A stretch of DNA of 64,000 bases. Origin: Meiothermus sp. (GTDB taxonomy: Bacteria > Deinococcota > Deinococci > Deinococcales > Thermaceae). Positions 1-64,000 of the stretch are shown here, one piece after another. The position numbers and the translations under genes are program-made. Every line of letters starts with the position of its first letter. The first letter of the stretch is position 1. Where the stretch lies: assembly GCF_026004115.1 (NCBI RefSeq), contig NZ_BPIM01000001.1, positions 1,612,001 through 1,676,000 of the forward strand. Reading direction: 5' to 3'. The notes under the pieces are model-generated. The model worked only from the letters and a program-made list of their open reading frames with translations. It was not told the origin of the DNA and made no database searches.

Positions 1-2
1 CG

Positions 3-1034
3 GCGGTGGCGGCGGCGGGCGAGTATCTGGCCGCAGAACTGCGCAAGGCGGGTTACACGGTGGAGTTTTTCCCCTTCACCTATAGCCGCACCCGCGACCA
101 GGGCTCGAGCCTGGCGGTAGGCAGCACTGCTTTCCCCGTCAACAGCGTATCGGGCAGCCCGGGCCGGCGGGTAGACGGGCCCCTGGCGGTGGTGCCGGGG
201 GCGGGGCTGGCCGACGACTTCGCGGGCCTGAACCTGCAAGGCCGCATTGCGGTGGTGCGCCGGGGGGGGATTCCGGGCCTCGAGAAAGCCCGCTTGGCCG
301 CCGAAAAAGGTGCCCTGGCCATCATCCTGGTCACCGAAGAACCCAGCAGCACCCGCTTCACCTTTGGCGGCAGTAGCCCTATTCCGGGCGTGACCCTCTC
401 CCGGAGTGACGGCGAGGTGCTATTCAACCAGGCTGGGGCGCGAGCGGTGCTGGAGACCCGCATCGTGACCGAGGAAGTCCAGGGGCGCAACGTGATTGCC
501 AAACGGGGCAGCCAGAACCCCCTGGCCATTGTGGGTGCACACTACGACTCGGTGCCCGGCAGCCCAGGGGCCAACGACAATGCCTCGGGAACCGCGACGG
601 TGCTCGAGCTGGCCCGCCAGCTTGCCGCTAGCCCCCTTTCCGAGCGCATCTGGTTTATGTTCTTCGACGGTGAAGAGGACGGGCTGTGGGGCTCGAGGCG
701 CTTCGTGGAGCAAAACCCCGAGCTTGTGCGCGGCCTCAAGGCCATGCTCAATCTGGACATGGTGGGGGTGGACGTGAACGGCAGCCTGGGCATCGGGGGC
801 AGCAACCAACTGCGGACCCTGGCCGACTGCAATGGCCTTCAGGTGGCCTGCGGCAGCGCGCCGGGCGGGGGCAGCGACCACGTGCCCTTTGCCCAGGCCG
901 GGGTGCCGGTGCTCTTCTTCTTCCGGGGCCTCGACCCCAACTACCACCGCCCCACCGACACCCTCGCCGACCCGGTGCTCCTGGCCCAGACCGGACAGGT
1001 GGTGCAGGGCATTCTGGAGCGACTCTTGCGTTAG
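3..1034 (+). CDS. M28 family zinc metallopeptidase (5' end outside window)
   Basis: Aminopeptidase-type hydrolase of peptidase family M28. The reading frame is open to the left edge, and the first visible residues already look like the interior of the enzyme, so the start and any signal peptide are missing. A PA-like insert (about residues 55-150 from the GTG at 6) precedes the catalytic domain. Zinc ligands are visible in order: AHYDSVPG near residue 179, GANDNASG, the FDGEEDGLWG acid pair, NLDMVGVD, and the late YHRPTDT histidine. Members are usually secreted or periplasmic and act as aminopeptidases or carboxypeptidases; substrate cannot be told. The gene converges on the threonine dehydratase gene 23 bp downstream. 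Confidence 0.88.
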   Translation, partial: AVAAAGEYLAAELRKAGYTVEFFPFTYSRTRDQGSSLAVGSTAFPVNSVSGSPGRRVDGPLAVVPGAGLADDFAGLNLQGRIAVVRRGGIPGLEKARLAAEKGALAIILVTEEPSSTRFTFGGSSPIPGVTLSRSDGEVLFNQAGARAVLETRIVTEEVQGRNVIAKRGSQNPLAIVGAHYDSVPGSPGANDNASGTATVLELARQLAASPLSERIWFMFFDGEEDGLWGSRRFVEQNPELVRGLKAMLNLDMVGVDVNGSLGIGGSNQLRTLADCNGLQVACGSAPGGGSDHVPFAQAGVPVLFFFRGLDPNYHRPTDTLADPVLLAQTGQVVQGILERLLR

Positions 1035-1040
1035 CACAAT

Positions 1041-1053
1041 CCCCAAAGCGGGG
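1041..1053. terminator. Short hairpin between convergent genes
   Basis: CCCC-aaagc-GGGG lies between two converging stop codons, flanked by short A/T runs on both sides. It could serve as a weak bidirectional terminator. The stem has only four G-C pairs, so the call is tentative. Confidence 0.3.
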
Positions 1054-1057
1054 CTTC

Positions 1058-1972
1058 TTACGGCATCCAGTTACCGCCGCACACAATCACCGCCAGGCGC
1101 TCGGGCAGGTCGTAGTCCATCAGCACGGGCCCCAGGGCCAGCCCGGCGGTGGGCTCCACCACCTGCTTGAGGCGTTCCATCAACAGGCGCTGGGCTTGCA
1201 GGGTTACCTCGTCGGGCACGGTCAGGATGCGGTCTACGTGGTTTTGCATCACCGGGAAGGTTTTCTCCCCAATGACCAGGGTGCGCACCCCGTCGGCCAC
1301 GGTTTTAGGAGCCTGCATCAGCTTGACCCGTACCCCCACCTGAAGGCTCTGCTGGGCATCGTTGGCACCCTCGGGCTCCACCCCAATCACCGCTGTCTCG
1401 GGCCGCAGGGTTTTGACGACGGTGGCAATGCCGGAGATGAGCCCACCGCCACCCACCGCAACCAGTACTGCGTCTAAAGCAGGCACCTGCTCCAGGAGTT
1501 CCAGCGCCTGGGTACCTTGCCCCGCCATGACCCGCAAATCGTCGAAGGGGTGGATGAGCTCGTAGCCGGTCTCCTCGGCCAGTTTGCGCACCACCTGCTC
1601 GCGGTTTTCCACCGTTACGCCCTGGTCGTAGACCAGGGCCCCATAGGCGCGGGTGGCGGCTTTTTTGGTGGGGGAGGCGTCCTGGGGCATCACCACCAGG
1701 GCCGGAACCCCAATCACCTGAGCCGCATAGGCCACCCCCTGGGCGTGGTTGCCGGAAGAAACACCGATCAGGCCTTTGGGGTCTTGTAGCTGTAGGGCTG
1801 CGTTGAGGGCGCCACGGGCCTTAAAGCTGCCGGTTTTTTGCAGGTGTTCTGCTTTGAAAAAGAGCTTCTTTCCCAGCAGCCTGTCCAGGCCTGTGCTGGC
1901 CAGCACCGGGGTGCGGTGAATGTACGGGCCAATTCGGCGGGCAGCGCTCAGGATGTCTTCCAGGGTCAGCAC
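1058..1972 (-). CDS. Threonine/serine dehydratase (PLP-dependent, no ACT domain)
   Basis: Fold-type II PLP enzyme that deaminates threonine or serine to the 2-oxo acid. The Schiff-base lysine is in GSFKARGA near residue 51, followed by SSGNHAQG (PLP phosphate region) and the glycine loop VGGGGLISG. At 304 residues it has only the catalytic domain. The regulatory C-terminal domain of biosynthetic IlvA is absent, so a catabolic threonine dehydratase or serine racemase-like role is more likely. The start is the GTG at 1972: TAGCAT with an upstream TG sits 6 nt before it, suggesting a leaderless mRNA, while the nearby ATG at 1980 is out of frame. Confidence 0.88.
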   Translation of the reverse strand: MLTLEDILSAARRIGPYIHRTPVLASTGLDRLLGKKLFFKAEHLQKTGSFKARGALNAALQLQDPKGLIGVSSGNHAQGVAYAAQVIGVPALVVMPQDASPTKKAATRAYGALVYDQGVTVENREQVVRKLAEETGYELIHPFDDLRVMAGQGTQALELLEQVPALDAVLVAVGGGGLISGIATVVKTLRPETAVIGVEPEGANDAQQSLQVGVRVKLMQAPKTVADGVRTLVIGEKTFPVMQNHVDRILTVPDEVTLQAQRLLMERLKQVVEPTAGLALGPVLMDYDLPERLAVIVCGGNWMP

Positions 1973-1978
1973 AGCCCC

Positions 1979-1984
1979 ATGCTA
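1979..1984 (-). promoter_or_regulatory. -10 element of threonine dehydratase gene (leaderless type)
   Basis: On the minus strand TG-T-TAGCAT forms an extended -10 that ends 6 nt before the GTG start at 1972, so transcription would begin at about the start codon. Confidence 0.5.
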
Positions 1985-2054
1985 ACAGGCAGGTGCGTAA
2001 CGCCCAATGTCTGCGTAACGGCTAACACACCCATTATTTGTAGGCAGCATGGCC

Positions 2055-2060
2055 TACAGT
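2055..2060 (+). promoter_or_regulatory. -10 element of the 2067 gene (leaderless type)
   Basis: TACAGT ends 6 nt before the ATG at 2067. It lies inside the longer version of the reading frame that starts at 2049, which argues for the shorter protein. Confidence 0.45.
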
Positions 2061-2066
2061 GAACCT

Positions 2067-2543
2067 ATGCAGCTGCTCGCCGAGGCCCTTTATGAACTCG
2101 AGCCAGGTCAGATGCTGGTTGGCCAAACCCCTACCGTGCGCGAACTGCTCAAGCTCTGGATACGTCGGCACGAAACAGGTTTCGATCTGTATGTGACCGC
2201 CATCATAGAGCCGGGCGAACCAGCGCCAGAAAGGGCGCGCAACACGGTGGGGCGCGATTTCGTCTCCTGTATGGAGGTGCTGGAAGCCCTGCACTGTCTC
2301 GAGGATGTCTATCCGGTTGCCCCTCATGTGCTAAAAAACCTGCCGGTAACAAAGCGCGCAGCGACCCCAGAGCTATTGCAGCTCCTCGAGGAACAGCTAT
2401 TTCGTGTGGCCCAGAGTACCACCACTGGCGAGTTTGGCCCCGACGACCCGCCGGCCCAGGTGGTGCAGCTCAAGCCCGTATGCGCGATGGAAGCCCCCGA
2501 GTCCGACGAAGACATTACCGATCTCATCCTTACCGACCCTTGA
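2067..2543 (+). CDS. Hypothetical protein, 158 aa
   Basis: I do not recognise this family. The product is soluble and acidic, with no signal peptide or membrane segment, mainly helical-looking, and has a low-complexity acidic tail (PESDEDITD). It begins MQLLAEALYELEPGQML. An upstream in-frame ATG at 2049 exists, but a TACAGT hexamer exactly 6 nt before 2067 favours the shorter start. It lies 24 bp upstream of mtaB in the same direction and may be co-transcribed with it. Codon use looks like that of its neighbours, so it is probably a real lineage-specific gene. Confidence 0.7.
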   Translation: MQLLAEALYELEPGQMLVGQTPTVRELLKLWIRRHETGFDLYVTAIIEPGEPAPERARNTVGRDFVSCMEVLEALHCLEDVYPVAPHVLKNLPVTKRAATPELLQLLEEQLFRVAQSTTTGEFGPDDPPAQVVQLKPVCAMEAPESDEDITDLILTDP

Positions 2544-2567
2544 CCGAACCTCACCAGCTGCCCCACA

Positions 2568-3890
2568 ATGCCCCTGATGGAAGGTGTGCGGCTAGCGGTC
2601 AAAACCTTGGGTTGCAAGGTCAACCAGGTTGAATCGGATGCCCTGGTGGGCCTTTTGCGGCCTCTGGAACCCGTGGTGGTGCCCCTCGAGGCGGGCGCCA
2701 ATCTGGTGGTCATCAATACCTGCGCCGTTACCACCAGCGCCGAGGCCGACGCCCGCAAAGAGGTGCGCAAAGCCCGCCGGGCCAACCCGGCGGCCTTCAT
2801 TGTGGTTACGGGCTGCTACGCAGAGCTGGCCCCGGAGCAACTGGCCCTGCTGGGGGCCGATGCGGTCATCCCCAATCGCCGTAAAGCCGAGCTGCCCGGC
2901 GTAATTTTGCAGCACTTTGGCCTGCCGGCCGATCCCCTCACCACCCCCCCCAACGAGTTCTGGGGGGCGGGCGAGCGGGGCCTTTTGAACAACTATGTGC
3001 GGGCTTTCCTGAAGGTGCAGGACGGTTGCAATGCGGGCTGTGCTTACTGCGTCATCCCCCGCCTGCGCGGGCGGGAGCGCCACCGCGAGCACCGAAGCGC
3101 CTTGCAGGAAGCCGAGGCCTTGCTGGAAGCCGGGGTACAGGAGATTGTGCTCACCGGGGTGCGGCTGGGCTCCTACCGGGGCCACCCCCGTGGGATTGCC
3201 GGGCTGGTAGAGGAGCTGGCCTTGATGGGGGCTCGGGTGCGCCTATCGTCCATCGAGCCTGAGGACACCGAGGAAGAACTTCTCCAGGTGATGCGGCGTT
3301 TCGCTCCCCAGGTGCGTCCCCACCTGCACCTCAGCTTGCAGACCGGCTCGGCCCGCCTGCTGGCCCTGATGGGCCGCCGCTACGACAAAAACTACTACCG
3401 CGCCCTGGTACAGAGGGCCTATGCGCTTATCCCTGGCTTTGCCCTCACCACCGACGTGATTGCGGGTCTGCCCACCGAGACCGAGGAAGAACATCAAGAA
3501 ACCTTGGCTTTCCTGGAGGAGGTGCGTCCCAGCCGGGTACATGTTTTTACCTACACCCCCCGCCCCAAAACCCGCGCGGCCTCGCTACCGCAGGTGCCCA
3601 TCGAGGTTCGCAAACGCCGCAATAAAGAGCTCCAGGCCAAGGCGGCCCACCTAGCCGAGGAACGCATACGCCCGCTGCTCGGCCAGCGGGTAGAGGTGCT
3701 GGTCGAAAGCTTTCGGGGCGACCAGGCCTATGGCCACACCCCGGATTACTACGAGGTCGAGTTTGGCGGGCCTGCCCGTGTGGGCCAGACCGTCTGGGTG
3801 CAGGTGGAGGCGATTGAAGGCTATACCTTGCAGGGAAGGCTCGAGTCCATCCAGGAAGAACCCGCCCGCCTGCTGCTGCCGGTGCTCTAG
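2568..3890 (+). CDS. mtaB: tRNA (t6A37) methylthiotransferase MtaB
   Basis: Radical-SAM methylthiotransferase that converts t6A to ms2t6A at position 37 of ANN-decoding tRNAs. The N-terminal UPF0004 domain carries its three cluster cysteines in TLGCKVNQVES, NTCAVT and TGCYAEL. The MtaB-type TLGCKVN start separates it from MiaB and RimO. The radical-SAM CxxxCxxC is DGCNAGCAYC near residue 153. A C-terminal TRAM-like segment follows. The length of 440 residues is normal. Starts at 2568, 2577 or 2586 are possible; the first is used here. The stop codon overlaps by 4 bp the stop of the convergent membrane-protein gene. Confidence 0.92.
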   Translation: MPLMEGVRLAVKTLGCKVNQVESDALVGLLRPLEPVVVPLEAGANLVVINTCAVTTSAEADARKEVRKARRANPAAFIVVTGCYAELAPEQLALLGADAVIPNRRKAELPGVILQHFGLPADPLTTPPNEFWGAGERGLLNNYVRAFLKVQDGCNAGCAYCVIPRLRGRERHREHRSALQEAEALLEAGVQEIVLTGVRLGSYRGHPRGIAGLVEELALMGARVRLSSIEPEDTEEELLQVMRRFAPQVRPHLHLSLQTGSARLLALMGRRYDKNYYRALVQRAYALIPGFALTTDVIAGLPTETEEEHQETLAFLEEVRPSRVHVFTYTPRPKTRAASLPQVPIEVRKRRNKELQAKAAHLAEERIRPLLGQRVEVLVESFRGDQAYGHTPDYYEVEFGGPARVGQTVWVQVEAIEGYTLQGRLESIQEEPARLLLPVL

Positions 3891-4252
3891 GTTTTGCGCC
3901 GGGTTTCTACCAGGTAGCGCACCACAAACCCCAAGCAGATGAACACCGTGGCGAACTGGGCTAGAGTGGCTACCGGACGCTCTACCGTGCCCCCTGTGAG
4001 CAGGGTAACGAAGTCGGGCACGCTTCGCAGCGAGCCCACAATTCCAAGTACCGCCAGCACAAGGGCCAGGTTCAGTGCCTGACGGGCCTGAGCAGGGCGT
4101 TTGTCGGCCCAGATGCCCAGGAGGGCTATAAAGAGCCCCAAAAGCCCTGGAATCAGGGCAGTGGGGGTAAGCTTGGAGCCCATCACCGCCAGGGTGGATA
4201 TCAGAATCAGGAAGACCCCCGTCCATAAGGCTCTAGCGCTCAGGCTACCCAT
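3887..4252 (-). CDS. Small integral membrane protein, 121 aa
   Basis: Unrecognised membrane protein with four hydrophobic helices (about residues 8-25, 30-48, 60-77 and 95-112) and short charged loops (WADKRPAQAR, ETRRKT). No catalytic motif is visible. It overlaps mtaB tail to tail by 4 bp. The start at 4252 is an ATG close to the divergent HIT gene region. It could be a small-molecule or envelope accessory protein; function cannot be assigned. Confidence 0.7.
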   Translation of the reverse strand: MGSLSARALWTGVFLILISTLAVMGSKLTPTALIPGLLGLFIALLGIWADKRPAQARQALNLALVLAVLGIVGSLRSVPDFVTLLTGGTVERPVATLAQFATVFICLGFVVRYLVETRRKT

Positions 4253-4354
4253 ACCGCACCTTGAGAGAAGTCATGAACTTGGTCATATTTGTATTCTCGT
4301 TGACTGGGGCCGCAAATTCTATTTGCTGGGCTACGATATCTGTGCTTCGGCAGA

Positions 4355-4360
4355 TATAGT
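4355..4360 (+). promoter_or_regulatory. -10 element of HIT gene (leaderless type)
   Basis: TATAGT ends 7 nt before the ATG at 4368, and no Shine-Dalgarno sequence is present between them. Confidence 0.5.
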
Positions 4361-4367
4361 AAGCGAC

Positions 4368-4694
4368 ATGGAGAATCCCACTGTTTTTGGCAAAATCATC
4401 CGCCGGGAGCTGCCCGCCGATATTGTGTACGAAGACGAGGAGTTTATCGCCTTCAAGGACATCCGCCCACGCTCCAGGGTGCACATTCTGGTCTGCCCCA
4501 AGGAATACATCCCCACCCTGGCCGACTACCCCCAGACCGAGGAGGGGGCCCTGAAACTGGGCAAGCTGATGCTGACCGCCAACAAAATTGCCCAGCAGAT
4601 GGGCTTGGAGGGCTACTTCATCCGTATCCACGTGGGAGAGAAAGGTGGGCAGGAGGTTTTTCACGTGCACGTGCATCTGCGTTCGGATGCTTGA
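4368..4694 (+). CDS. HIT family nucleotide-binding protein (Hint-like)
   Basis: Histidine-triad hydrolase of the HINT branch (adenosine 5'-phosphoramidase or dinucleotide hydrolase). The 108-residue length is typical. The start MENPTVFGKIIRRELP and the phosphate-binding triad FHVHVHLR near the C-terminus are diagnostic. The middle histidine is the expected nucleophile. A longer reading frame runs upstream to 4101, but homology begins at MENPTVF. A TATAGT 7 nt before this ATG supports the start and suggests a leaderless transcript. Confidence 0.93.
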   Translation: MENPTVFGKIIRRELPADIVYEDEEFIAFKDIRPRSRVHILVCPKEYIPTLADYPQTEEGALKLGKLMLTANKIAQQMGLEGYFIRIHVGEKGGQEVFHVHVHLRSDA

Positions 4695-4724
4695 GGTGGA
4701 TTTGGCCAGGAGCGGCAACGTAAT

Positions 4725-5486
4725 CTATTTCTTGATCTCCACTTGGTCAATGGCGGTATTTTTTTCATTGTAGGCGACGACTCGTAACCGTTCTGCGGTG
4801 GCCTCCAGGATGAGGAAGTTTGGGCTTTGAAGCCGTACTTTGCTTTGCGGGTGCACGCTTGCGAAGCCGCGCAACCAGGCGCCTCCACCCCCGGTCACGA
4901 TATGGACGATACCATTGGCCTCGAGCCGCTCGTAGCTGTGTTCGTGGCCGGCCAGCACCAACGACACGCGGTACTGGGTAAGGAGGGGCTCGAGGGTCTG
5001 CCGCAGGCTGCGGGCGCCGCCATGCAGCCCGGAGGAATATAGGGGGCGGTGAAGCGCAACGATTTTCCAGGGGGCCCTGGAGGTACTTAAAGCTGCTTCC
5101 AGCCAGCGTCGCTGGGCCTGACTAAAGTCTTCCGAGTAGAGCACAAATACTTCGATGTTTTCCACCCGCACGCTGTAATAGGGCCTCTCGACCCGAAAGA
5201 ACTCGAGCTGCTTGTTCAGGGCCGGTACATCGTGGTTGCCAAAAGCCGGAAAGATGCGTACCGGAGGCAAATCGCTCACATAACGCAGGATAGGCTCTCC
5301 CGAGGGGTAAAAGTTATCGCCAACGGTGAGCAAGGCCTCGAGGGGGTTTTGCCGGTGTTGCGCATTCATGGCCCCGGCAATGAGGGGGCGGTGCGGGCTT
5401 TCTGCACCCCAGTCCCCAATCACCGCCAGCCGCTGGGCAAAAGCGCTCAGGAAGCAAAAGAGCAGCAGCCAGGGCAGTTTACGCAT
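4725..5486 (-). CDS. Secreted calcineurin-like metallophosphoesterase
   Basis: Phosphoesterase of the purple-acid-phosphatase-like group. An N-terminal signal peptide (MRKLPWLLLFCFLSAFAQ) predicts export. The five metal motifs are all present: GDWG, GDNFY, GNHD, ALHRPLYS and GHEHSYER. Metal-ligand spacing matches family norms in a 253-residue protein. It follows the bifunctional-nuclease-domain gene by 13 bp on the same strand, with an AAAGTGG ribosome site, so the two probably form an operon. A role in extracellular phosphate scavenging is inferred; the substrate is unknown. Confidence 0.87.
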   Translation of the reverse strand: MRKLPWLLLFCFLSAFAQRLAVIGDWGAESPHRPLIAGAMNAQHRQNPLEALLTVGDNFYPSGEPILRYVSDLPPVRIFPAFGNHDVPALNKQLEFFRVERPYYSVRVENIEVFVLYSEDFSQAQRRWLEAALSTSRAPWKIVALHRPLYSSGLHGGARSLRQTLEPLLTQYRVSLVLAGHEHSYERLEANGIVHIVTGGGGAWLRGFASVHPQSKVRLQSPNFLILEATAERLRVVAYNEKNTAIDQVEIKK

Positions 5487-5499
5487 ACCACTTTGCCGG

Positions 5500-5931
5500 C
5501 TAGGCCTGGGGGGTTCCGCCCTGAGGGTTGATTTTCGACTCGTTGATGCCGGCTACCTTAAGTACGTCCTCGGCAATCAGAATGGGGGCATTGGCTCGAA
5601 TGGCCAGGGCCATGCCGTCAGAGGGGCGACAGTCTATCTCGTACTCCAGCCCACGCTGCTCCAGCACTAACCGCCCGTAAAAAGTGCCCTCCTTGAGATC
5701 AACAATCTCCAGCCGCAACACCTTTACCCCCAGCAAATCCAGGGTGTTGTAGAACAGATCGGGCCCCAGCGGCCTGGGGGGTTTCTCGCCGGAAAGGTGA
5801 ATCATGATGTTCTGCGTCTCCAGGGTACCAATCACCACCGGCAGAAACAGGTTGTTTTCGGCCTTGAGCATCACGATCAAGTTTCCGTTGCCGGGGTCTA
5901 CCCCCATACCTTCGATGTGTGCAGGCACCAT
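5500..5931 (-). CDS. Bifunctional nuclease (BFN/DUF151) family protein
   Basis: 143-residue protein of the DUF151 family, named for plant bifunctional nucleases. Bacterial members are small stand-alone domains of poorly known function. The signature RPSDGMALAIRANAPI lies around residues 106-121, and the central LPVVIG strand and NIMIHL segment match the family. A TATACT hexamer ends 6 nt before the ATG, consistent with a leaderless mRNA. It is the first gene of a likely two-gene unit with the secreted phosphoesterase downstream. Confidence 0.88.
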   Translation of the reverse strand: MVPAHIEGMGVDPGNGNLIVMLKAENNLFLPVVIGTLETQNIMIHLSGEKPPRPLGPDLFYNTLDLLGVKVLRLEIVDLKEGTFYGRLVLEQRGLEYEIDCRPSDGMALAIRANAPILIAEDVLKVAGINESKINPQGGTPQA

Positions 5932-5937
5932 ACCTTG

Positions 5938-5943
5938 AGTATA
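5938..5943 (-). promoter_or_regulatory. -10 element of BFN gene (leaderless type)
   Basis: TATACT on the minus strand ends 6 nt before the ATG at 5931. A weak AAGG lies in that 6-nt gap. Confidence 0.55.
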
Positions 5944-6006
5944 CGAGCCCAGCCTGAGGGGGGCTTGAGCCTACCCCTGTCCGGGGCTTGGTGAACCCGA
6001 TAGACT

Positions 6007-6549
6007 ATGGGCGTGAAAACGCATCCTGTGGATATTGCGGGGGTACATCGTGAACTACCCGTGGTTCAGGTAGGCCCCGAGGTCTCGGTGGCTTTGTTCA
6101 ACATGTTGGGCGATACCGAAGTGGTTGAAAAGGCGGCAGAAGCCCTGGCCGAGCGAATGCCCCCCGATATCGATACCCTGGTGACCCCCGAAGTCAAGGC
6201 GGTGCCGCTGGCCCATGCGCTATCGCGCCTGACCGGAAAGCCCTATGTGGTGGCCCGCAAGACCGAAAAACCCTACATGATTAACCCGGTTTCGCGCACG
6301 GTAATCTCCATCACCACAGGCAAGCCCCAGCTCCTGGTGCTCGATGGCACGGACGTCCCTTTGCTCAAGGGCAAAAAGGTGGCCATTGTGGACGATGTGG
6401 TTTCCACGGGCAGTACCCTGAAGGGGCTCTCCGACCTCATTACCGACGTGGGTGGTGTGGTGGGGGCGGTGATGGCGGTGTTTACCGAAGGTTCCCCTCG
6501 AGAGGATGTGGTTGCGTTGGGCCACTTGCCACTCTTCAAGCCAGAATAG
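6007..6549 (+). CDS. Phosphoribosyltransferase (adenine PRT-like)
   Basis: Type I purine phosphoribosyltransferase-like enzyme of 180 residues. The PRPP-binding loop is intact, [13 protein letters not shown] near residues 122-134, with the two aspartates that hold the ribose. The hood region and [14 protein letters not shown] resemble adenine or xanthine PRTs; substrate is not certain. A GTG at 6013 is an alternative start, because TAGACT at 6001-6006 stands 6 nt before it. A diverged tandem copy follows 137 bp downstream. Confidence 0.82.
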
Positions 6550-6686
6550 CCGCTATCTCCAGACCCCCATAGGCTTTCCAGCGGGGTCTATCGGAGCCCA
6601 GATAACCCTTTTATGCGACTATTCACACGTATACTCATGGTGTTCGAATAGTCTATGTCCTTGGTGTAGCAAGGGAGTGCAAACTT

Positions 6687-7223
6687 ATGGAAACCTATCC
6701 CATCACGATTGGCAAAATTACCCGTCATGTGCCTGTGGTCGAGACCTTGCCGGGTGTTCACATCCCCCTGATTGAGCTGATGGGCGATGTAGAACTGGTG
6801 CAAGCGGCAGCGGAAGCGCTGGTCAAACATTTGCCGCCCGAGACCGATACCCTGCTGACCCTCGAGACTTCCCCCATTGTGCTGGCCCACGCTATGAGCG
6901 CCATTTCCGGCAAACCCTACGTAGTGGTGCGCCGCAAACGCCGCCCCTACATGCAAGACCCCATCATCCAGGAAGTGGAGTCGCTGACACTGGGCGTTAC
7001 CGAGACCCTCTGGCTCGATAGCCGCATGGCCGAGAAGCTCCTGGGCCAGAACGTGGCCCTGGTCTTCGATGTGGTCTCGTCCGGGGGTACCATGATGGCT
7101 TTGGAAAAAGTCGCCAAGAAAGCGGGGGCCAACGTGGTGGCCCGGCTGGCGGCCTTCCACCAGGGCAGCAGCAAGCTCCCCATCACCTTCCTTACGGAAA
7201 TCCCCATTTTGCAGACGGCTTGA
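6687..7223 (+). CDS. Phosphoribosyltransferase paralogue with altered PRPP loop
   Basis: 178-residue tandem paralogue of the preceding gene. The same segments align (VPVVETLPGVHIPLIELMGD, GKPYVVVRRKRRPY), but the PRPP loop reads VALVFDVVSSGGT, so the first of the two conserved acidic residues is Phe and the loop Thr-Gly-Ser is changed. The catalytic function may be lost or altered, for example a regulator that senses PRPP or nucleotides as PurR and PyrR relatives do. It has its own AAGGGAG ribosome site about 10 nt before the ATG and a possible TATACT -10 at 6630-6635. Confidence 0.78.
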   Translation: METYPITIGKITRHVPVVETLPGVHIPLIELMGDVELVQAAAEALVKHLPPETDTLLTLETSPIVLAHAMSAISGKPYVVVRRKRRPYMQDPIIQEVESLTLGVTETLWLDSRMAEKLLGQNVALVFDVVSSGGTMMALEKVAKKAGANVVARLAAFHQGSSKLPITFLTEIPILQTA

Positions 7224-7236
7224 AGAAAGCCGGGGG

Positions 7237-7884
7237 TCATTTGCGCCGCTGGGCAAATAGCCAGTGAATGAAGTCGGGTTCTCTGTAAACCCGGTTCCAG
7301 ACATGGTGTTTTTCCGTGGGGTACTCGCTGAAGCGGGCCTGGGTGTTGCCCGCTTTGGCCAGCGCATCGGCCAGGGCGCGGGAAAAGCTGACCGGTACGA
7401 CCTCGTCGGCGGCCCCGTGAAAGTTCCAGACCGGCACCTTGGAGAGCCGTTGCCAGACCCAAAAAGGGTCGGCGGCTCCGCAGATGGGCGCAACGGCAGC
7501 AAAGCGTTTGGGGTGCTCGCAGGCCAGGTTCCAGCTGCCGTAGCCGCCCATCGAAAGGCCCGTCAGGTAGACCCGGCGGGGGTTGGTTTGGTGCTGGGCT
7601 TCAACCTGACCCAGTAGCTTGTAGGCTCGGTTCAGCGGCTCTCCTCGCCACTGTTCATCTTTGGGGCACTGAGGCATAAGCACCACCGCAGGCCAGGCTT
7701 TGGGGTTTTCTTCAATGGCCGGGCCCAGGCCTGCTGTGACCTGCTTTTGGCCATCCTGGCCGCGTTCGCCGGAGCCGTGCAGAAACAGGATTAGCGGCCA
7801 GCCGCCCCTGGGGGGTTTGCCAGGGGGGACATAGAGGGCATAGGGCAGTAGAGCGCGGGGTTTGTGGTAAGTGAAAAGGGACAT
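7237..7884 (-). CDS. Alpha/beta hydrolase, esterase/peptidase-like
   Basis: 215-residue alpha/beta hydrolase of the phospholipase/carboxylesterase or PHB-depolymerase-like group. The oxyanion region is LFLHGSGERG, the nucleophile Ser is in GLSMGGYG near residue 113, and the acid and base are likely in HGAADEVVP and KHHVWNR. No signal peptide is seen, so it is probably cytoplasmic. It begins 6 bp after the mutase stop codon. A TGGTATAAC sequence just upstream could give it a separate start of transcription. Substrate unknown. Confidence 0.85.
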   Translation of the reverse strand: MSLFTYHKPRALLPYALYVPPGKPPRGGWPLILFLHGSGERGQDGQKQVTAGLGPAIEENPKAWPAVVLMPQCPKDEQWRGEPLNRAYKLLGQVEAQHQTNPRRVYLTGLSMGGYGSWNLACEHPKRFAAVAPICGAADPFWVWQRLSKVPVWNFHGAADEVVPVSFSRALADALAKAGNTQARFSEYPTEKHHVWNRVYREPDFIHWLFAQRRK

Positions 7885-7890
7885 GCCCTG

Positions 7891-9546
<1,656 letters not shown>

Positions 9547-9552
9547 ACTGCA

Positions 9553-9558
9553 ATTATA
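9553..9558 (-). promoter_or_regulatory. -10 element of mutase gene (leaderless type)
   Basis: A perfect TATAAT on the minus strand ends 6 nt before the ATG at 9546; no ribosome site lies between them. Confidence 0.65.
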
Positions 9559-9643
9559 TAACGCATTTGATGCAGGAAAGTGTTATTTCGTTAGGTTTTT
9601 ACGGAAGTACCAGGTCAAAACTACGCCAACAAGGACGGATGAG

Positions 9644-9805
9644 ACCGGATTCAAAAAGGCAGCTTACAAAACCAAAAACCCCAGAGGCTGTCTTATTGAA
9701 TCCTGGTGAGTACCCTTCCAACGGGCGGTATCGCCTTCCGCTAAGCGGATAACTTGGTTGGGTTGATTCGTTGCCGAACCGTAAAGAATCAACCGAATCT
9801 GGTAT
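9644..9805. repeat. Dispersed structured repeat, copy A
   Basis: Shortest full copy (162 bp) of an intergenic element also seen at 21094-21335 (opposite orientation) and 26052-26268. It begins ACCGGATTCAAAAA and ends GAATCTGGTAT. Inside are GGATTCAA/TTGAATCC arms, one unit of the two-mini-hairpin module, and a perfect 9-bp hairpin (GGTTGATTC at 9761-9769, GAATCAACC at 9786-9794). It fills most of the gap between the mutase and SpoIID-like genes. Confidence 0.8.
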
Positions 9806-9835
9806 AAGTCCAGGGCCATAGCGCCCGGCGGGTGT

Positions 9836-11332
9836 TTAGCGCAGGGTCTCGAGCTTTGCGCCCGGATAGAAATGCTCCAGAATCTGCCGATAATCGTAAC
9901 CCCGCAGGGCCAGGCCCAGCGCCCCGTACTGGCTCATGCCCACCCCATGCCCAAAGCCCCCGCCCCAGAAGGTGATGTACAGCAGTTGGCCCTGGGCATC
10001 GCGCTCTTCTTGTAGGGCAAAAGCTGCGCTGGGGAGGGTCGGGAAATTCAAGCGGGGCCCGCCCTGCCAGCGCTCGAGCGCCACGTCGCTCCCACCGGTA
10101 AAGGTTTTGCTTGGACGCAACAGATTACGGATGTGCGACTCGCGCCGCACCCGGTAGCGCCCGGTGGAGGTCTGGATTTCCAACTCGGTCACGTAGCCGC
10201 CGGAGGTGCGCTTGAGAGCCCGGATTTGTTGCAGGGTTCCCAGCGCAAACCCCGGCGCGTCGGGGGAGAGGGGGCCTTCGGGGGTAAGCACAAACGGGGG
10301 GGCGGTACGGGCCCTTTCGGGTAGGGTGCGGCTGAGCAGGGCTTCCAGCTCCTCACGGGTCAGGCGCAGTTTCCAGCGCCAGAAGGGCGAGGCGGCATCG
10401 TAAAAACCCTCGGGGTTCCAGTTCTGAAAAAAAGCCAGTGCCTCGGCCTCGTTGCGAATCGAGACGGTGAGGGGGTTGGTCTGGGTGCGCCCTTGCAGGT
10501 AAGGCACTGCAGGCCGCTCCATCCAGACCTCCTCGATGCTGGCCGTGGCACCGGGGCTGGTGGAGAAGAAAAAGCTCTGGATGGGGGTTCCCTGAAAGGT
10601 CAGAATCTGATTGCGGGTAGCGTCCACCGCCGCGTTGGTAGCGGGATGGGTGCGGGTGTTGTTATAGACCTGCTCGCTCACCGAGTCGTCTACATCGGCC
10701 CCAAACTGGTTCCAGAAGGTGCCGGCTTGCTGCCTGGCAAAAGCATAGGTGCGGGCCGCCACGGCCTGGGCCTTGAGGGCTTCCGGGTGGAAACTGACCG
10801 GCATCTCGCTGGGCAGCACCCGCTTGAGGTAGTCCTGAAAATCTACGCTATTGACCACCAGCAGGCCGCTGCCTCGGTTTTCCAGCCACAGCTCGCCGGG
10901 GTACTCGAGAAGGCTCTCCCGAGGGGTAGAGAGCAGGCGGTACTGCACGGGGCTTGTGGGGTCGGCGGGTTTGAGTTGAACGAAGGCCTCGAGGGCCAGC
11001 GACAGTCCTTCAAAAGTAGCTACCAAGGTTCCGTTTTGCAGGTTGAAATTCAAGGGCTTGTCGGCCAGGACCGTGGCGACGGGCTGAAGGTTCTCGCGGC
11101 TGGGGCCACTCAAAACCTGTACACTTCCCCCCTGGGGCAGAATCATCAGGTCTGGGAAAAGATACTGCGTCTCAAAGGAGCCTGCCCCCATCCGGTAGGA
11201 AAGCAACACCCGGATGCTCTGACCGCTGGGCAGCGCAGGTGGAGGCTGGTTTTGCTGGAGGGAAGCCAGCAGCAAGCCCACGCCCAGGGAGGAGGCCAAC
11301 ACAAACGCCCACTGCATCCGGGTCATTCTCAC
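9836..11332 (-). CDS. SpoIID/LytB domain-containing protein
   Basis: 498-residue envelope protein. One N-terminal hydrophobic segment (about residues 8-24) serves as an uncleaved anchor or signal peptide. The SpoIID domain is recognised by YLKRVLPSEMP and HPEALKAQAVAARTYAF near residues 180-205, and by the late GGGFGHGVGMSQYGA segment. SpoIID is a lytic transglycosylase on denuded glycan in sporulating bacteria and LytB an amidase enhancer. In this non-sporulating lineage a peptidoglycan role is inferred. The start overlaps the recO stop by 4 bp, so the two are translationally coupled. Confidence 0.87.
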   Translation of the reverse strand: MRMTRMQWAFVLASSLGVGLLLASLQQNQPPPALPSGQSIRVLLSYRMGAGSFETQYLFPDLMILPQGGSVQVLSGPSRENLQPVATVLADKPLNFNLQNGTLVATFEGLSLALEAFVQLKPADPTSPVQYRLLSTPRESLLEYPGELWLENRGSGLLVVNSVDFQDYLKRVLPSEMPVSFHPEALKAQAVAARTYAFARQQAGTFWNQFGADVDDSVSEQVYNNTRTHPATNAAVDATRNQILTFQGTPIQSFFFSTSPGATASIEEVWMERPAVPYLQGRTQTNPLTVSIRNEAEALAFFQNWNPEGFYDAASPFWRWKLRLTREELEALLSRTLPERARTAPPFVLTPEGPLSPDAPGFALGTLQQIRALKRTSGGYVTELEIQTSTGRYRVRRESHIRNLLRPSKTFTGGSDVALERWQGGPRLNFPTLPSAAFALQEERDAQGQLLYITFWGGGFGHGVGMSQYGALGLALRGYDYRQILEHFYPGAKLETLR

Positions 11333-12027
11333 CCTTTTGCATGAGAGGGGGCCAGGAGCTGGGCTGAGCCGAGCTCCCCCACGGTATAACGCGCGTGGGC
11401 CAGCAGGGCTTGCTGCAAGCGTTCCAGCGGAGCGTTTTCTTCCAGTACGGCTATAGCCTCACTTCCAGGCAGCCGTAAAATGGCGGCCAGGGCCTCCATC
11501 CCGTCCAACCCCAGATACACTCCCCCGCGCTCCACCCGGTCGCCATCCAGTAAACAAAGCCCCTCGCCGCTCAGGTTGGGGGCCAGCCCCGCCGCTTTAA
11601 GTATGCGCCACCCGGCCCAGAGGAGGGCGATACGGGGGCGCTGGTGTTTGGCAATCCCCTTTAAGCCCGAGGTGAGCAGGGGCCAAATTTTCCCTGCTAC
11701 TTCCGGCGAGGCGATGCGAAAGGCCAGCTCGGCCAGAAAGCTGGCATAGGGAAAGCGTCCCGGAGCCTCCAGACCCTCGAGCCGCCCCACCAGCTCAACC
11801 TGCGTAAGCGTGGGCAGGTCGCCGCCGGGCTTCTGGTAGACCTGGTACTTCAGGTGATGAAATAGCGAGAGCCTGCCGCTGCGTCCGGTGGGCCGCAAGG
11901 CTTTGCGCGCGATGGCCTGGGCCGCTCCTTCCGGCCCCACAAACGAGAGGATTACGTCCCCTGCCGGAAGCGGTTTTCGCCCCACCACCAGTCCTTCGCT
12001 GAGTCGGTAGCGCTCCACTACCCCCAT
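11329..12027 (-). CDS. recO: DNA repair protein RecO
   Basis: Recombination mediator that works with RecR and RecF to load RecA on gapped DNA. The 232-residue protein starts MGVVERYRLSEGLVVGRKPLPAGD, the usual N-terminal OB fold, followed by RKALRPTGRSGRLSLFHHL and a helical C-terminal half. A longer in-frame extension upstream to 12342 is not family-like and is rejected. The four-cysteine zinc site found in many RecO proteins is reduced here: only one Cys is obvious (GLCLLDG). The gene overlaps the downstream SpoIID-like gene by 4 bp. Confidence 0.8.
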   Translation of the reverse strand: MGVVERYRLSEGLVVGRKPLPAGDVILSFVGPEGAAQAIARKALRPTGRSGRLSLFHHLKYQVYQKPGGDLPTLTQVELVGRLEGLEAPGRFPYASFLAELAFRIASPEVAGKIWPLLTSGLKGIAKHQRPRIALLWAGWRILKAAGLAPNLSGEGLCLLDGDRVERGGVYLGLDGMEALAAILRLPGSEAIAVLEENAPLERLQQALLAHARYTVGELGSAQLLAPSHAKG

Positions 12028-12204
12028 GGTACGGGAATCGGCCTGATTGCAATGGGCCTGGGGGAGGATTCCGGCCGAACCCGAAACTTGCAAAAACACT
12101 GCCAGGACAAGGCTTTGCTGAAAGCCAGGCCGGGAGAAGAAAAAACCCCTGGCTTGTCTAAACCGATTCCTCCAAAAGAGGGATGTGCGCGCAGGCCGTT
12201 GTGC

Positions 12205-12210
12205 TATCCT
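12205..12210 (+). promoter_or_regulatory. -10 element of the 12218 gene (leaderless type)
   Basis: TG-C-TATCCT, an extended -10, ends 7 nt before the ATG at 12218. Confidence 0.5.
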
Positions 12211-12217
12211 GAAATCT

Positions 12218-12454
12218 ATGAACGAGCGTTCGCTGCAGGACATCCTCGAGTGGGTGGTGTTGGGCCTCTTGATTGCCGTGGCGGTACTGGTGGTGCTGTG
12301 GGTGGGCGGCTGGCTCTTTACTTTTCTGGGTGCCATTCTCAAAGGGCTGGCCGGTTTTGTCTGGGCGCTCCTGCGGGTGCTGGTTCCGGTGCTGATTGTG
12401 GTGGCGGTGGTCTATTTCGTATTGCGCTTTGTACAAAAACCCAAAACGGCTTGA
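12218..12454 (+). CDS. Small hydrophobic membrane protein, 78 aa
   Basis: Unrecognised 78-residue protein with two long hydrophobic stretches (about residues 11-38 and 46-70), the second rich in Val, and a basic tail (FVQKPKTA). It is preceded by an extended -10 7 nt from the ATG and followed by a strong hairpin terminator, so it is likely a single-gene transcript. No catalytic residues are visible. Confidence 0.7.
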   Translation: MNERSLQDILEWVVLGLLIAVAVLVVLWVGGWLFTFLGAILKGLAGFVWALLRVLVPVLIVVAVVYFVLRFVQKPKTA

Positions 12455-12471
12455 AACAGCCTTCTAACCAG

Positions 12472-12500
12472 CCCCGCCCCAGCCCAGGGCGGGGTTTGTT
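12472..12500 (+). terminator. Rho-independent terminator
   Basis: CCCCGCCC (12472-12479), 7-nt loop, GGGCGGGG (12487-12494), then TTTGTT. It ends the small membrane-protein transcript before the P1 peptidase gene. Confidence 0.8.
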
Positions 12501-12545
12501 GTACGGGTAGAGTACCGGCTGTTTTTGTTATGCTAGGCCTCACTT

Positions 12546-13541
12546 ATGAAACCTGGTTCACATAACGCCATCACCGATGTTCCGGGTATCCAGGTCGGCC
12601 ACTATACCGATTTAGAAAACCTCACCGGGGTTACCGTCATCTTCCCAGAGGATGGCGCGGTGGCAGGGGTGGATGTGCGCGGTAGCGCGCCGGGTACGCG
12701 CGAAACCGACTTGCTAAACCCTGTTAACCTGGTCGAAAAGGTGCAGGCTATTGTGCTGTCGGGCGGGAGTGCTTATGGTCTCGAGGCCGCCGCGGGAGTC
12801 ATGCGCTGGCTCGAGGAACACCGCCAGGGCTACCCGGTCGGCAACGCGAGCACCCAGGCGATTGTGCCCATCGTGCCCGCCGCCGTCATTTTCGACCTGC
12901 TGGTGGGCAGCGCCACCGTGCGCCCCAGCGCCGAGTATGGCTACCGGGCGGCCCAGAACCTAAAAGCTGGCCCGGTTGAACAGGGGGTGGTGGGGGTGGG
13001 CACGGGGGCCCGCAATGGGGGGCTCAAGGGAGGGGTGGGCACGGCCAGCCTGGCCATGCCGGGTGGGGTGGTGGTGGGGGCCCTTGTGGCGGCCAACGCC
13101 CATGGCCGGGCCCACGACCCGGTGACGGGTGAAATTTATGCGCGGTTCCTGGAACAAAACGGCGAGTTTGGGCTCAAACATCCCCCCAAAACCCCTGCCA
13201 CGCCCGACTATACCGACATCTTCAACGATTCCTTTGTCCGCAGCAACACCGTGATTGGATGTGTGGCCACCAACGCCAAGCTGACCAAGGCCCAGGCCCA
13301 AAAGGTGGCCCAGATGGCCCACGACGGCATAGCCCGGGCGGTCTTTCCGGCCCATACCATGTTCGATGGCGACGTTATTTTTTGCCTGGCCACCGGCGAG
13401 GTGGAAATAGAGGGCCCCGCCGAGCTCAGCCGCATTGGCGCGGTGGCCGCCGATGTGTTCACCCGGGCCCTGGTGCACGGGGTGCTGCATGCCTACTCGG
13501 TGGGAGGGTTGGTTTCTTACCGCGACCTGTACGATGGCTGA
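12546..13541 (+). CDS. P1 family aminopeptidase (DmpA/S58-like)
   Basis: N-terminal-nucleophile hydrolase of family S58, related to L-aminopeptidase/D-esterase DmpA. These are made as a precursor and cut themselves into two chains, which frees a new N-terminal nucleophile. Family segments seen: ITDVPGIQVGHYTD, VLSGGSAYGLEAAAGV, and RSNTVIGCVATNAKLTK near residue 233, where the Thr is the presumed cleavage site and nucleophile. The length of 331 is normal. A TG-T-TATGCT extended -10 lies at 12526-12534. It is followed by an M20 peptidase gene, possibly in one peptide-degradation unit. Confidence 0.87.
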   Translation: MKPGSHNAITDVPGIQVGHYTDLENLTGVTVIFPEDGAVAGVDVRGSAPGTRETDLLNPVNLVEKVQAIVLSGGSAYGLEAAAGVMRWLEEHRQGYPVGNASTQAIVPIVPAAVIFDLLVGSATVRPSAEYGYRAAQNLKAGPVEQGVVGVGTGARNGGLKGGVGTASLAMPGGVVVGALVAANAHGRAHDPVTGEIYARFLEQNGEFGLKHPPKTPATPDYTDIFNDSFVRSNTVIGCVATNAKLTKAQAQKVAQMAHDGIARAVFPAHTMFDGDVIFCLATGEVEIEGPAELSRIGAVAADVFTRALVHGVLHAYSVGGLVSYRDLYDG

Positions 13542-13639
13542 AAGCGCAGGCAAGGCCGGTGAAACCCCCATCGCCCTAGACGCCAGCCCGAGCTTTGACT
13601 TTGCCACGCCACGCTTGAGAATCGCAAGGACGTGCTGAA

Positions 13640-14830
13640 ATGAATAAGCATCAACTCGCCCAAAGAGCTGCCCAGGAAGTAGATGTGGACGAAGTAGTGC
13701 GCCTGACCCAGGCCCTGGTTCGTATCGAGAGCTACTACCCGGGGCCCGGTGAGCAGCCGGTGGTGGATTTTCTGGAACCCTACCTGCGTGAGCGCGGCTT
13801 CAAGACCACCGTGCAAGAGGTAGAGCCGGGCCGCCCCAACCTGATCGCCGACCTGGGGGAAGGCCCCGGCGGGCTGATTCTGGAGGGGCACACCGATGTG
13901 GTTACGCATGGGAACCTCGAGCGCTGGACCGTCCCCCCCTACGAGGCCCGACTGGTGGATGGCCGCATCTATGGGCGCGGGGCTTGCGATATGAAAGGAG
14001 GGCTGGCGGCGGCCATCTGTGCGGCAGTGGCGGTACAAAAAGTGCTGGGAGAACCCCAGAAAACCCTCCGCCTGTGCATTCCCTGCGACGAAGAAGGCTT
14101 GATGATCGGCATCAAAGCCTTTATTCGGGCCGGCTACGCCGAGGGTTTTGCCGGGGCTATTATCTGCGAGCCGGAAGAAAACCAGGTGTGCTTATGGCAG
14201 AAGGGGGCCATGCGGGTCTGGGTGCGCTTTCAGGGCAAGATGGCCCACGGGGCCATGCCCTACGCCGGGGCCAACCCCATTCCCTCGGCCTCCCGCTTCG
14301 TGGTGGCCCTCCAAACACTTCAGGCCGCCTTGCAGGTCGAAAGCCAGCACGAGTACCTGGGGCTGCCCTGGGTTACCCCCACGGTGTTTCAGGCGGGGGC
14401 AGGGGAAGGGCAGTTCAACGTGATGCCAGACCAGGTGCGGGTGGGCCTGGACATCCGCACCAACCCCGGCCAGGATCACGGTGCGCTGAAAACCAGGCTC
14501 AGGCAAGCCCTGGAGGGGAGCCTCGAGGCCGGTGTAAGCGCGTCCCTGGAGGTCTTTGAAGACCGCCCTGCCACCGAAACCCCGCGCGAGACTGCCCTGG
14601 TGCAAGCGGTAGAGCAGGGCTTACAGCTACTCCAGATGCCCCTTCGGTATGGGGGTGTGCCGGGGGCTACCGACGGTACTTTTCTGTGGGCCTGGGCGGG
14701 ACTGCCCATCGTGACGATTGGGCCCGGTGGCAAGACGGTTCCCCACCAGGCCGACGAATACATCGAAGTAGAGGAACTCATCGCAGCCGCCCGGCTGTAT
14801 GCGGCTACCGGTGTGCTGATGCTCACCTAG
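13640..14830 (+). CDS. M20 family metallopeptidase (ArgE/DapE type)
   Basis: 396-residue zinc deacylase or peptidase. Metal-site motifs are EGHTDVV (His and Asp), YGRGACDMKGGLAAAI (bridging Asp), CDEEG (Glu pair), IICEPE, and a C-terminal histidine in TVPHQADEY. A dimerisation lid domain is inserted around residues 190-300. Such enzymes include acetylornithine deacetylase, succinyl-DAP desuccinylase and peptidases; the sequence alone does not decide. It follows the P1 peptidase by 98 bp on the same strand. Confidence 0.87.
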   Translation: MNKHQLAQRAAQEVDVDEVVRLTQALVRIESYYPGPGEQPVVDFLEPYLRERGFKTTVQEVEPGRPNLIADLGEGPGGLILEGHTDVVTHGNLERWTVPPYEARLVDGRIYGRGACDMKGGLAAAICAAVAVQKVLGEPQKTLRLCIPCDEEGLMIGIKAFIRAGYAEGFAGAIICEPEENQVCLWQKGAMRVWVRFQGKMAHGAMPYAGANPIPSASRFVVALQTLQAALQVESQHEYLGLPWVTPTVFQAGAGEGQFNVMPDQVRVGLDIRTNPGQDHGALKTRLRQALEGSLEAGVSASLEVFEDRPATETPRETALVQAVEQGLQLLQMPLRYGGVPGATDGTFLWAWAGLPIVTIGPGGKTVPHQADEYIEVEELIAAARLYAATGVLMLT

Positions 14831-14837
14831 CTAAAAT

Positions 14838-14861
14838 CTGACAATCGCGTTAGATTGTTAG
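14838..14861 (+). promoter_or_regulatory. Hairpin between M20 peptidase and importer genes
   Basis: CTGACAATC, 6-nt loop, GATTGTTAG gives nine pairs (one a G-T wobble in RNA). It begins 7 nt after the M20 stop codon. No T-tract follows, so it is more likely an mRNA-stabilising or regulatory structure, or a protein-binding palindrome, than a terminator. Confidence 0.4.
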
Positions 14862-14969
14862 CAAAGCTGAGTTGGCAGTTGCTGGAAACGGGTTCTTGCT
14901 CGGATTTGCCCAGCGTTGGGTGGTTCGCAGCGTCTTTTCCGGCGAACTCAGCGTCAAGGAGGCAGAGCA

Positions 14970-16478
14970 ATGAAGAAATATCTGGTTGGACTGCTGGCGT
15001 TCTTGGGGCTTGGTCTGGGTTTGGGGATGGCCCAGCAACGAGGGGGTGCGATTACCATCGCCATCCAGACCGAACCTGCGGCCTGGGATCCTACCCAGGT
15101 AGCGGGCGCCGATATCTCCCGGGTGGTCTACGACAACGTGCTGCAAGGGCTTGTGAAGCGCAACCCCAAAGGCGAGATTGTGCCCTCGCTGGCCTCGCGC
15201 TGGACGGTCTCGAATTCCGGCCTGACCTACACCTTCACCCTGCGCCAGGGGGTGAAGTTCCACGATGGCTCCGACTTCACCGCCCAGGATGTGCTGGCCA
15301 AGTTCAACCGGGCCCGCAACCCCGATACCCGGGCCTCGGGCCACCTGCGCCCCGATCTCTACCGTGACATCGCCAACATCACCAGCCCCAACCCCAGCAC
15401 GGTGGTGTTCAGCCTGCGCCAGCCCAACAACGATTTCCTCTTCATCCTCTCGCGTCCGGAGTCCCTGATTGGCCCCCGCCAGCGCCCCCTGGCTGAACAA
15501 CGGGTGCAGCCCATCGGTACAGGCCCCTTCCGTTTTGCTGGATGGGAGCGGGGTGTAGCGGTGCGCCTGGAGCGCAACCCCAACTACTACGTGCAGGGCC
15601 TGCCCTACCTGGATCGGGTCAACTTCCGCTTCCTGGGGGATGGAGATGCCCAACTGGCCGGTCTGCGGGCCGGTGACCTGGATGTGATTGCCTATAGCTT
15701 GCTGCCCGAGAACGCGGTGGTGCTCTCGCGCGACAGCAACTTCAAGGTGTTCTCTGGCTCTGCTACGGCTGAAGCGGTGGCCGGTTTCAACAACAGCCGC
15801 CCCCCCTTCAACGACGTGCGGGTGCGCCGGGCCATTACCCTAGCGACCAACAAGGACGAACTGATTCAAGGGGCTATGCTGGGCTATGGCACCAAGATCG
15901 GCTCCATGCGTTCGCCGGGCGAAGCCTGCTACGTGGATCTGAGCAACTTCAACGCCTATAACCCCGACGAGGCCCGCCGCCTGCTGGCCGAGGCCGGCTT
16001 TACCAACCAGAACCCCCTGCGCTTTACCTTCAACCTGGCCGCCGAGTTCCCCTACGAGCGCCGCATTGGCGAGGCCATGGTGGCCCAGCTCAACAAGCTG
16101 GGGCCGCTACAGGTGACCATTCAGGTGACCGACTTCAACACCTGGATTCAGCGGGTCTTCAGCCAGGCCGACTACGCCATGACCATCATCGGGCACGTGG
16201 AGGCCAACGATACTTCCAACTACGCCAACCCCCGCTACTACTGGCGCTACAACAGTCCGCGTTTCCAGCAGTTATACACCCAGTACCTGCGGGCTCCCAA
16301 CCAGACCAAAGCCTGTGAAGCCTTAGCTGCTGCGCAGCGTTTGCTGGCCGAGGATGCGGCAGGGGTATGGGTCATGAGCTTGCCAGCACTGGGGGCGTAC
16401 CGTGCCCGCATCCAGAACTGGCCGGATGGTTTCCTGACCCCCGCCATCAGCGTGGCGGAGGTGTGGGTGCGTCAATAG
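14970..16478 (+). CDS. ABC transporter substrate-binding protein, family 5 (peptide type)
   Basis: Extracytoplasmic solute-binding protein for peptides or similar oligomers. It starts with a signal peptide (MKKYLVGLLAFLGLGLGLGM, then AQQRGG). The family-5 signature is in the N-terminal third: NVLQGLVKRNPKGEIVPSLA and the VKFHDGSDFTAQDV strand. The length of 502 is typical. An AAGGAGG site 7 nt before the ATG at 14970 fixes the start; a longer frame upstream is rejected. It heads a unit with two permease genes. Confidence 0.92.
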   Translation: MKKYLVGLLAFLGLGLGLGMAQQRGGAITIAIQTEPAAWDPTQVAGADISRVVYDNVLQGLVKRNPKGEIVPSLASRWTVSNSGLTYTFTLRQGVKFHDGSDFTAQDVLAKFNRARNPDTRASGHLRPDLYRDIANITSPNPSTVVFSLRQPNNDFLFILSRPESLIGPRQRPLAEQRVQPIGTGPFRFAGWERGVAVRLERNPNYYVQGLPYLDRVNFRFLGDGDAQLAGLRAGDLDVIAYSLLPENAVVLSRDSNFKVFSGSATAEAVAGFNNSRPPFNDVRVRRAITLATNKDELIQGAMLGYGTKIGSMRSPGEACYVDLSNFNAYNPDEARRLLAEAGFTNQNPLRFTFNLAAEFPYERRIGEAMVAQLNKLGPLQVTIQVTDFNTWIQRVFSQADYAMTIIGHVEANDTSNYANPRYYWRYNSPRFQQLYTQYLRAPNQTKACEALAAAQRLLAEDAAGVWVMSLPALGAYRARIQNWPDGFLTPAISVAEVWVRQ

Positions 16479-16553
16479 TTCGCTAACGCTTGCGCCGGGG
16501 TCGAGTGTCCAGGGCACTACCCGCTCTAGGCCCTCGGCCCTCTACGTTTGACC

Positions 16554-17501
16554 ATGTTTGCCTATACCGTTCGCCGCCTCGGCTTTGCCCTCGTGACCTT
16601 GTGGTTGGCGACCTTGCTGGTGTTCGGGGCGCTCCTCCTCATTCCCGGTAATCCGGCCCAGGCCATTTTGGGCATTGATGCCACCCCTGCCGACCTGGAG
16701 GCCCTCGAGGCCCGCCTAGGGCTGGATAAACCCCCCCTCGAGCGCTACTCGAACTGGCTGGGGGGTGTGTTGCGGGGCGACCTGGGGCAGTCCATTCGCT
16801 ACGAGCGGCCCATCTCCGAACTCATCGTGGCCCGGCTGGGCATCACCTTGCCCATCGTGGTGGCCTCCTTGCTCCTGGCGACCCTGCTGGCGGTGCCGCT
16901 GGGTATTCTGGCTGCGCGCAAGGCCGGAACCTGGGTGGATGTCGCGGTCTCTACGGGCTCGCTGGTGGGCATTGTGCTGCCCTCGTTCTGGGTGGGCCTG
17001 ATGTTTATCTACGTCTTTATCGTCTGGCTCAAGTTGCCGCTACCTACCAGCTTTCCCATTGGCGGCTGGGAGAATCCCCAGCGGGCCCTGGCCGCTCTGG
17101 TGCTGCCGGTGCTCACCGTGGGGCTGGCCAGCGCTTCGTTTCTGGTGCGGCTGGTACGGGGGAGTGTGCTCGAGGTCTTGCACCAGGACTATATCCGTAC
17201 CGCTTTCGCCAAAGGGCTGGGCGAACGGGTGGTGCTGTACAAGCATGCTCTCAGGAACGCCGCTTTACCGGTGGTGACGGTGCTGGGGCTCGAGTTCGCC
17301 AGCCTGCTCATTGCTACCGTGGTGGTAGAGACGGTTTTTGGCATCCCTGGCCTGGGCTCGCTCTCGCTTACCGCCATCAGCGCCCGCGACTACCCCCTGG
17401 TGCAGGGGGTGGTGCTGGTGATCGCGGCTTTTATCGTGCTTATGAACCTGCTGGTAGACTTCCTGTACGCGTTGTTGGATCCGAGGGTGAGCTATGCCTA
17501 G
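16554..17501 (+). CDS. ABC transporter permease, DppB type
   Basis: Inner-membrane permease of the peptide/nickel importer class, 315 residues, about six helices. It starts MFAYTVRRLGFALVTLW. The conserved EAA-loop region is in YIRTAFAKGLGERVVLYKHALRNAALPVV near residues 215-245. A TTG two codons earlier (16548) could also serve as start; neither has a clear ribosome site. It lies 75 bp after the binding-protein gene. Confidence 0.9.
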   Translation: MFAYTVRRLGFALVTLWLATLLVFGALLLIPGNPAQAILGIDATPADLEALEARLGLDKPPLERYSNWLGGVLRGDLGQSIRYERPISELIVARLGITLPIVVASLLLATLLAVPLGILAARKAGTWVDVAVSTGSLVGIVLPSFWVGLMFIYVFIVWLKLPLPTSFPIGGWENPQRALAALVLPVLTVGLASASFLVRLVRGSVLEVLHQDYIRTAFAKGLGERVVLYKHALRNAALPVVTVLGLEFASLLIATVVVETVFGIPGLGSLSLTAISARDYPLVQGVVLVIAAFIVLMNLLVDFLYALLDPRVSYA

Positions 17502-17536
17502 ATGGCTCCCCATGCCCAGCGGAATACAAGAGGTGG

Positions 17537-18397
17537 ATGGTGGCTAGCCAGGTTGCGCATCGCCCAGGGGCCCGGCGGCGTTCCTGGTGGGGTGGGCTGC
17601 CCATCTCGCTCAAGGCGGGGGCTTTTCTGATTTCCCTCATCCTTCTGATGGTGCTCCTCAGCGCGCTGAATCCCACCAATCCCAACGCCACTACCCCCAA
17701 TCGCCTGGCGCCCATCTTTTCCGAGGGGCACCCCCTGGGCACCGACATCCTGGGGCGCGATACCCTGGCCCGGGTGCTGGCCGGGGCCCAGAACGCCCTC
17801 TATGTGGGGCTGATTGCGGTGGGTATTGGGCTTTCGGTAGGGCTTTTGCTGGGGGTGTTGGCCGGATATTTGGGCGGCTGGCTCGACCAGATTTTATCGG
17901 TGCTGCTAGAAACCCTTTACGCGCTGCCCGCCCTGCTGCTTGCGTTGCTTTTGGCCGCCATCTTCAACCCGGGCGTGACGACTTCCATGGTGGCCATCGG
18001 CCTGGCAGCGGTGCCCGCCTTTGCCCGGGTGGCCCGGGCCAGCGTACTGTCCGTAAAGGCACTGCCCTACATCGAGGCGGCCCGCGCTCTGGGCATGGGC
18101 CAGGGGCGCATCATGCTGCGGCACGTGTTGCCCAACATCATGGGGCCGCTGGTGGTGCAGGCCAGCCTGGCTTTTGCGGTGGCCATTCTGGCCGAGGCCG
18201 CGCTTTCGTACCTGGGCCTGGGTACCCAGCCCCCCAACCCCAGTTGGGGCCGGATGCTACGCGAGGCCCAGAGTTACCAGGAGCTCACGCCTTATCCGGT
18301 CATTTTTCCGGGGCTGGCCATCGGCCTGGCGGTGCTGGGCTTCAACCTGCTGGGCGATGGGCTGCGGGATTATCTTGACCCCAGGAAGAGAAGCTAA
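17537..18397 (+). CDS. ABC transporter permease, DppC type
   Basis: Partner permease of the DppB-type gene, 286 residues. It has an N-terminal cytoplasmic stretch then helices, the family segment HPLGTDILGRDTLARVLAGA near residue 65, and an EAA loop YIEAARALGMGQGRIMLRHVLPN. The start ATG at 17537 has AAGAGGTGG directly upstream. No DppD/DppF ATPase gene follows; the next gene is an oxidoreductase, so the ATPases must be encoded elsewhere. Confidence 0.9.
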   Translation: MVASQVAHRPGARRRSWWGGLPISLKAGAFLISLILLMVLLSALNPTNPNATTPNRLAPIFSEGHPLGTDILGRDTLARVLAGAQNALYVGLIAVGIGLSVGLLLGVLAGYLGGWLDQILSVLLETLYALPALLLALLLAAIFNPGVTTSMVAIGLAAVPAFARVARASVLSVKALPYIEAARALGMGQGRIMLRHVLPNIMGPLVVQASLAFAVAILAEAALSYLGLGTQPPNPSWGRMLREAQSYQELTPYPVIFPGLAIGLAVLGFNLLGDGLRDYLDPRKRS

Positions 18398-18452
18398 TGG
18401 CCGATAGCCAGTTGCTCTTGGCCAAGGGCGGTAGGCTGTAAGCGAGGTACAC

Positions 18453-19244
18453 ATGAACTACAAAGACATGTTTCGACTGGACGGCCAGGTGGCCTTGGTG
18501 GTGGGTGGGGGTTCGGGGATTGGGCAGGCTTCTTGCGAGGCCCTGGCGGCCCAGGGGGCAGCTGTGGTGGTCGCGGATATGAAAGCCGAGTTCGCCGCCG
18601 AAACCGTGGAAAAAATTAAGGCCAGCGGTGGGCAAGCCGAGGCCCTCGAGGTCAACATTACCGATGCCGAGGGGGTCAAGGGGCTCATTGCGGGTATTGT
18701 GGAGCGCTACGGTCGGCTGGACGTGGCGGTCACGACCCCCAGCATCAACGTCCGTAAGCCCATCCTGAGCTACACCGGCGAAGAGTTCGACCGGGTGGTG
18801 AACGTCAATCTCAAGGGCACTTTTAACGTACTGACTGAAGCAGGCCGGGTCATGGCCCAACAAGGCTCAGGCTCGCTCGTAGCCTTTTCTTCCATCCGCT
18901 CGCTGGTGGTGGAGCCGGGGCAGTCGGTCTACGCCATGACCAAGGCCGGAACCGTGCAACTCGTCCGGGGTTTGGCGGTAGAGCTAGGTTCCAAAGGGGT
19001 GCGGGCCAATGCCATTGGTCCTGGTGTGATTGATACCCCCCTCACCGCGCCCATCAAGAGCAAGCCCGACTGGTACAACGCCTACGCCGAGCGCAACATC
19101 TTGCGCCGCTGGGGCCGCCCCGAGGAAGTGGCTGCAGCAGTGGCTTTCCTGGCCTCACCGGCGGCCTCCTACATTACCGGCACCATTTTGTTTGTGGATG
19201 GTGGCTGGACGGCTATTGACGGGCGGTTCACCCCACCTCTTTAA
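18453..19244 (+). CDS. SDR family NAD(P)-dependent oxidoreductase
   Basis: Classical short-chain dehydrogenase, 263 residues. The Rossmann motif is VVGGGSGIG near residue 16, replacing the usual TGxxxGIG with GGGSGIG. The catalytic Ser is in FSSIRS and the Tyr/Lys pair in YAMTKAG near residue 160. The C-terminus ends in the usual FVDGGW segment. It follows the peptide-type permeases by 55 bp on the same strand, so it may act on the imported compound or a breakdown product. Substrate unknown. Confidence 0.9.
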   Translation: MNYKDMFRLDGQVALVVGGGSGIGQASCEALAAQGAAVVVADMKAEFAAETVEKIKASGGQAEALEVNITDAEGVKGLIAGIVERYGRLDVAVTTPSINVRKPILSYTGEEFDRVVNVNLKGTFNVLTEAGRVMAQQGSGSLVAFSSIRSLVVEPGQSVYAMTKAGTVQLVRGLAVELGSKGVRANAIGPGVIDTPLTAPIKSKPDWYNAYAERNILRRWGRPEEVAAAVAFLASPAASYITGTILFVDGGWTAIDGRFTPPL

Positions 19245-19277
19245 AAAAAACTGTGCCGCAAACAAACCCTGGGGCTT

Positions 19278-19286
19278 TGGTATAGT
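19278..19286 (+). promoter_or_regulatory. Extended -10 before sugar permease operon
   Basis: TGG followed by TATAGT (19281-19286). A transcript would start near 19293 and leave a leader of about 35 nt before the ATG at 19330. No clear -35 is seen. Confidence 0.45.
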
Positions 19287-19329
19287 ACCCTGATGCTGTT
19301 TGGCCCTCCGGGGCCGACGTGGGTGGTGC

Positions 19330-20163
19330 ATGGGTCGCAACAATGCTCACTGGTTTGCACTCCCGGCGGTGGCGCTGCTGGGCCTGTTTTTGCTGTACCC
19401 CTTTCTAGATGTGCTGCGTTTTTCGACCTGGGACTGGTCGGGGTTGTCGGAGCCCAGGGTAATTGGCCTCGAGAACTACCGCAACATTCTGCGCGACCCC
19501 GATTTTTACAATAGCCTGCGCATTACCCTGATCTTTGGGGTCATGACCCTGATTCCCTTTGTGATTCTCTCGATACTGCTGGCCCTGGCGCTGGACGGCC
19601 AGCCCTACGAACGCCCCATCAAAGCCCTGCTCTTTTTGCCGGGGCTGGTCACGCTGGGCGGGGCGACGGTGGCCTGGTATACCCTGTTTTCACCCGAGTA
19701 CGGCGCACTGGCTTCGGTACTGCCGGTGCCGCGCTGGGATCAGAGTCCTTTTTGGGCGCTGATTCTGATTATGCTCTTCACCATCTGGCGGCACATTGGC
19801 TATGGGGTACTGGTGGTTTCGGCCCGCCTCAAGGCCATTCCCAAAACGCTGCTCGAGGCCGCCGCCGTGGACGGGGCCACCGCTTCCCAGGCTTTCCGCT
19901 ACATCACCCTGCCCCTGCTGCGCCCGGCCATTACGTTTCTGGTGGTTATTGGTACGGTGCTCACCTTACAGGGCTACACGGCGGTGTTCCTGCTGACCCG
20001 GGGCGGCCCTTTTGGCGGCACCGAGGTGCTGGGCTACTACCTCTACAAAACCGGCTTTGAAGTGGGCCGCCTGGGCTACGCCGCCGCCCTCACGGTCATC
20101 ATCTTGCTGCTCACCCTGGCCTTTGCCCTGGCGCAGGCCCGGCTCTTGCGGGAGGAGAAATGA
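19330..20163 (+). CDS. Carbohydrate ABC transporter permease, MalF/UgpA type
   Basis: First permease of a CUT1-type sugar importer, 277 residues. Hydrophobic helices begin at FALPAVALLGLFLLYPFLDV. The EAA loop is KTLLEAAAVDGATASQAFRYITLPLL near residue 175. Upstream in-frame codons back to TTG 19300 exist, but family proteins start near MGRNNAHWFALP. It pairs with the downstream MalG-type gene; both binding proteins follow. Confidence 0.9.
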   Translation: MGRNNAHWFALPAVALLGLFLLYPFLDVLRFSTWDWSGLSEPRVIGLENYRNILRDPDFYNSLRITLIFGVMTLIPFVILSILLALALDGQPYERPIKALLFLPGLVTLGGATVAWYTLFSPEYGALASVLPVPRWDQSPFWALILIMLFTIWRHIGYGVLVVSARLKAIPKTLLEAAAVDGATASQAFRYITLPLLRPAITFLVVIGTVLTLQGYTAVFLLTRGGPFGGTEVLGYYLYKTGFEVGRLGYAAALTVIILLLTLAFALAQARLLREEK

Positions 20164-20299
20164 ACCATAAGACCGTATGCTCCGCACGGACTGGGGTGCG
20201 TGGTGCCGATGGGCTCGAGCTGCGGGGGGTTGGGCGTGTTCGACTGCTTCTCCCTGCCCTAATGCCCTTATGTCCTTGTACCAATCTGGAGGTTCGTGC

Positions 20300-21094
20300 A
20301 TGCGCTGGTTAGGGCATTTGTTGGTGGCAACGGTGGCCCTGCTGGTGGCCCTGCCCTTTGTCTGGATGGCCTATGCGGCCTTCATTCCACCGGAAGCGGT
20401 ATTTAGTGGCGATATCTTTGGAAATTTGGGCTTTAGCCTGGCCAACTTCGAGGTGCTGGGCCGGGGCGGTTTCTGGGAGGGCTTCTGGGGGCGTTTGCTG
20501 TTCTCGGTGCTCCTGACCGGCGGCGTGACTTTGCTGCAGCTCACCACCGGCTTTCTAGCGGCCTATGCCATCAAGGAAGGCGCGAAAATTTTGCCGTTCT
20601 TTCTGGTGTTGCTGGCCATTCCAGTGGAACTGCTGCTGGTTCCCTTGTACGGCCTGCTGGTCGGCCTGAAGATTCTGGATACCCTTTGGGCTTTGGTACT
20701 TCCCTTTGCGGCGAGTCCTTTTATCGTGTACCTGCTCTTCCAGGGGATGCGTACCGTACCGGAGGAATTGCTGGAGGCCGCCCGGCTGGACGGCGCGGGT
20801 CATCGGGTCCTGCTGACGCGCATTCTGTTACCGCTATTGCGCCCCCAACTGATTGCAGCGGGGGTGCTGGCCTTTGCTGCCCACTGGAACCTGGTGCTCT
20901 ACCCGCGCATTGTCGCGGGTAGCAAGGAACTCAAAACCGTGCAAACCTGGATTACCGATTTGCAGCGCCAGAATCCTGCCGACTGGGGGCCGCTCTCGGC
21001 AGCCGCCCTGGCTGCAACTTTGCCTTTGATCATCATCTACCTGCTCTACGAACGGCGCATTGTAGAGACCTTTGAAGAAGGGCTCAAGGGCTGA
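20300..21094 (+). CDS. Carbohydrate ABC transporter permease, MalG/UgpE type
   Basis: Second CUT1 permease, 264 residues, starting MRWLGHLLVATVALLVALP with a CTGGAGG ribosome site 8 nt upstream. The EAA loop EELLEAARLDGAGHRVLLTRILLPLL is near residue 155. The 136-bp gap after the MalF-type gene is longer than usual and has no recognisable gene. No ATPase gene is nearby; CUT1 systems often share one MsiK-like ATPase. Confidence 0.9.
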   Translation: MRWLGHLLVATVALLVALPFVWMAYAAFIPPEAVFSGDIFGNLGFSLANFEVLGRGGFWEGFWGRLLFSVLLTGGVTLLQLTTGFLAAYAIKEGAKILPFFLVLLAIPVELLLVPLYGLLVGLKILDTLWALVLPFAASPFIVYLLFQGMRTVPEELLEAARLDGAGHRVLLTRILLPLLRPQLIAAGVLAFAAHWNLVLYPRIVAGSKELKTVQTWITDLQRQNPADWGPLSAAALAATLPLIIIYLLYERRIVETFEEGLKG

Positions 21095-21335
21095 TACCAG
21101 ATTCGGTCAGTTCGGCGCCGTATGGCGCCGAACTAACAGGGCCGAAGTTATCCGCGTAGCGGAGGGCGATACCGCCCCTTGGAAGTTATCCGCGTAGCGG
21201 AGGGCGATACCGCCCCTTGGAAGTTATCCGCGTAGCGGAGGGCGATACCGCCCCTTGGAAGGGAGTGCTCTAGGATTCAAAAAGATAGCCTCTGGGGGTC
21301 TTTAGTTTGGATGATTATCTTTTTGAATCCGGTAT
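21094..21335. repeat. Dispersed structured repeat, copy B (longest, inverted)
   Basis: 242-bp copy lying in the opposite orientation to copies A and C. Outer ends are ATACCAGATTC and GAATCCGGTAT, imperfect inverted repeats. Inside: a near-perfect hairpin (AGTTCGGCGCC 21109-21119, GGCGCCGAACT 21124-21134), three perfect 38-bp tandem units (21144-21257), and a 15-bp perfect inverted repeat (21273-21287 with 21316-21330). It starts 1 nt before the permease stop codon ends. No target duplication is evident. Confidence 0.85.
21144..21257. repeat. Three perfect 38-bp tandem units
   Basis: Units start at 21144, 21182 and 21220 and are identical. Each holds two mini-hairpins, TCCGC-gta-GCGGA and GGGCG-atac-CGCCC. 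There is no spacer between units, so this is not a CRISPR array. Confidence 0.9.
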
Positions 21336-21437
21336 GAGATGCTGCACAATCTCTAGATCCTCCGCTCCCTGCAAGTCGTGGCAGCATCCAGCCCTGGCCT
21401 TTTCCTCACCCTGATCTTTGTCCGCTGCTTTAGTTCC

Positions 21438-21466
21438 TTGAACGCCTTTCTCATCCTCGGTATGGC
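21438..21466 (+). promoter_or_regulatory. Candidate promoter of first sugar-binding protein gene
   Basis: TTGAAC (21438-21443), 17-nt spacer, TATGGC (21461-21466). The -10 is weak, but spacing is ideal and the gene behind lies after a repeat element, so it needs its own promoter. Confidence 0.4.
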
Positions 21467-21477
21467 AAACTGGTAAG

Positions 21478-21495
21478 GGTTTGCAAAGGCAAACC
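21478..21495 (+). promoter_or_regulatory. Palindrome/hairpin before binding-protein gene
   Basis: GGTTTGC-aaag-GCAAACC ends 2 nt before the GGAGG ribosome site. It could be a repressor site or a hairpin that affects translation of the sugar-binding protein. Confidence 0.4.
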
Positions 21496-21514
21496 GTGGA
21501 GGATGATTAAGTCC

Positions 21515-22714
21515 ATGCGTCTGTTGATGTTGCTTGTGATGGGGTTGGGGCTGGCCTGGGCCCAACGCCCGGTAGAAGTTCCCTTCTGGCACACGGCGGG
21601 GCCGCCCGGCCAGGAGGTGCTGGAGGGTATGATCCGCGAGTTTAACGCCTCACAGCGGGAGTACCGCATCGTACCGAGCTTTGTGGGCGACTACCGCGAG
21701 GGGGGCCTGAAGCTGCTGGCTGCCTTGCGTTCGGGCGGTGCGCCAGCGCTGTTCCATGCCGAAATCTCTTTTTTAGGCCGCATGGCCCAGGACAACGTAG
21801 CCCTACCGCTGGACGAGTATCTGGGCAACCTGCCGAGCGATTTTTATCCGAGCTTCTTGCAAGTGGGCAAGTTGCGGGGTCGTACCTATGGTTTGCCGAT
21901 TGGCCTGTCCATCCCGGTATTTTTCTACAACGCCGACCAGTTTGCCGCCCGTGGACTGGGGGCGCCGCGCACCTGGGACGATGTGGCCACGGCGGCCCAA
22001 CGCCTCACCACCCGCGCCGCCAAAGGGTACACGGTCTCGAGCGACATCTATAGCTTCAACGTGTTGGTGATGAGCCGAGGGGGGGCCATCGTCAACGAGC
22101 AGGGTCGCCCCGACTTCACCAACGCCAAGGCGGTGGAGAGCCTTCAGTACCTGCAAGACCTGGTGAAGCGCAACATCGCCCAAAGCCGCAACATCGCCGA
22201 AGCCCAGTTCTCGGTCGCGGACTTCTTGCGTACCAAAACCTTCATGGGCATTGCGCCCATCACCATGTGGCCTCTCATCGAAAACCGCGCACCCATCCCC
22301 TTCAAGCTGGGTGTGGCCGCGGTGCCGCGCTCGGAAGGCGGTAAAGTGCCGCTGGCCGGGGGTACGCTGGTGGTGCTGCGGGGGGCCAGTGAGCAGCAGG
22401 CGCGGGGTGCGGTGGCTTTCTGGCGTTTCCTGATGGAGCCGGCCAACATTGCCAAGTGGGTGCGGGCTACCTACTACATGCCCATGCGCCGGGCAGCGCA
22501 GCCCCTGCTGGAGGACTTCTACCGCGAAGACCCCCGCCGCCGGGTGGCCTTTAGCCAGGTGGAGTATGCCGAAGTATGGCTGCAAGACCCCGAGTTTACT
22601 GTCTGGTACAGCTTTTTGGAGGATGCCCTCGAGCGCGCCCTCAAAGGCAACGCTAACCCCCGGCAGGTGCTGGAAGAGGCCCAACGAAGGGCCAACGCCG
22701 TAGAGCGGCGCTAG
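21515..22714 (+). CDS. Sugar ABC transporter substrate-binding protein (family 1), copy 1
   Basis: Extracytoplasmic binding protein of the CUT1/UgpB class, 399 residues, with a signal peptide (MRLLMLLVMGLGLAWAQ). Early residues VPFWHTAGPPGQEVLEGMI and the central YTVSSDIYSFNVLVMSRGG fit the family. An ATG at 21503 touches the GGAGG directly, too close for initiation; the ATG at 21515 aligns with the start of the next paralogue and is preferred. The two binding proteins have equal length and align along their whole length, so they arose by tandem duplication. Confidence 0.9.
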   Translation: MRLLMLLVMGLGLAWAQRPVEVPFWHTAGPPGQEVLEGMIREFNASQREYRIVPSFVGDYREGGLKLLAALRSGGAPALFHAEISFLGRMAQDNVALPLDEYLGNLPSDFYPSFLQVGKLRGRTYGLPIGLSIPVFFYNADQFAARGLGAPRTWDDVATAAQRLTTRAAKGYTVSSDIYSFNVLVMSRGGAIVNEQGRPDFTNAKAVESLQYLQDLVKRNIAQSRNIAEAQFSVADFLRTKTFMGIAPITMWPLIENRAPIPFKLGVAAVPRSEGGKVPLAGGTLVVLRGASEQQARGAVAFWRFLMEPANIAKWVRATYYMPMRRAAQPLLEDFYREDPRRRVAFSQVEYAEVWLQDPEFTVWYSFLEDALERALKGNANPRQVLEEAQRRANAVERR

Positions 22715-22721
22715 TAGACAG

Positions 22722-22745
22722 CCCCGGCGAAAGCCGGGGTTTTTG
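22722..22745 (+). terminator. Rho-independent terminator
   Basis: CCCCGGC-gaaa-GCCGGGG followed by TTTTTG, eight nt after the first binding-protein stop codon. The GNRA-type loop is typical of strong terminators. It separates expression of the two paralogues. Confidence 0.88.
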
Positions 22746-22866
22746 CTTGCGTATGACCAGGAGATCGTACATCTGATGGTTATCCCTCCCATGCCCCTGA
22801 CCCCCTGCTGATGGCTGGATGGTTTTCTGTTTGTGCGTAGAATAGAGCTACTCACAGGAGGAACGT

Positions 22867-24066
22867 GTGAAGCATCTGCTAGCTTCGTTGGTTTTGCTAA
22901 CCGGATTGGCCTCGGCTCAGACCGAAATTTCCTTCTGGCACAGCATGGATGGCCCCGCCGAGCGGGTCATCAACCAGTTTGCGAGCGCCTTCAATGCCTC
23001 GCAGCGCAACTACCGGGTCACACCGCGTCTGATTGGCGACTACCGCGAGGGTGAGACCCGGCTCCTGGCAGCCCTGCGGGCCGGGGGTGCGCCGGTTATG
23101 TTCCAGGCCGAGATTCTGCTGTTCCCCCGCCTGGTAGCCGAGGGGGTGGTGCTGCCGCTGGATGAGCTGGCGAACGCTTTGCCCAAAGCCTTCACGGACG
23201 ATTTGTTCGAGGCCGCCTGGGATTATGGGCTCATCAACAATCGCCGTTTTGGGCTGCCCTTCAACACCTCGACCCCGGTGCTCTTCTTTAACGAGAACCA
23301 ACTGCGGGCCAGGGGGCTCAAAGTGCCCAGCAACTGGCGGGAGTTCGAGCAAGCGGCCAAGGGGCTCACGAGCCGTACTTCCAAGGGCTTTATTGCCCTG
23401 TCGGAGTCGTGGACCTTCGAGGCCCAGGTGACCAGCCGGGGGGGTAACCTGGTCACTGCCGATGGACGGCCCAACTTTACCTCTCGTGAGGTGGTAGAGG
23501 CCCTCGAGTTCCTGCAACGCCTGGGACGCGAAGGCAGTACCAGTGTGCGCAACCTCTCCGAGAGCTTTTTTGCCCAGACCGACTTCATCCGCACCAAGGG
23601 CATGATGGTCATGGCCTCGATTGCCAACTGGCCGGCTGCCGAGAATGCTTCCTTCGCCTTCAAGCTGGGGGTGGCCCCCATCCCCCGTGAACCCGGTGGC
23701 AAGGTTCCGCTGGGCGGAGCACAACTGGTGGTGCTGCGTGGGGCCAGCCCGGAGCAGCAGCGCGGGGCTTTCGAGTTCTGGCGGTTCCTGATGGAACCCC
23801 AGAACATCAAAACCTGGGTGGAGGCCAGCTATTATGTGCCCTTGCGCAAGTCGGCGACGCCCTTGCTGGAAGCCTTCTACCGCGAGAACCCCTACCGCAA
23901 GGTGGCCTTTGAGCAGGTGGCGGTGGCCCAGCCCCGCCCCCGGGTACCGCAATTTGCCGTGTGGCGCAACTTCCTGGAAGAAGCCCTGGAAAAAGCCCTC
24001 AAGGGTAGTGTGCCCGCCCGCCAGGCCCTGGAAGAAGCCCAGCGCAAAGCGGAAGCTGCACGCTGA
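22867..24066 (+). CDS. Sugar ABC transporter substrate-binding protein (family 1), copy 2
   Basis: 399-residue paralogue of the preceding gene, with signal peptide MKHLLASLVLLTGLASAQ. Starts at GTG 22867 with AGGAGG 5 nt upstream. Aligned blocks with copy 1 include ISFWHSMDGPAERV, YRVTPRLIGDYREGETRLLAALRAGGAP and EFWRFLMEP. Binding-site regions differ, for example SESWTFEAQVTSRGG against SSDIYSFNVLVMSRGG, so ligand choice may differ. A terminator before it and a TAGAAT hexamer at 22838-22843 suggest independent transcription. Confidence 0.9.
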   Translation: MKHLLASLVLLTGLASAQTEISFWHSMDGPAERVINQFASAFNASQRNYRVTPRLIGDYREGETRLLAALRAGGAPVMFQAEILLFPRLVAEGVVLPLDELANALPKAFTDDLFEAAWDYGLINNRRFGLPFNTSTPVLFFNENQLRARGLKVPSNWREFEQAAKGLTSRTSKGFIALSESWTFEAQVTSRGGNLVTADGRPNFTSREVVEALEFLQRLGREGSTSVRNLSESFFAQTDFIRTKGMMVMASIANWPAAENASFAFKLGVAPIPREPGGKVPLGGAQLVVLRGASPEQQRGAFEFWRFLMEPQNIKTWVEASYYVPLRKSATPLLEAFYRENPYRKVAFEQVAVAQPRPRVPQFAVWRNFLEEALEKALKGSVPARQALEEAQRKAEAAR

Positions 24067-24180
24067 TGGCGGTTCTGGGTCGTCGGGCAAAAAAACCGCT
24101 GGGGTTAGTGGGTAAAGCACGGTAGTCAAAGGCCGCGATGTAAATGGCAAGTTTCTGCTCGAGCTTTAGGCTTTCGGCCT

Positions 24181-24200
24181 CTGTCACGCTCCGCTGACAG
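24181..24200. repeat. Inverted repeat before the fusion gene
   Basis: CTGTCA (24181-24186) and TGACAG (24195-24200) flank GC-rich loop bases. It follows another small hairpin (AGGC-tttc-GGCCT). It may be a terminator-like end of the binding-protein transcript, but no T-tract follows. Confidence 0.35.
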
Positions 24201-24208
24201 GGGTGGGG

Positions 24209-24214
24209 TATAAA
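24209..24214 (+). promoter_or_regulatory. -10 element of deacetylase/glycosidase gene
   Basis: TATAAA in an otherwise GC-rich stretch. Transcription from it would start near 24221, just upstream of the 19-bp palindrome. Confidence 0.5.
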
Positions 24215-24231
24215 ACTACCATCATGGTGCT

Positions 24232-24250
24232 TTTGCACAGCCTGTGCAAA
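24232..24250. promoter_or_regulatory. Perfect 19-bp palindrome, probable operator
   Basis: TTTGCACAG-c-CTGTGCAAA, nine perfect pairs around one base, centred about 35 bp before the ATG at 24276 and just after the expected transcription start. Position and symmetry suit a repressor site; as RNA it would form a tight hairpin only with a larger loop. Confidence 0.6.
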
Positions 24251-24275
24251 GGACTGTGAAAGACTGTAGTTGTAG

Positions 24276-25991
24276 ATGGGGGCTATGAGACGATTCTTGC
24301 TTGTATTGGGAGTGCTGGGTTTGCTTGGGGGGATGGGTTGGTCGGCCTGGCAATGGTACGGATTTCTGCGACCTGGGCAGGACTTTGTAGACTTGCAGAG
24401 TATCGGAATTGTGCCGCTTAGTGTCTTGTGCGAACGAAAAATCCGGCCTCCGAAAGCCCGCTTGGATGCTGCTACCAGGCGATTGAAGGCTCAGCTTTTG
24501 GAAGCGGTCTACCGCCCGCTCAACCCTCGTGCCTCGGGGGAAGCCATTGTGCTCAATTACCACGATGTGTTCCCCAGGCACACTGCGGATAATGTCTGGT
24601 GGGACATAACCCCCCAGGAGTTCGAGCAGCAGCTCGCCTGGCTCAAGGCCAGGGGCGCTCGTTTTATTACCCTCGATCAACTTCGCCGACACCTGACCCT
24701 GAACGCGCCTTTGCCAAAAAATCCTGTAGCCCTCACTTTCGACGACAACCACCAGGGCTTCTACGAGCATATCTATCCCATCCTCAAACGTGAAAAAATC
24801 CCGGCGGCCATGTTTGTCCACACCGATTTCGTGGGGCGCGGAGGGCCCCGGGCCCGCATGAACTGGGCCACACTGCGCAAACTGGATCGAGAAGGGCTGG
24901 TGACGATTGGTTCCCATACCGCCTCGCACCGCGACCTGACCCAGCTCGCGCAGCCGGAGCAGCGTCGGGAGCTTTTGGAGTCGAAGTGGGCGCTGGAACG
25001 CCAATTAGGCCGCCCGGTGGTCTACGTTGCCTATCCCGAAGGCAAGGCCGATGCCCTGACCCTCAAACTGGCCCGCGAGGCGGGCTATGTCATGGGCTTC
25101 ACCACAGACTGGCGCCTGCCGGGCGACTCGCCGGATATGCTGGCCATTGGCCGCTACATCCAGACCCAGATGCCCCGCGCGTGGTATACCCTCAACCCCG
25201 AGGACAAACCCCAAGAGCGGATCGGCATTGTGGAGCGCCGCCTGAAAGAAACACCCGTGCGCCTGGAGTACCGCCGCGACCTGGGCGTGCGCTGGGCCAT
25301 GATTCGGGGGGGGCGGGCCGAAAGCCGGCTCTCGAGCTACCGCGAGAGTGTGCGCGACTTTGTACAGCAGGCTGGAGCGGTGGCCGGCATCAACGGCACC
25401 TTTTTTGCCGACCCTGACCTCAAAGCCCAGGACAACACCATGGTAGGGCCCATTGTGGCAGCGCCCAAACGCTTTTTCATTCCGGAGCGCAACCCTTATG
25501 TGATGTACCGGATTGTGGAGCGCCCCCTGGTGGCCTGGAACCCCAAACGCATGATTTTTGTGCCGCTTAAGTTCGACATGAACCGGCCCGACTCGATCCG
25601 GCGCTTCATGCCGGACTATACCGACCTTTTTGTGGGCGGAGTCTGGATGGTGCGGGGGGGCAAGGCGGTCTGGCCGCTCAAGAACCCCCCCGCCGACCAC
25701 TGGGAACCCCGCCCCAGGGTGTTTTTTGGCTATGCCCAGGGCGAGCCGGTGCTGGGCGCCTCCTTGCAGCCGGTGAGCACAGCCCTGCTGGCCCGGATGG
25801 CCGCAGCGGCGGGAGTCGAAGAGGCTGTCTTGTTGGATTCGGGTTACTCGACCTCGCTGGTGTACCAGGACCGGTTGGTGGCAGTGGGTCGGCGGTGGGA
25901 CGGGGTGCCCAGCCGACCGGTACCGCATGCCATTGTGCTTTTGGGGCAGCTCGAGCAGGCCCGGAGCCCTACTGCTGCCAGACAGAACTAA
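24276..25991 (+). CDS. Polysaccharide deacetylase / phosphodiester glycosidase two-domain protein
   Basis: 571-residue protein. An N-terminal anchor (about residues 3-25) precedes a NodB-type polysaccharide deacetylase domain (about 85-290): NYHDVFP, LTFDDNHQG (metal-binding Asp), SHTASHRDL (two His) and AYPEGKAD. The C-terminal part (about 335-565) resembles the phosphodiester glycosidase (NAGPA/DUF2233) family: AGAVAGINGTFF, DLFVGGVWMV and LLDSGYSTSLVY. The last motif has Ser where LDGG is usual. The combination suggests an envelope enzyme that trims both acetyl groups and phosphodiester-linked sugars; this is inference. ATG 24285 is an alternative start. Confidence 0.8.
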   Translation: MGAMRRFLLVLGVLGLLGGMGWSAWQWYGFLRPGQDFVDLQSIGIVPLSVLCERKIRPPKARLDAATRRLKAQLLEAVYRPLNPRASGEAIVLNYHDVFPRHTADNVWWDITPQEFEQQLAWLKARGARFITLDQLRRHLTLNAPLPKNPVALTFDDNHQGFYEHIYPILKREKIPAAMFVHTDFVGRGGPRARMNWATLRKLDREGLVTIGSHTASHRDLTQLAQPEQRRELLESKWALERQLGRPVVYVAYPEGKADALTLKLAREAGYVMGFTTDWRLPGDSPDMLAIGRYIQTQMPRAWYTLNPEDKPQERIGIVERRLKETPVRLEYRRDLGVRWAMIRGGRAESRLSSYRESVRDFVQQAGAVAGINGTFFADPDLKAQDNTMVGPIVAAPKRFFIPERNPYVMYRIVERPLVAWNPKRMIFVPLKFDMNRPDSIRRFMPDYTDLFVGGVWMVRGGKAVWPLKNPPADHWEPRPRVFFGYAQGEPVLGASLQPVSTALLARMAAAAGVEEAVLLDSGYSTSLVYQDRLVAVGRRWDGVPSRPVPHAIVLLGQLEQARSPTAARQN

Positions 25992-26051
25992 TCGGCTACA
26001 GAGCTAAGAGACTGTCTGAGAAGGCTCTAGGAAGCCAATCTTCTAACCATA

Positions 26052-26268
26052 ATACCGATCCAAACCAGAGACCCCCAGAGGCTATCTTTTTGAATCCTAG
26101 AGCACCCCCCGCCCTTTCGGTCGGCGAAGAAAGCGTCTGCCTTCCAAGGGGCGGTATCGCCCTCCGCTACGCGGATAACTTCCAAGGGGCTTACGCCCTC
26201 CGCTACGCGGATAACTTCGGCCCTGTTAGTTCGCCGCCATCCGGCGCCGAACTAACCGAATCTGGTAT
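26052..26268. repeat. Dispersed structured repeat, copy C
   Basis: 217-bp copy in the same orientation as copy A. The left end ATACCGATCC has lost about 15 bases of the arm seen in copy B, while the inner arm (TATCTTTTTGAATCC) and the CCCCCAGAGGCT block are kept. Two tandem units follow (38 bp at 26145-26182, 36 bp at 26183-26218), then a 14-bp hairpin with one mismatch and the end GAATCTGGTAT. Confidence 0.85.
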
Positions 26269-26312
26269 CATAAGAACCTACCTGTTGCATTCCATTTGGC
26301 CTTGGCGAAAAA

Positions 26313-26352
26313 CCTCCTCTTCTCCCCCAGCGGGGGAGGTCGGGTGGGGGCA
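26313..26352 (+). repeat. Second dispersed repeat with CTCCCCC/GGGGGAG hairpin
   Basis: CTCCCCC-agc-GGGGGAG (26322-26338) followed by a GGTGGGGGCA end. A related stretch lies on the other strand at 43950-43982. Both are intergenic. Confidence 0.55.
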
Positions 26353-26547
26353 GTGCCCATCTGCGGAACCCTCTATCAAAACCTTTTCTTGCGAGCGACA
26401 TTTTGGATGATTGTTCGGAAAATTAGGAACTAAATAATATCAGACAGTCTCTCACAGTGAAACGTAATGTACCTGGCACAGTAAACCCCGCCGTACCGAG
26501 TATTCGTGGGTACCGCTCTAATCTGGGATCGAAATGAAGCTGCCTAT
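26353..26547. other. Gene-free stretch after repeats
   Basis: About 195 bp between the second repeat and the 3' end of the GGDEF gene. It is richer in A/T than its surroundings. I see no gene, terminator or RNA feature in it. Confidence 0.5.
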
Positions 26548-28836
26548 TTATGGCATTCCGCTCTCGGTTTCGCTGGTAGCGAAAATGCCCCTGGCTTTGG
26601 CTTCGTACATGCGGTTATCTGCCGCAATTAGGAGCGCATCCGGCGTTGCGCCATCTTCTGGATATGCGGCAAGTCCAATATCTGCTCGCAGGGGCAGTTT
26701 GTTAAAGCTTATCGACTCGATGGCATGGGCATAGCGGGAGGTGACCGCGAGCGCTTCATTTTTGCGGGTATGCGGGAAGATGGCTGCAAACTCATCGCCG
26801 CCCCAGCGGAACAGGTGGTCTCCCGAGCGCCGCTCCGCTTCAAGGTGTTCGGCCACTTTAATGAGGGCTAGGTCCCCGGTGGCGTGGCCCAGGGTGTCGT
26901 TGATGGTCTTGAAGCCCTTTAAGTCCATCACTGCTAAGGAAAGCGGATAGCCGTGCCGAACAGCCCGCTCGAGTTCTTCCCGCAAAATTTTGTCGAAGGC
27001 GCGTCGGTTGGGAAGCTTGGTAAGAGAGTCGGTGAGGGCGGCTTCCTCCAGTAGGCGGTGGATTCTGCTATCGTGCAGCAGTGTAGCCAAGGGAGAAGCG
27101 AAAAACTGCGCTGCGCGCAGGCTATCCTCCCCGAAACCCTGGGCGTCGTGCAGGTTATCTAAGTTAAGGTAGGCCAACACCTGGCCTTGATAAGGGATGG
27201 GCAGGCAAAGGTTGGCCTGAATTTCCTGAACCTTGCCAGCAGAGTCCATAATTTCCTGAGGTGCTGTTTCGTAGCTGACCTCTGCAATGGCTTTGGTTTT
27301 TGTGCTCAAAATGCGAGGCTCCCCCTGGCATGAACTCTCCTCCCCCAAACCGTACCATTTGAGCATGTCTGTGTGGCTAAAAGGTGTGGCCTGCAATGCC
27401 TCGAGGTCGTACCCTACAGCGGCTTTGTATCGGTAGAGCCCCTGCTCCAGTACCAACAAGCTTCCCGCTTCGCTGCCTGGCACCTGGCCGATGGCTTCCT
27501 CCAGTACCCGCTGATAGAGGTTCTCTGAGGGCTGCTCCAGCAGTTCCTGCAGCAGACTATTAGTAACTTCATGCCGGAATTTCTCTACCAAACGCTCAAA
27601 CCCAATGCCCAGGGTTTGACAAAAAAGCTGCAGTAGCTCCCGCTCTGCATTGCGCCAGACTCTTTCGCTGCGTGTACCTGTAACCAAGACAAAGCGGCTT
27701 CGATTGGAGCCGGAGGTCGGGACGGGGTGGGCCACAAAAGTGCGCCAGTCCAGCGCCTGCAAAGCACGAACCCCGTAGGGCTCTGCTGCGTAGTGCTGTG
27801 TGAAAAAGGGCTTTCCCGAGGCGTACACATCCCAGGCCAGGCCCTGCCCGTACGGCAGCCCGTCCCGCAAAACCTCCAATAAGCTGGCTTCGGTCACTCC
27901 CTGGTAAGCAATAGCTTGCATGTGGGCCCCTCGAGCCTCCCAGATCACCCCGGCCTCGAGGGAGAGGCCTTGCAGCAGCAGCGAGAGGGCCATTTCCGAA
28001 GCCTCCTTAAGGGAATGTACTTTTTGCAGCCCCACCGCGAGGTCGGAAAGTAGGTAACGTACCTCGAGGTCGCTCAGCCGGTCTAGTTGAAGGCTGACCG
28101 CTTCGGCAAACCTCACTAAGCCCTCTATTTCCTCGGGTAAAAATGGCTTGATCTTCTCCAGATTGAGTACCGCCACCACCTCCCCTCGCTCGTAAAGGGG
28201 AAGGGCCAGCTCGGCCAGGGTGGAAAAGCCCGAGGCGCCAATGAAGGCCGGCTCTTTCCGTACGTTCTGTACGCATACCGGCTTGCCTTCACGAAACGCT
28301 TGTCCTACCACACCCTGGGCCGAAACCTTGTGGAGGCCAAGGGCCGGAGCACTAGCCAGCAACAGAAAAGCTTGTTCCTGAGGCAACCAGACGCTTACGT
28401 GACCGCCCGACACTAAATGGTTCAGGCGCTGCGGAAGGTTTTCCAGGAGGGTACGGCGGTTTTCGAGTGCAGGAAGAACCTCCAGGGCCGCCGCAATGAG
28501 CTGGTGGCTGCGAAGCAAAGCTTTGGCACGGCGGTGGGCCCTGCGAAGGCTTTCTCCCACCCCATAAGCAATCGTTGCAGATAGCAGTAGCAATGCACCA
28601 TCGAGAGCCTCAAACCCCCCTGTGAGCGCCAGGAGAAAAGCGGATGCTCCAGCGGCCAGAAGCCCCCAAAGCAGGCCATAAACGCTGGCCGTGGTGGCTG
28701 TAAAAATCATGAGGAAAGGAAGTTGATAAGAAAGATAAGAACCCAAAAAATGCAAAATCAGCGCGCCCAACACTGCGCCAATGGCAACCATCCCATAAGA
28801 AAGAGTCCATAGGAAGCGGTTGGGCATCGGGCTCAA
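26548..28836 (-). CDS. Membrane GAF-GGDEF diguanylate cyclase
   Basis: 762-residue signalling protein. N-terminal helices (about residues 8-95) span the membrane. Repeated GAF-like segments occupy about 105-590, including EGKPVCVQNVRKEP and YLNLDNLHDAQG. The GGDEF domain at about 600-755 has an intact active site RWGGDEFAAIF, the metal Asp in AVMDLKGFKTINDTLGH, and DSLTKLPNRRAFD. It should make c-di-GMP. No clear RxxD inhibitory site is seen before the GGDEF. The gene overlaps the stop of the upstream EAL gene by 4 bp, so the pair is translationally coupled. Confidence 0.88.
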   Translation of the reverse strand: MSPMPNRFLWTLSYGMVAIGAVLGALILHFLGSYLSYQLPFLMIFTATTASVYGLLWGLLAAGASAFLLALTGGFEALDGALLLLSATIAYGVGESLRRAHRRAKALLRSHQLIAAALEVLPALENRRTLLENLPQRLNHLVSGGHVSVWLPQEQAFLLLASAPALGLHKVSAQGVVGQAFREGKPVCVQNVRKEPAFIGASGFSTLAELALPLYERGEVVAVLNLEKIKPFLPEEIEGLVRFAEAVSLQLDRLSDLEVRYLLSDLAVGLQKVHSLKEASEMALSLLLQGLSLEAGVIWEARGAHMQAIAYQGVTEASLLEVLRDGLPYGQGLAWDVYASGKPFFTQHYAAEPYGVRALQALDWRTFVAHPVPTSGSNRSRFVLVTGTRSERVWRNAERELLQLFCQTLGIGFERLVEKFRHEVTNSLLQELLEQPSENLYQRVLEEAIGQVPGSEAGSLLVLEQGLYRYKAAVGYDLEALQATPFSHTDMLKWYGLGEESSCQGEPRILSTKTKAIAEVSYETAPQEIMDSAGKVQEIQANLCLPIPYQGQVLAYLNLDNLHDAQGFGEDSLRAAQFFASPLATLLHDSRIHRLLEEAALTDSLTKLPNRRAFDKILREELERAVRHGYPLSLAVMDLKGFKTINDTLGHATGDLALIKVAEHLEAERRSGDHLFRWGGDEFAAIFPHTRKNEALAVTSRYAHAIESISFNKLPLRADIGLAAYPEDGATPDALLIAADNRMYEAKARGIFATSETESGMP

Positions 28837-30980
28837 GCTTTCCTCCTCTCCAAGACCGTGGCTGCGGGCCGGCCCAGCAGATAGCCCTGCCCCAGCGAGA
28901 AACCTTCTGCCAAAAGGAACCGACGCTGTGCCTCGGTCTCAATGCCCTCGACGATGATCTCAAGTCCCAAGGCGCTTCCCAAGCCCTGCACCGCCTTCAT
29001 AAGGCGGGCTTCGGAGGTTCCGGGGGAGGGGTTGGGGCCCAGGCTTTTTACAAACCCCTGATCCAGCTTGATGGCCGCCAGCGGTAAGCGGGCGATTTGA
29101 TCCAGGGAGGAAAAACCGGTGCCGAAGTCGTCGAGGTGGAGGGAATACCCCCGGCGGGCCAAGTCCTGGAGCACCGCAAGACGGCCCTCGTCGAGCAGTA
29201 CCTGTTCGGTTACCTCGAGGGCAAGTTGCTGCGGGGCCAGACCATGGCGTTGCAGATGATGGGCGATGCGGTTGGGAAGGGCTGGCTCAAGCTGGCTGCC
29301 TGCCAGGTTCACCGCCACCGGAAGCCCCCACTGAGCGGCACGGGCCACTGCCTCGCCAAGTATCCAGTCACCCAGTTCAATCATCCAACCGTCCTCTTCC
29401 ACGATGGACACAAACCGCCCCGGGGAAATCAGGCCCCGCTCCGGATGCTGCCAGCGCAAGAGGGCCTCGAGGTGCTGCAATTGCCCATCAGCCAGACGTC
29501 GAATAGGCTGAAAGTGAAGGAAAAAATCCAGGGGCGCACCACCACCCGCTTTGAGCGGCCGCAGCGCCAGTGCCAGGGCTTGATGTAGCCAGTCGTCCTC
29601 GAGGGTGTTTTGCCTCAGGAACGGCTCATAAATAGAGATGCCCCCGGGTTGCCGCACTTGTTGCAGGGCAGCTTCGGCAGCCTCGGGAAGCTCGTGCAGG
29701 GCGATCTCCGGGCGGGCTAAGGCCACACCCACCCGCGGATTAAAGTCGAGCTGTGGCCAGCGGGAAGCAAGCTGTGCCTGCGCCTGCGCTTGTAGCCTGG
29801 CCAGTACCGCCATAACCTCCGAGGAGGTCTCGACACCTTCCAGTAGCAGCCAGAACAAATCCCGGTCGAAAGCCAGGCGGTCATCTGAGCGTAGCTCAGA
29901 CTTCAGCAGGTCTGTAATGGAGCGCACCACAGCCGCCCAGACGCCCTCCCCTTCTAGCCGCCGGATACGCTCCAGCGAGCGGCAGTGCAAAGCCACCAGG
30001 GCTTTAGGCGTCAGGGACTCCACCAGCACTTCCTTCAGGCTGTGGAGGTTGTCCAGACCGGTCTGGGGGTCGCGGTAGCGACCCAGACGCACCTCCTCCT
30101 GCAGTTCGTTTCCGTAAAGCAGCCAGGCCACGTGGTGGGCCAGACCCTCCAGATGGCGCACGTCGGTCTCGTCGAAGGCGTCGGCGCGTTCGAAGTGATC
30201 GAGGTACAAGTAGGCCCTTGGAACCCCTTTGACCACCACCGGCGTGGCCAGCATAGCCTGGATCTCGCTCGCGCGCCCCGGCCCTTCCAGCAGATCCCGG
30301 CGTTCAGGGTCGAGCCGGCTATTGAAGCGGGCGATGTCGGTCTGGGTAAAGACCTTAGCCTGGATGTGCTGGCTGAGCGAGAGGGGTTCTTGGGGGTACA
30401 AGACCACCCTTTGCAAGGCTTCCAGGTCATAGCCCCAGGCCGCCACAAAGCGAAAGTGGCCTTCGGGTTGGAGGAGGGTAGCGCTACCGGCCTGCGCCAC
30501 CGGCACCACCCTAAAAGCTGCCTCCAGGGCCCGCCGCAGTACTTCGGTTGAGCAGAGCGCCTCTTTGAGCCCCGAGGCCAGGAGTTCTACGGATGCCTCC
30601 TGAAAGCGGGCCTGCCGGTAAGAATCGCTGATATCGTAGCCTGCGCACTGAATGCCCACCGGTTGGCCTTCTGGGTCTAACACCGCCACCAACTCCCAGC
30701 GGCTGCGGTTCCAGGCCTTCTCGAGCGGCTTGCTAAACTCTACCCAGCAGGACCGAAGGGGGTTTTCGAGGATTCTATTGACAGTAGAGAGCACCAGCGG
30801 CAGGTCTTCTTTGGCCACATGCTGCAATGCGCTGGCCCCTAGCGGCAGGGCAGGCAGCCCCATGTAGTTCAGATAGGCCTGGTTGGCATAGGTAAGGCGC
30901 CCCTCGAGGTCGGTGCGCACCACCATGATCCCCCGGGTTGTGCCAAGGGGATCCTCAAGGGGAGTCTTTTGAATCGACAC
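28833..30980 (-). CDS. PAS-GAF-(degenerate GGDEF)-EAL phosphodiesterase
   Basis: 715-residue soluble protein. PAS domain about residues 15-120, GAF about 135-290, a GGDEF-like domain about 300-445 whose active site reads DRDLFWLLLEGVE and cannot be catalytic, then EAL about 465-705. EAL catalytic residues look intact: LEALLRWQHP, VAVNLAGS, ALEVTEQ, LDDFGTGFSSL, KLDQGFV and VEGIETE. It should hydrolyse c-di-GMP. It starts at GTG 30980 with GGGAGGG about 9 nt upstream. It forms a coupled pair with the diguanylate cyclase, opposing activities from one mRNA. Confidence 0.88.
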   Translation of the reverse strand: MSIQKTPLEDPLGTTRGIMVVRTDLEGRLTYANQAYLNYMGLPALPLGASALQHVAKEDLPLVLSTVNRILENPLRSCWVEFSKPLEKAWNRSRWELVAVLDPEGQPVGIQCAGYDISDSYRQARFQEASVELLASGLKEALCSTEVLRRALEAAFRVVPVAQAGSATLLQPEGHFRFVAAWGYDLEALQRVVLYPQEPLSLSQHIQAKVFTQTDIARFNSRLDPERRDLLEGPGRASEIQAMLATPVVVKGVPRAYLYLDHFERADAFDETDVRHLEGLAHHVAWLLYGNELQEEVRLGRYRDPQTGLDNLHSLKEVLVESLTPKALVALHCRSLERIRRLEGEGVWAAVVRSITDLLKSELRSDDRLAFDRDLFWLLLEGVETSSEVMAVLARLQAQAQAQLASRWPQLDFNPRVGVALARPEIALHELPEAAEAALQQVRQPGGISIYEPFLRQNTLEDDWLHQALALALRPLKAGGGAPLDFFLHFQPIRRLADGQLQHLEALLRWQHPERGLISPGRFVSIVEEDGWMIELGDWILGEAVARAAQWGLPVAVNLAGSQLEPALPNRIAHHLQRHGLAPQQLALEVTEQVLLDEGRLAVLQDLARRGYSLHLDDFGTGFSSLDQIARLPLAAIKLDQGFVKSLGPNPSPGTSEARLMKAVQGLGSALGLEIIVEGIETEAQRRFLLAEGFSLGQGYLLGRPAATVLERRKA

Positions 30981-31024
30981 GGCCGACCCTCCCAGATGCT
31001 TTAGGTGCGCCTGTGGTTTGTTCT

Positions 31025-31051
31025 AAAGACATGATTTCCACCCCTGTCTTT
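31025..31051. promoter_or_regulatory. AAAGACA/TGTCTTT inverted repeat upstream of EAL-GGDEF genes
   Basis: Perfect 7-bp arms (31025-31031 and 31045-31051) separated by 13 bases, about 45 bp before the EAL gene start. It may be a regulator site for the c-di-GMP pair; evidence is position and symmetry only. Confidence 0.35.
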
Positions 31052-31170
31052 GATGGTAGCCAATCTGGCCTCGTGGGGCGGGTCATCTGAACACACCCAG
31101 GGCTCGAAGCGGCCTCGCTTCCTTTGGGACGGCCCTTGCTGTACCCATGGGCCACATTCAGGCCCGTGCT

Positions 31171-32352
31171 TTATAACTCGTCTTCAAAGAGTGCTTCCCA
31201 GGTTTGCTGACGGCGGATGATTTCCCAGTTTTGACCGGTCCACAGCAGCTCGGCGGGGCGCGGGGTGTCGAGGTAGTTGCTGCTCATGCTGCTGGCGTAG
31301 GCCCCCCCTTGCAAAATGGCCAGCAAATCGCCCTCCTGGGGTTCGGGCAGGGTGATATCCCGCGCCAGCACATCCCCCGACTCGCAAGCCGGGCCTGCCA
31401 GGTCGTAGGTTTCTTGGAGGGGGTTTTTGTAGAGCGGTTCGACCGGGTGGATGGCGCCATAAAGCATGGGCCGGATCAACTGACCCATGCCCGCGTCAAT
31501 GAGCAGATAGTTGCGCCGGGTGCGCTTGACGCCCCAGCAGCGCGTGACCAGCACCCCAGCCTCGGCGACCAGGTAACGCCCCGGCTCGAGCCATAGCTCG
31601 GCGCTGTGCTTGCGGGCCAGTGCGATAGCCTGTGTTCCTACCTCGCCCAGGTCGAGGCCCAGGCCAAAACCACCCCCCAGGTTCATCACCTGAAAGGGGC
31701 CGTGGGTGCGGTAAAGCTCGTCCATCACCCGGTAGCCCGCCGAGTAGTCTTCGGGGTGCTCGAGGGCCGACCCCAGGTGAATGTGCAGGCCCAGCACTTC
31801 CAGGTGGCTGTGGCGGGCTTGCTCGAGGGCGGCCCCTACCTCTTCCGGCAGGATGCCAAACTTGCTCTCGCCGCGCCCGGTGGCCAGATGGTCGTGGGTG
31901 GCGATGGGCAGGTCGGGGTTGACCCGCAAGAGAACCTGGGCCTTGGGCAGTAGCTTGGCTACCCGATTGAGGTCGGCCAGGGAATCGAGGCCCAGAATCG
32001 GGATGCCCGCCAGGTTCAGTTCTTTGAGCATGGCCGGGGTCTTGACCGGCCCATTCAACAACACCTCATTGCGCCGGAAGCCGGCCTTGTACGCCCGGTA
32101 GACCTCGCCCAGGCTTACGGCCTCCACAAAAGCCCCCCGCTCCAGCAGCCGCCGTAGCAGGCCCAGGCGGGGGTTGGCCTTCATGGCATAGAAAATTTCA
32201 GCACCCGGAAAGGCTTTTTGCAGACGCTCCAGCCGCTCCAGAATGACCTGCAGGTCGTAGGCGTAAAAAGGGGTGGGGAAGAGGCGGGCCGCTTCCTTGA
32301 GGGCTTCTCTAAACTCAGGTCGCAGGGCGGTGTAGGATTGGGACATGCTCAT
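31171..32352 (-). CDS. lysA: Diaminopimelate decarboxylase
   Basis: Fold-type III PLP decarboxylase making L-lysine from meso-diaminopimelate. The PLP lysine is in FYAMKANP near residue 56. Other family segments are HIHLGSAL, NLGGGFGLG, ELWLEPGRYLVAEAG and the catalytic-Cys region GPACESGDVLA. The 393-residue length is normal. The ATG at 32352 has GAGGGG about 8 nt upstream; a second ATG is at 32346. The 5' end overlaps that of the divergent amidotransferase gene. Its presence points to the DAP route to lysine rather than the aminoadipate route known in Thermus. Confidence 0.94.
   Translation of the reverse strand: MSMSQSYTALRPEFREALKEAARLFPTPFYAYDLQVILERLERLQKAFPGAEIFYAMKANPRLGLLRRLLERGAFVEAVSLGEVYRAYKAGFRRNEVLLNGPVKTPAMLKELNLAGIPILGLDSLADLNRVAKLLPKAQVLLRVNPDLPIATHDHLATGRGESKFGILPEEVGAALEQARHSHLEVLGLHIHLGSALEHPEDYSAGYRVMDELYRTHGPFQVMNLGGGFGLGLDLGEVGTQAIALARKHSAELWLEPGRYLVAEAGVLVTRCWGVKRTRRNYLLIDAGMGQLIRPMLYGAIHPVEPLYKNPLQETYDLAGPACESGDVLARDITLPEPQEGDLLAILQGGAYASSMSSNYLDTPRPAELLWTGQNWEIIRRQQTWEALFEDEL
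32333..32338 (+). promoter_or_regulatory. -10 element of amidotransferase gene (leaderless, inside lysA)
   Basis: TAGGAT ends 6 nt before the ATG at 32345. It lies within the first codons of lysA on the other strand. Confidence 0.45.
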
Positions 32353-33073
32353 CGGTGTGACCCCTCAATCGCGCAGCACAGAAGGTCTTTTTCGAACCAG
32401 AATCTGGGGCCTGCTCGAGCCCTACGTACGGGCTCTGGAAAGCCAGGGTGCGAGCATTGTAATCCTTCCCCCCCAGGCCAGCGATAGGCTGCCTGCCCTG
32501 CTGCACCAACTCGATGGGGTCTTGCTGCCCGGTGGGGTAGATGTAGACCCCGCGCATTTTGGCGAAGAGCCCATCCCGGAGATGGGCGAGGTGAGCCTGG
32601 AGCGCGATGCCATAGAGCTGTTTGTGGCCCGCTACACCGCCCAGCATGGCATCCCCACCCTGGGGGTTTGCCGGGGGGTACAGGTGATGAACGTAGCCCT
32701 GGGGGGTAACCTCTACCAGGATCTGCCCGCCCAGGGTTTCCGTAGCGTGCAACACTACCAGAAAGCCGAGCCGCCGGTGCTGGGCCACAGCGTCGAACAG
32801 ACGGGCCAGAGCCCCCTGAACAAGCTATTTGAGCCCCGTTTTCGGGTGAACTCGTACCACCACCAGGCCCTCAAAGATCTGGCCCCAGGGCTATGTCCGG
32901 TCGCCACCGCGCCCGATGGCATTGTGGAAGCAGTAGCCCTGGAGGGCCACCCCTTCTACCTGGGGGTGCAGTGGCACCCCGAGCTGCTCCCACAGCAGTG
33001 GGGTATTTTCCGTGCGCTGGTGGAGGCTGCTGTCGAACAGCGCTCAAGGGGTACCAAGATGCCTGTGCCATGA
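32345..33073 (+). CDS. Class I glutamine amidotransferase (gamma-glutamyl-GABA hydrolase-like)
   Basis: 242-residue PuuD-like enzyme. The Rossmann-like strand starts at residue 2 (LIGVTPQ), so the start is right. The nucleophile Cys is in TLGVCRGVQ near residue 118, and the His-Glu pair in GVQWHPE near residue 207. LLPGGVDVDP is also typical. PuuD hydrolyses gamma-glutamyl-aminobutyrate in putrescine breakdown; relatives act on other gamma-glutamyl amides. Its start codon overlaps that of lysA head to head. Confidence 0.88.
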   Translation: MLIGVTPQSRSTEGLFRTRIWGLLEPYVRALESQGASIVILPPQASDRLPALLHQLDGVLLPGGVDVDPAHFGEEPIPEMGEVSLERDAIELFVARYTAQHGIPTLGVCRGVQVMNVALGGNLYQDLPAQGFRSVQHYQKAEPPVLGHSVEQTGQSPLNKLFEPRFRVNSYHHQALKDLAPGLCPVATAPDGIVEAVALEGHPFYLGVQWHPELLPQQWGIFRALVEAAVEQRSRGTKMPVP

Positions 33074-33389
33074 GCACCCCGGAGATCTGCAATGAAGCAA
33101 GGTTTACGGCTCAACCATGTTGACGGACTCTTACGATGGGCTACGGACTTTGGATCACGGAGTTCGTTCCTTGACCGACAGAGCGAAGATGTGTGCTCTA
33201 TCGTTTTTGCTCCTGTGAGAGCCACCCTCAGATTCGCTTGCGTGCTGGATGAGGTTACCTATGAAAATTGAAGGAGCCTTAACCCGGCTGTGAGGATTTC
33301 TTAATGTCGTTTTGAACCACCCTACTTTTTGGTGCGCTATACACTAGGTTCAGTGCGGGTATCCTATGGTTTTATCCGGAGGTCAGGGC
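33074..33389. other. Gene-free stretch before coiled-coil gene
   Basis: About 315 bp. It contains TTGACG/TTGACC hexamers (near 33119 and 33172), a weak hairpin AGAGC/GCTCT followed by TTTTT near 33205-33215, and TATACA (33338-33343). TATCCT at 33360-33365 touches the ATG at 33366 and is more likely a -10 for the TTG start at 33390. No gene is supported. Confidence 0.45.
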
Positions 33390-36107
33390 TTGTCGTTGTA
33401 TCAGACTCTTAGTAGATCGCTCGAGCCCATGCTTGGGGAGCGCACCCGGATGGTGTTGGAAGAGGGGGTGCGTCGGCTGGGCATCAGCCCGGACAAGCTC
33501 GATGCGTCCCAGGCCGAAGTCATTCTCAAACGCCTGGTCTACCGCGAGCTTCAGACCAAAATGAGCCCCAACGCAGCCCGCAGCCGCATCGAAGAGATGC
33601 TCAAGGAACTGGGTATTGGCGGAGTGAACGGCACTAAAGCGGGCACGGACAAGCTATCGGCCCATGCCAAAGGCGTACTGACCGACCTCGAGGCCGGCCT
33701 CAAGCGCTTCAGTCTGTACCTGGACTGGCCCGAGGTAGGACGCTTGCGCGGTCTGATTAATGTGATCAAACAAGACCCCGAGGCCTCGGCGGTGCGGGCC
33801 TTGCTGCGTGAAGGGCAGGAGGTGTTGGCAACACTCGAGGAAAAGCTCCAGTCGGCCCTGCTGCGCCAGACCCGTGACATCGCCGACCTCGAGATGGCCT
33901 TACAGCGGGTGCAGAGCGTGGGAGGCCCCAAGGTACGCCGTCTGGAAAACCTGATTCGCCAGATTCAGGAGGCCCACGCCCAGGAAACCCTGGCCTCCGC
34001 CGAAGTTGAACGGGCCCGGGCCCTGGCTGCAGATATGCGCAAGCTGGTCGAATCGTCGGTGGTACAAAACCCCACCAGCGAGACAGCCATTACCCTGGAC
34101 ACCATCGAAGATATTCCGGCCGTGGATCGACCCACCGAGCCCCAGGTGGTGCTCAAGGACCCCACCATCGAGGCACCCGCCCTGGTGGAGGGAGCGCCGG
34201 ATGGCTTCGACGATGAAGCCCTGGTGCTCGACCTCGACTTCGACGCCCTGACCGTCGAGCAGCAGTCACGCATCCGCGAGATTGACGTGGCCGAGGATAC
34301 CCGGCACCTGGAGGCTTTCAAGGAGCGCTACGCAGCGGTGCTGGGCATCCCCAAAATTGCCGGCGAACTGGCCACCCTGCAAGCTGAATTACAGGCCGGC
34401 AACCCCCTGGGAGAGCGCCTGGCGGCTTTTGGCGAACTACTCAAGGCCACCCATGCAGAGGCCCTGGCCGAAGCGCGGGTGCGCTACGAATGGCTGGCCG
34501 ACCGGCTGGGCCGCCTCGAGCTGCCCCCCGAAAAAACCGTTCCGGTGCAAGCCCGGCTGGCGGTGGTGCTGGAAACCTTGCACGCCGGTGGGATACCGCA
34601 GGAACTACCGGAGCTGGAGCGGGCCATGGCCGGCCTCGAGGCCGAAGAAAAAGCCAGCCGCGAGGTTCGCGAGCGCCAGGCCCGTCTCGAGCATGCCCTG
34701 GCCGCCCTGCGCACCGAGGCCGAACACGCCCTCTCGCCCTTCCGGGGGCACCCGAGGGTGGAGTCCTTCATGACGGCCCTGGCTGGTTTGGATATCTCCG
34801 AGTCCTCGCTCCAGACCTTGCGCCAGGAACTCTCCGAACTGCTGTCCCAACTGGCCCGCGAGCGCGAAGAGGAAAGCCTCAAGCGCATGGGACTAAGGGC
34901 TACCGTGCAGGCCCTGCCCACCCTCGAGATCCTCGATCTGGATAAGCGGCGCCTCATCCAGCAGATTGATCAGGGTGCCGGGAGCCTGGGCGAACTCGAG
35001 CGGGCCGTGGGGCAACTGGTGGACAAAGCCAGGGGGCTGGTGGCGAGCAAGCTGGATGCTCTTGAGGTGCGCATTCGCAACCTCGAGCAGACCCTCAAGG
35101 AGTCCCTGATCGAGCTCAAGCAGCCCTTGCAGGCCACCCGCGAGGCCCTCGCCCAGGGCCGCATCGCCGACCCCACCCCCCTGGAGCGGGCCCTGGGTGA
35201 GCTGATTGCCGCCCGCCGGGCCGCGATGGCCGAGGAGCTCTCGCGCTACGAGATGGCGGCCCGCAGCATGAAGGGTCTGGGGGGTGAAGAACTCGAGGAC
35301 AAGGTGGCCCAGGCCCGGGCCTACCTCCAGGCCGGCGAACTGCCCGATCTGAGCGAAATTCACGCTTTGCTGGGCCGCCTGCGCCGCGCCCAGGAAACCC
35401 TGCGGGCCGAGTTAGGAGGGCGCATAGATGCGCTTTTGGAGGCCTACAACACCCACAAAAGCGTGGGCGGCGAAACTGCCCTTCGCCTCAAGCCGTTGTG
35501 CGATTTCTTACACTCGGCTGCTGAGCGGCTGCCCCGCCTGGGGGTGAGCGGCCTGCTCGAGGTGCGCCGGGCCCTGGAAGAGGCCGAACGCCTAGTGGCC
35601 CAACTCGCACAGGAACACGCAGCAGCCCAAAGCGTACTTCAGGAGCTCAAAGGAGCCGACCTCGAGTCCTTGCTGGATGTGTTCGAGTCCCCCACCCCAC
35701 TGAGCACCCCGCCAAAGCCCGAACCCCCCAAACCTGCTCCAACCGAAGCCACCCCATCACCCCAACCACAGGCTTCTGTTTCTGTCCCATCTACCCAGGC
35801 CGAAGCGCTGGCCCAGTTTCAGATCCGGGGTGTGGAGGCCATCGCCCTCATCGAGGCGGGCCAGGTGGTGGCCGGAAGCCTGCCTTTTGCTTCCAGCAGC
35901 GCCCAGATGGTCTTCGACGATCTCTTAAACCTGGCCAACGAGCTGGCTGGGCAGTCTGCTCAGCTCTCGGTCATTTCTCTGCCCCAGTGGGTGCTGGTGC
36001 TGGTGCCCTTGAAGCAAAAAGGGCTGGTGATCCTGGCCGAAAAAGCCCTGCTCTCACGTTTGCTGGCCCTCATCGAGCGCCAGCGCGACGCACTCGAAGC
36101 GCTATAA
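33390..36107 (+). CDS. Large coiled-coil protein with roadblock-like C-terminus
   Basis: About 905 residues, function not recognised. The N-terminal 70 residues form a compact helical domain (LSRSLEPMLGERTRMVLEEG). The middle (about 90-770) is Glu/Leu/Ala/Arg-rich heptad-like coiled coil, broken by an acidic patch around residue 270. A Pro-rich linker (PKPEPPKPAPTEATPSPQPQ) leads to a final ~100 residues, starting GVEAIALIEAGQVVAGS, that resemble a roadblock/LC7 fold. ATG 33366 is possible, but a GGAGG 7 nt before TTG 33390 fits better. Cytoskeletal, polarity or adaptor roles are conceivable; none is shown. Confidence 0.75.
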   Translation: MSLYQTLSRSLEPMLGERTRMVLEEGVRRLGISPDKLDASQAEVILKRLVYRELQTKMSPNAARSRIEEMLKELGIGGVNGTKAGTDKLSAHAKGVLTDLEAGLKRFSLYLDWPEVGRLRGLINVIKQDPEASAVRALLREGQEVLATLEEKLQSALLRQTRDIADLEMALQRVQSVGGPKVRRLENLIRQIQEAHAQETLASAEVERARALAADMRKLVESSVVQNPTSETAITLDTIEDIPAVDRPTEPQVVLKDPTIEAPALVEGAPDGFDDEALVLDLDFDALTVEQQSRIREIDVAEDTRHLEAFKERYAAVLGIPKIAGELATLQAELQAGNPLGERLAAFGELLKATHAEALAEARVRYEWLADRLGRLELPPEKTVPVQARLAVVLETLHAGGIPQELPELERAMAGLEAEEKASREVRERQARLEHALAALRTEAEHALSPFRGHPRVESFMTALAGLDISESSLQTLRQELSELLSQLAREREEESLKRMGLRATVQALPTLEILDLDKRRLIQQIDQGAGSLGELERAVGQLVDKARGLVASKLDALEVRIRNLEQTLKESLIELKQPLQATREALAQGRIADPTPLERALGELIAARRAAMAEELSRYEMAARSMKGLGGEELEDKVAQARAYLQAGELPDLSEIHALLGRLRRAQETLRAELGGRIDALLEAYNTHKSVGGETALRLKPLCDFLHSAAERLPRLGVSGLLEVRRALEEAERLVAQLAQEHAAAQSVLQELKGADLESLLDVFESPTPLSTPPKPEPPKPAPTEATPSPQPQASVSVPSTQAEALAQFQIRGVEAIALIEAGQVVAGSLPFASSSAQMVFDDLLNLANELAGQSAQLSVISLPQWVLVLVPLKQKGLVILAEKALLSRLLALIERQRDALEAL

Positions 36108-36129
36108 GAGAACATTTGCAAAGACCGCT

Positions 36130-38010
36130 TTATTCGCCGCTGCCGTGCACGTACTGAAGCTCGTACAGCTTGGCGTAGTAGCCGCCTTTTCGCAGCAGTT
36201 CGTCGTGGCTTCCTTCTTCCAGCAGCTTGCCCTTGCGGAAGACCAGAATCCGGTTCACATGGCGAATGGTCGAGAGGCGGTGGGCGATCACAATCGAGGT
36301 GCGCCCCTCCATCACCCGGTAGAGCGCTGCCTGAATCTTCTGCTCGGTCTCGGAGTCTACGTTGGCGGTGGCCTCGTCCAGAATCAGCAGAATATCGGGG
36401 TTGTGCAGGATGGCCCGAGCCAACGCCAGCAGTTGCTTTTGTCCGGTGGAAAGCCCACCCCCCCGCTCGTGCAGCACGGTCTGGTAGCCCTGGGGCAGTC
36501 GCACGATGAACTCATCGGCCCCAACAAAAGCGCACACCTCCTTAATACGCTCGAGTGTAATACGGTCGTCTCCCAACCTCAGGTTGGACTCAATCGTACC
36601 GCTAAACAAGAAAGGGTCTTGCAGCACAATACCAATCGCGCGGCGCAGGTCGCGTTGGGCATACTCGCGCACATCTACCCCGTCAATCTTCACGGCTCCC
36701 TGCTGCACATCGTAGAAGCGAGCAATCAGGCTAATCACGCTGGTCTTGCCCGCGCCGGTAGCCCCCACCAGGGCAATCTTCTCGCCAGGCCGCACCTGGA
36801 AGCTTACCCCCCGCAGCACCCAGTCCCAGTCGTCTTCGGGCGGAGGGTTAGAACCCCCTGTGCCCTCCGCTTTGGTCTCTTTATCTACCGTTCCGTCCGG
36901 TTTGGCCTCTCCGCGCTTGCCGTAGGCGAACCATACGTTTTCGAAGTCAATCTGGCCTCTAAAGCGCTCGACCTGCCTGGCGCTGGGCTTATCGGACACT
37001 TCTTCTTCGGTATCCAGGAGTCCAAAAATGCGTTCTGCTGAAGCCATGGCGGCCTGGAAGATGTTGAACTTGTCGGAGAGGTCTTGCAGGGGTTGGAAGA
37101 GCTGGCGCACGTAATCGGTGAATGCCACCAGCAGACCAAGGGTTATGGCCTGCTGCACCACCTGTCCGCCCCCGTACCACAGCACCAGGGCCACGGTGAT
37201 TTCCCCCATAAAGCCCACCAGCGGAAAAAACAGAGCGAACCACTTGATGATGTCCACCCACGCCCTGCGGAGGTCGCTCGAGAGCAGGTTGAACTGGGAC
37301 TCGTTTTTCGGTTCCCGCACAAAAAGCTGGGTGGTCTGAACCCCGGCCAGGTTTTCCTGCAGGGAGGCATTCACCTTGGCCAGCCGGAGCCGCATGGCCC
37401 GGTAAGCCTCGCGCATGCCGTTGCGGATCCAGGTGGTCACGGCCAGGAAAATGGGCATGATGGCAAAAGCCACCAGCGCCAGCCGCCAGTCCAGCACCAG
37501 CATGAAGGTCATCAGGCCCACAATCAGAGCGAAGTCGGCAATGAGCCCCACCAACCCGCCGGTAATGAACTGGTTGATAGCGTCCACATCGGAGGTAATG
37601 CGGGTCATCAGGCGGCCCACCGGGTTGCGGTCGTAGTAGCCCAGGTGCAGCCGCTGGAGCTTGGCGAAGATTTCCGAGCGCAGGTCGTAGAGGATGTGCT
37701 GCCCTACCCAGCTAATCAGGTAGGTCTGGGCATAGTTGGCGATGAAGTCCACCACCCGCACCGCCAGAAATAGCGAGCAAATAAGGAGCAGGGTTTCGTA
37801 GCGCTGGGCCAGGGGCAGTACCTCGCGCGGCACGATGGCGTTGTCTATGGCGTATTTGAGAAACAGCGGGGTAGAGGCTGCCGTAAGGGTGCTCACTACC
37901 AAGGCCAGCAAGGCCAGTCCCACTTGTTTCCAGTAGGGCCGCACGTAGACCAGAATGCGCCGGGCCAGTTTGGCGTCAAAACTCTTCTTGAAGGCTTCTT
38001 CTTCGTGCAT
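36130..38010 (-). CDS. Heterodimeric ABC exporter subunit with canonical catalytic Glu
   Basis: 626-residue half-transporter: six-helix domain (about 20-320) fused to an ATPase domain. Walker A is GATGAGKTS, Walker B LLILDEATANVD with the catalytic Glu. The signature is LSTGQ instead of LSGGQ. A hydrophilic insert of about 30 residues (near 375-405, rich in Lys, Glu, Gly and Pro) lies inside the start of the ATPase domain. A GGAG ribosome site precedes ATG 38010. With the next gene upstream it resembles Thermus TmrA/TmrB, a multidrug or lipid exporter. Confidence 0.92.
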   Translation of the reverse strand: MHEEEAFKKSFDAKLARRILVYVRPYWKQVGLALLALVVSTLTAASTPLFLKYAIDNAIVPREVLPLAQRYETLLLICSLFLAVRVVDFIANYAQTYLISWVGQHILYDLRSEIFAKLQRLHLGYYDRNPVGRLMTRITSDVDAINQFITGGLVGLIADFALIVGLMTFMLVLDWRLALVAFAIMPIFLAVTTWIRNGMREAYRAMRLRLAKVNASLQENLAGVQTTQLFVREPKNESQFNLLSSDLRRAWVDIIKWFALFFPLVGFMGEITVALVLWYGGGQVVQQAITLGLLVAFTDYVRQLFQPLQDLSDKFNIFQAAMASAERIFGLLDTEEEVSDKPSARQVERFRGQIDFENVWFAYGKRGEAKPDGTVDKETKAEGTGGSNPPPEDDWDWVLRGVSFQVRPGEKIALVGATGAGKTSVISLIARFYDVQQGAVKIDGVDVREYAQRDLRRAIGIVLQDPFLFSGTIESNLRLGDDRITLERIKEVCAFVGADEFIVRLPQGYQTVLHERGGGLSTGQKQLLALARAILHNPDILLILDEATANVDSETEQKIQAALYRVMEGRTSIVIAHRLSTIRHVNRILVFRKGKLLEEGSHDELLRKGGYYAKLYELQYVHGSGE

Positions 38011-38091
38011 AAGGCTCCGCGGCTGATGGCTAGTGGTTTATGGCGGGTGGCTTTATATCGCCTATGAGCTATCCGCTCTAGACTATGGGCG

Positions 38092-39897
38092 CTAATCCAC
38101 CTCCGCTTGCAGACGCTGAATGCGGTCGAGTTCGGCATAGATGCCCCCGGTGGTCAGCAGCATTTCATGGGTGCCCTCTTCAGCGATTTTGCCGTGATCC
38201 AGGACCACAATCCAGTCGGCGTACTGCAAGGTCGAGGTGCGGTGACCGATCAGGAGGGTGGTCTGCTGTCCCAGCATACTCTTGAGGCCGGATAGAATCC
38301 GCGACTCGGTTTCGGTATCCACCGCACTCATGGCATCGTCCAGAATCAGGATGGGTGGTCTGAGCGCCAGGGCCCGGGCCAGGGCCACCCGCTGACGCTG
38401 CCCGCCCGAAAGGGTCACGCCGCGCTCGCCCAGCGAGGTGTTGTAGCCTTTGGGAAAACCCACAATGTCCTCGTGCACCCCGGCCAGCTTGGCGGCCCAC
38501 TCGGCCCGCTGTAGGTCTACCTCCGGCAGCCCAAAGCAGATGTTCTCCAACAGGGTGTCGGAGAAGAGAAAGGGCTCCTGTGGCACCATCCCGATAGCCC
38601 GCCGCAAGGTAGCGAGGGGCAATTGTTTTACGTCATAGCCCCCTACCAGCACCCGGCCCTCGGTGGGATCCAGGAGGCGGGGAATCAGGCTCACCAAAAG
38701 GGTCTTGCCGCTGCCGGTGCGTCCGGTAATGCCCAGGGTGGTGCCCTCCGGGATGGTCAGGGTGATGCCATCCAGCACCTTGCGACCGCCGAGCTCGAGG
38801 CTCACCTCCTCGAACTTGACCTCCCCCCGCAAAAAGCCATCAGCCACCCCCTTTGCCCCGTTCGGGAGAAGGGAATTCGATGGGTCGGCAATTCGGGCCG
38901 GCTCGTGCCAGAACTCCTCGAGCCGCTTGTAGCTCGTCGAGCCCCGCTGGAAGATGGTCAGCGTCCAGCCGAGCCCTACAATCGGCCAGCCCAGCATCAT
39001 CAGGTAGGCGTTGAACTGCACAAACTGCCCCGCGGTCATCTCGCCCCGGATGACCATCCCACCGCCCATCCAAAGCACAATCAGAGCAGCAAAGCCCATC
39101 AGGAGGCCCATTAAGGCCCGTACCGGGCCGTCCACGCGCGTCAGGGCCAGGCTTTTGGCGATGTAGTCCTTGTTGAGGGCCTGGAACGACTTTAGCTCGC
39201 GCTCTTCCAGGGCAAAGCCCTTGACCACCCGGATGCCGGAAAAGTTCTCCTGGGCGCGGGTAGAGATTTTATCGAAGGACTCCTGACTCTCGCGGTAGCG
39301 CTGGTCAATCAGGCGTAGAACGTAGTACATGATGACAAAAATGACGGGGAAGATCAGAGAAAGCGCCAGGGCCAGCGGGACACTGACCAGATACATGGAG
39401 GCTATGGCAAACACCACAAACATCAGCAGGCGGCTGCCCATGTTGATGCCGCCCCCCAGCATCTCGCGCACTGCGCCTAGGTCGGTGGTGAACTTGTTCA
39501 TCAGATCGCCAATGCGGTTCTGGCTATAAAAATAGCTGTCCAGCGCTAGGGCTTTCTTGAACAAGCCCATGCGCAGGTCGTGTTCAATGTAGCGGCTGGC
39601 CACCACCAGAAGCTGCCGGTTGGCCCAGGAGAAAAAGGCCGAGGCCACGGCAGCACCAAAAATGGCCCAGACCCAGACCAGGTAAGCCTCTCCAGCGCGG
39701 ATGGCGTCAATGGCATGGCGCAGGAAATAAGGCGATAGGGAAGCCATGCCCACCGAGGCGATACCGGCCAGCATGCCCCAGAGGTACTGAGGGCCATAGC
39801 GCCGCAGGTAGGGCATCAATGCTTTGAGGGGGCCAAATACTGACTGGTCAGTTCTGGGGGATGGTTCGTCTTGCCGGGGCGACTGCATTTGTACCAC
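38092..39897 (-). CDS. Heterodimeric ABC exporter subunit with degenerate Walker B
   Basis: 601-residue half-transporter. Walker A GRTGSGKTL, signature LSGGQ, but Walker B reads LILDDAMSAVD, Asp instead of the catalytic Glu. This subunit's nucleotide site pairs with the non-canonical LSTGQ of the partner, giving one dead and one active site, as in TmrAB and TM287/288. It starts at GTG 39897 with GGGAGGA 6 nt upstream; ATG 39888 is less well placed. The two genes lie 81 bp apart and are likely co-transcribed. Confidence 0.92.
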   Translation of the reverse strand: MVQMQSPRQDEPSPRTDQSVFGPLKALMPYLRRYGPQYLWGMLAGIASVGMASLSPYFLRHAIDAIRAGEAYLVWVWAIFGAAVASAFFSWANRQLLVVASRYIEHDLRMGLFKKALALDSYFYSQNRIGDLMNKFTTDLGAVREMLGGGINMGSRLLMFVVFAIASMYLVSVPLALALSLIFPVIFVIMYYVLRLIDQRYRESQESFDKISTRAQENFSGIRVVKGFALEERELKSFQALNKDYIAKSLALTRVDGPVRALMGLLMGFAALIVLWMGGGMVIRGEMTAGQFVQFNAYLMMLGWPIVGLGWTLTIFQRGSTSYKRLEEFWHEPARIADPSNSLLPNGAKGVADGFLRGEVKFEEVSLELGGRKVLDGITLTIPEGTTLGITGRTGSGKTLLVSLIPRLLDPTEGRVLVGGYDVKQLPLATLRRAIGMVPQEPFLFSDTLLENICFGLPEVDLQRAEWAAKLAGVHEDIVGFPKGYNTSLGERGVTLSGGQRQRVALARALALRPPILILDDAMSAVDTETESRILSGLKSMLGQQTTLLIGHRTSTLQYADWIVVLDHGKIAEEGTHEMLLTTGGIYAELDRIQRLQAEVD

Positions 39898-39977
39898 TCT
39901 ATTCCTCCCAATGGTTTTGGAGCGTGAGCTTTTTCTTATTTGAGCAGCCTGGGGGTTGCTGGGTCAACATCGCCCCC

Positions 39978-40033
39978 GAGAAGGGGCACACGAGAAGGGG
40001 CACACGAGAAGGGGCACACGAGAAGGGGCACAG
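39978..40033. repeat. Four tandem 14-bp units
   Basis: GAGAAGGGGCACAC repeated from 39978, 39992, 40006 and 40020 (the last unit differs at its final base). It lies about 80 bp upstream of the exporter operon start, downstream of the HgdB-like gene. Confidence 0.85.
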
Positions 40034-40046
40034 AAGTATAAGTCTA

Positions 40047-40886
40047 TCAGGCGTGGAGATCTTTAGCTAGTTCGGCGACGACCCGTTCCCAAGGAGCCTC
40101 CAGACCCACCATCCGCCAGGGCTTGGGAGGGGGGGCTTTTTTGAGCAGCTTGCGAAGCGGGGTGGGCAGGGGTAGGTATTCGGCATCGTGCACGTAGAGC
40201 AGCCCCTCCACCTTGCCCAGCCTCGAGAGGTAACGGTGCATACCGGCGGCCTCGAGGTCGGTGGGCAGCTCCAGGTCGAGTTCCAGGTGAGCCCCTTCCT
40301 GGCGGAGTTCGGCCGGGGCTTTATCGGCCAGGAACAGACTCAGCCCGTGTGCGGCCAGCCCAGCCTTCAGGGGGGTCAGCCAATGCGTGTCACAGAGCAG
40401 CATGGGCTGGGCAATTAACCCAATCGGATGGGTTCCGGGCTGTTTGGGCGGTGAATAAGAGGCGTTGAGCAGGTGCTTGGTGCGCTCCAGGGCCCGCCTT
40501 GCCAGCATGGGGTTCTGGGTCAGGTTCTGTCCGATTTCCGCCGCCAGACCGGCCACCTCCGGTGAAAGCTCGGCGGGAACCACCAGCACCAGGGGCAGCC
40601 CGGGTACAAGCTGCTCGAGGGTCGCATCCAGGCCCACCAACCAGGGAGAGGAGCTGCCCTTCTGGGCCTCCTGGCCTAGCTGGGTATCGGGCAGTAATAA
40701 GAAGTCCACCCCCTGGCTCTTTAGACTAAAGATTTGGCTCAGCAAGCGCCGAATCGGTAGTGGAAAGGGAAGGTTTATGGCCTCCTCCTCAGGTCGAACA
40801 ATCTCTACCTCGAGCGCTCGCAAGTATGCTTCCCAAAAAGATAGGTAGCGCTTAGAAAGCCAGCTGTTCAAAACACCCACACGCAC
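40047..40886 (-). CDS. HgdB/DUF2229-like protein lacking cluster cysteines
   Basis: 279 residues. The start VGVLNSWLSKRYLSFWEAYLRAL and the segment IGLIAQPMLLCDTHWLTPLKAGL resemble the DUF2229 and 2-hydroxyacyl-CoA dehydratase component fold, which normally holds an iron-sulfur cluster or CoA activase contacts. Only one Cys is present (LLCDTH), and the place of the usual FLPxxxxxC segment reads LLLPDTQLGQ. So it cannot hold the cluster. It may be a degenerate or repurposed member. TAGGAT ends 6 nt before the GTG start, a leaderless arrangement. Confidence 0.6.
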   Translation of the reverse strand: MRVGVLNSWLSKRYLSFWEAYLRALEVEIVRPEEEAINLPFPLPIRRLLSQIFSLKSQGVDFLLLPDTQLGQEAQKGSSSPWLVGLDATLEQLVPGLPLVLVVPAELSPEVAGLAAEIGQNLTQNPMLARRALERTKHLLNASYSPPKQPGTHPIGLIAQPMLLCDTHWLTPLKAGLAAHGLSLFLADKAPAELRQEGAHLELDLELPTDLEAAGMHRYLSRLGKVEGLLYVHDAEYLPLPTPLRKLLKKAPPPKPWRMVGLEAPWERVVAELAKDLHA

Positions 40887-40892
40887 CGGACT

Positions 40893-40898
40893 ATCCTA
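40893..40898 (-). promoter_or_regulatory. -10 element of HgdB-like gene (leaderless type)
   Basis: TAGGAT on the minus strand ends 6 nt before the GTG at 40886. Confidence 0.45.
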
Positions 40899-40934
40899 TC
40901 GCACATCGGGGTGGATGTTGTTTGGGGGTTCTCG

Positions 40935-41135
40935 CTACTCCAGACCCAGCGCTACTTCTTTCGGGGTGCCGGGTGGCTCGAGCGGGGGATCATCCCCGAT
41001 TTGCGAAAGAAACTGGGTCAGGGCCTCGAGGCTCTCGAACTGGTGAAGTTGCCCGTTGGTCTCGTCTTTGAGTACCGCCCATAGACCGGACGGGTCTTGC
41101 CAGAGTTGCAATAAATAGGTTCGGGTCTTCGGCAT
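40935..41135 (-). CDS. Small hypothetical protein, 66 aa
   Basis: Short soluble protein (MPKTRTYLLQLWQDPSGLWAV start) with a predicted strand-strand-helix core (the helix around LEALTQFLSQIG) and a Pro-rich acidic tail. It resembles small ligand- or RNA-binding domains only in general shape. A GAGGGAG ribosome site 3-4 nt before the ATG supports it as a real gene. It lies between the M20 hydrolase and the HgdB-like gene, all on the same strand. Confidence 0.65.
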   Translation of the reverse strand: MPKTRTYLLQLWQDPSGLWAVLKDETNGQLHQFESLEALTQFLSQIGDDPPLEPPGTPKEVALGLE

Positions 41136-41184
41136 AACTCCCTCTTATGCACCTGAGGGTAGCAAAGCCGTCGTTACAAGACCG

Positions 41185-42219
41185 TTATGTTTTGAAGAGC
41201 TGCCGTACAAAGCTGCGGAGGGCCAGAACGCCCTGGCGCAGCGACTCGGGTTCGACCCATTCTTCGGGGGTGTGGGCGCCGCCCCCACGATACACGCTCA
41301 GGGTGATGGCGGGGATACCCGCCTCCACGCCCGCCGAGGCGTCGGTAGAACCGGCGGTGAACTGGGCCTCGAGGCCTACTTCCATAAAAGCCTTGCGGGC
41401 TGCTTCCAGCATGGCCGGGGTGGCCGTACTGCCGGCCGGGCGCTCACCCAGCACCTCAAACTCCAGCCGAACATTGAACCTTCGGGCAGCTTCCATCAAA
41501 ATTTCTTGTACCTGAGAGACTTTCTGATCCAGTACTGGGGCTTCCAGGGCCCGCAGATCAAGCTCGAAGCCCACCTCCTGCGGAATGGCATTGATGGCCT
41601 CGCCACCCCACAACTTGCCCACATTCAAGCTGGTATTGCTGGGGCGCTCGAGGGCGTACATCTGGGCCAGTGCCTGTCCCAGCGCCGGCACCGGCGAGGG
41701 GGCCTCGCGGTCGCCCCAGGCATGGCCCCCCGGCCCCAAAAAACGGGCCCGCATCCGGTGTGAACCTGCCGAACGGCTCACAATGCCAGGTAGATACCCA
41801 TCCACCCCGATCATCTGCTGGGGTTGCAGATGCTTGACCAGATGCCGGGCCCCGCGCAGATTACCCAACCCTTCCTCGCCCACACTAAAAGCCACCGTAC
41901 AGCCCAGGGCCACCAGTTCACCGGCCAGGGCCATCAAGACCGCCACCCCCGACGAGTTGTCACCCACCGCCGGGCCATACCAGCGGTTTTTCTCCCGCCG
42001 CAGAACTGTAGGGGTCAGCACGGTGTCAATATGAGCGACCAACAAGATGGAGCCCTGACCGGCCCACACATTGCCTAGCTCATCGGTCTGGGGCTGTAGC
42101 CCCTGGGCGCGGAGTTGGCGGGCAACCCAGGCTCCGCGGGCGGGATCGCCGCCAATCTCGGCAATTTCCCCCAGCAGCAGTACAGGGTCGAGGGTGGTTT
42201 GGGTGGCAGGATCGCTCAT
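41185..42219 (-). CDS. M20-type metallohydrolase (peptidase)
   Basis: 344-residue zinc hydrolase. Visible motifs: VAHIDTV, GPAVGDNSSGVAVLM (bridging Asp), VGEEGLGNLRGA (Glu pair), MIGVDGY and a final GGGAHTPEEW histidine. A dimerisation domain lies at about residues 155-265. It is closer to the peptidase/aminoacylase branch than to LysK of the aminoadipate lysine pathway, but the substrate is open. A TATCAT hexamer on the minus strand ends 9 nt before the ATG. Confidence 0.83.
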   Translation of the reverse strand: MSDPATQTTLDPVLLLGEIAEIGGDPARGAWVARQLRAQGLQPQTDELGNVWAGQGSILLVAHIDTVLTPTVLRREKNRWYGPAVGDNSSGVAVLMALAGELVALGCTVAFSVGEEGLGNLRGARHLVKHLQPQQMIGVDGYLPGIVSRSAGSHRMRARFLGPGGHAWGDREAPSPVPALGQALAQMYALERPSNTSLNVGKLWGGEAINAIPQEVGFELDLRALEAPVLDQKVSQVQEILMEAARRFNVRLEFEVLGERPAGSTATPAMLEAARKAFMEVGLEAQFTAGSTDASAGVEAGIPAITLSVYRGGGAHTPEEWVEPESLRQGVLALRSFVRQLFKT

Positions 42220-42556
42220 CGGGTTTTGATGATACAGGCTTTGTACGTGCTGTGCAGCGGGGGTGTAATCCTAAGTACGACAACGTTAGGAATTTGCTCT
42301 ACCCGAAAAGGGGAGCCCATAAGCCGCGCCGCTTTAAACACCGGCCACTTCTTTCGCCGAGACCGTCACCGCAAAAATCTAATGTGGGCGCACTTAGACC
42401 CATCATCGCCAGGATGCAGGGTTGTTGCAGGTCTCATGTCTCGGGTCGTTTGTTTAGATGCGGGTGTCCTATGTGGCGTTGAGCCTTCGACTTTCAACAG
42501 CCGCAAACGATGGCACAAAAGCACCCACGCAGGATTCCTGATTACTCCTCCTGCGC
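42220..42556. other. Gene-free stretch between hydrolase and response regulator
   Basis: About 340 bp. Apart from a possible TATCAT -10 for the M20 hydrolase (42229-42234) I see no gene, RNA or repeat. Reading frames across it continue as antisense of the response regulator and are not credible genes. Confidence 0.5.
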
Positions 42557-43210
42557 CTACTGCTCGTCGCTTTTTTCCGCCAGGCCTTCGCGCAGGGCGT
42601 AGAGGGCGGCCTGGGTGCGGTTGTTCAGGTGGAGCTTCTGGAAGATATCGGACAGGCGGTTGCGCACAGTTTTTTCGGAGAGCGAGAGTTCGGAGGCAAT
42701 CTCGAGGTTGGTGTAGCCCTGGGCTACCAGGCGCAAAATTTGCACCTCCCGCTCCGATAGCTCGGCGTGCTCTTTGGGGGTGGTCTCCTGTTTGGCCTTG
42801 AAGTCCTGGATGATTTGCTCGGCCATCTCGGCATCGAGCAAGACCTCGCCCTGATAAACCCGCCGGATGGCCTCCAGGAGTTCCTTGGCGTCGGCGTCCT
42901 TGAGCATGTAGCCCCGTGCCCCTGCCTTGACAGCCTCGAAGACATAGCCGTCCTGGCGGTACATGGTGAGCATAATCACCTTGGCCTGGGGCCACTCCTT
43001 GAGGATTTCCTGGGTGGCCTGCACCCCATCGAGGCCGGGCATCTGGATGTCCATCAGGATGATGTCGGGGTGGGCCTCGAGGGCGTGGCGCAGGGCCTCG
43101 CGCCCATCTTTGGCCTCGCCCATGACCTTGAAGTCGGGTTCGGCCTCCAGCAGGCTTTTGAGCCCCTGGCGAAACAGGGCGTGGTCGTCGGCAAGCAGGA
43201 TACGAATCAT
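42557..43210 (-). CDS. NarL/LuxR-family response regulator (A)
   Basis: 217-residue two-domain regulator. The receiver starts [17 protein letters not shown], with the phospho-acceptor Asp in ILMDIQMPG near residue 54 and Lys in MLKDAD. The C-terminal LuxR helix-turn-helix is [22 protein letters not shown] to [15 protein letters not shown] longer frame upstream to 43273 is rejected, because the receiver begins at 43210 and a TACAAT -10 sits 8 nt before that ATG. No kinase gene is next to it on the same strand; the kinase at 44873 is a candidate partner. Confidence 0.92.
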
Positions 43211-43213
43211 TAG

Positions 43214-43226
43214 AGTGTATTGTACA
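43214..43226. promoter_or_regulatory. GTGTA-ttg-TACAC palindrome over -10 of regulator A gene
   Basis: The 13-bp inverted repeat covers the TACAAT -10 (43219-43224, minus strand), which ends 8 nt before the ATG at 43210. A protein bound here would block the promoter; autoregulation by the regulator itself is one idea. Confidence 0.45.
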
Positions 43227-43378
43227 CACAAGCTGAACCCAGCCTGGTGCGTGGTTGGTTGGACATGGTTCATGTTGCACTTGGGTATGACCCATAGCCG
43301 GTAGCCTTATGGAGGGGGCATAGGTTTTGTTGTGTGCGCCCGTGCTGTTATCGGGAAGGGTTCCAAGAAGGTGCAAAG

Positions 43379-43702
43379 ATGAACGGTTGGTGGCTGCTTT
43401 TGCTGGCGATTATTTCAGAGGTCATAGGCTCTACTGCTCTCAAGGCCTCGCAGGGCTTTACCAGACTGCTGCCCTCGCTGGTGGTAGTGCTGGGTTACGG
43501 GCTGGCTTTTTACTTTCTGAGCCTGGCGCTCAAAACCATTCCGCTCAACACCGCCTATGCGGTCTGGTCGGGGCTGGGCACAGCCCTGATTGCAGTGCTG
43601 GGCTGGTTGGTACTCAAGGAGCCCATGAACGGGGCGATTGCGCTGGGCATTGTGCTCATTATTGTGGGGGTGGTGGTTTTGAACCTGGCCTCGAGGCCCT
43701 AG
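43379..43702 (+). CDS. SMR family small multidrug transporter
   Basis: 107-residue four-helix transporter. The glutamate for proton/substrate exchange is in the first helix (LAIISEVIGSTALKAS, Glu about residue 13), followed by the family segment TIPLNTAYAVWSGLGTALIAVLGWL. This matches EmrE/SugE-type proteins, which export quaternary ammonium compounds or guanidinium. A GAAGGTG ribosome site precedes the ATG. It is divergent from regulator A. I see no guanidine riboswitch in the leader. Confidence 0.92.
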   Translation: MNGWWLLLLAIISEVIGSTALKASQGFTRLLPSLVVVLGYGLAFYFLSLALKTIPLNTAYAVWSGLGTALIAVLGWLVLKEPMNGAIALGIVLIIVGVVVLNLASRP

Positions 43703-43949
43703 TGCACAGGTAACTTGTTTTTCAGTAGTTTTTAAGCACGATGATTGCCCAAAATTGCGATGTGCAGCTCATTGAGGGGGACAGTATTGCATATCGAAAT
43801 TCCTAGTTAGCAGATCACTGGTGTTTTTTTCAGTGGGTTAGGGCTTGGGGCAGGGTCGGTGCGTGAACCCTCACAAACCTCAGCCAGGGGCGCTTCAGAC
43901 GCCTGGGGTTGCAAAAATGCTCGTAGCAAGGCGAGATGGCTGGGTGTTA

Positions 43950-43982
43950 TGCCCCCACCTAGCCTCCCCCGTTGGAGGAAGG
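43950..43982 (-). repeat. Second dispersed repeat, inverted copy
   Basis: Read on the minus strand it matches the 26313-26352 copy in the block CGGGGGAGG followed by GGTGGGGGCA, with changed bases in the left arm. Confidence 0.5.
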
Positions 43983-44076
43983 CGTGGCTTTACTTTATGC
44001 ACCAGCCCTGGGGCTTGGGGCCGATTTATATGGTGCGCTGGCTATGAACCAACGGGTTCGATGCTATCTGCCCAAG

Positions 44077-44100
44077 GGAGGGCGATGCCGCCCCCTGGAA
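44077..44100. repeat. Fragment of the structured repeat
   Basis: GGAGGGCGATGCCGCCCCC followed by TGGAA matches the right half of the 38-bp unit of copy B with a few changes. The mini-hairpin GGGCG-atgc-CGCCC is kept. No ends or other unit parts are found around it. Confidence 0.55.
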
Positions 44101-44232
44101 AGAGGTACGATTTGTTCCTCGGTCGTCAGGAAGGGTGTATTTCGGGTTCCAAAAAATTGGCCTTCATGGGGGCCATGCGACGGGAAACCCTTGTCCCTGG
44201 TGAGCCGAACAGCCACGGTGTACCCTGAAACC

Positions 44233-44886
44233 ATGAGCCATCGCGGCCCAAAGGCCAGCCTGGGGGTTTTGCTGGTGGACGACCATGCGGTCGTGCGCCA
44301 GGGGTTGCGGATGTTTCTGGCCACCGATGAGGGGCTTTATGTGGTGGGCGAGGCCGAAAACGGGCAGGAGGCCCTGGAGAAGGTGGCTGCGCTGCACCCC
44401 GACGTGGTGCTGATGGACTTGCTGATGCCGGTGATGGATGGGGTGCGTGCGACCCGCGAGATTAAGGCGCGCTTTCCCGAGGTGGAGGTGATTGCCCTAA
44501 CCAGCGTGTTGGAAGACCAGCTGGTGGTTGAAGCCATGCACGCCGGCGCAACAGGTTATTTGCTCAAGGATACCCACCCCGAAGAACTGGTGGAAGCTAT
44601 CCATGCGGCGGGCCGGGGGGAAGTGCGACTGCACCCCGAGGCCGCGAAGCGGCTGGCCCAGGAAGTGCGTACCGCCGAGATGCGCGAGGCCCTCACCCCC
44701 CGGGAGACTGAAATCCTGCGTTTGTTGGCGCATGGGCTATCCAACAAGCGCATCGCCCAGCAGCTCAACCTGTCCGAGCTGACCGTCAAGACCCACGTTT
44801 CTAACCTGCTGTCCAAACTGGGGCTGTCTTCGCGCACCCAGGCGGCTTTGTTCGCCATTCGGGAGGGGCTGGTTGGGCTCCGGTGA
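44233..44886 (+). CDS. NarL/LuxR-family response regulator (B)
   Basis: 217-residue regulator, the same length as regulator A. Receiver LGVLLVDDHAVVRQGLRMFL, phospho-acceptor Asp in VVLMDLLMPVMDG near residue 63, Lys in LLKDTHP. DNA-binding part LTPRETEILRLLAHGLSNKRIAQQLN to KTHVSNLLSKLGL. The start ATG 44233 gives the short N-terminal tail MSHRGPKAS. Its stop overlaps the start of the histidine kinase gene by 14 bp, so the two are coupled and form a two-component pair. Confidence 0.92.
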   Translation: MSHRGPKASLGVLLVDDHAVVRQGLRMFLATDEGLYVVGEAENGQEALEKVAALHPDVVLMDLLMPVMDGVRATREIKARFPEVEVIALTSVLEDQLVVEAMHAGATGYLLKDTHPEELVEAIHAAGRGEVRLHPEAAKRLAQEVRTAEMREALTPRETEILRLLAHGLSNKRIAQQLNLSELTVKTHVSNLLSKLGLSSRTQAALFAIREGLVGLR

Positions 44887-46444
44887 CTTCCTGCTCCGGC
44901 TCGACCCCCGAACCCTGGCGGGGCTTTTGGAGGCCACCCGCGACGCGATTCTGATTGCCTCCGCTGAGCGCAGGCTGGTGTACGCCAACCGGGCGGCCCA
45001 GAACTTGCTGGGCTATAGTCTGGAGGAACTGCAAGCCGTGGACATCCTGAACTGGATTGCGCCGCCCTACCGCACACGGGTGGTTAAGTGTATCCAGCAC
45101 AACCGCAGCGCCCTGCCCGGCATCTTCGAGATAGCCCTGGTACGAAAGGACGGAAGCTGGCGGTATGTGCGCTGCTCCATCTTGTATCTGGAGGTGGAGG
45201 GCCAGGTGTACGGAGCGGCCATAGTCCACGACCTCACCTCACCCCAGACCCTGCGCCGCCACGAGGCGCCCACTACGGACGCGAACGGGCGGGATATGAC
45301 CCAGGACATGGTGGAGGAGGTGCGCCTCGCAAGCAAGCGTCTCGAGGCCCTCTACCAGGCCGACGAAAAGCTCTATGCCTCCCTCGAGCTCGATCAGGTC
45401 TTGCAGGCGCTGGTAGATGTGTGCGTGGATCTACTGGGGGCCGACAAAAGCTGCATCCTGATCTGGGATGAAACCCACCAGCACCTCATCACCCGCGCTC
45501 AGCGGGGGTTTACCTCGCAGTTCGTGCAGGTCATGAACGAGTACGCCGGGCGGGGCCTGCTGGCCCACGCAGCCCAGAGCGGCGAGACGGTGGTGGTACA
45601 GGATACCCACCAGGACGAACGGGTAGACCGCCGCGTGACCGAACCCGAGGGCATACGGGCCTTCATGCACATCCCCATACGCCTCGATGGCGAGGTGTTT
45701 GGAGTTTTTAGCATTAATAACTTGCTTCCTCACACCCTGGGCCCCGAGGAGCAGCGGGCTTTTACCTCGCTGGCCCGGCGGGCCGCCGTGGCCATTCGCA
45801 ACGCCCACCTCTACGCCGAGGCCCAGGGCAAGGCGGCCCTCGAGGAGCGCCAGAAACTGGCCCGCAACCTGCACGACTCGGTTTCTCAGGCCATCTACGG
45901 CATTGTGCTGGGGGTACGCACCGCCAAAACCCAGCTGGCCCGCAACCCGGAACAGGCCCCCGCTGCGCTGGATTTCGTGTTGAACCTGGCCGAGGGGGCC
46001 ATCGCCGAGATGCGGGCCCTGATCTTCGAGTTGCGTCCGGAGTCGCTTAAGCAAGAGGGATTGGTCGCCGCACTGGCCAAGCAGGCTGCTGCACTAAGGG
46101 CTCGGCACGGCCTTCCTCTGGAGGCCCACCTCGGCCCCGAGCCTGCTATGAGCCTGGAAGCCAAAGAAGCCCTCTACCGCGTGGCCCAGGAAGCCCTCAA
46201 CAACATCGCCAAGCACGCCAAAGCCCACAAAGCGCACCTGCGCTTGCAGCAGGCAAACGGTATGGTACAGCTCGAGATTTGCGACGATGGGGTGGGGTTT
46301 GATAGCCAGCGTGAGTATCCGGGCCACCTGGGTCTGGTTTCCATGCGGGAGCGCATCGAGCGCCTGGGGGGTCGCTTTGAGGTGGTCAGCAGCCCCGGTG
46401 CCGGTACAACGGTGCGGGCAAACCTGCCCCTTCTGGGGGGTTGA
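44873..46444 (+). CDS. PAS-GAF sensor histidine kinase (HisKA_3 type)
   Basis: 523-residue soluble kinase. PAS about residues 12-125, GAF about 165-315, then the HisKA_3 phospho-acceptor KLARNLHDSVSQAIYGI near residue 336 and an ATPase domain with YRVAQEALNNIAKHA (N box), CDDGVGFD (G1) and GHLGLVSMRERIERLGG. No membrane helix, so it senses a cytoplasmic signal. It starts at TTG 44873 with GGGAGGGG upstream, inside the end of regulator B. The GAF domain lacks an obvious Cys tetrad. Also a possible partner of regulator A. Confidence 0.9.
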   Translation: MGSGDFLLRLDPRTLAGLLEATRDAILIASAERRLVYANRAAQNLLGYSLEELQAVDILNWIAPPYRTRVVKCIQHNRSALPGIFEIALVRKDGSWRYVRCSILYLEVEGQVYGAAIVHDLTSPQTLRRHEAPTTDANGRDMTQDMVEEVRLASKRLEALYQADEKLYASLELDQVLQALVDVCVDLLGADKSCILIWDETHQHLITRAQRGFTSQFVQVMNEYAGRGLLAHAAQSGETVVVQDTHQDERVDRRVTEPEGIRAFMHIPIRLDGEVFGVFSINNLLPHTLGPEEQRAFTSLARRAAVAIRNAHLYAEAQGKAALEERQKLARNLHDSVSQAIYGIVLGVRTAKTQLARNPEQAPAALDFVLNLAEGAIAEMRALIFELRPESLKQEGLVAALAKQAAALRARHGLPLEAHLGPEPAMSLEAKEALYRVAQEALNNIAKHAKAHKAHLRLQQANGMVQLEICDDGVGFDSQREYPGHLGLVSMRERIERLGGRFEVVSSPGAGTTVRANLPLLGG

Positions 46445-46490
46445 TGGGGGCGGGGGCTTTGTCCTGCGGCAAAAGGAGTAGCGTAATGAT

Positions 46491-46817
46491 GTGCAGACGC
46501 TGCTGTGGCACTTACTGGCCGCCACCCTGATTGGGTTTGCGGTGGGCCTCGAGGCCTTCGGGAGTGCGGGGGTGTTTGCGGTGAGCGCCCTCTCGGGTGT
46601 GGCCGATCTGGACGCCATCTCGCTTTCGCTGGCGCGCCTGACGGCCAGCGAACAGCTGGTCTTGCAGGTCGCGGCCATCGCCATCCTGATTGCGGCTTTG
46701 AGCAACACCCTGTTCAAAACCGTACTGTCGTTTGGCGCCGGGCGGCTGGGGGTTTATGTGGCCCTGGGGCTGTTGCCGGGTGGATTGCTGGCTTTGCTGA
46801 CGATGCTGGGTCGCTAA
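46491..46817 (+). CDS. Stand-alone DUF4010-like membrane protein (MgtC family C-terminal half)
   Basis: 108-residue membrane protein with three to four helices. The segment SALSGVADLDAISLSLARL, followed by ASEQLVLQVAAIAILIAALSNTLFKTV, matches the C-terminal DUF4010 part of MgtC/SapB-type proteins. The N-terminal MgtC domain is missing, and nothing like it is encoded just upstream, where the histidine kinase ends 46 bp away. It starts at GTG 46491, the only in-frame start after a stop at 46479, with AAGGAG 12 nt upstream. It may be a genuine half-size protein or a remnant. Confidence 0.65.
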   Translation: MQTLLWHLLAATLIGFAVGLEAFGSAGVFAVSALSGVADLDAISLSLARLTASEQLVLQVAAIAILIAALSNTLFKTVLSFGAGRLGVYVALGLLPGGLLALLTMLGR

Positions 46818-46826
46818 ACGCTTGCT

Positions 46827-47669
46827 TCACTTCCCAAAACGCCGCTCCCGTTTCTGGTAGTCGCGCACCGCCCTCAGGAAGTCCACCTTACGGAAGGCAG
46901 GCCAGAAGGCGTCGAAGAAGTAGTACTCGCTGTAGGCGGCCTGCCACAGCAAAAAGCCCGAGAGCCGAATTTCGCCCGAGGTGCGAATGATGAAGTCGGG
47001 GTCGGGTACACCCGCGGTGTAGAGCCGCTCGGAGATGTGTTCAATGTCGAGTTCGGCAGCCAGCTCTTCCGGCGACTTGCCGGTCTGGGCGGCCTCGAGC
47101 AGCAGGCTCTTGACGGCATCCACAATTTCTTCCCGCCCCCCATAGCCCATGGCGATATTGAGCAGCATTCCGCTGTGGTGCTCGGTGGCTTTTTCTAGTT
47201 CTTCCAGGGCCTCCAGCACCTTGGGCGGGAAGCGGTCGTGCCGGCCAATTACCTTGACCCGCACCTCGTTGGCGTGGATGCGGGGGTCTTGGGCCATCCG
47301 TTTCGCTTCCTGAACAAAGAGCTGCATGAGGGTCTCGACCTCGGTCTGGCTGCGGTTAAAGTTGTCGGTGGAAAAGACCCATATGGTCACGGTAGGAATT
47401 TTGAGCTCGAGGCACCACTCCAGCACCTCGTAGGCTTTCTGTACCCCAAATTCGTGGCCCTGGTGTCCCTCCAGGCCCAGCTCCCTGGCAAAACGCCGGT
47501 TGCCATCCAGAATCATCCCCAGGTGCTTGGGCGCCTGGCCCCGGCGCACCTCGGCCTCGATCCGTTTTTCGTACCACCAGTAAAGCGGCTTGAGCAAGGC
47601 GCCAAAGAGCTGTACCAGTTGTTGTCGAATCGAACCTTTGGGAACGCGCACAGGGGATGTTGCCGCCAT
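46827..47669 (-). CDS. uppS: Isoprenyl transferase (undecaprenyl diphosphate synthase)
   Basis: Cis-prenyltransferase that makes undecaprenyl diphosphate, the lipid carrier for cell-wall and surface glycans, from farnesyl diphosphate and isopentenyl diphosphate. Motifs: LGMILDGNRRFAREL near residue 52 (catalytic Asp), VTIWVFSTDNFNR, and IIRTSGEIRLSGFLLWQ near residue 225, then YSEYYFFDAFWP. The first ~45 residues are a lineage-specific lead. A GAGGTGG site precedes ATG 47669; the longer frame to 47738 is rejected. Confidence 0.93.
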   Translation of the reverse strand: MAATSPVRVPKGSIRQQLVQLFGALLKPLYWWYEKRIEAEVRRGQAPKHLGMILDGNRRFARELGLEGHQGHEFGVQKAYEVLEWCLELKIPTVTIWVFSTDNFNRSQTEVETLMQLFVQEAKRMAQDPRIHANEVRVKVIGRHDRFPPKVLEALEELEKATEHHSGMLLNIAMGYGGREEIVDAVKSLLLEAAQTGKSPEELAAELDIEHISERLYTAGVPDPDFIIRTSGEIRLSGFLLWQAAYSEYYFFDAFWPAFRKVDFLRAVRDYQKRERRFGK

Positions 47670-47881
47670 GGGCCACCTCAACCTATCTATCTTAGCGGGA
47701 AGTCTGTAGATAAGGTGTGCATGTTTGGGCGAAACCAAGGCCTTGATCGTTTGCCACCCTGCCTGACCCTGAGCGGCTGGCTTTGGCTGATGGGGCCGCT
47801 ACCAGGTTTTGACCAAAAAACATGACCTGGACGATATTTTTGGGAAACCAGCAAAGCCTCTGGTTGTGCAGTAAAAAGTGT

Positions 47882-48388
47882 TCAGCGACGCAGACGATCT
47901 ACCTTGAGCACAAAGCTCAGCACGAAGCTGCCGTGTTTGGGGCTCTTCATCTGGATGCTGTTGCCCTGCAAGGTGAGGCTGGTAGGGGTGAGGGCGGTGA
48001 TGGTCACGTTCCCGCTGCCGCCCCAACTCTTGCGGTTGTTGGGGTTGCGGTCATCCACGTAGCTCAGTGTGCCCCGCACCTGGGAGTTCAGGGGATCGCC
48101 TATGCGGTAGGTCTGGCCCTGTTTGAGCGGCCCTTTGAGGTCAACCGAAAGAATACGTGGCGCGTAGGGGGGTGGATTGCTGTTGGGGTCGGCAAAAAAG
48201 TGCAGGCTCACTCGAGCCGAGTCCTTGAATAGGTCCCCGGTCACCCGAGTTTGGGGTTTGGCGGGTAACCTGCCCAGATCCAATCCGCGCACCTGAAGCC
48301 GGAAACTGCCGCCGGTGGCCGGGGTGAGCCCGGTTTGCGCCAGGGCCAAGGCTGCTAACATCAGTCCCATTACCCATAGTCTGATCAT
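47882..48388 (-). CDS. Secreted hypothetical protein, 168 aa
   Basis: Unrecognised exported protein. Signal peptide MIRLWVMGLMLAALALAQ, then a mature domain rich in strands, with repeated polar turns (YVDDRNPNNRKSWGG) and no Cys. The frame extends upstream to 48568 but without a plausible signal peptide, so ATG 48388 is chosen. It lies between uppS and the divergent S1C protease gene. No known domain is apparent. Confidence 0.65.
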   Translation of the reverse strand: MIRLWVMGLMLAALALAQTGLTPATGGSFRLQVRGLDLGRLPAKPQTRVTGDLFKDSARVSLHFFADPNSNPPPYAPRILSVDLKGPLKQGQTYRIGDPLNSQVRGTLSYVDDRNPNNRKSWGGSGNVTITALTPTSLTLQGNSIQMKSPKHGSFVLSFVLKVDRLRR

Positions 48389-48591
48389 GCTCCCAGGTAA
48401 ACAGAGCGCACCCTGAGGGATATGAAAGTTCTGTGGAGGCACCTTGATTTTTGCAGGGCTGGGTGGCTCGTGCAAGCTGCTTCGGAAGGGCTTGGTGTGT
48501 ATCGGTGGTGCAAATGAACCGGGTTTGGGCTTAAAATCCGCTAACTTCGGAGTTACAACGCGGTGCATGCGTTAAACCGTGGAGGTTGACT

Positions 48592-50130
48592 ATGAAACCT
48601 AAGGGGTTGGGTCTTTTAAGCCTGTTTTGCTTGCTGGTCTGGGGGACGGGGGGGATAGCCCTGACCCAAACCCTGCCCCGCGATGTACGTGAGCGCATTA
48701 TTGCCGCCACGGTGTTCATCACCTACCCCACCGGCACCAACTCGGCCAGTGTAGGCTCGGGAACGCTGATTAGCCCCCAGGGCTTCATCTTGACCAACTA
48801 CCACGTGATCGGCGACCTGGAGAACCGGCGCATTGCCCCGCGCCTGTTTGTGGGTACCATTCGCTTTGTGGATCAGCCGCCGGAGGTACGCTACCAGGCC
48901 GATGTGGTGGCCACCGACCCCAACCTCGATCTGGCCATTCTGCGCATCACCCGAACTTCCAATGGTCAGCCCATCGGCAATGTTACCTTTCCGGCGGTTC
49001 CGATTGGCGACTCCAATAAGCTGATTGTGGGCGACCCCATCTTTGTGTTTGGTTTTCAGGGAACCGGGGGCAACACCATCACGCTATCTACCGGGGTGGT
49101 GGGCGGTTTTACCGGTGAAGACATGGAGAGCGGCGGTAAGCAGTGGATCAAGCACGATGCCCAGACCGGCCCCGGCAACTCGGGGGGCGGCATTTTCAAC
49201 CAGGATGGCGAACTCATCGGTATCCACACCCGTGGGGTGTCGGGGCAGGGCAACTCCCGCACCGCCTTCATGCGCCCCTCGGCCCTGGCCTGGGGTCTGA
49301 TTGGCCCCAATGTGGCAGGCTTGGTGAACCGGGCCCCCACTGCCTCTACTCCCCAACCCCAGCCCCCCCAACCCCAACCGCAGACGGCTGCCAGTACCGC
49401 CTGGCCCCCGGCCCTGGGCACCGGCCAGACCTGGCAGGTGCGGATTCAGGGTGGCCAGTGGACGGGCGAGTGGTCGGTGGTGGTGGGGCAGAAGGATGCA
49501 GACGGTGACTTTGAGGCGGTCGCCAGCCTGGGCAGCCGCCGAAATGAGGCCCTGTTTTTCCTGCAAGACAACATCCTGCGCCTGAACATTGGCGACCGGT
49601 ATCCGCTGGCCCGCTGCCGCTTCGACCCCCAAAACGGGAGCGGGGTCATCCAGGGCAAGCTGTTCGTATTCAAAGATGCCAACACCGATGCCGAAGAAAT
49701 TGGTACCTGTGTGGCCAGCCAGCGGGGCGCCCAGGCCGTGCAGCCGGTGCAGCCCCAGGCTGCCTGGCCTCCCCGGTTGGCCGTGGGGCAGCGCTGGCAG
49801 CTTAGCGTGACGGGCAAAGACCTGGATGATGGCGGCACCGTGACCCTCTCTGAGCGCGACAGCGACGGCGACCCCAAAGGAACCGTGGTGTTCAAGGAAA
49901 ATTTCTCAATGGTGGTCTACTTCTACATGAGCCGCAGCGGAGCCGCTTTCCTCGACATGACCGTTCCCAGCGGAGCCGATAGCCACCGTGCTTGGTGGCG
50001 CTGCCGCTTCGAGCAGCAGGGCAATGCGGCCAGTCTCAAGGGAACCCTCCAAACCTTCCGCACCGATGCCAATGGTCAGATTAGCGACCTCCAGGATGTG
50101 GGGGCTTGTACTGCTACCCTGAGCCGCTAG
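48592..50130 (+). CDS. Secreted S1C-type trypsin-like protease with duplicated C-terminal module
   Basis: 512 residues. Signal peptide about 1-24. Protease domain about 35-245 with catalytic His (TNYHVIGD, near 71), Asp (PNLDLAI, near 112) and Ser (GPGNSGGGIF, near 196). There is no PDZ domain, unlike HtrA/DegP. A Pro/Gln linker (PQPQPPQPQPQ) leads to two similar modules, each starting WPP.L..GQ.WQ and ending in a Cys-containing strand (about residues 270-385 and 390-510). A GGAGG 6 nt before ATG 48592 sets the start. The modules may bind surface polymer; unknown family. Confidence 0.83.
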   Translation: MKPKGLGLLSLFCLLVWGTGGIALTQTLPRDVRERIIAATVFITYPTGTNSASVGSGTLISPQGFILTNYHVIGDLENRRIAPRLFVGTIRFVDQPPEVRYQADVVATDPNLDLAILRITRTSNGQPIGNVTFPAVPIGDSNKLIVGDPIFVFGFQGTGGNTITLSTGVVGGFTGEDMESGGKQWIKHDAQTGPGNSGGGIFNQDGELIGIHTRGVSGQGNSRTAFMRPSALAWGLIGPNVAGLVNRAPTASTPQPQPPQPQPQTAASTAWPPALGTGQTWQVRIQGGQWTGEWSVVVGQKDADGDFEAVASLGSRRNEALFFLQDNILRLNIGDRYPLARCRFDPQNGSGVIQGKLFVFKDANTDAEEIGTCVASQRGAQAVQPVQPQAAWPPRLAVGQRWQLSVTGKDLDDGGTVTLSERDSDGDPKGTVVFKENFSMVVYFYMSRSGAAFLDMTVPSGADSHRAWWRCRFEQQGNAASLKGTLQTFRTDANGQISDLQDVGACTATLSR

Positions 50131-50192
50131 CGAATGCAGGCTAACTGAAGAAGCCAGAGAGCCAACTTCTCTTACTGTTCCCTGCACTCCGG

Positions 50193-50198
50193 TATGCT
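50193..50198 (+). promoter_or_regulatory. -10 element of deoB (leaderless type)
   Basis: TATGCT ends 6 nt before the deoB ATG at 50205. Confidence 0.45.
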
Positions 50199-50204
50199 TG
50201 AGGC

Positions 50205-51353
50205 ATGAAGATAACCACCATCGTGCTGGACTCGGTGGGCCTGGGCTACCTGCCCGATGCCGCGCAGTTCGGCGATGAAGGAGCCGATACCCTCGACCAC
50301 ACCGTGCTCAAAACCGGCCTCGAGCTCCCCCACCTGGCCTCGCTGGGGCTGGGCCATGTACCGGGGGTGCACACCCTTCCCAGGGTGGCTGAGCCCAAAG
50401 GGGCTTTTGGGCGCATGATGGAGGTGAACCCCGGCAAGGACACCTCCACCGGCCACTGGGAGTTTGTAGGGATTCGCCTCGAGCACCCTTTCCAGGTTTT
50501 TCCACAGGGTTATCCACAGGATTTCCTGGCACACTACATCCAGCGCATCGGGGTGGAAGGCTACCTGCTCAACCAACCCTACTCGGGCACCGACGCCATC
50601 CGCGACTTTGGCGACGAACACCTGCGCACCGGTTGGCCCATCGTGTATACCTCGGCGGACTCGGTTTTTCAGGTGGCAGCCCACATCGGCAAGGTGCCCC
50701 TGGAAACGCTCTATGCTTGGTGCCAGACTGCCCGCGAGATGCTGGTAGGGCCGCTGGCCTGTGCCCGGGTGATTGCCCGCCCCTTCGAGGGCGAGCCGGG
50801 CCACTACTACCGCCGAGAAGACCTGCGCAAAGACTTTGCCCTGGAGCCCCCGCCCAACGTGCTGGACGCCATCAAAGCCGGCGGATTGGAGGTGGTGGGG
50901 GTGGGTAAAATCCCCGACATCTACGCCCATCGGGGCTTCACCCGCGAGGTCAAGGCCGGCAGCAACGCCGAGGGTATGGAGCACACCTTGGAACTGATGC
51001 ACGAGCCTTTCTCCGGCCTGGTCTTTACCAACCTGGTGGACTTCGACGCCAGGTACGGCCACCGCCGCAATCCCCAGGGCTACGCCGAGGCCCTGGCCGC
51101 CTTCGATGCCCGGCTGCTCGAGTTGCTTTCTGCGTTGGGGCCGGAAGATTACCTTTTCATCGTCTCCGACCACGGCAACGACCCCACCTACCGCGGCACC
51201 GACCACACCCGCGAGTATGGGATGCTCTTGGTGGTGGGGCCCGGAATGGCCGGCAAAGACCTGGGCACCCGCGCCACCTTTGCCGACCTGGCGGCTAGCC
51301 TGGCCAGGGGCTTCGGCCTCCGGTGGACGGGGCCTGGTACAAGTGTCATCTAG
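50205..51353 (+). CDS. deoB: Phosphopentomutase
   Basis: Interconverts (deoxy)ribose 1-phosphate and 5-phosphate in nucleoside salvage. 382 residues, alkaline-phosphatase-like fold. Metal-site and family motifs: [14 protein letters not shown] at the start, [12 protein letters not shown] with the phosphorylated Thr near residue 87, [15 protein letters not shown]-like segment ([14 protein letters not shown]) near 280, and [18 protein letters not shown] near 320. Its stop overlaps the nadV stop by 4 bp, tail to tail. A leaderless start is likely. Confidence 0.95.
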
Positions 51354-52741
51354 GCGTTTTGGCGCACCTCTTCAAAGGTGTAGCGCCGCATGATCTCGCC
51401 GTTTTCAAAAACCGTCTGCAGGATGCTCTGGGGATGGGGCTGGGTCTCTTCCAGCGGCAGCTCTACCGTGCGGATACCCCGCTCGTCCTTGATGACGTCC
51501 AGGCGGCCCTTTTTGGAGAGCTTGCTGGGGTCGTCTACCGGGCTTTTGCCTACCCCATAGGTCTCGCCGTTCACGCTTACCAGGTGCAGCTTCTGGGCGA
51601 ACTTCTGGGTGTCGCGGTGGGGGTGCTGCAACAGGGCCCCGCCCATGCCGAAGGCCACGTTGGAGGCGCTGTAGCCCCACTGCTCGAGCAAAAACAATAC
51701 CTTGCGGATGGTGTCGGCGTTTACCCCATCGCCCTGGATGACCCGCACCCCGTTCAAGACCTTGTAGCCCTTTCGGTTGAGGGTGGCGCCAAACTTGGCC
51801 TCGAGGGTCTGCACGGTGCGCAGCACCACAAAAGGCGGGTCGCCCGAGTCGGGCCGGATGACCGCGGTGGCTCCGGACTGCTGAATGAGCTCTCGCAGGT
51901 CCTCTCCGATAATCTGGCCTATGGCGTGCTCGCGGTTGTAAGAGTCGATCACCATGGCAAAAAGTGCCCCCGGCTGGCCGTAGGTCTCGATCATCTGCCG
52001 GTAGGCCTGGGCCTCGCCCGCACGGCCAAAGCTGGTTACGGTGGCGTGCTCCATGGCCGGAATGGAGTAGCCGGCCATCCCGGCCCCGTAGTAGTTGCGG
52101 GCGTAAATGAGGGCAGTGACGGTGTCGGTGCCCTGGAAGTTGACCAGGTGGGCCATGCCGCCCAGCCCGGCGCTCTCCAGGCTGCTCACCCCCCGCGCGC
52201 CAAAGTCGTGCAGCTTGAAAGGCAGCTCGGCCTCAGGGTCGTCGGCGGTCTTCTCCAGGTAGGCCTGAAGGATGTTGCGGATGTTCCAGGAGATGGTGCA
52301 GACCGTGGTGGGATACCAGACTGCCCGCAGCAGGGCAGTCTCGAGCCAGCCCGGCAGCCAGGGCACCCGGGGGTCGGTGCTTTCGATAATCACCAGCGGG
52401 TTATGAACGGGAATTACCGCTCCTTCCGGCACGGCCCGGATGCGCACGGGGAGCCTGCCGCCCAGCTCCTCGGCAATGTGGCGCCAGCCGTCGGTGGGAA
52501 AGGGCAGGCCGTGGGCCAGAAAGACCTCCCGGGCCTCCTCCACATCGGCCATACTGACCCCTTTGGACAGGTACTCCATCAGAAAGGCCTGCAGGCCAAA
52601 AAAGCGCACAAAGTTGGAGTCGCCCCCCCGGCTCTCGATGTACCAGCTCGCATAGGTCATGTTCTTGGGAAACTGGGCGAAGTGGCTGGCCTTGTAGCTG
52701 TCGGTGTTGAGAATCAGGTTGTGGGGGTTGAGGGGTTTCAT
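51350..52741 (-). CDS. nadV: Nicotinamide phosphoribosyltransferase NadV
   Basis: Makes NMN from nicotinamide and PRPP; homologous to vertebrate NAMPT. 463 residues. Visible family segments: [14 protein letters not shown] at the start, the ESRGG segment, [12 protein letters not shown] near residue 180, the PRPP region [10 protein letters not shown] near 300, and [15 protein letters not shown] 52741 has AAAGGAG 5 nt upstream; an extension to 52801 is rejected. It is the last gene of nrtR-nadM-nadV, each overlapping the next by 4 bp. NadM downstream in the pathway converts NMN to NAD, so the operon is the two-step nicotinamide salvage route. Confidence 0.93.
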
Positions 52742-53769
52742 GGGAGCTCCTTTCTTTGGGGCTTGACCGGTTTTTGCGGCGCCTGCCCCAAAAACCAACA
52801 AATCTGCTGGTAGTGGTCTTCAAAGAAGCGAGCCTGGTGGGGCTCGAGCTCGTCTAAGGGCAGCCAGAAAGCCCGGGCTGCGTCGTCTTGCCCTTGGACG
52901 GCCGGGGGTGGGGTGCTCCCGAGGTCGAAGTGGTGTCCGAAGCTAATCACCCTGCCCCGCAGGCTTCGGCCTGGGTGGTCGAAGGCCTTGGTGGCTTTGA
53001 GCAGGGAGGGCTTTAGTTGCAGGCCGGTTTCTTCTCGTAGCTCGCGCAGGGCGGCCTCGAGCAGGGTCTCCTTGATCTCCACATAGCCCCCCGGCAAAGC
53101 CCAGGCCCCTTTGCTCAGGGCCCCTGCCCGCTCGACCAGTAGCACGTGGGCCTGGGCCAGCACCGTTGCGTCGGTAGCCACGTGCACAATGGGATAGGGG
53201 TAGCGTTGCTCGAGAGAACGATAGTACTGCAGGGTTTTCCATTCGGCTTGCAAACGGCTAAACTCAGCTGTAGCGGCAAACTGCTCCATGTACTGCCGCA
53301 CGGCCTCGGGCACCATGGCCTTCCAGTCGGCGTTCCCGGCAAAATAGCTATTGCGCACGTCGGTGGCGTTGAGGGTGCTCGTCACCCCACTGGGCTCAAA
53401 GGGCCAGTTGCCAAAGCCGTGCAGGTAGTAGCTGCTCTCGTCCTTGTGGTAACCGGTGATGTAGATCTCGGCCCCTGGGCCCGCAAGGCCCTCCACGGCG
53501 GCCCCCACCGTGCGAAACCAGCGGGGGTCATCGTAGAAGTCATCCGCAACGGCTACGAAGTGAAGCCGCTCGGCGGCCACGGCGTCCAGGCTCGCCCTGA
53601 TCATGGCCTCGCGTTCGTCGGCGCTAAAAGGGTTTTTGGGGGTGGGATAGCAAAAAGCACTGCCCAGCACCACAATCAGCCGGTCAAAGCGGGCCAGGGC
53701 ACGGGTAATGGTCTCGAGGTGGGCGTGGTGGGGCGGCTGGAAGCGCCCGATGAACACCGCCGTTTTCAT
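52738..53769 (-). CDS. nadM: Bifunctional NMN adenylyltransferase / Nudix hydrolase
   Basis: 343 residues. The N-terminal nucleotidyltransferase (about 1-180) has FIGRFQPPHHAHL (HxGH-type ATP site) and the C-terminal part (about 200-335) an intact Nudix box, GGYVEIKETLLEAALRELREETGL, in which all GX5EX7REUXEEXGU residues are present; the sequence is quoted only in part here. This two-domain enzyme is known from Synechocystis and Francisella. The Nudix half probably acts on ADP-ribose. Overlaps nadV and nrtR by 4 bp each. Confidence 0.93.
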   Translation of the reverse strand: MKTAVFIGRFQPPHHAHLETITRALARFDRLIVVLGSAFCYPTPKNPFSADEREAMIRASLDAVAAERLHFVAVADDFYDDPRWFRTVGAAVEGLAGPGAEIYITGYHKDESSYYLHGFGNWPFEPSGVTSTLNATDVRNSYFAGNADWKAMVPEAVRQYMEQFAATAEFSRLQAEWKTLQYYRSLEQRYPYPIVHVATDATVLAQAHVLLVERAGALSKGAWALPGGYVEIKETLLEAALRELREETGLQLKPSLLKATKAFDHPGRSLRGRVISFGHHFDLGSTPPPAVQGQDDAARAFWLPLDELEPHQARFFEDHYQQICWFLGQAPQKPVKPQRKELP

Positions 53770-54524
53770 AGCTCCCTCCGAAAGCGGTAAAGTTCCGCAG
53801 GCCGACCCAGGCCGCGCTCGAGCTCGCCGGTGGGCTGAAGCATCCCCGAGGCCAGCATCTTGCGCCGGAAAGAGTCTTTGTTGAGCTTTTTTTGCAAGAT
53901 GGTTTCGTGAACGGTTTGTAACTGGCGCAGGGTAAAGCGCTCCGGTAGCAACTCAAAGCCGATGGGAGTGTAGCCCAGCTTCCCCCGGATACGCTTTATG
54001 GCCACCGCTAGAATCTCGGCGTGGTCGAAGGCCAGGGAGTACTTTTTGAACTTGCTATCGAAGATCTCCACCGCGCTTTCCCCCTCCGGGATGCGCAGCC
54101 TGAAGAGGGCCTTCTCCTCGCCCATCTCACGGATGTGACTGGCTTCCACCAGGGCGTAATAGGCCACGCTGATTACCCGCGTGCGGGGGTCGCGTTCAGG
54201 GTGACCAAAAGTGTAGAGCTGCTCGAGGTAGATGGGGTGGCGCAGGATGCCCTCCCGCTCCATGCCCGCTACCCCCTCGAGGCCAGCTTTTTGTCGCAGC
54301 ACCCGCGCAGCGGCTTCGTCGAGCGACTCCTGCATTTGCACGAACCCGCCCGGCAGGCTCCAGTAGTTAAGGAAAGGATGCTCTTTGCGCTTGATCAGCA
54401 GGGCCTCCAGATGCCCGTCGCGCAGAGTCAGAATGACCACATCTACCGTAACGGAAGGCCGTTCAAATGCGCTGGCGTTGTAGGAGTCCAGGTAGTGCTG
54501 TTCTTCGAGGCTGCGTTGTTGCAC
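53766..54524 (-). CDS. nrtR: NrtR-type Nudix transcriptional regulator of NAD metabolism
   Basis: 252-residue repressor family known to control NAD genes in response to ADP-ribose. The N-terminal Nudix-like domain keeps LPGGFVQMQESLDEAA but has RVLRQKAG where the catalytic REXXEE would be, so it binds without hydrolysing. The C-terminal winged helix (GYTPIGFELLPERFTLRQLQ) binds DNA. It starts at GTG 54524 with GGAGAG upstream. First gene of the NAD salvage operon, so autoregulation is expected. Confidence 0.9.
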   Translation of the reverse strand: MQQRSLEEQHYLDSYNASAFERPSVTVDVVILTLRDGHLEALLIKRKEHPFLNYWSLPGGFVQMQESLDEAAARVLRQKAGLEGVAGMEREGILRHPIYLEQLYTFGHPERDPRTRVISVAYYALVEASHIREMGEEKALFRLRIPEGESAVEIFDSKFKKYSLAFDHAEILAVAIKRIRGKLGYTPIGFELLPERFTLRQLQTVHETILQKKLNKDSFRRKMLASGMLQPTGELERGLGRPAELYRFRREL

Positions 54525-54560
54525 GGGGCTCTCCAGGATAGAAGAAACTTATATGCAACA

Positions 54561-54589
54561 AGTATATATCTAGTATGTAGATAAGTCAA
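54561..54589 (-). promoter_or_regulatory. Promoter of nrtR-nadM-nadV with probable NrtR operator
   Basis: On the minus strand TTGACT (54584-54589), 17-nt spacer, TATACT (54561-54566). The spacer and flanks (54547-54590) are strikingly A/T-rich and hold the near-direct repeat AGTATATATCT/AGTATGTAGAT, a likely place for NrtR to bind. Confidence 0.7.
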
Positions 54590-54631
54590 GTCGTTCCGGC
54601 CTCGCACTTTTTTGTGCCAATATGCTTGCAA

Positions 54632-54641
54632 AGTGTACACT
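54632..54641. promoter_or_regulatory. AGTGTACACT palindrome between nrtR and glutamine synthetase
   Basis: Perfect 10-bp palindrome. It overlaps TACACT (54636-54641), which has TTGTGC 18 nt upstream, so it could be part of a second promoter for the + strand. Confidence 0.4.
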
Positions 54642-54678
54642 AAATATATGACGTTTAGCCTTTTTTTGTCTAAAGGTC

Positions 54679-54708
54679 TTGATGAAATTTACCAATTTGT
54701 GCTAAGGT
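54679..54708 (+). promoter_or_regulatory. Candidate promoter of glutamine synthetase III
   Basis: TTGATG (54679-54684), 18-nt spacer, TG-C-TAAGGT (-10 at 54703-54708). The extended TG compensates for a weak hexamer. The resulting leader is about 95 nt. It has a possible stem CCTCA/TGAGG (54712-54743) and CCTGG/CCAGG (54788-54804), which overlaps the ribosome site. Confidence 0.45.
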
Positions 54709-54811
54709 GTCTCCTCAAGCGGTTGCTGGCGATACGCCTGAGGTTGAAAAAGTTAAATATAAAAAGCATCTAAATGTCAACCAGCGACCTGGCACCGCTC
54801 CAGGAGGCCCC

Positions 54812-56962
<2,151 letters not shown>

Positions 56963-56979
56963 AATTTGTGTATTTGGCA

Positions 56980-57011
56980 AAAACCACCCGCCTCCGGAGG
57001 CGGGTGGTTTT
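56980..57011. terminator. Bidirectional-looking terminator after glutamine synthetase
   Basis: A perfect 16-bp inverted repeat (56980-56995 with 56996-57011), core CCACCCGCCTCC/GGAGGCGGGTGG, flanked by A-run and T-run, so it can end transcripts from either side. Confidence 0.9.
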
Positions 57012-57036
57012 ACATACCGACCTTCGTAGGGCAATA

Positions 57037-57045
57037 TGCTATAAT
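57037..57045 (+). promoter_or_regulatory. Extended -10 of DinB operon
   Basis: TG-C-TATAAT (hexamer 57040-57045), a perfect extended -10. The transcript would start near 57052, giving a leader of about 30 nt before ATG 57082. No clear -35, as expected for extended -10 promoters. Confidence 0.75.
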
Positions 57046-57081
57046 CATATTTACGTGCTGGCTTACGGAAAGGAAATATTA

Positions 57082-57597
57082 ATGCTGACCCCTTTAGCGG
57101 ACGCTCTGATGGACTCGTATAGGCGCAACAACACCATCCTGCTAAACCTGCTCCATGCGTTGCCGAGAGGGGGTATGGATGCCCGGGCGCTGGAGGGCAG
57201 CCCGAGCATTGCGCAGCAGTACGCGCACATGCAGCAAACCCGTCTGTTCTGGCTGGGCCAGGTCGCGCCCGAGTTTGCTACGGGTATGAACCAACTTTTC
57301 CGCCAGGCCGGGGAGGATTGGGTGGCCGAACGTGAACCTGCCTGCATCGAGCAAGCGCTGAACCAGAGCGCCAACGCCGTGTGTGAGGCGGTACGCGATC
57401 GGCTGCATACCGGCCAGGCCATGCAGGGGCCACACGCTTCCTACGATCACCCTATTCTTTTGCTTCAACACCTGCTCTGGCACGAGGGCTACCATGTGGG
57501 GCAGATCAAGCTAGCCCTCAAGGCTACTGGCCACAGCATACCGGAAGAAGTCGAAGAAAAAGCCATCTGGAGCCAGTGGCGAACGGAGGTTTGGTGA
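57082..57597 (+). CDS. DinB-family protein (first copy)
   Basis: 171-residue four-helix protein of the DinB/YfiT metal-dependent group, which includes thiol transferases and unknown stress proteins. Expected metal histidines: YAHMQQ near residue 45 and the pair in LLWHEGYHVGQIKLAL near residue 140. ATG 57082 follows AAAGGAAA. It overlaps the DUF1905 gene by one base at its stop (ATGA), and the unit continues with a second DinB gene. Function inferred only at family level. Confidence 0.83.
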   Translation: MLTPLADALMDSYRRNNTILLNLLHALPRGGMDARALEGSPSIAQQYAHMQQTRLFWLGQVAPEFATGMNQLFRQAGEDWVAEREPACIEQALNQSANAVCEAVRDRLHTGQAMQGPHASYDHPILLLQHLLWHEGYHVGQIKLALKATGHSIPEEVEEKAIWSQWRTEVW

Positions 57598-57905
57598 TGA
57601 TGGGCCTACAGTTCAGCGGTGAAATCTGGGAGTGGCGCGGGCCAGCGCCGTTCTACTTTGTGAGTGTTCCCGGGGAGCAAAGCCAGGCCATCAAGAGCGC
57701 CGAACGGTTGCTGACCTACGGTTGGGGCATGATTCCGGTTAAGGTGCGCATCGGAAAGACCGAGTGGAAGACCTCGCTTTGGCCCAAGGACGGTCGGTAC
57801 GTGCTTCCGCTCAAAGACCAGGTGCGCCAGGCCGAGCGCCTGGAAGTGGGTCAGACGGTCACGGTGAAGCTCGAGGTCGGCCCAGAGCGGAACAGGAAGC
57901 GATGA
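57597..57905 (+). CDS. DUF1905 domain protein
   Basis: 102-residue small beta-rich protein of the DUF1905 family. The characteristic opening is GLQFSGEIWEWRGPAPFYFVSVP, then GWGMIPVKVRIGKTEWKTSLWPKDG and YVLPLKDQVR near residues 65-80. The ATG at 57597 shares its A with the TGA of the preceding gene, so translation is coupled. Members often sit next to other small enzyme domains; the biochemical role is unknown. Confidence 0.85.
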   Translation: MMGLQFSGEIWEWRGPAPFYFVSVPGEQSQAIKSAERLLTYGWGMIPVKVRIGKTEWKTSLWPKDGRYVLPLKDQVRQAERLEVGQTVTVKLEVGPERNRKR

Positions 57906-58417
57906 ACATCCCCGAGATGTACAACTACCTGGTTCGCGCGCGCGGCGAGTTGTGGGGGGTACTCGAGGCCCTTCCGGACGAAGCATTATCGCGTCCGCTG
58001 CTAGGTGGTGAGGGCTTCCACTGCATCAAAGACCTGGTGTTTCACATTGCCAGCGTGGAGGACTTCTGGCTGCACGAGGACATAATGCGTACGGAGCCGG
58101 TGTTGATGAACATGCCAGCCCTGAGGAACACCACAGGCGGCCCGGCGTATGCGGGCTTTGCCCTGCACGCCCTGCTGGACTACTGGAAGGCTGTCGAGCA
58201 GAGCACCCGGGCCTATCTCAGCGTGCTTACCGATACCGAACTAAAGCGGGTGCTGAGTCCGCACGACGACCTCGAGCAGCGCTACACGGTGGAGGGCATT
58301 CTGTGGCACGTGATGTTGCACGAAGTGCGGCATACCGCGCAGATAGCTCTGCTGTTGCGTATCCAGGGCATTAAGCCGCCCGCTCTGGACTTGCTATGGT
58401 TCTTGCCCAGGTTTTGA
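57902..58417 (+). CDS. DinB-family protein (second copy)
   Basis: 171 residues, the same length as the first DinB gene but clearly diverged. Metal-ligand candidates: IKDLVFHIASVEDFW near residue 47 and the HVMLHEVRHTAQIALL pair near residues 139-147. The ATG at 57902 overlaps the DUF1905 stop by 4 bp. A longer frame upstream is rejected. Together the three genes form one compact operon. Confidence 0.83.
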   Translation: MNIPEMYNYLVRARGELWGVLEALPDEALSRPLLGGEGFHCIKDLVFHIASVEDFWLHEDIMRTEPVLMNMPALRNTTGGPAYAGFALHALLDYWKAVEQSTRAYLSVLTDTELKRVLSPHDDLEQRYTVEGILWHVMLHEVRHTAQIALLLRIQGIKPPALDLLWFLPRF

Positions 58418-58581
58418 GGCCCTCGATATAAAAGCGTGTTGCGCCTTCAGGCAGTTCATGTTTGTGCGCGGTGGCTATAGCATTGGGGGGCAGTTTGCCC
58501 TACACTCTGTTCTGGACAGCGCACGGCGAATGCCCCTCTGACATTCCATCCGTAGCCTGTGTGAGGAGACCCGGATTCAAG

Positions 58582-60474
58582 TTGGAGAAGCTCAAACGTT
58601 ACACTGCCAAGGATGCCGAAGAAACCTACCTCGTCCCCCACTGGGCGGCGGGGTTTTTTCGGGTAGGGGAGGATGGCGAGCTCGAGGTCACCCCTGAAGG
58701 GCCGGATGGCCCCAGCGCTTCGCTGTACGAAATTGTGCAGGATCTGCGCGATGAAGGCCGTCCGCTGCCGGTGATGCTGCGTTTCCCGCAGATTTTAGAA
58801 GCCCGGGTTCTGGCGCTCAACGAAGCCTTCAAGCGGGCCATCAAGAAGTACCACTACCACGCCGGTTATCAGGGGCTTTTCCCGGTTAAGGTGAACCAAC
58901 GGCGCATGGTCGTCGAAACGGTGGCCCGAGCCGGCAAGCAGTACGCCTACGGCCTCGAGGCCGGTTCCAAAGCCGAGCTGGCCCTGATTCTGGCCCAGGA
59001 TTTGCACCCCGAGTCCATCATTGCCTGCAATGGCTTTAAAGATGATGACTTCATTCGCCTGGCCCTGATGGGCAAAAAGCTGGGCAAAAATGTGGTGATT
59101 ACCCTGGAGAAATTTGCTGAGCTGGGGCGGGTTATTCGCATTGCGCAGGAGCTGGGGGTGGAGCCTCAGATTGGCATCCGCTACAAGCTCAAGACCAAGG
59201 GTTCGGGGGCCTGGGAGGAGTCTGGGGGCGAGGCGGCCAAGTTTGGCTTTACCACCCCTGAAATTATCCGGGCCGTGGACATCCTGGCTGAAGCCGGGAT
59301 GCTGGGCACCATTGCCATGCTGCACTCGCATATCGGCAGCCAGGTAACGGACATCCGCCGCATCAAGCAGGCCGTGCGCGAAATAGCCCAGACCTACGTA
59401 CAGCTTCGTAAGCTGGGGGCTCCGGTGCGCTACCTTAACCTGGGGGGTGGCCTGGCCGTAGACTACGACGGCTCCAAGACTGCTTTCTACGCCTCCGCCA
59501 ACTACACCCTGGAGGAATACGCCGAAGACCTGGTGTACGTGACCAAGGAAATCTGCGATGGCCACGGAGAACCGCACCCCATCCTGGTGACCGAGTCGGG
59601 GCGGGCCGTGACCGCCTACCACAGCGTGCTGATTTTGGAAGTGGTGGATACCATCCGGCCTCCAGGTGAAGAAAAGCTCGAGCAGCCCAAGGATGCCCAC
59701 CCGGTGGTGAAGGATATGTTCGACCTGGCCAGGGGTATCTCAGCCAAAAATTACCGCGAGGTCTACCACGACGCCTTCGCCAACAAGGACACCATCCAGA
59801 ACCTCTACGACCTGGGCCTCATCTCGCTGCGCGACCGGGCCGCTGCCGAGGCGCTCTTCTACCAGATTGCCCGTAAAACCCTGAAGCTGGCCCTGGAGCT
59901 CGACTACCCTGCCGACGAGCTCGAGGACCTGCAAAAGATGCTTGCCGACAAACTGGTCTGCAACTTCAGCCTTTTCCAGAGCCTGCCCGACACCTGGGCC
60001 ATCAAGCAGATGTTCCCCATCGTGCCGCTCTCACGCCTGAACGAGCGCCCCACCCGCGAGGCCACCCTGGTCGACATCACCTGCGACTCCGATGGCAAGA
60101 TTGACCGCTTCATAGACACCCACGACGTGCGCAATACCTTGCCTGTACACGAAATTCGCCCGGGAGAACCTTACTATCTGGGGGTTTTCCTAACTGGGGC
60201 CTACCAGGACGTGCTGGGCATGAGTCATAACTTGTTTGGCCGTATCGGCGAGGCTCACGTGGTCGTGGATGAAGATGGCTACGACATCGAGCGCTTCATA
60301 ATAGGAGAGAAAGCCCGCAAGGTAATCGAAAAGATGGGCTACGAGGAGGGTGAGCTGGCCGAGGCCGTAGAAAAGCTGGTGCGCTCCTCCAAGAAACTTA
60401 CCCCGGCTGAGAAGGGATCTTTCATGGAACTGTATGCGCGGGAGCTGGTGGGATATACATACCTGGAAGACTAG
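58582..60474 (+). CDS. speA: Biosynthetic arginine decarboxylase SpeA
   Basis: PLP-dependent fold-III decarboxylase, arginine to agmatine. In Thermus this is the first step to long-chain polyamines through aminopropylagmatine. 630 residues from TTG 58582, the usual size. PLP lysine in GLFPVKVNQ near residue 99; other segments: GLEAGSKAELAL, LHSHIGSQ, YLNLGGGLAVDYDG, LVTESGRAV and the Cys region VDITCDSDGKI. GTG 58561 or TTG 58462 would give longer forms, but those extra residues look unlike the family. Agmatinase and SpeE genes are not in this window. Confidence 0.92.
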   Translation: MEKLKRYTAKDAEETYLVPHWAAGFFRVGEDGELEVTPEGPDGPSASLYEIVQDLRDEGRPLPVMLRFPQILEARVLALNEAFKRAIKKYHYHAGYQGLFPVKVNQRRMVVETVARAGKQYAYGLEAGSKAELALILAQDLHPESIIACNGFKDDDFIRLALMGKKLGKNVVITLEKFAELGRVIRIAQELGVEPQIGIRYKLKTKGSGAWEESGGEAAKFGFTTPEIIRAVDILAEAGMLGTIAMLHSHIGSQVTDIRRIKQAVREIAQTYVQLRKLGAPVRYLNLGGGLAVDYDGSKTAFYASANYTLEEYAEDLVYVTKEICDGHGEPHPILVTESGRAVTAYHSVLILEVVDTIRPPGEEKLEQPKDAHPVVKDMFDLARGISAKNYREVYHDAFANKDTIQNLYDLGLISLRDRAAAEALFYQIARKTLKLALELDYPADELEDLQKMLADKLVCNFSLFQSLPDTWAIKQMFPIVPLSRLNERPTREATLVDITCDSDGKIDRFIDTHDVRNTLPVHEIRPGEPYYLGVFLTGAYQDVLGMSHNLFGRIGEAHVVVDEDGYDIERFIIGEKARKVIEKMGYEEGELAEAVEKLVRSSKKLTPAEKGSFMELYARELVGYTYLED

Positions 60475-60488
60475 CCCTAATCGTACCA

Positions 60489-61202
60489 ATGACGCCAATC
60501 ACTGACTACGAAGTGCTAATTGTGGGTGCCGGGTTTGCTGGCAGCGAAGCCGCCTACGCCCTGGCTAAACGAGGGGTGCGGGTGGGCCTGGTGACCACCA
60601 GCCTGGACTCGGTTTTCCTAGCCTTTACGCCTATCCAGGCGCCGTTTCCCCAGGGCTCGCTGCTGGCCGAGATCGGCCAGGAGGGCCTGAAGGGTTGGGA
60701 ACTGCACAGCCGGGCCAAGTACCGCCTGGAAAACCAGCCAAACCTGCACCTCCTGCAACTCTCGGTCACGCGATTGCTGTTGGATGGCCAAGCGGTTGTG
60801 GGCGTCGAAAGCTGGGAAGGGCCGCGCAAGACCGCGCCAGTGGTGGTGCTGGCGGTGGGCAGTTTTCTTTTGCCCAGGCTCTATATTGGCAGCGTGGCTG
60901 AGGAGGCCGGGCGGCTCTCGGAGGTAGCCTACCCCGACCTGTACCAGCACCTCCAGCAGCTTGGCTTTGCCTTTACTCCCCAAGAGGCCCAGGTCGCCAG
61001 GCAGAGCGGAACCCCTGGTTACCGGGTGACGTATCAGGTTTTCGCCGAAGCAGAGTGGGACTCGGCCACCTTCCGACTACACCGCCTGGAGGGGTTGTAC
61101 GCCGTCGGCCTGTGCGTGCTGGGGCAGGGAACGTATGCCCAGATGGCCGAGGAAGGGATGCGGCTGGCGGAAAGCCTGCAGACTACAGTCAATCGTCGAT
61201 AG
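60489..61202 (+). CDS. Short GidA-like FAD protein
   Basis: 237-residue FAD-dependent oxidoreductase-like protein. The dinucleotide motif is VLIVGAGFAGSEAAYALAKRG, followed by a GidA-like TTSLDSVF and PIQAPFPQGSL segment. C-terminal GLYAVGLCVLGQGTYAQMAEEG closes the FAD site. MnmG/GidA proper has over 600 residues, and TrmFO about 440, so this is only the FAD-binding part. Similar short proteins occur in Thermaceae, and its role is not known. It begins 14 bp after speA. Confidence 0.75.
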   Translation: MTPITDYEVLIVGAGFAGSEAAYALAKRGVRVGLVTTSLDSVFLAFTPIQAPFPQGSLLAEIGQEGLKGWELHSRAKYRLENQPNLHLLQLSVTRLLLDGQAVVGVESWEGPRKTAPVVVLAVGSFLLPRLYIGSVAEEAGRLSEVAYPDLYQHLQQLGFAFTPQEAQVARQSGTPGYRVTYQVFAEAEWDSATFRLHRLEGLYAVGLCVLGQGTYAQMAEEGMRLAESLQTTVNRR

Positions 61203-61221
61203 TCGAATGACCATAGACCTA

Positions 61222-61262
61222 TAGACCACGCAACTTGCAACTAGACCACGCAACTTGCAACT
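61222..61262. repeat. 20-bp direct repeat, two copies
   Basis: TAGACCACGCAACTTGCAAC at 61222-61241 and again at 61242-61261. It lies between two converging genes and ends at the mutY stop codon. Confidence 0.85.
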
Positions 61263-62259
61263 ACAAAAGCCGTAGAGACTTGGTTTCAACCAACTCGAGT
61301 ATCTTGCGATCCAGCCGCGATAAGGGGCGGCGTTTGGGATCTTCCTTGGCCACCCAGGGAGCTTTGTAAACCTGAATGTTAAGCTTGCGGTGCGTGAAGT
61401 CGTGGCGAACCGCGCCCACCGGCTCAGCTTTGTCCAGCCTAAAGCGGGCCAGCAAGCGCTCTAAAGCCCCTGGGTCTTCCTCCATCGGAACCCCCCAAAG
61501 CCCGCCCAGCACGGGGCCCTGGCGCAGTTCCAGGTGGATGCCCGCAGGCCCCTGCAAGACCAGTGCTACCATCTCGAGGCTTTTCTGCAGGCGTTTTTGA
61601 GCAGTAGGGTAGCGCTCGGGGTGGTTCTTTCCCTGGCAGAACGGGGCTACCGGGCAGGCCCCGCAGCTTGGGTTTTGGGGGGTGCAAACCGTGGCCCCCA
61701 GCTCCATCAGGGCCTGATTCCAGTCGCCGGGTGTGTCTTTATCGCCTCTAAGGTTCACCAGCTGGGCCATCAGGGTATCGGCGGCCTCCTGCACCTGTTT
61801 GGGGCTGGGCTTTTCCCAGGCAAACAGGCGCGACAGCACCCGCCGCACATTGCCATCTACCGCTGCGACGGGCTCCCCAAAGGCCATCGAGGCCACTGCG
61901 GCGGCGGTGTAGGGGCCGATACCGGGCAGAGCGAGCAGTTCAACGGACGAGCAGGGAAGCGCCTGGCCAGCGAAAACAAGCTGTTGGGCCAGCTTGTGCA
62001 GGTTGCGGGCCCGGGCGTAGTAGCCACAGCCTTGCCAGGCCTTCAAAACATCTTCCTGGCTGGCTTGGGCCAGGGTTTCCAGGTTGGGAAATTGCTGCAA
62101 GAAGCGCAGGTAGTAGGGAATGGCCTGCTCGACCCGGGTCTGCTGCAAGAGCATCTCCGATAGCAAAATCCTGTATGCGTCAGATTCCCCTCGCCACGGC
62201 AGCTTGCGCTTGTGGAGTTGGTACCAGTTGAGCAGGTCTTTGTGGAGGTTGCTGAGCAT
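61261..62259 (-). CDS. mutY: A/G-specific adenine glycosylase MutY
   Basis: Removes adenine opposite 8-oxoguanine. 332 residues. Helix-hairpin-helix LLALPGIGPYTAAAVASMAFG near residue 108 and the catalytic Asp in AAVDGNVRR. Catalytic Glu in LLSEMLLQQTRVEQ near 34. Iron-sulfur cysteines C-x6-C-x2-C-x5-C in CTPQNPSCGACPVAPFC near 190. C-terminal Nudix-like recognition domain from about 225. ATG 62259 fits family starts; TTG 62289 is an alternative. It follows the CoA-binding gene closely. Confidence 0.93.
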   Translation of the reverse strand: MLSNLHKDLLNWYQLHKRKLPWRGESDAYRILLSEMLLQQTRVEQAIPYYLRFLQQFPNLETLAQASQEDVLKAWQGCGYYARARNLHKLAQQLVFAGQALPCSSVELLALPGIGPYTAAAVASMAFGEPVAAVDGNVRRVLSRLFAWEKPSPKQVQEAADTLMAQLVNLRGDKDTPGDWNQALMELGATVCTPQNPSCGACPVAPFCQGKNHPERYPTAQKRLQKSLEMVALVLQGPAGIHLELRQGPVLGGLWGVPMEEDPGALERLLARFRLDKAEPVGAVRHDFTHRKLNIQVYKAPWVAKEDPKRRPLSRLDRKILELVETKSLRLL

Positions 62260-62294
62260 GGAAAAGCCGTGGGTTGGGCGGTTCAGCAAAAGGC

Positions 62295-62696
62295 CTAGCC
62301 GAAAAGCTGCCGATGTACAACCATCAAGCAGCGATCCTGCACCACCGGGATTCCGGCTTGCCGCAGGGTTTCGGAAAAGGCGTTGTTCAAAATCCCCGAT
62401 TGCAGCCAGACCAGCTTGGGCTTGGCGGTCAGGATCTCTTCCAGGTGGTTGGGCAGGGCCTCGCTGCGGCGAAAGACAACTACAATATCTACCGGCTCCT
62501 CTAGATCGGTCAGGGTGCTGACCGCGACTTGACCCCAGAGTTCTTGTTCGGCGTAAACAGGGTTCACAGGAAACAACTGATAACCTTTGCGCCCCAGATA
62601 GTCGGGTACATAGAACGCGGCTTTGCTGGGATTGGGGTGGGCCCCCAGCACTGCTACCGTGCGGGCTGAGGCCAGAAAGTCGCGCAGATTATCCAT
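62295..62696 (-). CDS. CoA-binding domain protein (YccU family)
   Basis: 133-residue single Rossmann domain. Opening TVAVLGAHPNPSKAAFYVPDYL carries the phosphate-binding loop, then VNPVYAEQELWG, VDIVVVFRRSEALP, VWLQSGI and a final DRCLMVVHRQLF. Stand-alone CoA-binding proteins of this type are known from Thermus and E. coli, with no proven catalytic role. The stop of the ankyrin gene lies 2 bp before its start, so the ankyrin, CoA-binding and mutY genes form an operon. Confidence 0.88.
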   Translation of the reverse strand: MDNLRDFLASARTVAVLGAHPNPSKAAFYVPDYLGRKGYQLFPVNPVYAEQELWGQVAVSTLTDLEEPVDIVVVFRRSEALPNHLEEILTAKPKLVWLQSGILNNAFSETLRQAGIPVVQDRCLMVVHRQLFG

Positions 62697-62698
62697 TT

Positions 62699-63265
62699 CT
62701 AGGCACCATATTGACGCAAGAGGTCAGCAATGACGGTATGCCCGCTCTCGATAGCGAGTTGTAGGGGGGTTTTACCCTGAAAATTCTGCCAGCTCAGATT
62801 TGGATTGGCGTTTTCCAACAACCAGCGCACTGCATCGGTATGGCCCCGCCCCACCGCCAGCCCCAGGGCCATGCTGCTACCTTCCTGGGCTCCATGGCTC
62901 CAGACCAGTTCCAACATCTCCACCCGGCTCGAGAGGGCCGCATGGGGCAGCAAGGCAATTCCGTGGGCGCTTTTGTGCTGGGCCTGCGTGGGTTCGCGCT
63001 CTAACATCGCCCGAACGGTTTCCACCTGCCCCAGCATAGCCGCCGTGGAGATTTCCAACGGGGCTCCTCTAGACAGCAAAAACTCCGCAATAGCTCGGTT
63101 CCCCACATGGGCGGCCCCTTGAATGGCTGTTTCGGTGTCCCCTGGTTGCCATTCGTGAGCCAGGTTCAGCAACTCGGGGGTTTCGTCCAGCATGGCCTGC
63201 ACTTTTGCCAGATCGCCATGCCCAGCTATCACAAACTCACGGATGCGCTCAGGGGAAAGGCTCAT
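62699..63265 (-). CDS. Ankyrin-repeat protein
   Basis: 188 residues with about four ankyrin repeats: AAHVGNRAIAEFLLSRGAPLE, AAMLGQVETVRAMLERE, AVGRGHTDAVRWLLENANPNL and FQGKTPLQLAIESGHTVIADLL. No signal peptide. It should act as a protein-binding scaffold. TAAGCT ends 6 nt before the ATG and GAGG lies in that gap, so initiation could be leaderless or SD-led. First gene of the operon with the CoA-binding protein and mutY. Confidence 0.88.
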   Translation of the reverse strand: MSLSPERIREFVIAGHGDLAKVQAMLDETPELLNLAHEWQPGDTETAIQGAAHVGNRAIAEFLLSRGAPLEISTAAMLGQVETVRAMLEREPTQAQHKSAHGIALLPHAALSSRVEMLELVWSHGAQEGSSMALGLAVGRGHTDAVRWLLENANPNLSWQNFQGKTPLQLAIESGHTVIADLLRQYGA

Positions 63266-63271
63266 AACCTC

Positions 63272-63277
63272 AGCTTA
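63272..63277 (-). promoter_or_regulatory. -10 element of ankyrin operon (leaderless type)
   Basis: TAAGCT on the minus strand ends 6 nt before the ATG at 63265. Confidence 0.4.
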
Positions 63278-63329
63278 GCGCGGTTCGCGAGTGTTAAGAT
63301 AGGTGCCCTTGTTCGATGTGCTCATATGC

Positions 63330-64000
63330 TCAAACAAACCGCTCGGGGTGGGTGGCCTGGTAGAGCCGCCAGGAATCCCAGTCGCGAGGGCGTGCTTGCA
63401 ACTCGGCCCAGTGCCAGAAGTGCATTAGCATGGAGCGTGCCGTGCGGGTCTCGTGATAGAAGATGTCGGCCCCCAGCCCGCCCGCTTCCATCAGGCCCGA
63501 GTCGTAATAGGCCTGCAGGGCTGTTTGCAGGTTGTAGGGAATCTGGCGAAAGTCCACCTGCACGTGGTTTTCCCCGATTTCCACCACCACATACTGAGCC
63601 CTTACGTCGCCGTTGAAGGGCGCCCCCACGGCCCCGCTGTTGAGCACCAGGGCCTCGCCCAACTGGTACATGAAGGGGCGGTGGGTATGCGACCCCACCA
63701 GCAGGCGGGCCGGGTAGTCCTCGCTGATTTCCACCAGGGTGCTCAGGACTTGGTGTTCGTCGTAGCCTTCCCGGTAGTGACGGGGCGAGCCATGGGTAGC
63801 CCGCACCAGCACGCTTTCACCCAGGCCTTCGGCTTTATCCAGGCCCAGGGCCCGCCGGGGTGCTTCCTCGATTACCACTTGAAAAGGTAGGCTGCCCAGC
63901 CAGTCCAGATGGGCTCGAGAGAGCTGGGCCACCGACCAGGCCGTGGGCTCGAACAAGGGGTCGGTGTAAAGGTCGTTAAGCGAAGGGTCGCGCTGGGCCC
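63330..64000 (-). CDS. Metallophosphoesterase family protein (5' end outside window)
   Basis: Cytoplasmic calcineurin-like phosphoesterase of the YfcE/Tthb-type serine-threonine phosphatase-like group. The frame stays open to the right edge (visible start ...QRDPSLNDLYTDPLFEPTAW), so the N-terminal metal motifs DxH, GD and GNHD are beyond the window. Seen here: VRATHGSPRHY, LLVGSHTHRPF (GHTH-type), and NSGAVGAPFNGD, all usual for the C-terminal half. Ends with HPERFV. Confidence 0.82.
   Translation of the reverse strand, partial: AQRDPSLNDLYTDPLFEPTAWSVAQLSRAHLDWLGSLPFQVVIEEAPRRALGLDKAEGLGESVLVRATHGSPRHYREGYDEHQVLSTLVEISEDYPARLLVGSHTHRPFMYQLGEALVLNSGAVGAPFNGDVRAQYVVVEIGENHVQVDFRQIPYNLQTALQAYYDSGLMEAGGLGADIFYHETRTARSMLMHFWHWAELQARPRDWDSWRLYQATHPERFV

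Follow-up and report, generated by a model that had tools for sequence, protein, structure and literature searches.

The window analysed here is a 64,000-nt stretch of a Meiothermus genome (C1:1612001–1676000 of 3.35 Mb). On its plus strand it carries a gene for a large protein, here called the long roadblock protein, with a genome position of C1:1645390. The open reading frame spans 33366..36107 from an ATG or 33390..36107 from a TTG, and 33366..36107 is the sole plus-strand frame of such size there. The TTG at 33390 is the better start, because GGAGGT and the TTG recur in almost every one of 12 further Meiothermus sequences, conservation does not extend to the ATG at 33366, and distant homologues have their first methionine at or next to the TTG-encoded residue (for example, MSLYQTL, MSRYAAL and MTNPIYQ). 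Residues are accordingly numbered 1–905 from the TTG. Most of the closer relatives within Meiothermus have kept the upstream stretch TTTTGAACCACCC...TATACACT, and a scan upstream of the gene for a sigma-70-like promoter returned none on the plus strand. The features of the gene are as follows.

33378..33383, plus strand: Shine–Dalgarno sequence GGAGGT, 6 nt 5' of the TTG; kept in nearly all of 13 Meiothermus sequences
33390..36107, plus strand: CDS for the long roadblock protein (905 aa), from the TTG start through the stop codon; open reading frame, conserved GGAGGT/TTG and homologues in 101 of 111 genomes
33390..33608, plus strand: N-terminal four-helix domain, residues 1–73, common to the short roadblock protein; model and profile–profile match (99%)
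33660..34055, plus strand: helical domain, residues 91–222, the best conserved part; model and invariant residues in 49 sequences
34062..34244, plus strand: acidic linker, residues 225–285, predicted disordered; pLDDT below 50 at 225–280, poorly conserved
34254..35675, plus strand: rod of helices, residues 289–762; model, with degenerate repeats of about 59–62 residues in its second half
35685..35789, plus strand: Pro-rich linker, residues 766–800, predicted disordered; pLDDT below 50, low-identity, gapped region
35790..36104, plus strand: predicted roadblock/LC7 domain, residues 801–905; model (pLDDT 90.9), Foldseek, PDB profile and hhalign

Homologues occur in five families and in 29 of the 31 genera, as a rule once per genome, which excludes chance as the source of the reading frame. 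The closest named relative, from Meiothermus hypogaeus, is 96% identical over the whole protein. Our sample comprises 111 genomes of the order, and class and phylum searches return the same 111; judging from the sizes of the families, Deinococcaceae seem to lie outside it, so nothing is claimed for Deinococcus. When public genomes were scanned with the single long sequence, matches were confined to Meiothermus, and plasmid records searched for relatives in other groups yielded none.

The initial annotation had described the gene as transcribed alone beside an exporter operon. Two genes for ABC exporter half-transporters (window 36130–39897, minus strand) are convergent with it, and this linkage is kept in Meiothermus but absent in Thermus. 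The description therefore fits Meiothermus only, and the exporters were dropped as functional partners. In the window at 31171–33073, a decarboxylase-like gene (minus strand) and a class I glutamine amidotransferase-like gene (plus strand) lie head to head and share a few bases.

Domain architecture of the long roadblock protein

The C-terminal 104 or so residues are predicted with high confidence to be a roadblock/LC7 domain. Modelled alone with 47 homologues, residues 801–905 reached a mean pLDDT of 90.9 with the order H-E-E-H-E-E-E-H, and the same elements recur at the C terminus of the full-length model. The best 50 Foldseek matches in the PDB were all roadblock proteins (E down to 1.6e-5), including p14/MP1 of Ragulator, Asgard roadblocks, MglB of Thermus thermophilus and Myxococcus xanthus, and dynein light chains. 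The three best PDB matches of the domain profile were likewise roadblock chains: 7f8m (E 8.4e-4), 3leq, which is CvnB5 (0.009), and 9hef (0.037). With hhalign, the domain matched an alignment built from MglB plus two other roadblock proteins of the same genome (97%). The Pfam family PF03259 (Robl_LC7) gave no match to the window protein alone, and 6 of 47 relatives matched it on their own (best E 1.8e-4). Structure prediction and profile search of the C terminus thus bear out the roadblock-like end proposed in the initial annotation; they did not yield a fold unrelated to roadblock domains.

The full-length model (49 homologues, mean pLDDT 79.4, pTM 0.58) also contains the helical N-terminal domain that had been anticipated. 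A short linker leads from this domain to the second helical domain, in which L109, W113, E115, R120, L153, L157, Q160, G178, R184 and E205 are invariant among 49 sequences. The repeats of the rod are reflected in profile self-comparison scores, which reach 24.7, compared with a maximum of 15.5 over 20 column shuffles. A coiled coil of about 700 residues had been proposed for this middle part. It is long and helical, but it is not one coiled coil: the model contains no long uninterrupted helix (at most 46 residues), and the chain is divided into the helical domain, two disordered linkers and the repeats.

A Foldseek search of the PDB with the full-length model again matched roadblock proteins only, and the remainder of the protein therefore has no counterpart in the PDB. 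Pfam and NCBIfam searches of the whole protein gave only compositional matches below the cut-off (MutS_III, FliD_C, XXXCH and Rkd3), and the whole-protein profile retrieved from the PDB only apolipoproteins, designed bundles and other helical chains, which we took as composition. The Rkd3 match lies on the N terminus (E 0.018, below the cut-off); an Rkd3/arcadin-3 identity for this domain is unsupported, and the N-terminal profile matches nothing in the PDB.

Partner genes and the membrane-protein tail

Outside Meiothermus and Thermus, the long gene is usually linked in one operon with genes for a short roadblock protein and a membrane protein with three transmembrane helices. The membrane protein gene lies directly upstream of the long gene on the same strand in 33 genomes, 25 of which have the order short–membrane–long. 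The initial annotation had missed these partners, which are encoded elsewhere in this Meiothermus genome: the short and membrane genes are adjacent on the minus strand (C1:1412090–1409574), unlinked to the long gene, with 6 bp from stop to start, and encode proteins of 211 aa (C1:1411479–1412090) and 626 aa, respectively. Thermus has the same split arrangement. Neighbours of the operon elsewhere include tsaE, tsaB, hrcA, moaE, mreB and others, with mreB nearby in one family; the three genes stay adjacent across families while these other neighbours vary.

The short protein consists of an N-terminal four-helix domain, a linker and a roadblock domain. Its N-terminal domain matches that of the long protein (hhalign 99%, E 5.5e-18), as does its C-terminal roadblock domain (profile–profile 96%), and its profile finds the roadblock chain 7f8m in the PDB (E 1.3e-4). 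The profile matches 100 of 111 genomes, part of these matches being the related N terminus of the long protein. A 791-aa protein in another genome (G001:C1:332149–334521; L182:1150–3522) has the same N-terminal domain, apparently without a roadblock end, and is apparently a third member of this domain family.

Other roadblock-like genes occur in the Meiothermus genome. One, at C1:1902641–1903594 (L061:4642–5595), encodes a response-regulator receiver domain, a Pro-rich linker and a weak roadblock-like domain, and is adjoined by a CheA-like hybrid kinase and another regulator. This response-regulator–roadblock protein (C1:1902725) was rejected as the short partner, as it has no N-terminal domain; the gene at C1:1411479–1412090 is the true partner. 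At C1:2184163–2185173 (L060:4164–5174), the minus strand carries, after ybaB and recR, tandem genes for two small roadblock proteins of 117 and 118 aa, together with one for a 97-aa protein; several related genomes have similar tandem pairs. Directly downstream of the membrane gene, on the minus strand, lie CRISPR-array-like repeats with a recurrent AGTCCCTTCGGGGCAAAGGTTTTACG-type unit (C1:1408977–1409402; L174:3978–4403), and Cas2-like and Cas6-like open reading frames are found near these repeats.

The membrane protein, found in 107 of 111 genomes, begins with a signal-like helix. A long extracytoplasmic part follows, helical and rich in low complexity, then three membrane helices and finally a tail of about 45 residues; if the N-terminal part is exported by the signal helix, this tail would lie in the cytoplasm. 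All 49 distinct intact C termini carry [EDN]W[DE][DE][ED] at the end, followed by no more than three further residues; IVEWDEEF is the commonest form. Three genomes of one genus (G104, G106 and G107) depart from this pattern. They have the order hrcA–moaE–membrane gene–tsaE–tsaB–mreB, and at exactly this locus relatives carry the short and long genes on either side of the membrane gene. In these three genomes the locus has lost both roadblock genes, which no profile detects; the membrane protein retains its three helices, and no tail is present in any frame before tsaE. A congener, G103, keeps the roadblock genes' locus together with the tail VDWDDDY. Because the tail disappears together with both roadblock genes, the simplest reading of these sequences is that it acts for the roadblock proteins or for some partner that disappeared alongside them. 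It could also bind something other than roadblock proteins or MglA.

The disappearance of the tail along with the roadblock genes, despite retention of the membrane helices, also bears on whether the long protein acts alone, in which case the operon found elsewhere would be a housekeeping neighbourhood and the losses described below would reflect genome reduction. Such a reading would suit the single-gene state of the long gene in Meiothermus and Thermus, the functionally unrelated neighbours tsaE, tsaB, hrcA and moaE, and the fairly small genomes of the losing lineages, most of 1.8–2.5 Mb (G100 has 3.2 Mb). We nevertheless consider it very improbable, given that the two roadblock proteins have two homologous domains in common and that the three genes remain together across families despite changing surroundings.

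Shared absence with MglA

A scaffold for polarity or GTPase signalling had been suggested for the long protein, and a linked small GTPase gene was looked for in other genomes. None lies beside the long gene in any genome seen, neither a small GTPase nor a kinase is common to the loci, and no small GTPase gene adjoins any member of the set. In the Meiothermus genome itself, mglA (C1:2769708–2770295) adjoins its own mglB (C1:2769215–2769706), apart from the long gene. The suggestion is nonetheless supported in its direction by the distribution of MglA across genomes, although the connection is unproven.

MglA is present in 99 of 111 genomes. Among the 85 near-complete genomes (completeness of 90% or more, contamination of 5% or less), five lack it (G100, G104, G105, G106 and G110), and all five are also without the long protein. 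The only other near-complete genome without the long protein is G088, an assembly of 660 contigs, one of which carries the beginning of the membrane gene. In an rpoB tree, G100 and G110 form a group separate from G104–G107, and the latter group adjoins G103, which keeps everything, so that the long protein and MglA were lost jointly on two independent occasions. These joint losses are suggestive of a tie between the long protein and MglA, but are not proof: there are only two, both in small-genome lineages of one family, and general gene loss could therefore explain them. Two further genomes, G108 and G109, which we take to be Truepera-like, keep the long protein, MglA and the tail. In these genomes (L058 and L065), the long protein is shorter (about 630–650 aa), the membrane protein is divergent with a WDEDF tail, and the short protein was not clearly found.

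MreB is kept in all 22 genomes tested, and PilB/PilT-type ATPases are kept in G104–G107 and absent from G100 and G110. The loss thus does not simply follow a loss of cell shape or of pili. These distributions weigh on two further explanations. In the first, the set is a membrane-anchored envelope scaffold serving peptidoglycan or the outer membrane, and its roadblock domains merely join two proteins, with no GTPase involved. The missing GTPase linkage fits such a scaffold and counts against a connection to MglA; the large periplasmic part of the membrane protein, the proximity of the operon to mreB in one family, and the modelled rod and linkers would fit it as well. Conversely, the absence shared with MglA in two lineages and the persistence of MreB where the roadblock proteins were lost argue against it, and the mreB neighbourhood, limited to that one family, also holds the housekeeping genes tsaE and tsaB. 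We regard an envelope scaffold as rather unlikely.

In the second, the set would directly regulate type IV pili, through assembly, polar placement or DNA uptake, with MglA involved indirectly. According to a passage in PMC12024867 that cites Salzer et al. 2015, Thermus MglA and MglB mutants are affected in pilus localisation, a precedent for the MglA reading below as well. G100 and G110, which have no pilus ATPases, also lack the set, an observation that speaks for pilus regulation and against a primary connection to MglA. G104–G107 keep their pilus ATPases yet have lost both roadblock proteins and MglA, and none of the loci links a pilus gene to the set. On balance, direct pilus regulation seems improbable to us.

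We favour the reading in which the set is probably a partner of MglA in polarity, with putative MglA binding. A membrane-anchored roadblock platform across the sampled Deinococcota, with a proposed contact to MglA in polarity, is in our view about evenly balanced between right and wrong. On such a platform, the roadblock domains of the long and short proteins would pair, as roadblock domains usually do, and their N-terminal domains would pair too. The acidic-aromatic (E/D)WDEEF tail would hold the complex at the inner membrane, and a roadblock face or the tail may engage the MglA GTPase, placing or restraining it, for example, at a pole or at type IV pili and similar envelope machines. The set may in this way help to tell the cell which end is which.

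Relation to known roadblock systems

Judged from its sequences, the set would be a variant of roadblock–GTPase systems with a putative GTPase contact and an unusually built long member. MglB, the GTPase-activating protein of MglA in Myxococcus xanthus and Thermus thermophilus, has the same roadblock/LC7 fold as the long protein (T. thermophilus MglB 1j3w, TM-score 0.81 over the query). However, it is a single domain of about 160 residues, with a short extension at the C terminus, encoded beside mglA, and a separate mglB is present in the Meiothermus genome. By contrast, the long protein has 905 residues, an additional N-terminal domain and a rod, ends in its roadblock domain and is unlinked to mglA.

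The conservons of Streptomyces and Mycobacterium (CvnB/CvnD) also combine a roadblock protein with other genes in an operon, and the C-terminal domain of the long protein has CvnB5 (3leq) as its second-best sequence match in the PDB. A conservon carries its own genes for a small GTPase and a histidine kinase (PMC4316618), whereas the Deinococcota operon has neither and instead contains two roadblock proteins, setting it apart from the Cvn/Mfp type.

In Myxococcus, RomR, RomX, RomY and SgmX are non-catalytic partners that place or regulate MglA. None of the four has been described as combining a roadblock domain with a membrane partner, and searches with the rod and the membrane protein gave no sequence match. 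The acidic C-terminal helices of MglB and RomR, Glu-rich in RomR, act on MglA through a distal pocket (PMC6785124), which is a precedent for the proposed contact. No paper describing the three-part set was found in the open-licence literature, and the combination of two roadblock proteins with a membrane protein is apparently undescribed. Its interest lies in being a conserved bacterial set of two roadblock proteins and a membrane anchor that bears evolutionary signs of a link to MglA.

The p14/MP1 pair of Ragulator/LAMTOR gives the best Foldseek matches of the long protein's C-terminal domain, and roadblock proteins elsewhere form heteromeric GTPase regulators (PMC9481161). Ragulator, with its p14/MP1 pair and the lysosomal anchor p18, would share with the Deinococcota set the outline of a roadblock pair on a membrane anchor. 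The anchor differs, having three transmembrane helices, a short acidic-aromatic tail and no sequence relation to p18, and there is no Rag GTPase. A bolder extension, which we advance tentatively and consider unlikely, would make the set a phylum-wide bacterial counterpart of Ragulator: a roadblock heterodimer with paired N termini, docked through the tail to a periplasm-spanning protein and recruiting MglA as a polarity or pilus landmark in Thermus and related bacteria. By what means Thermus pili come to be biased towards one pole is described as unclear in PMC12393216. Were the Ragulator-like reading true, the set would be the missing landmark for polarity and pilus placement in these bacteria.
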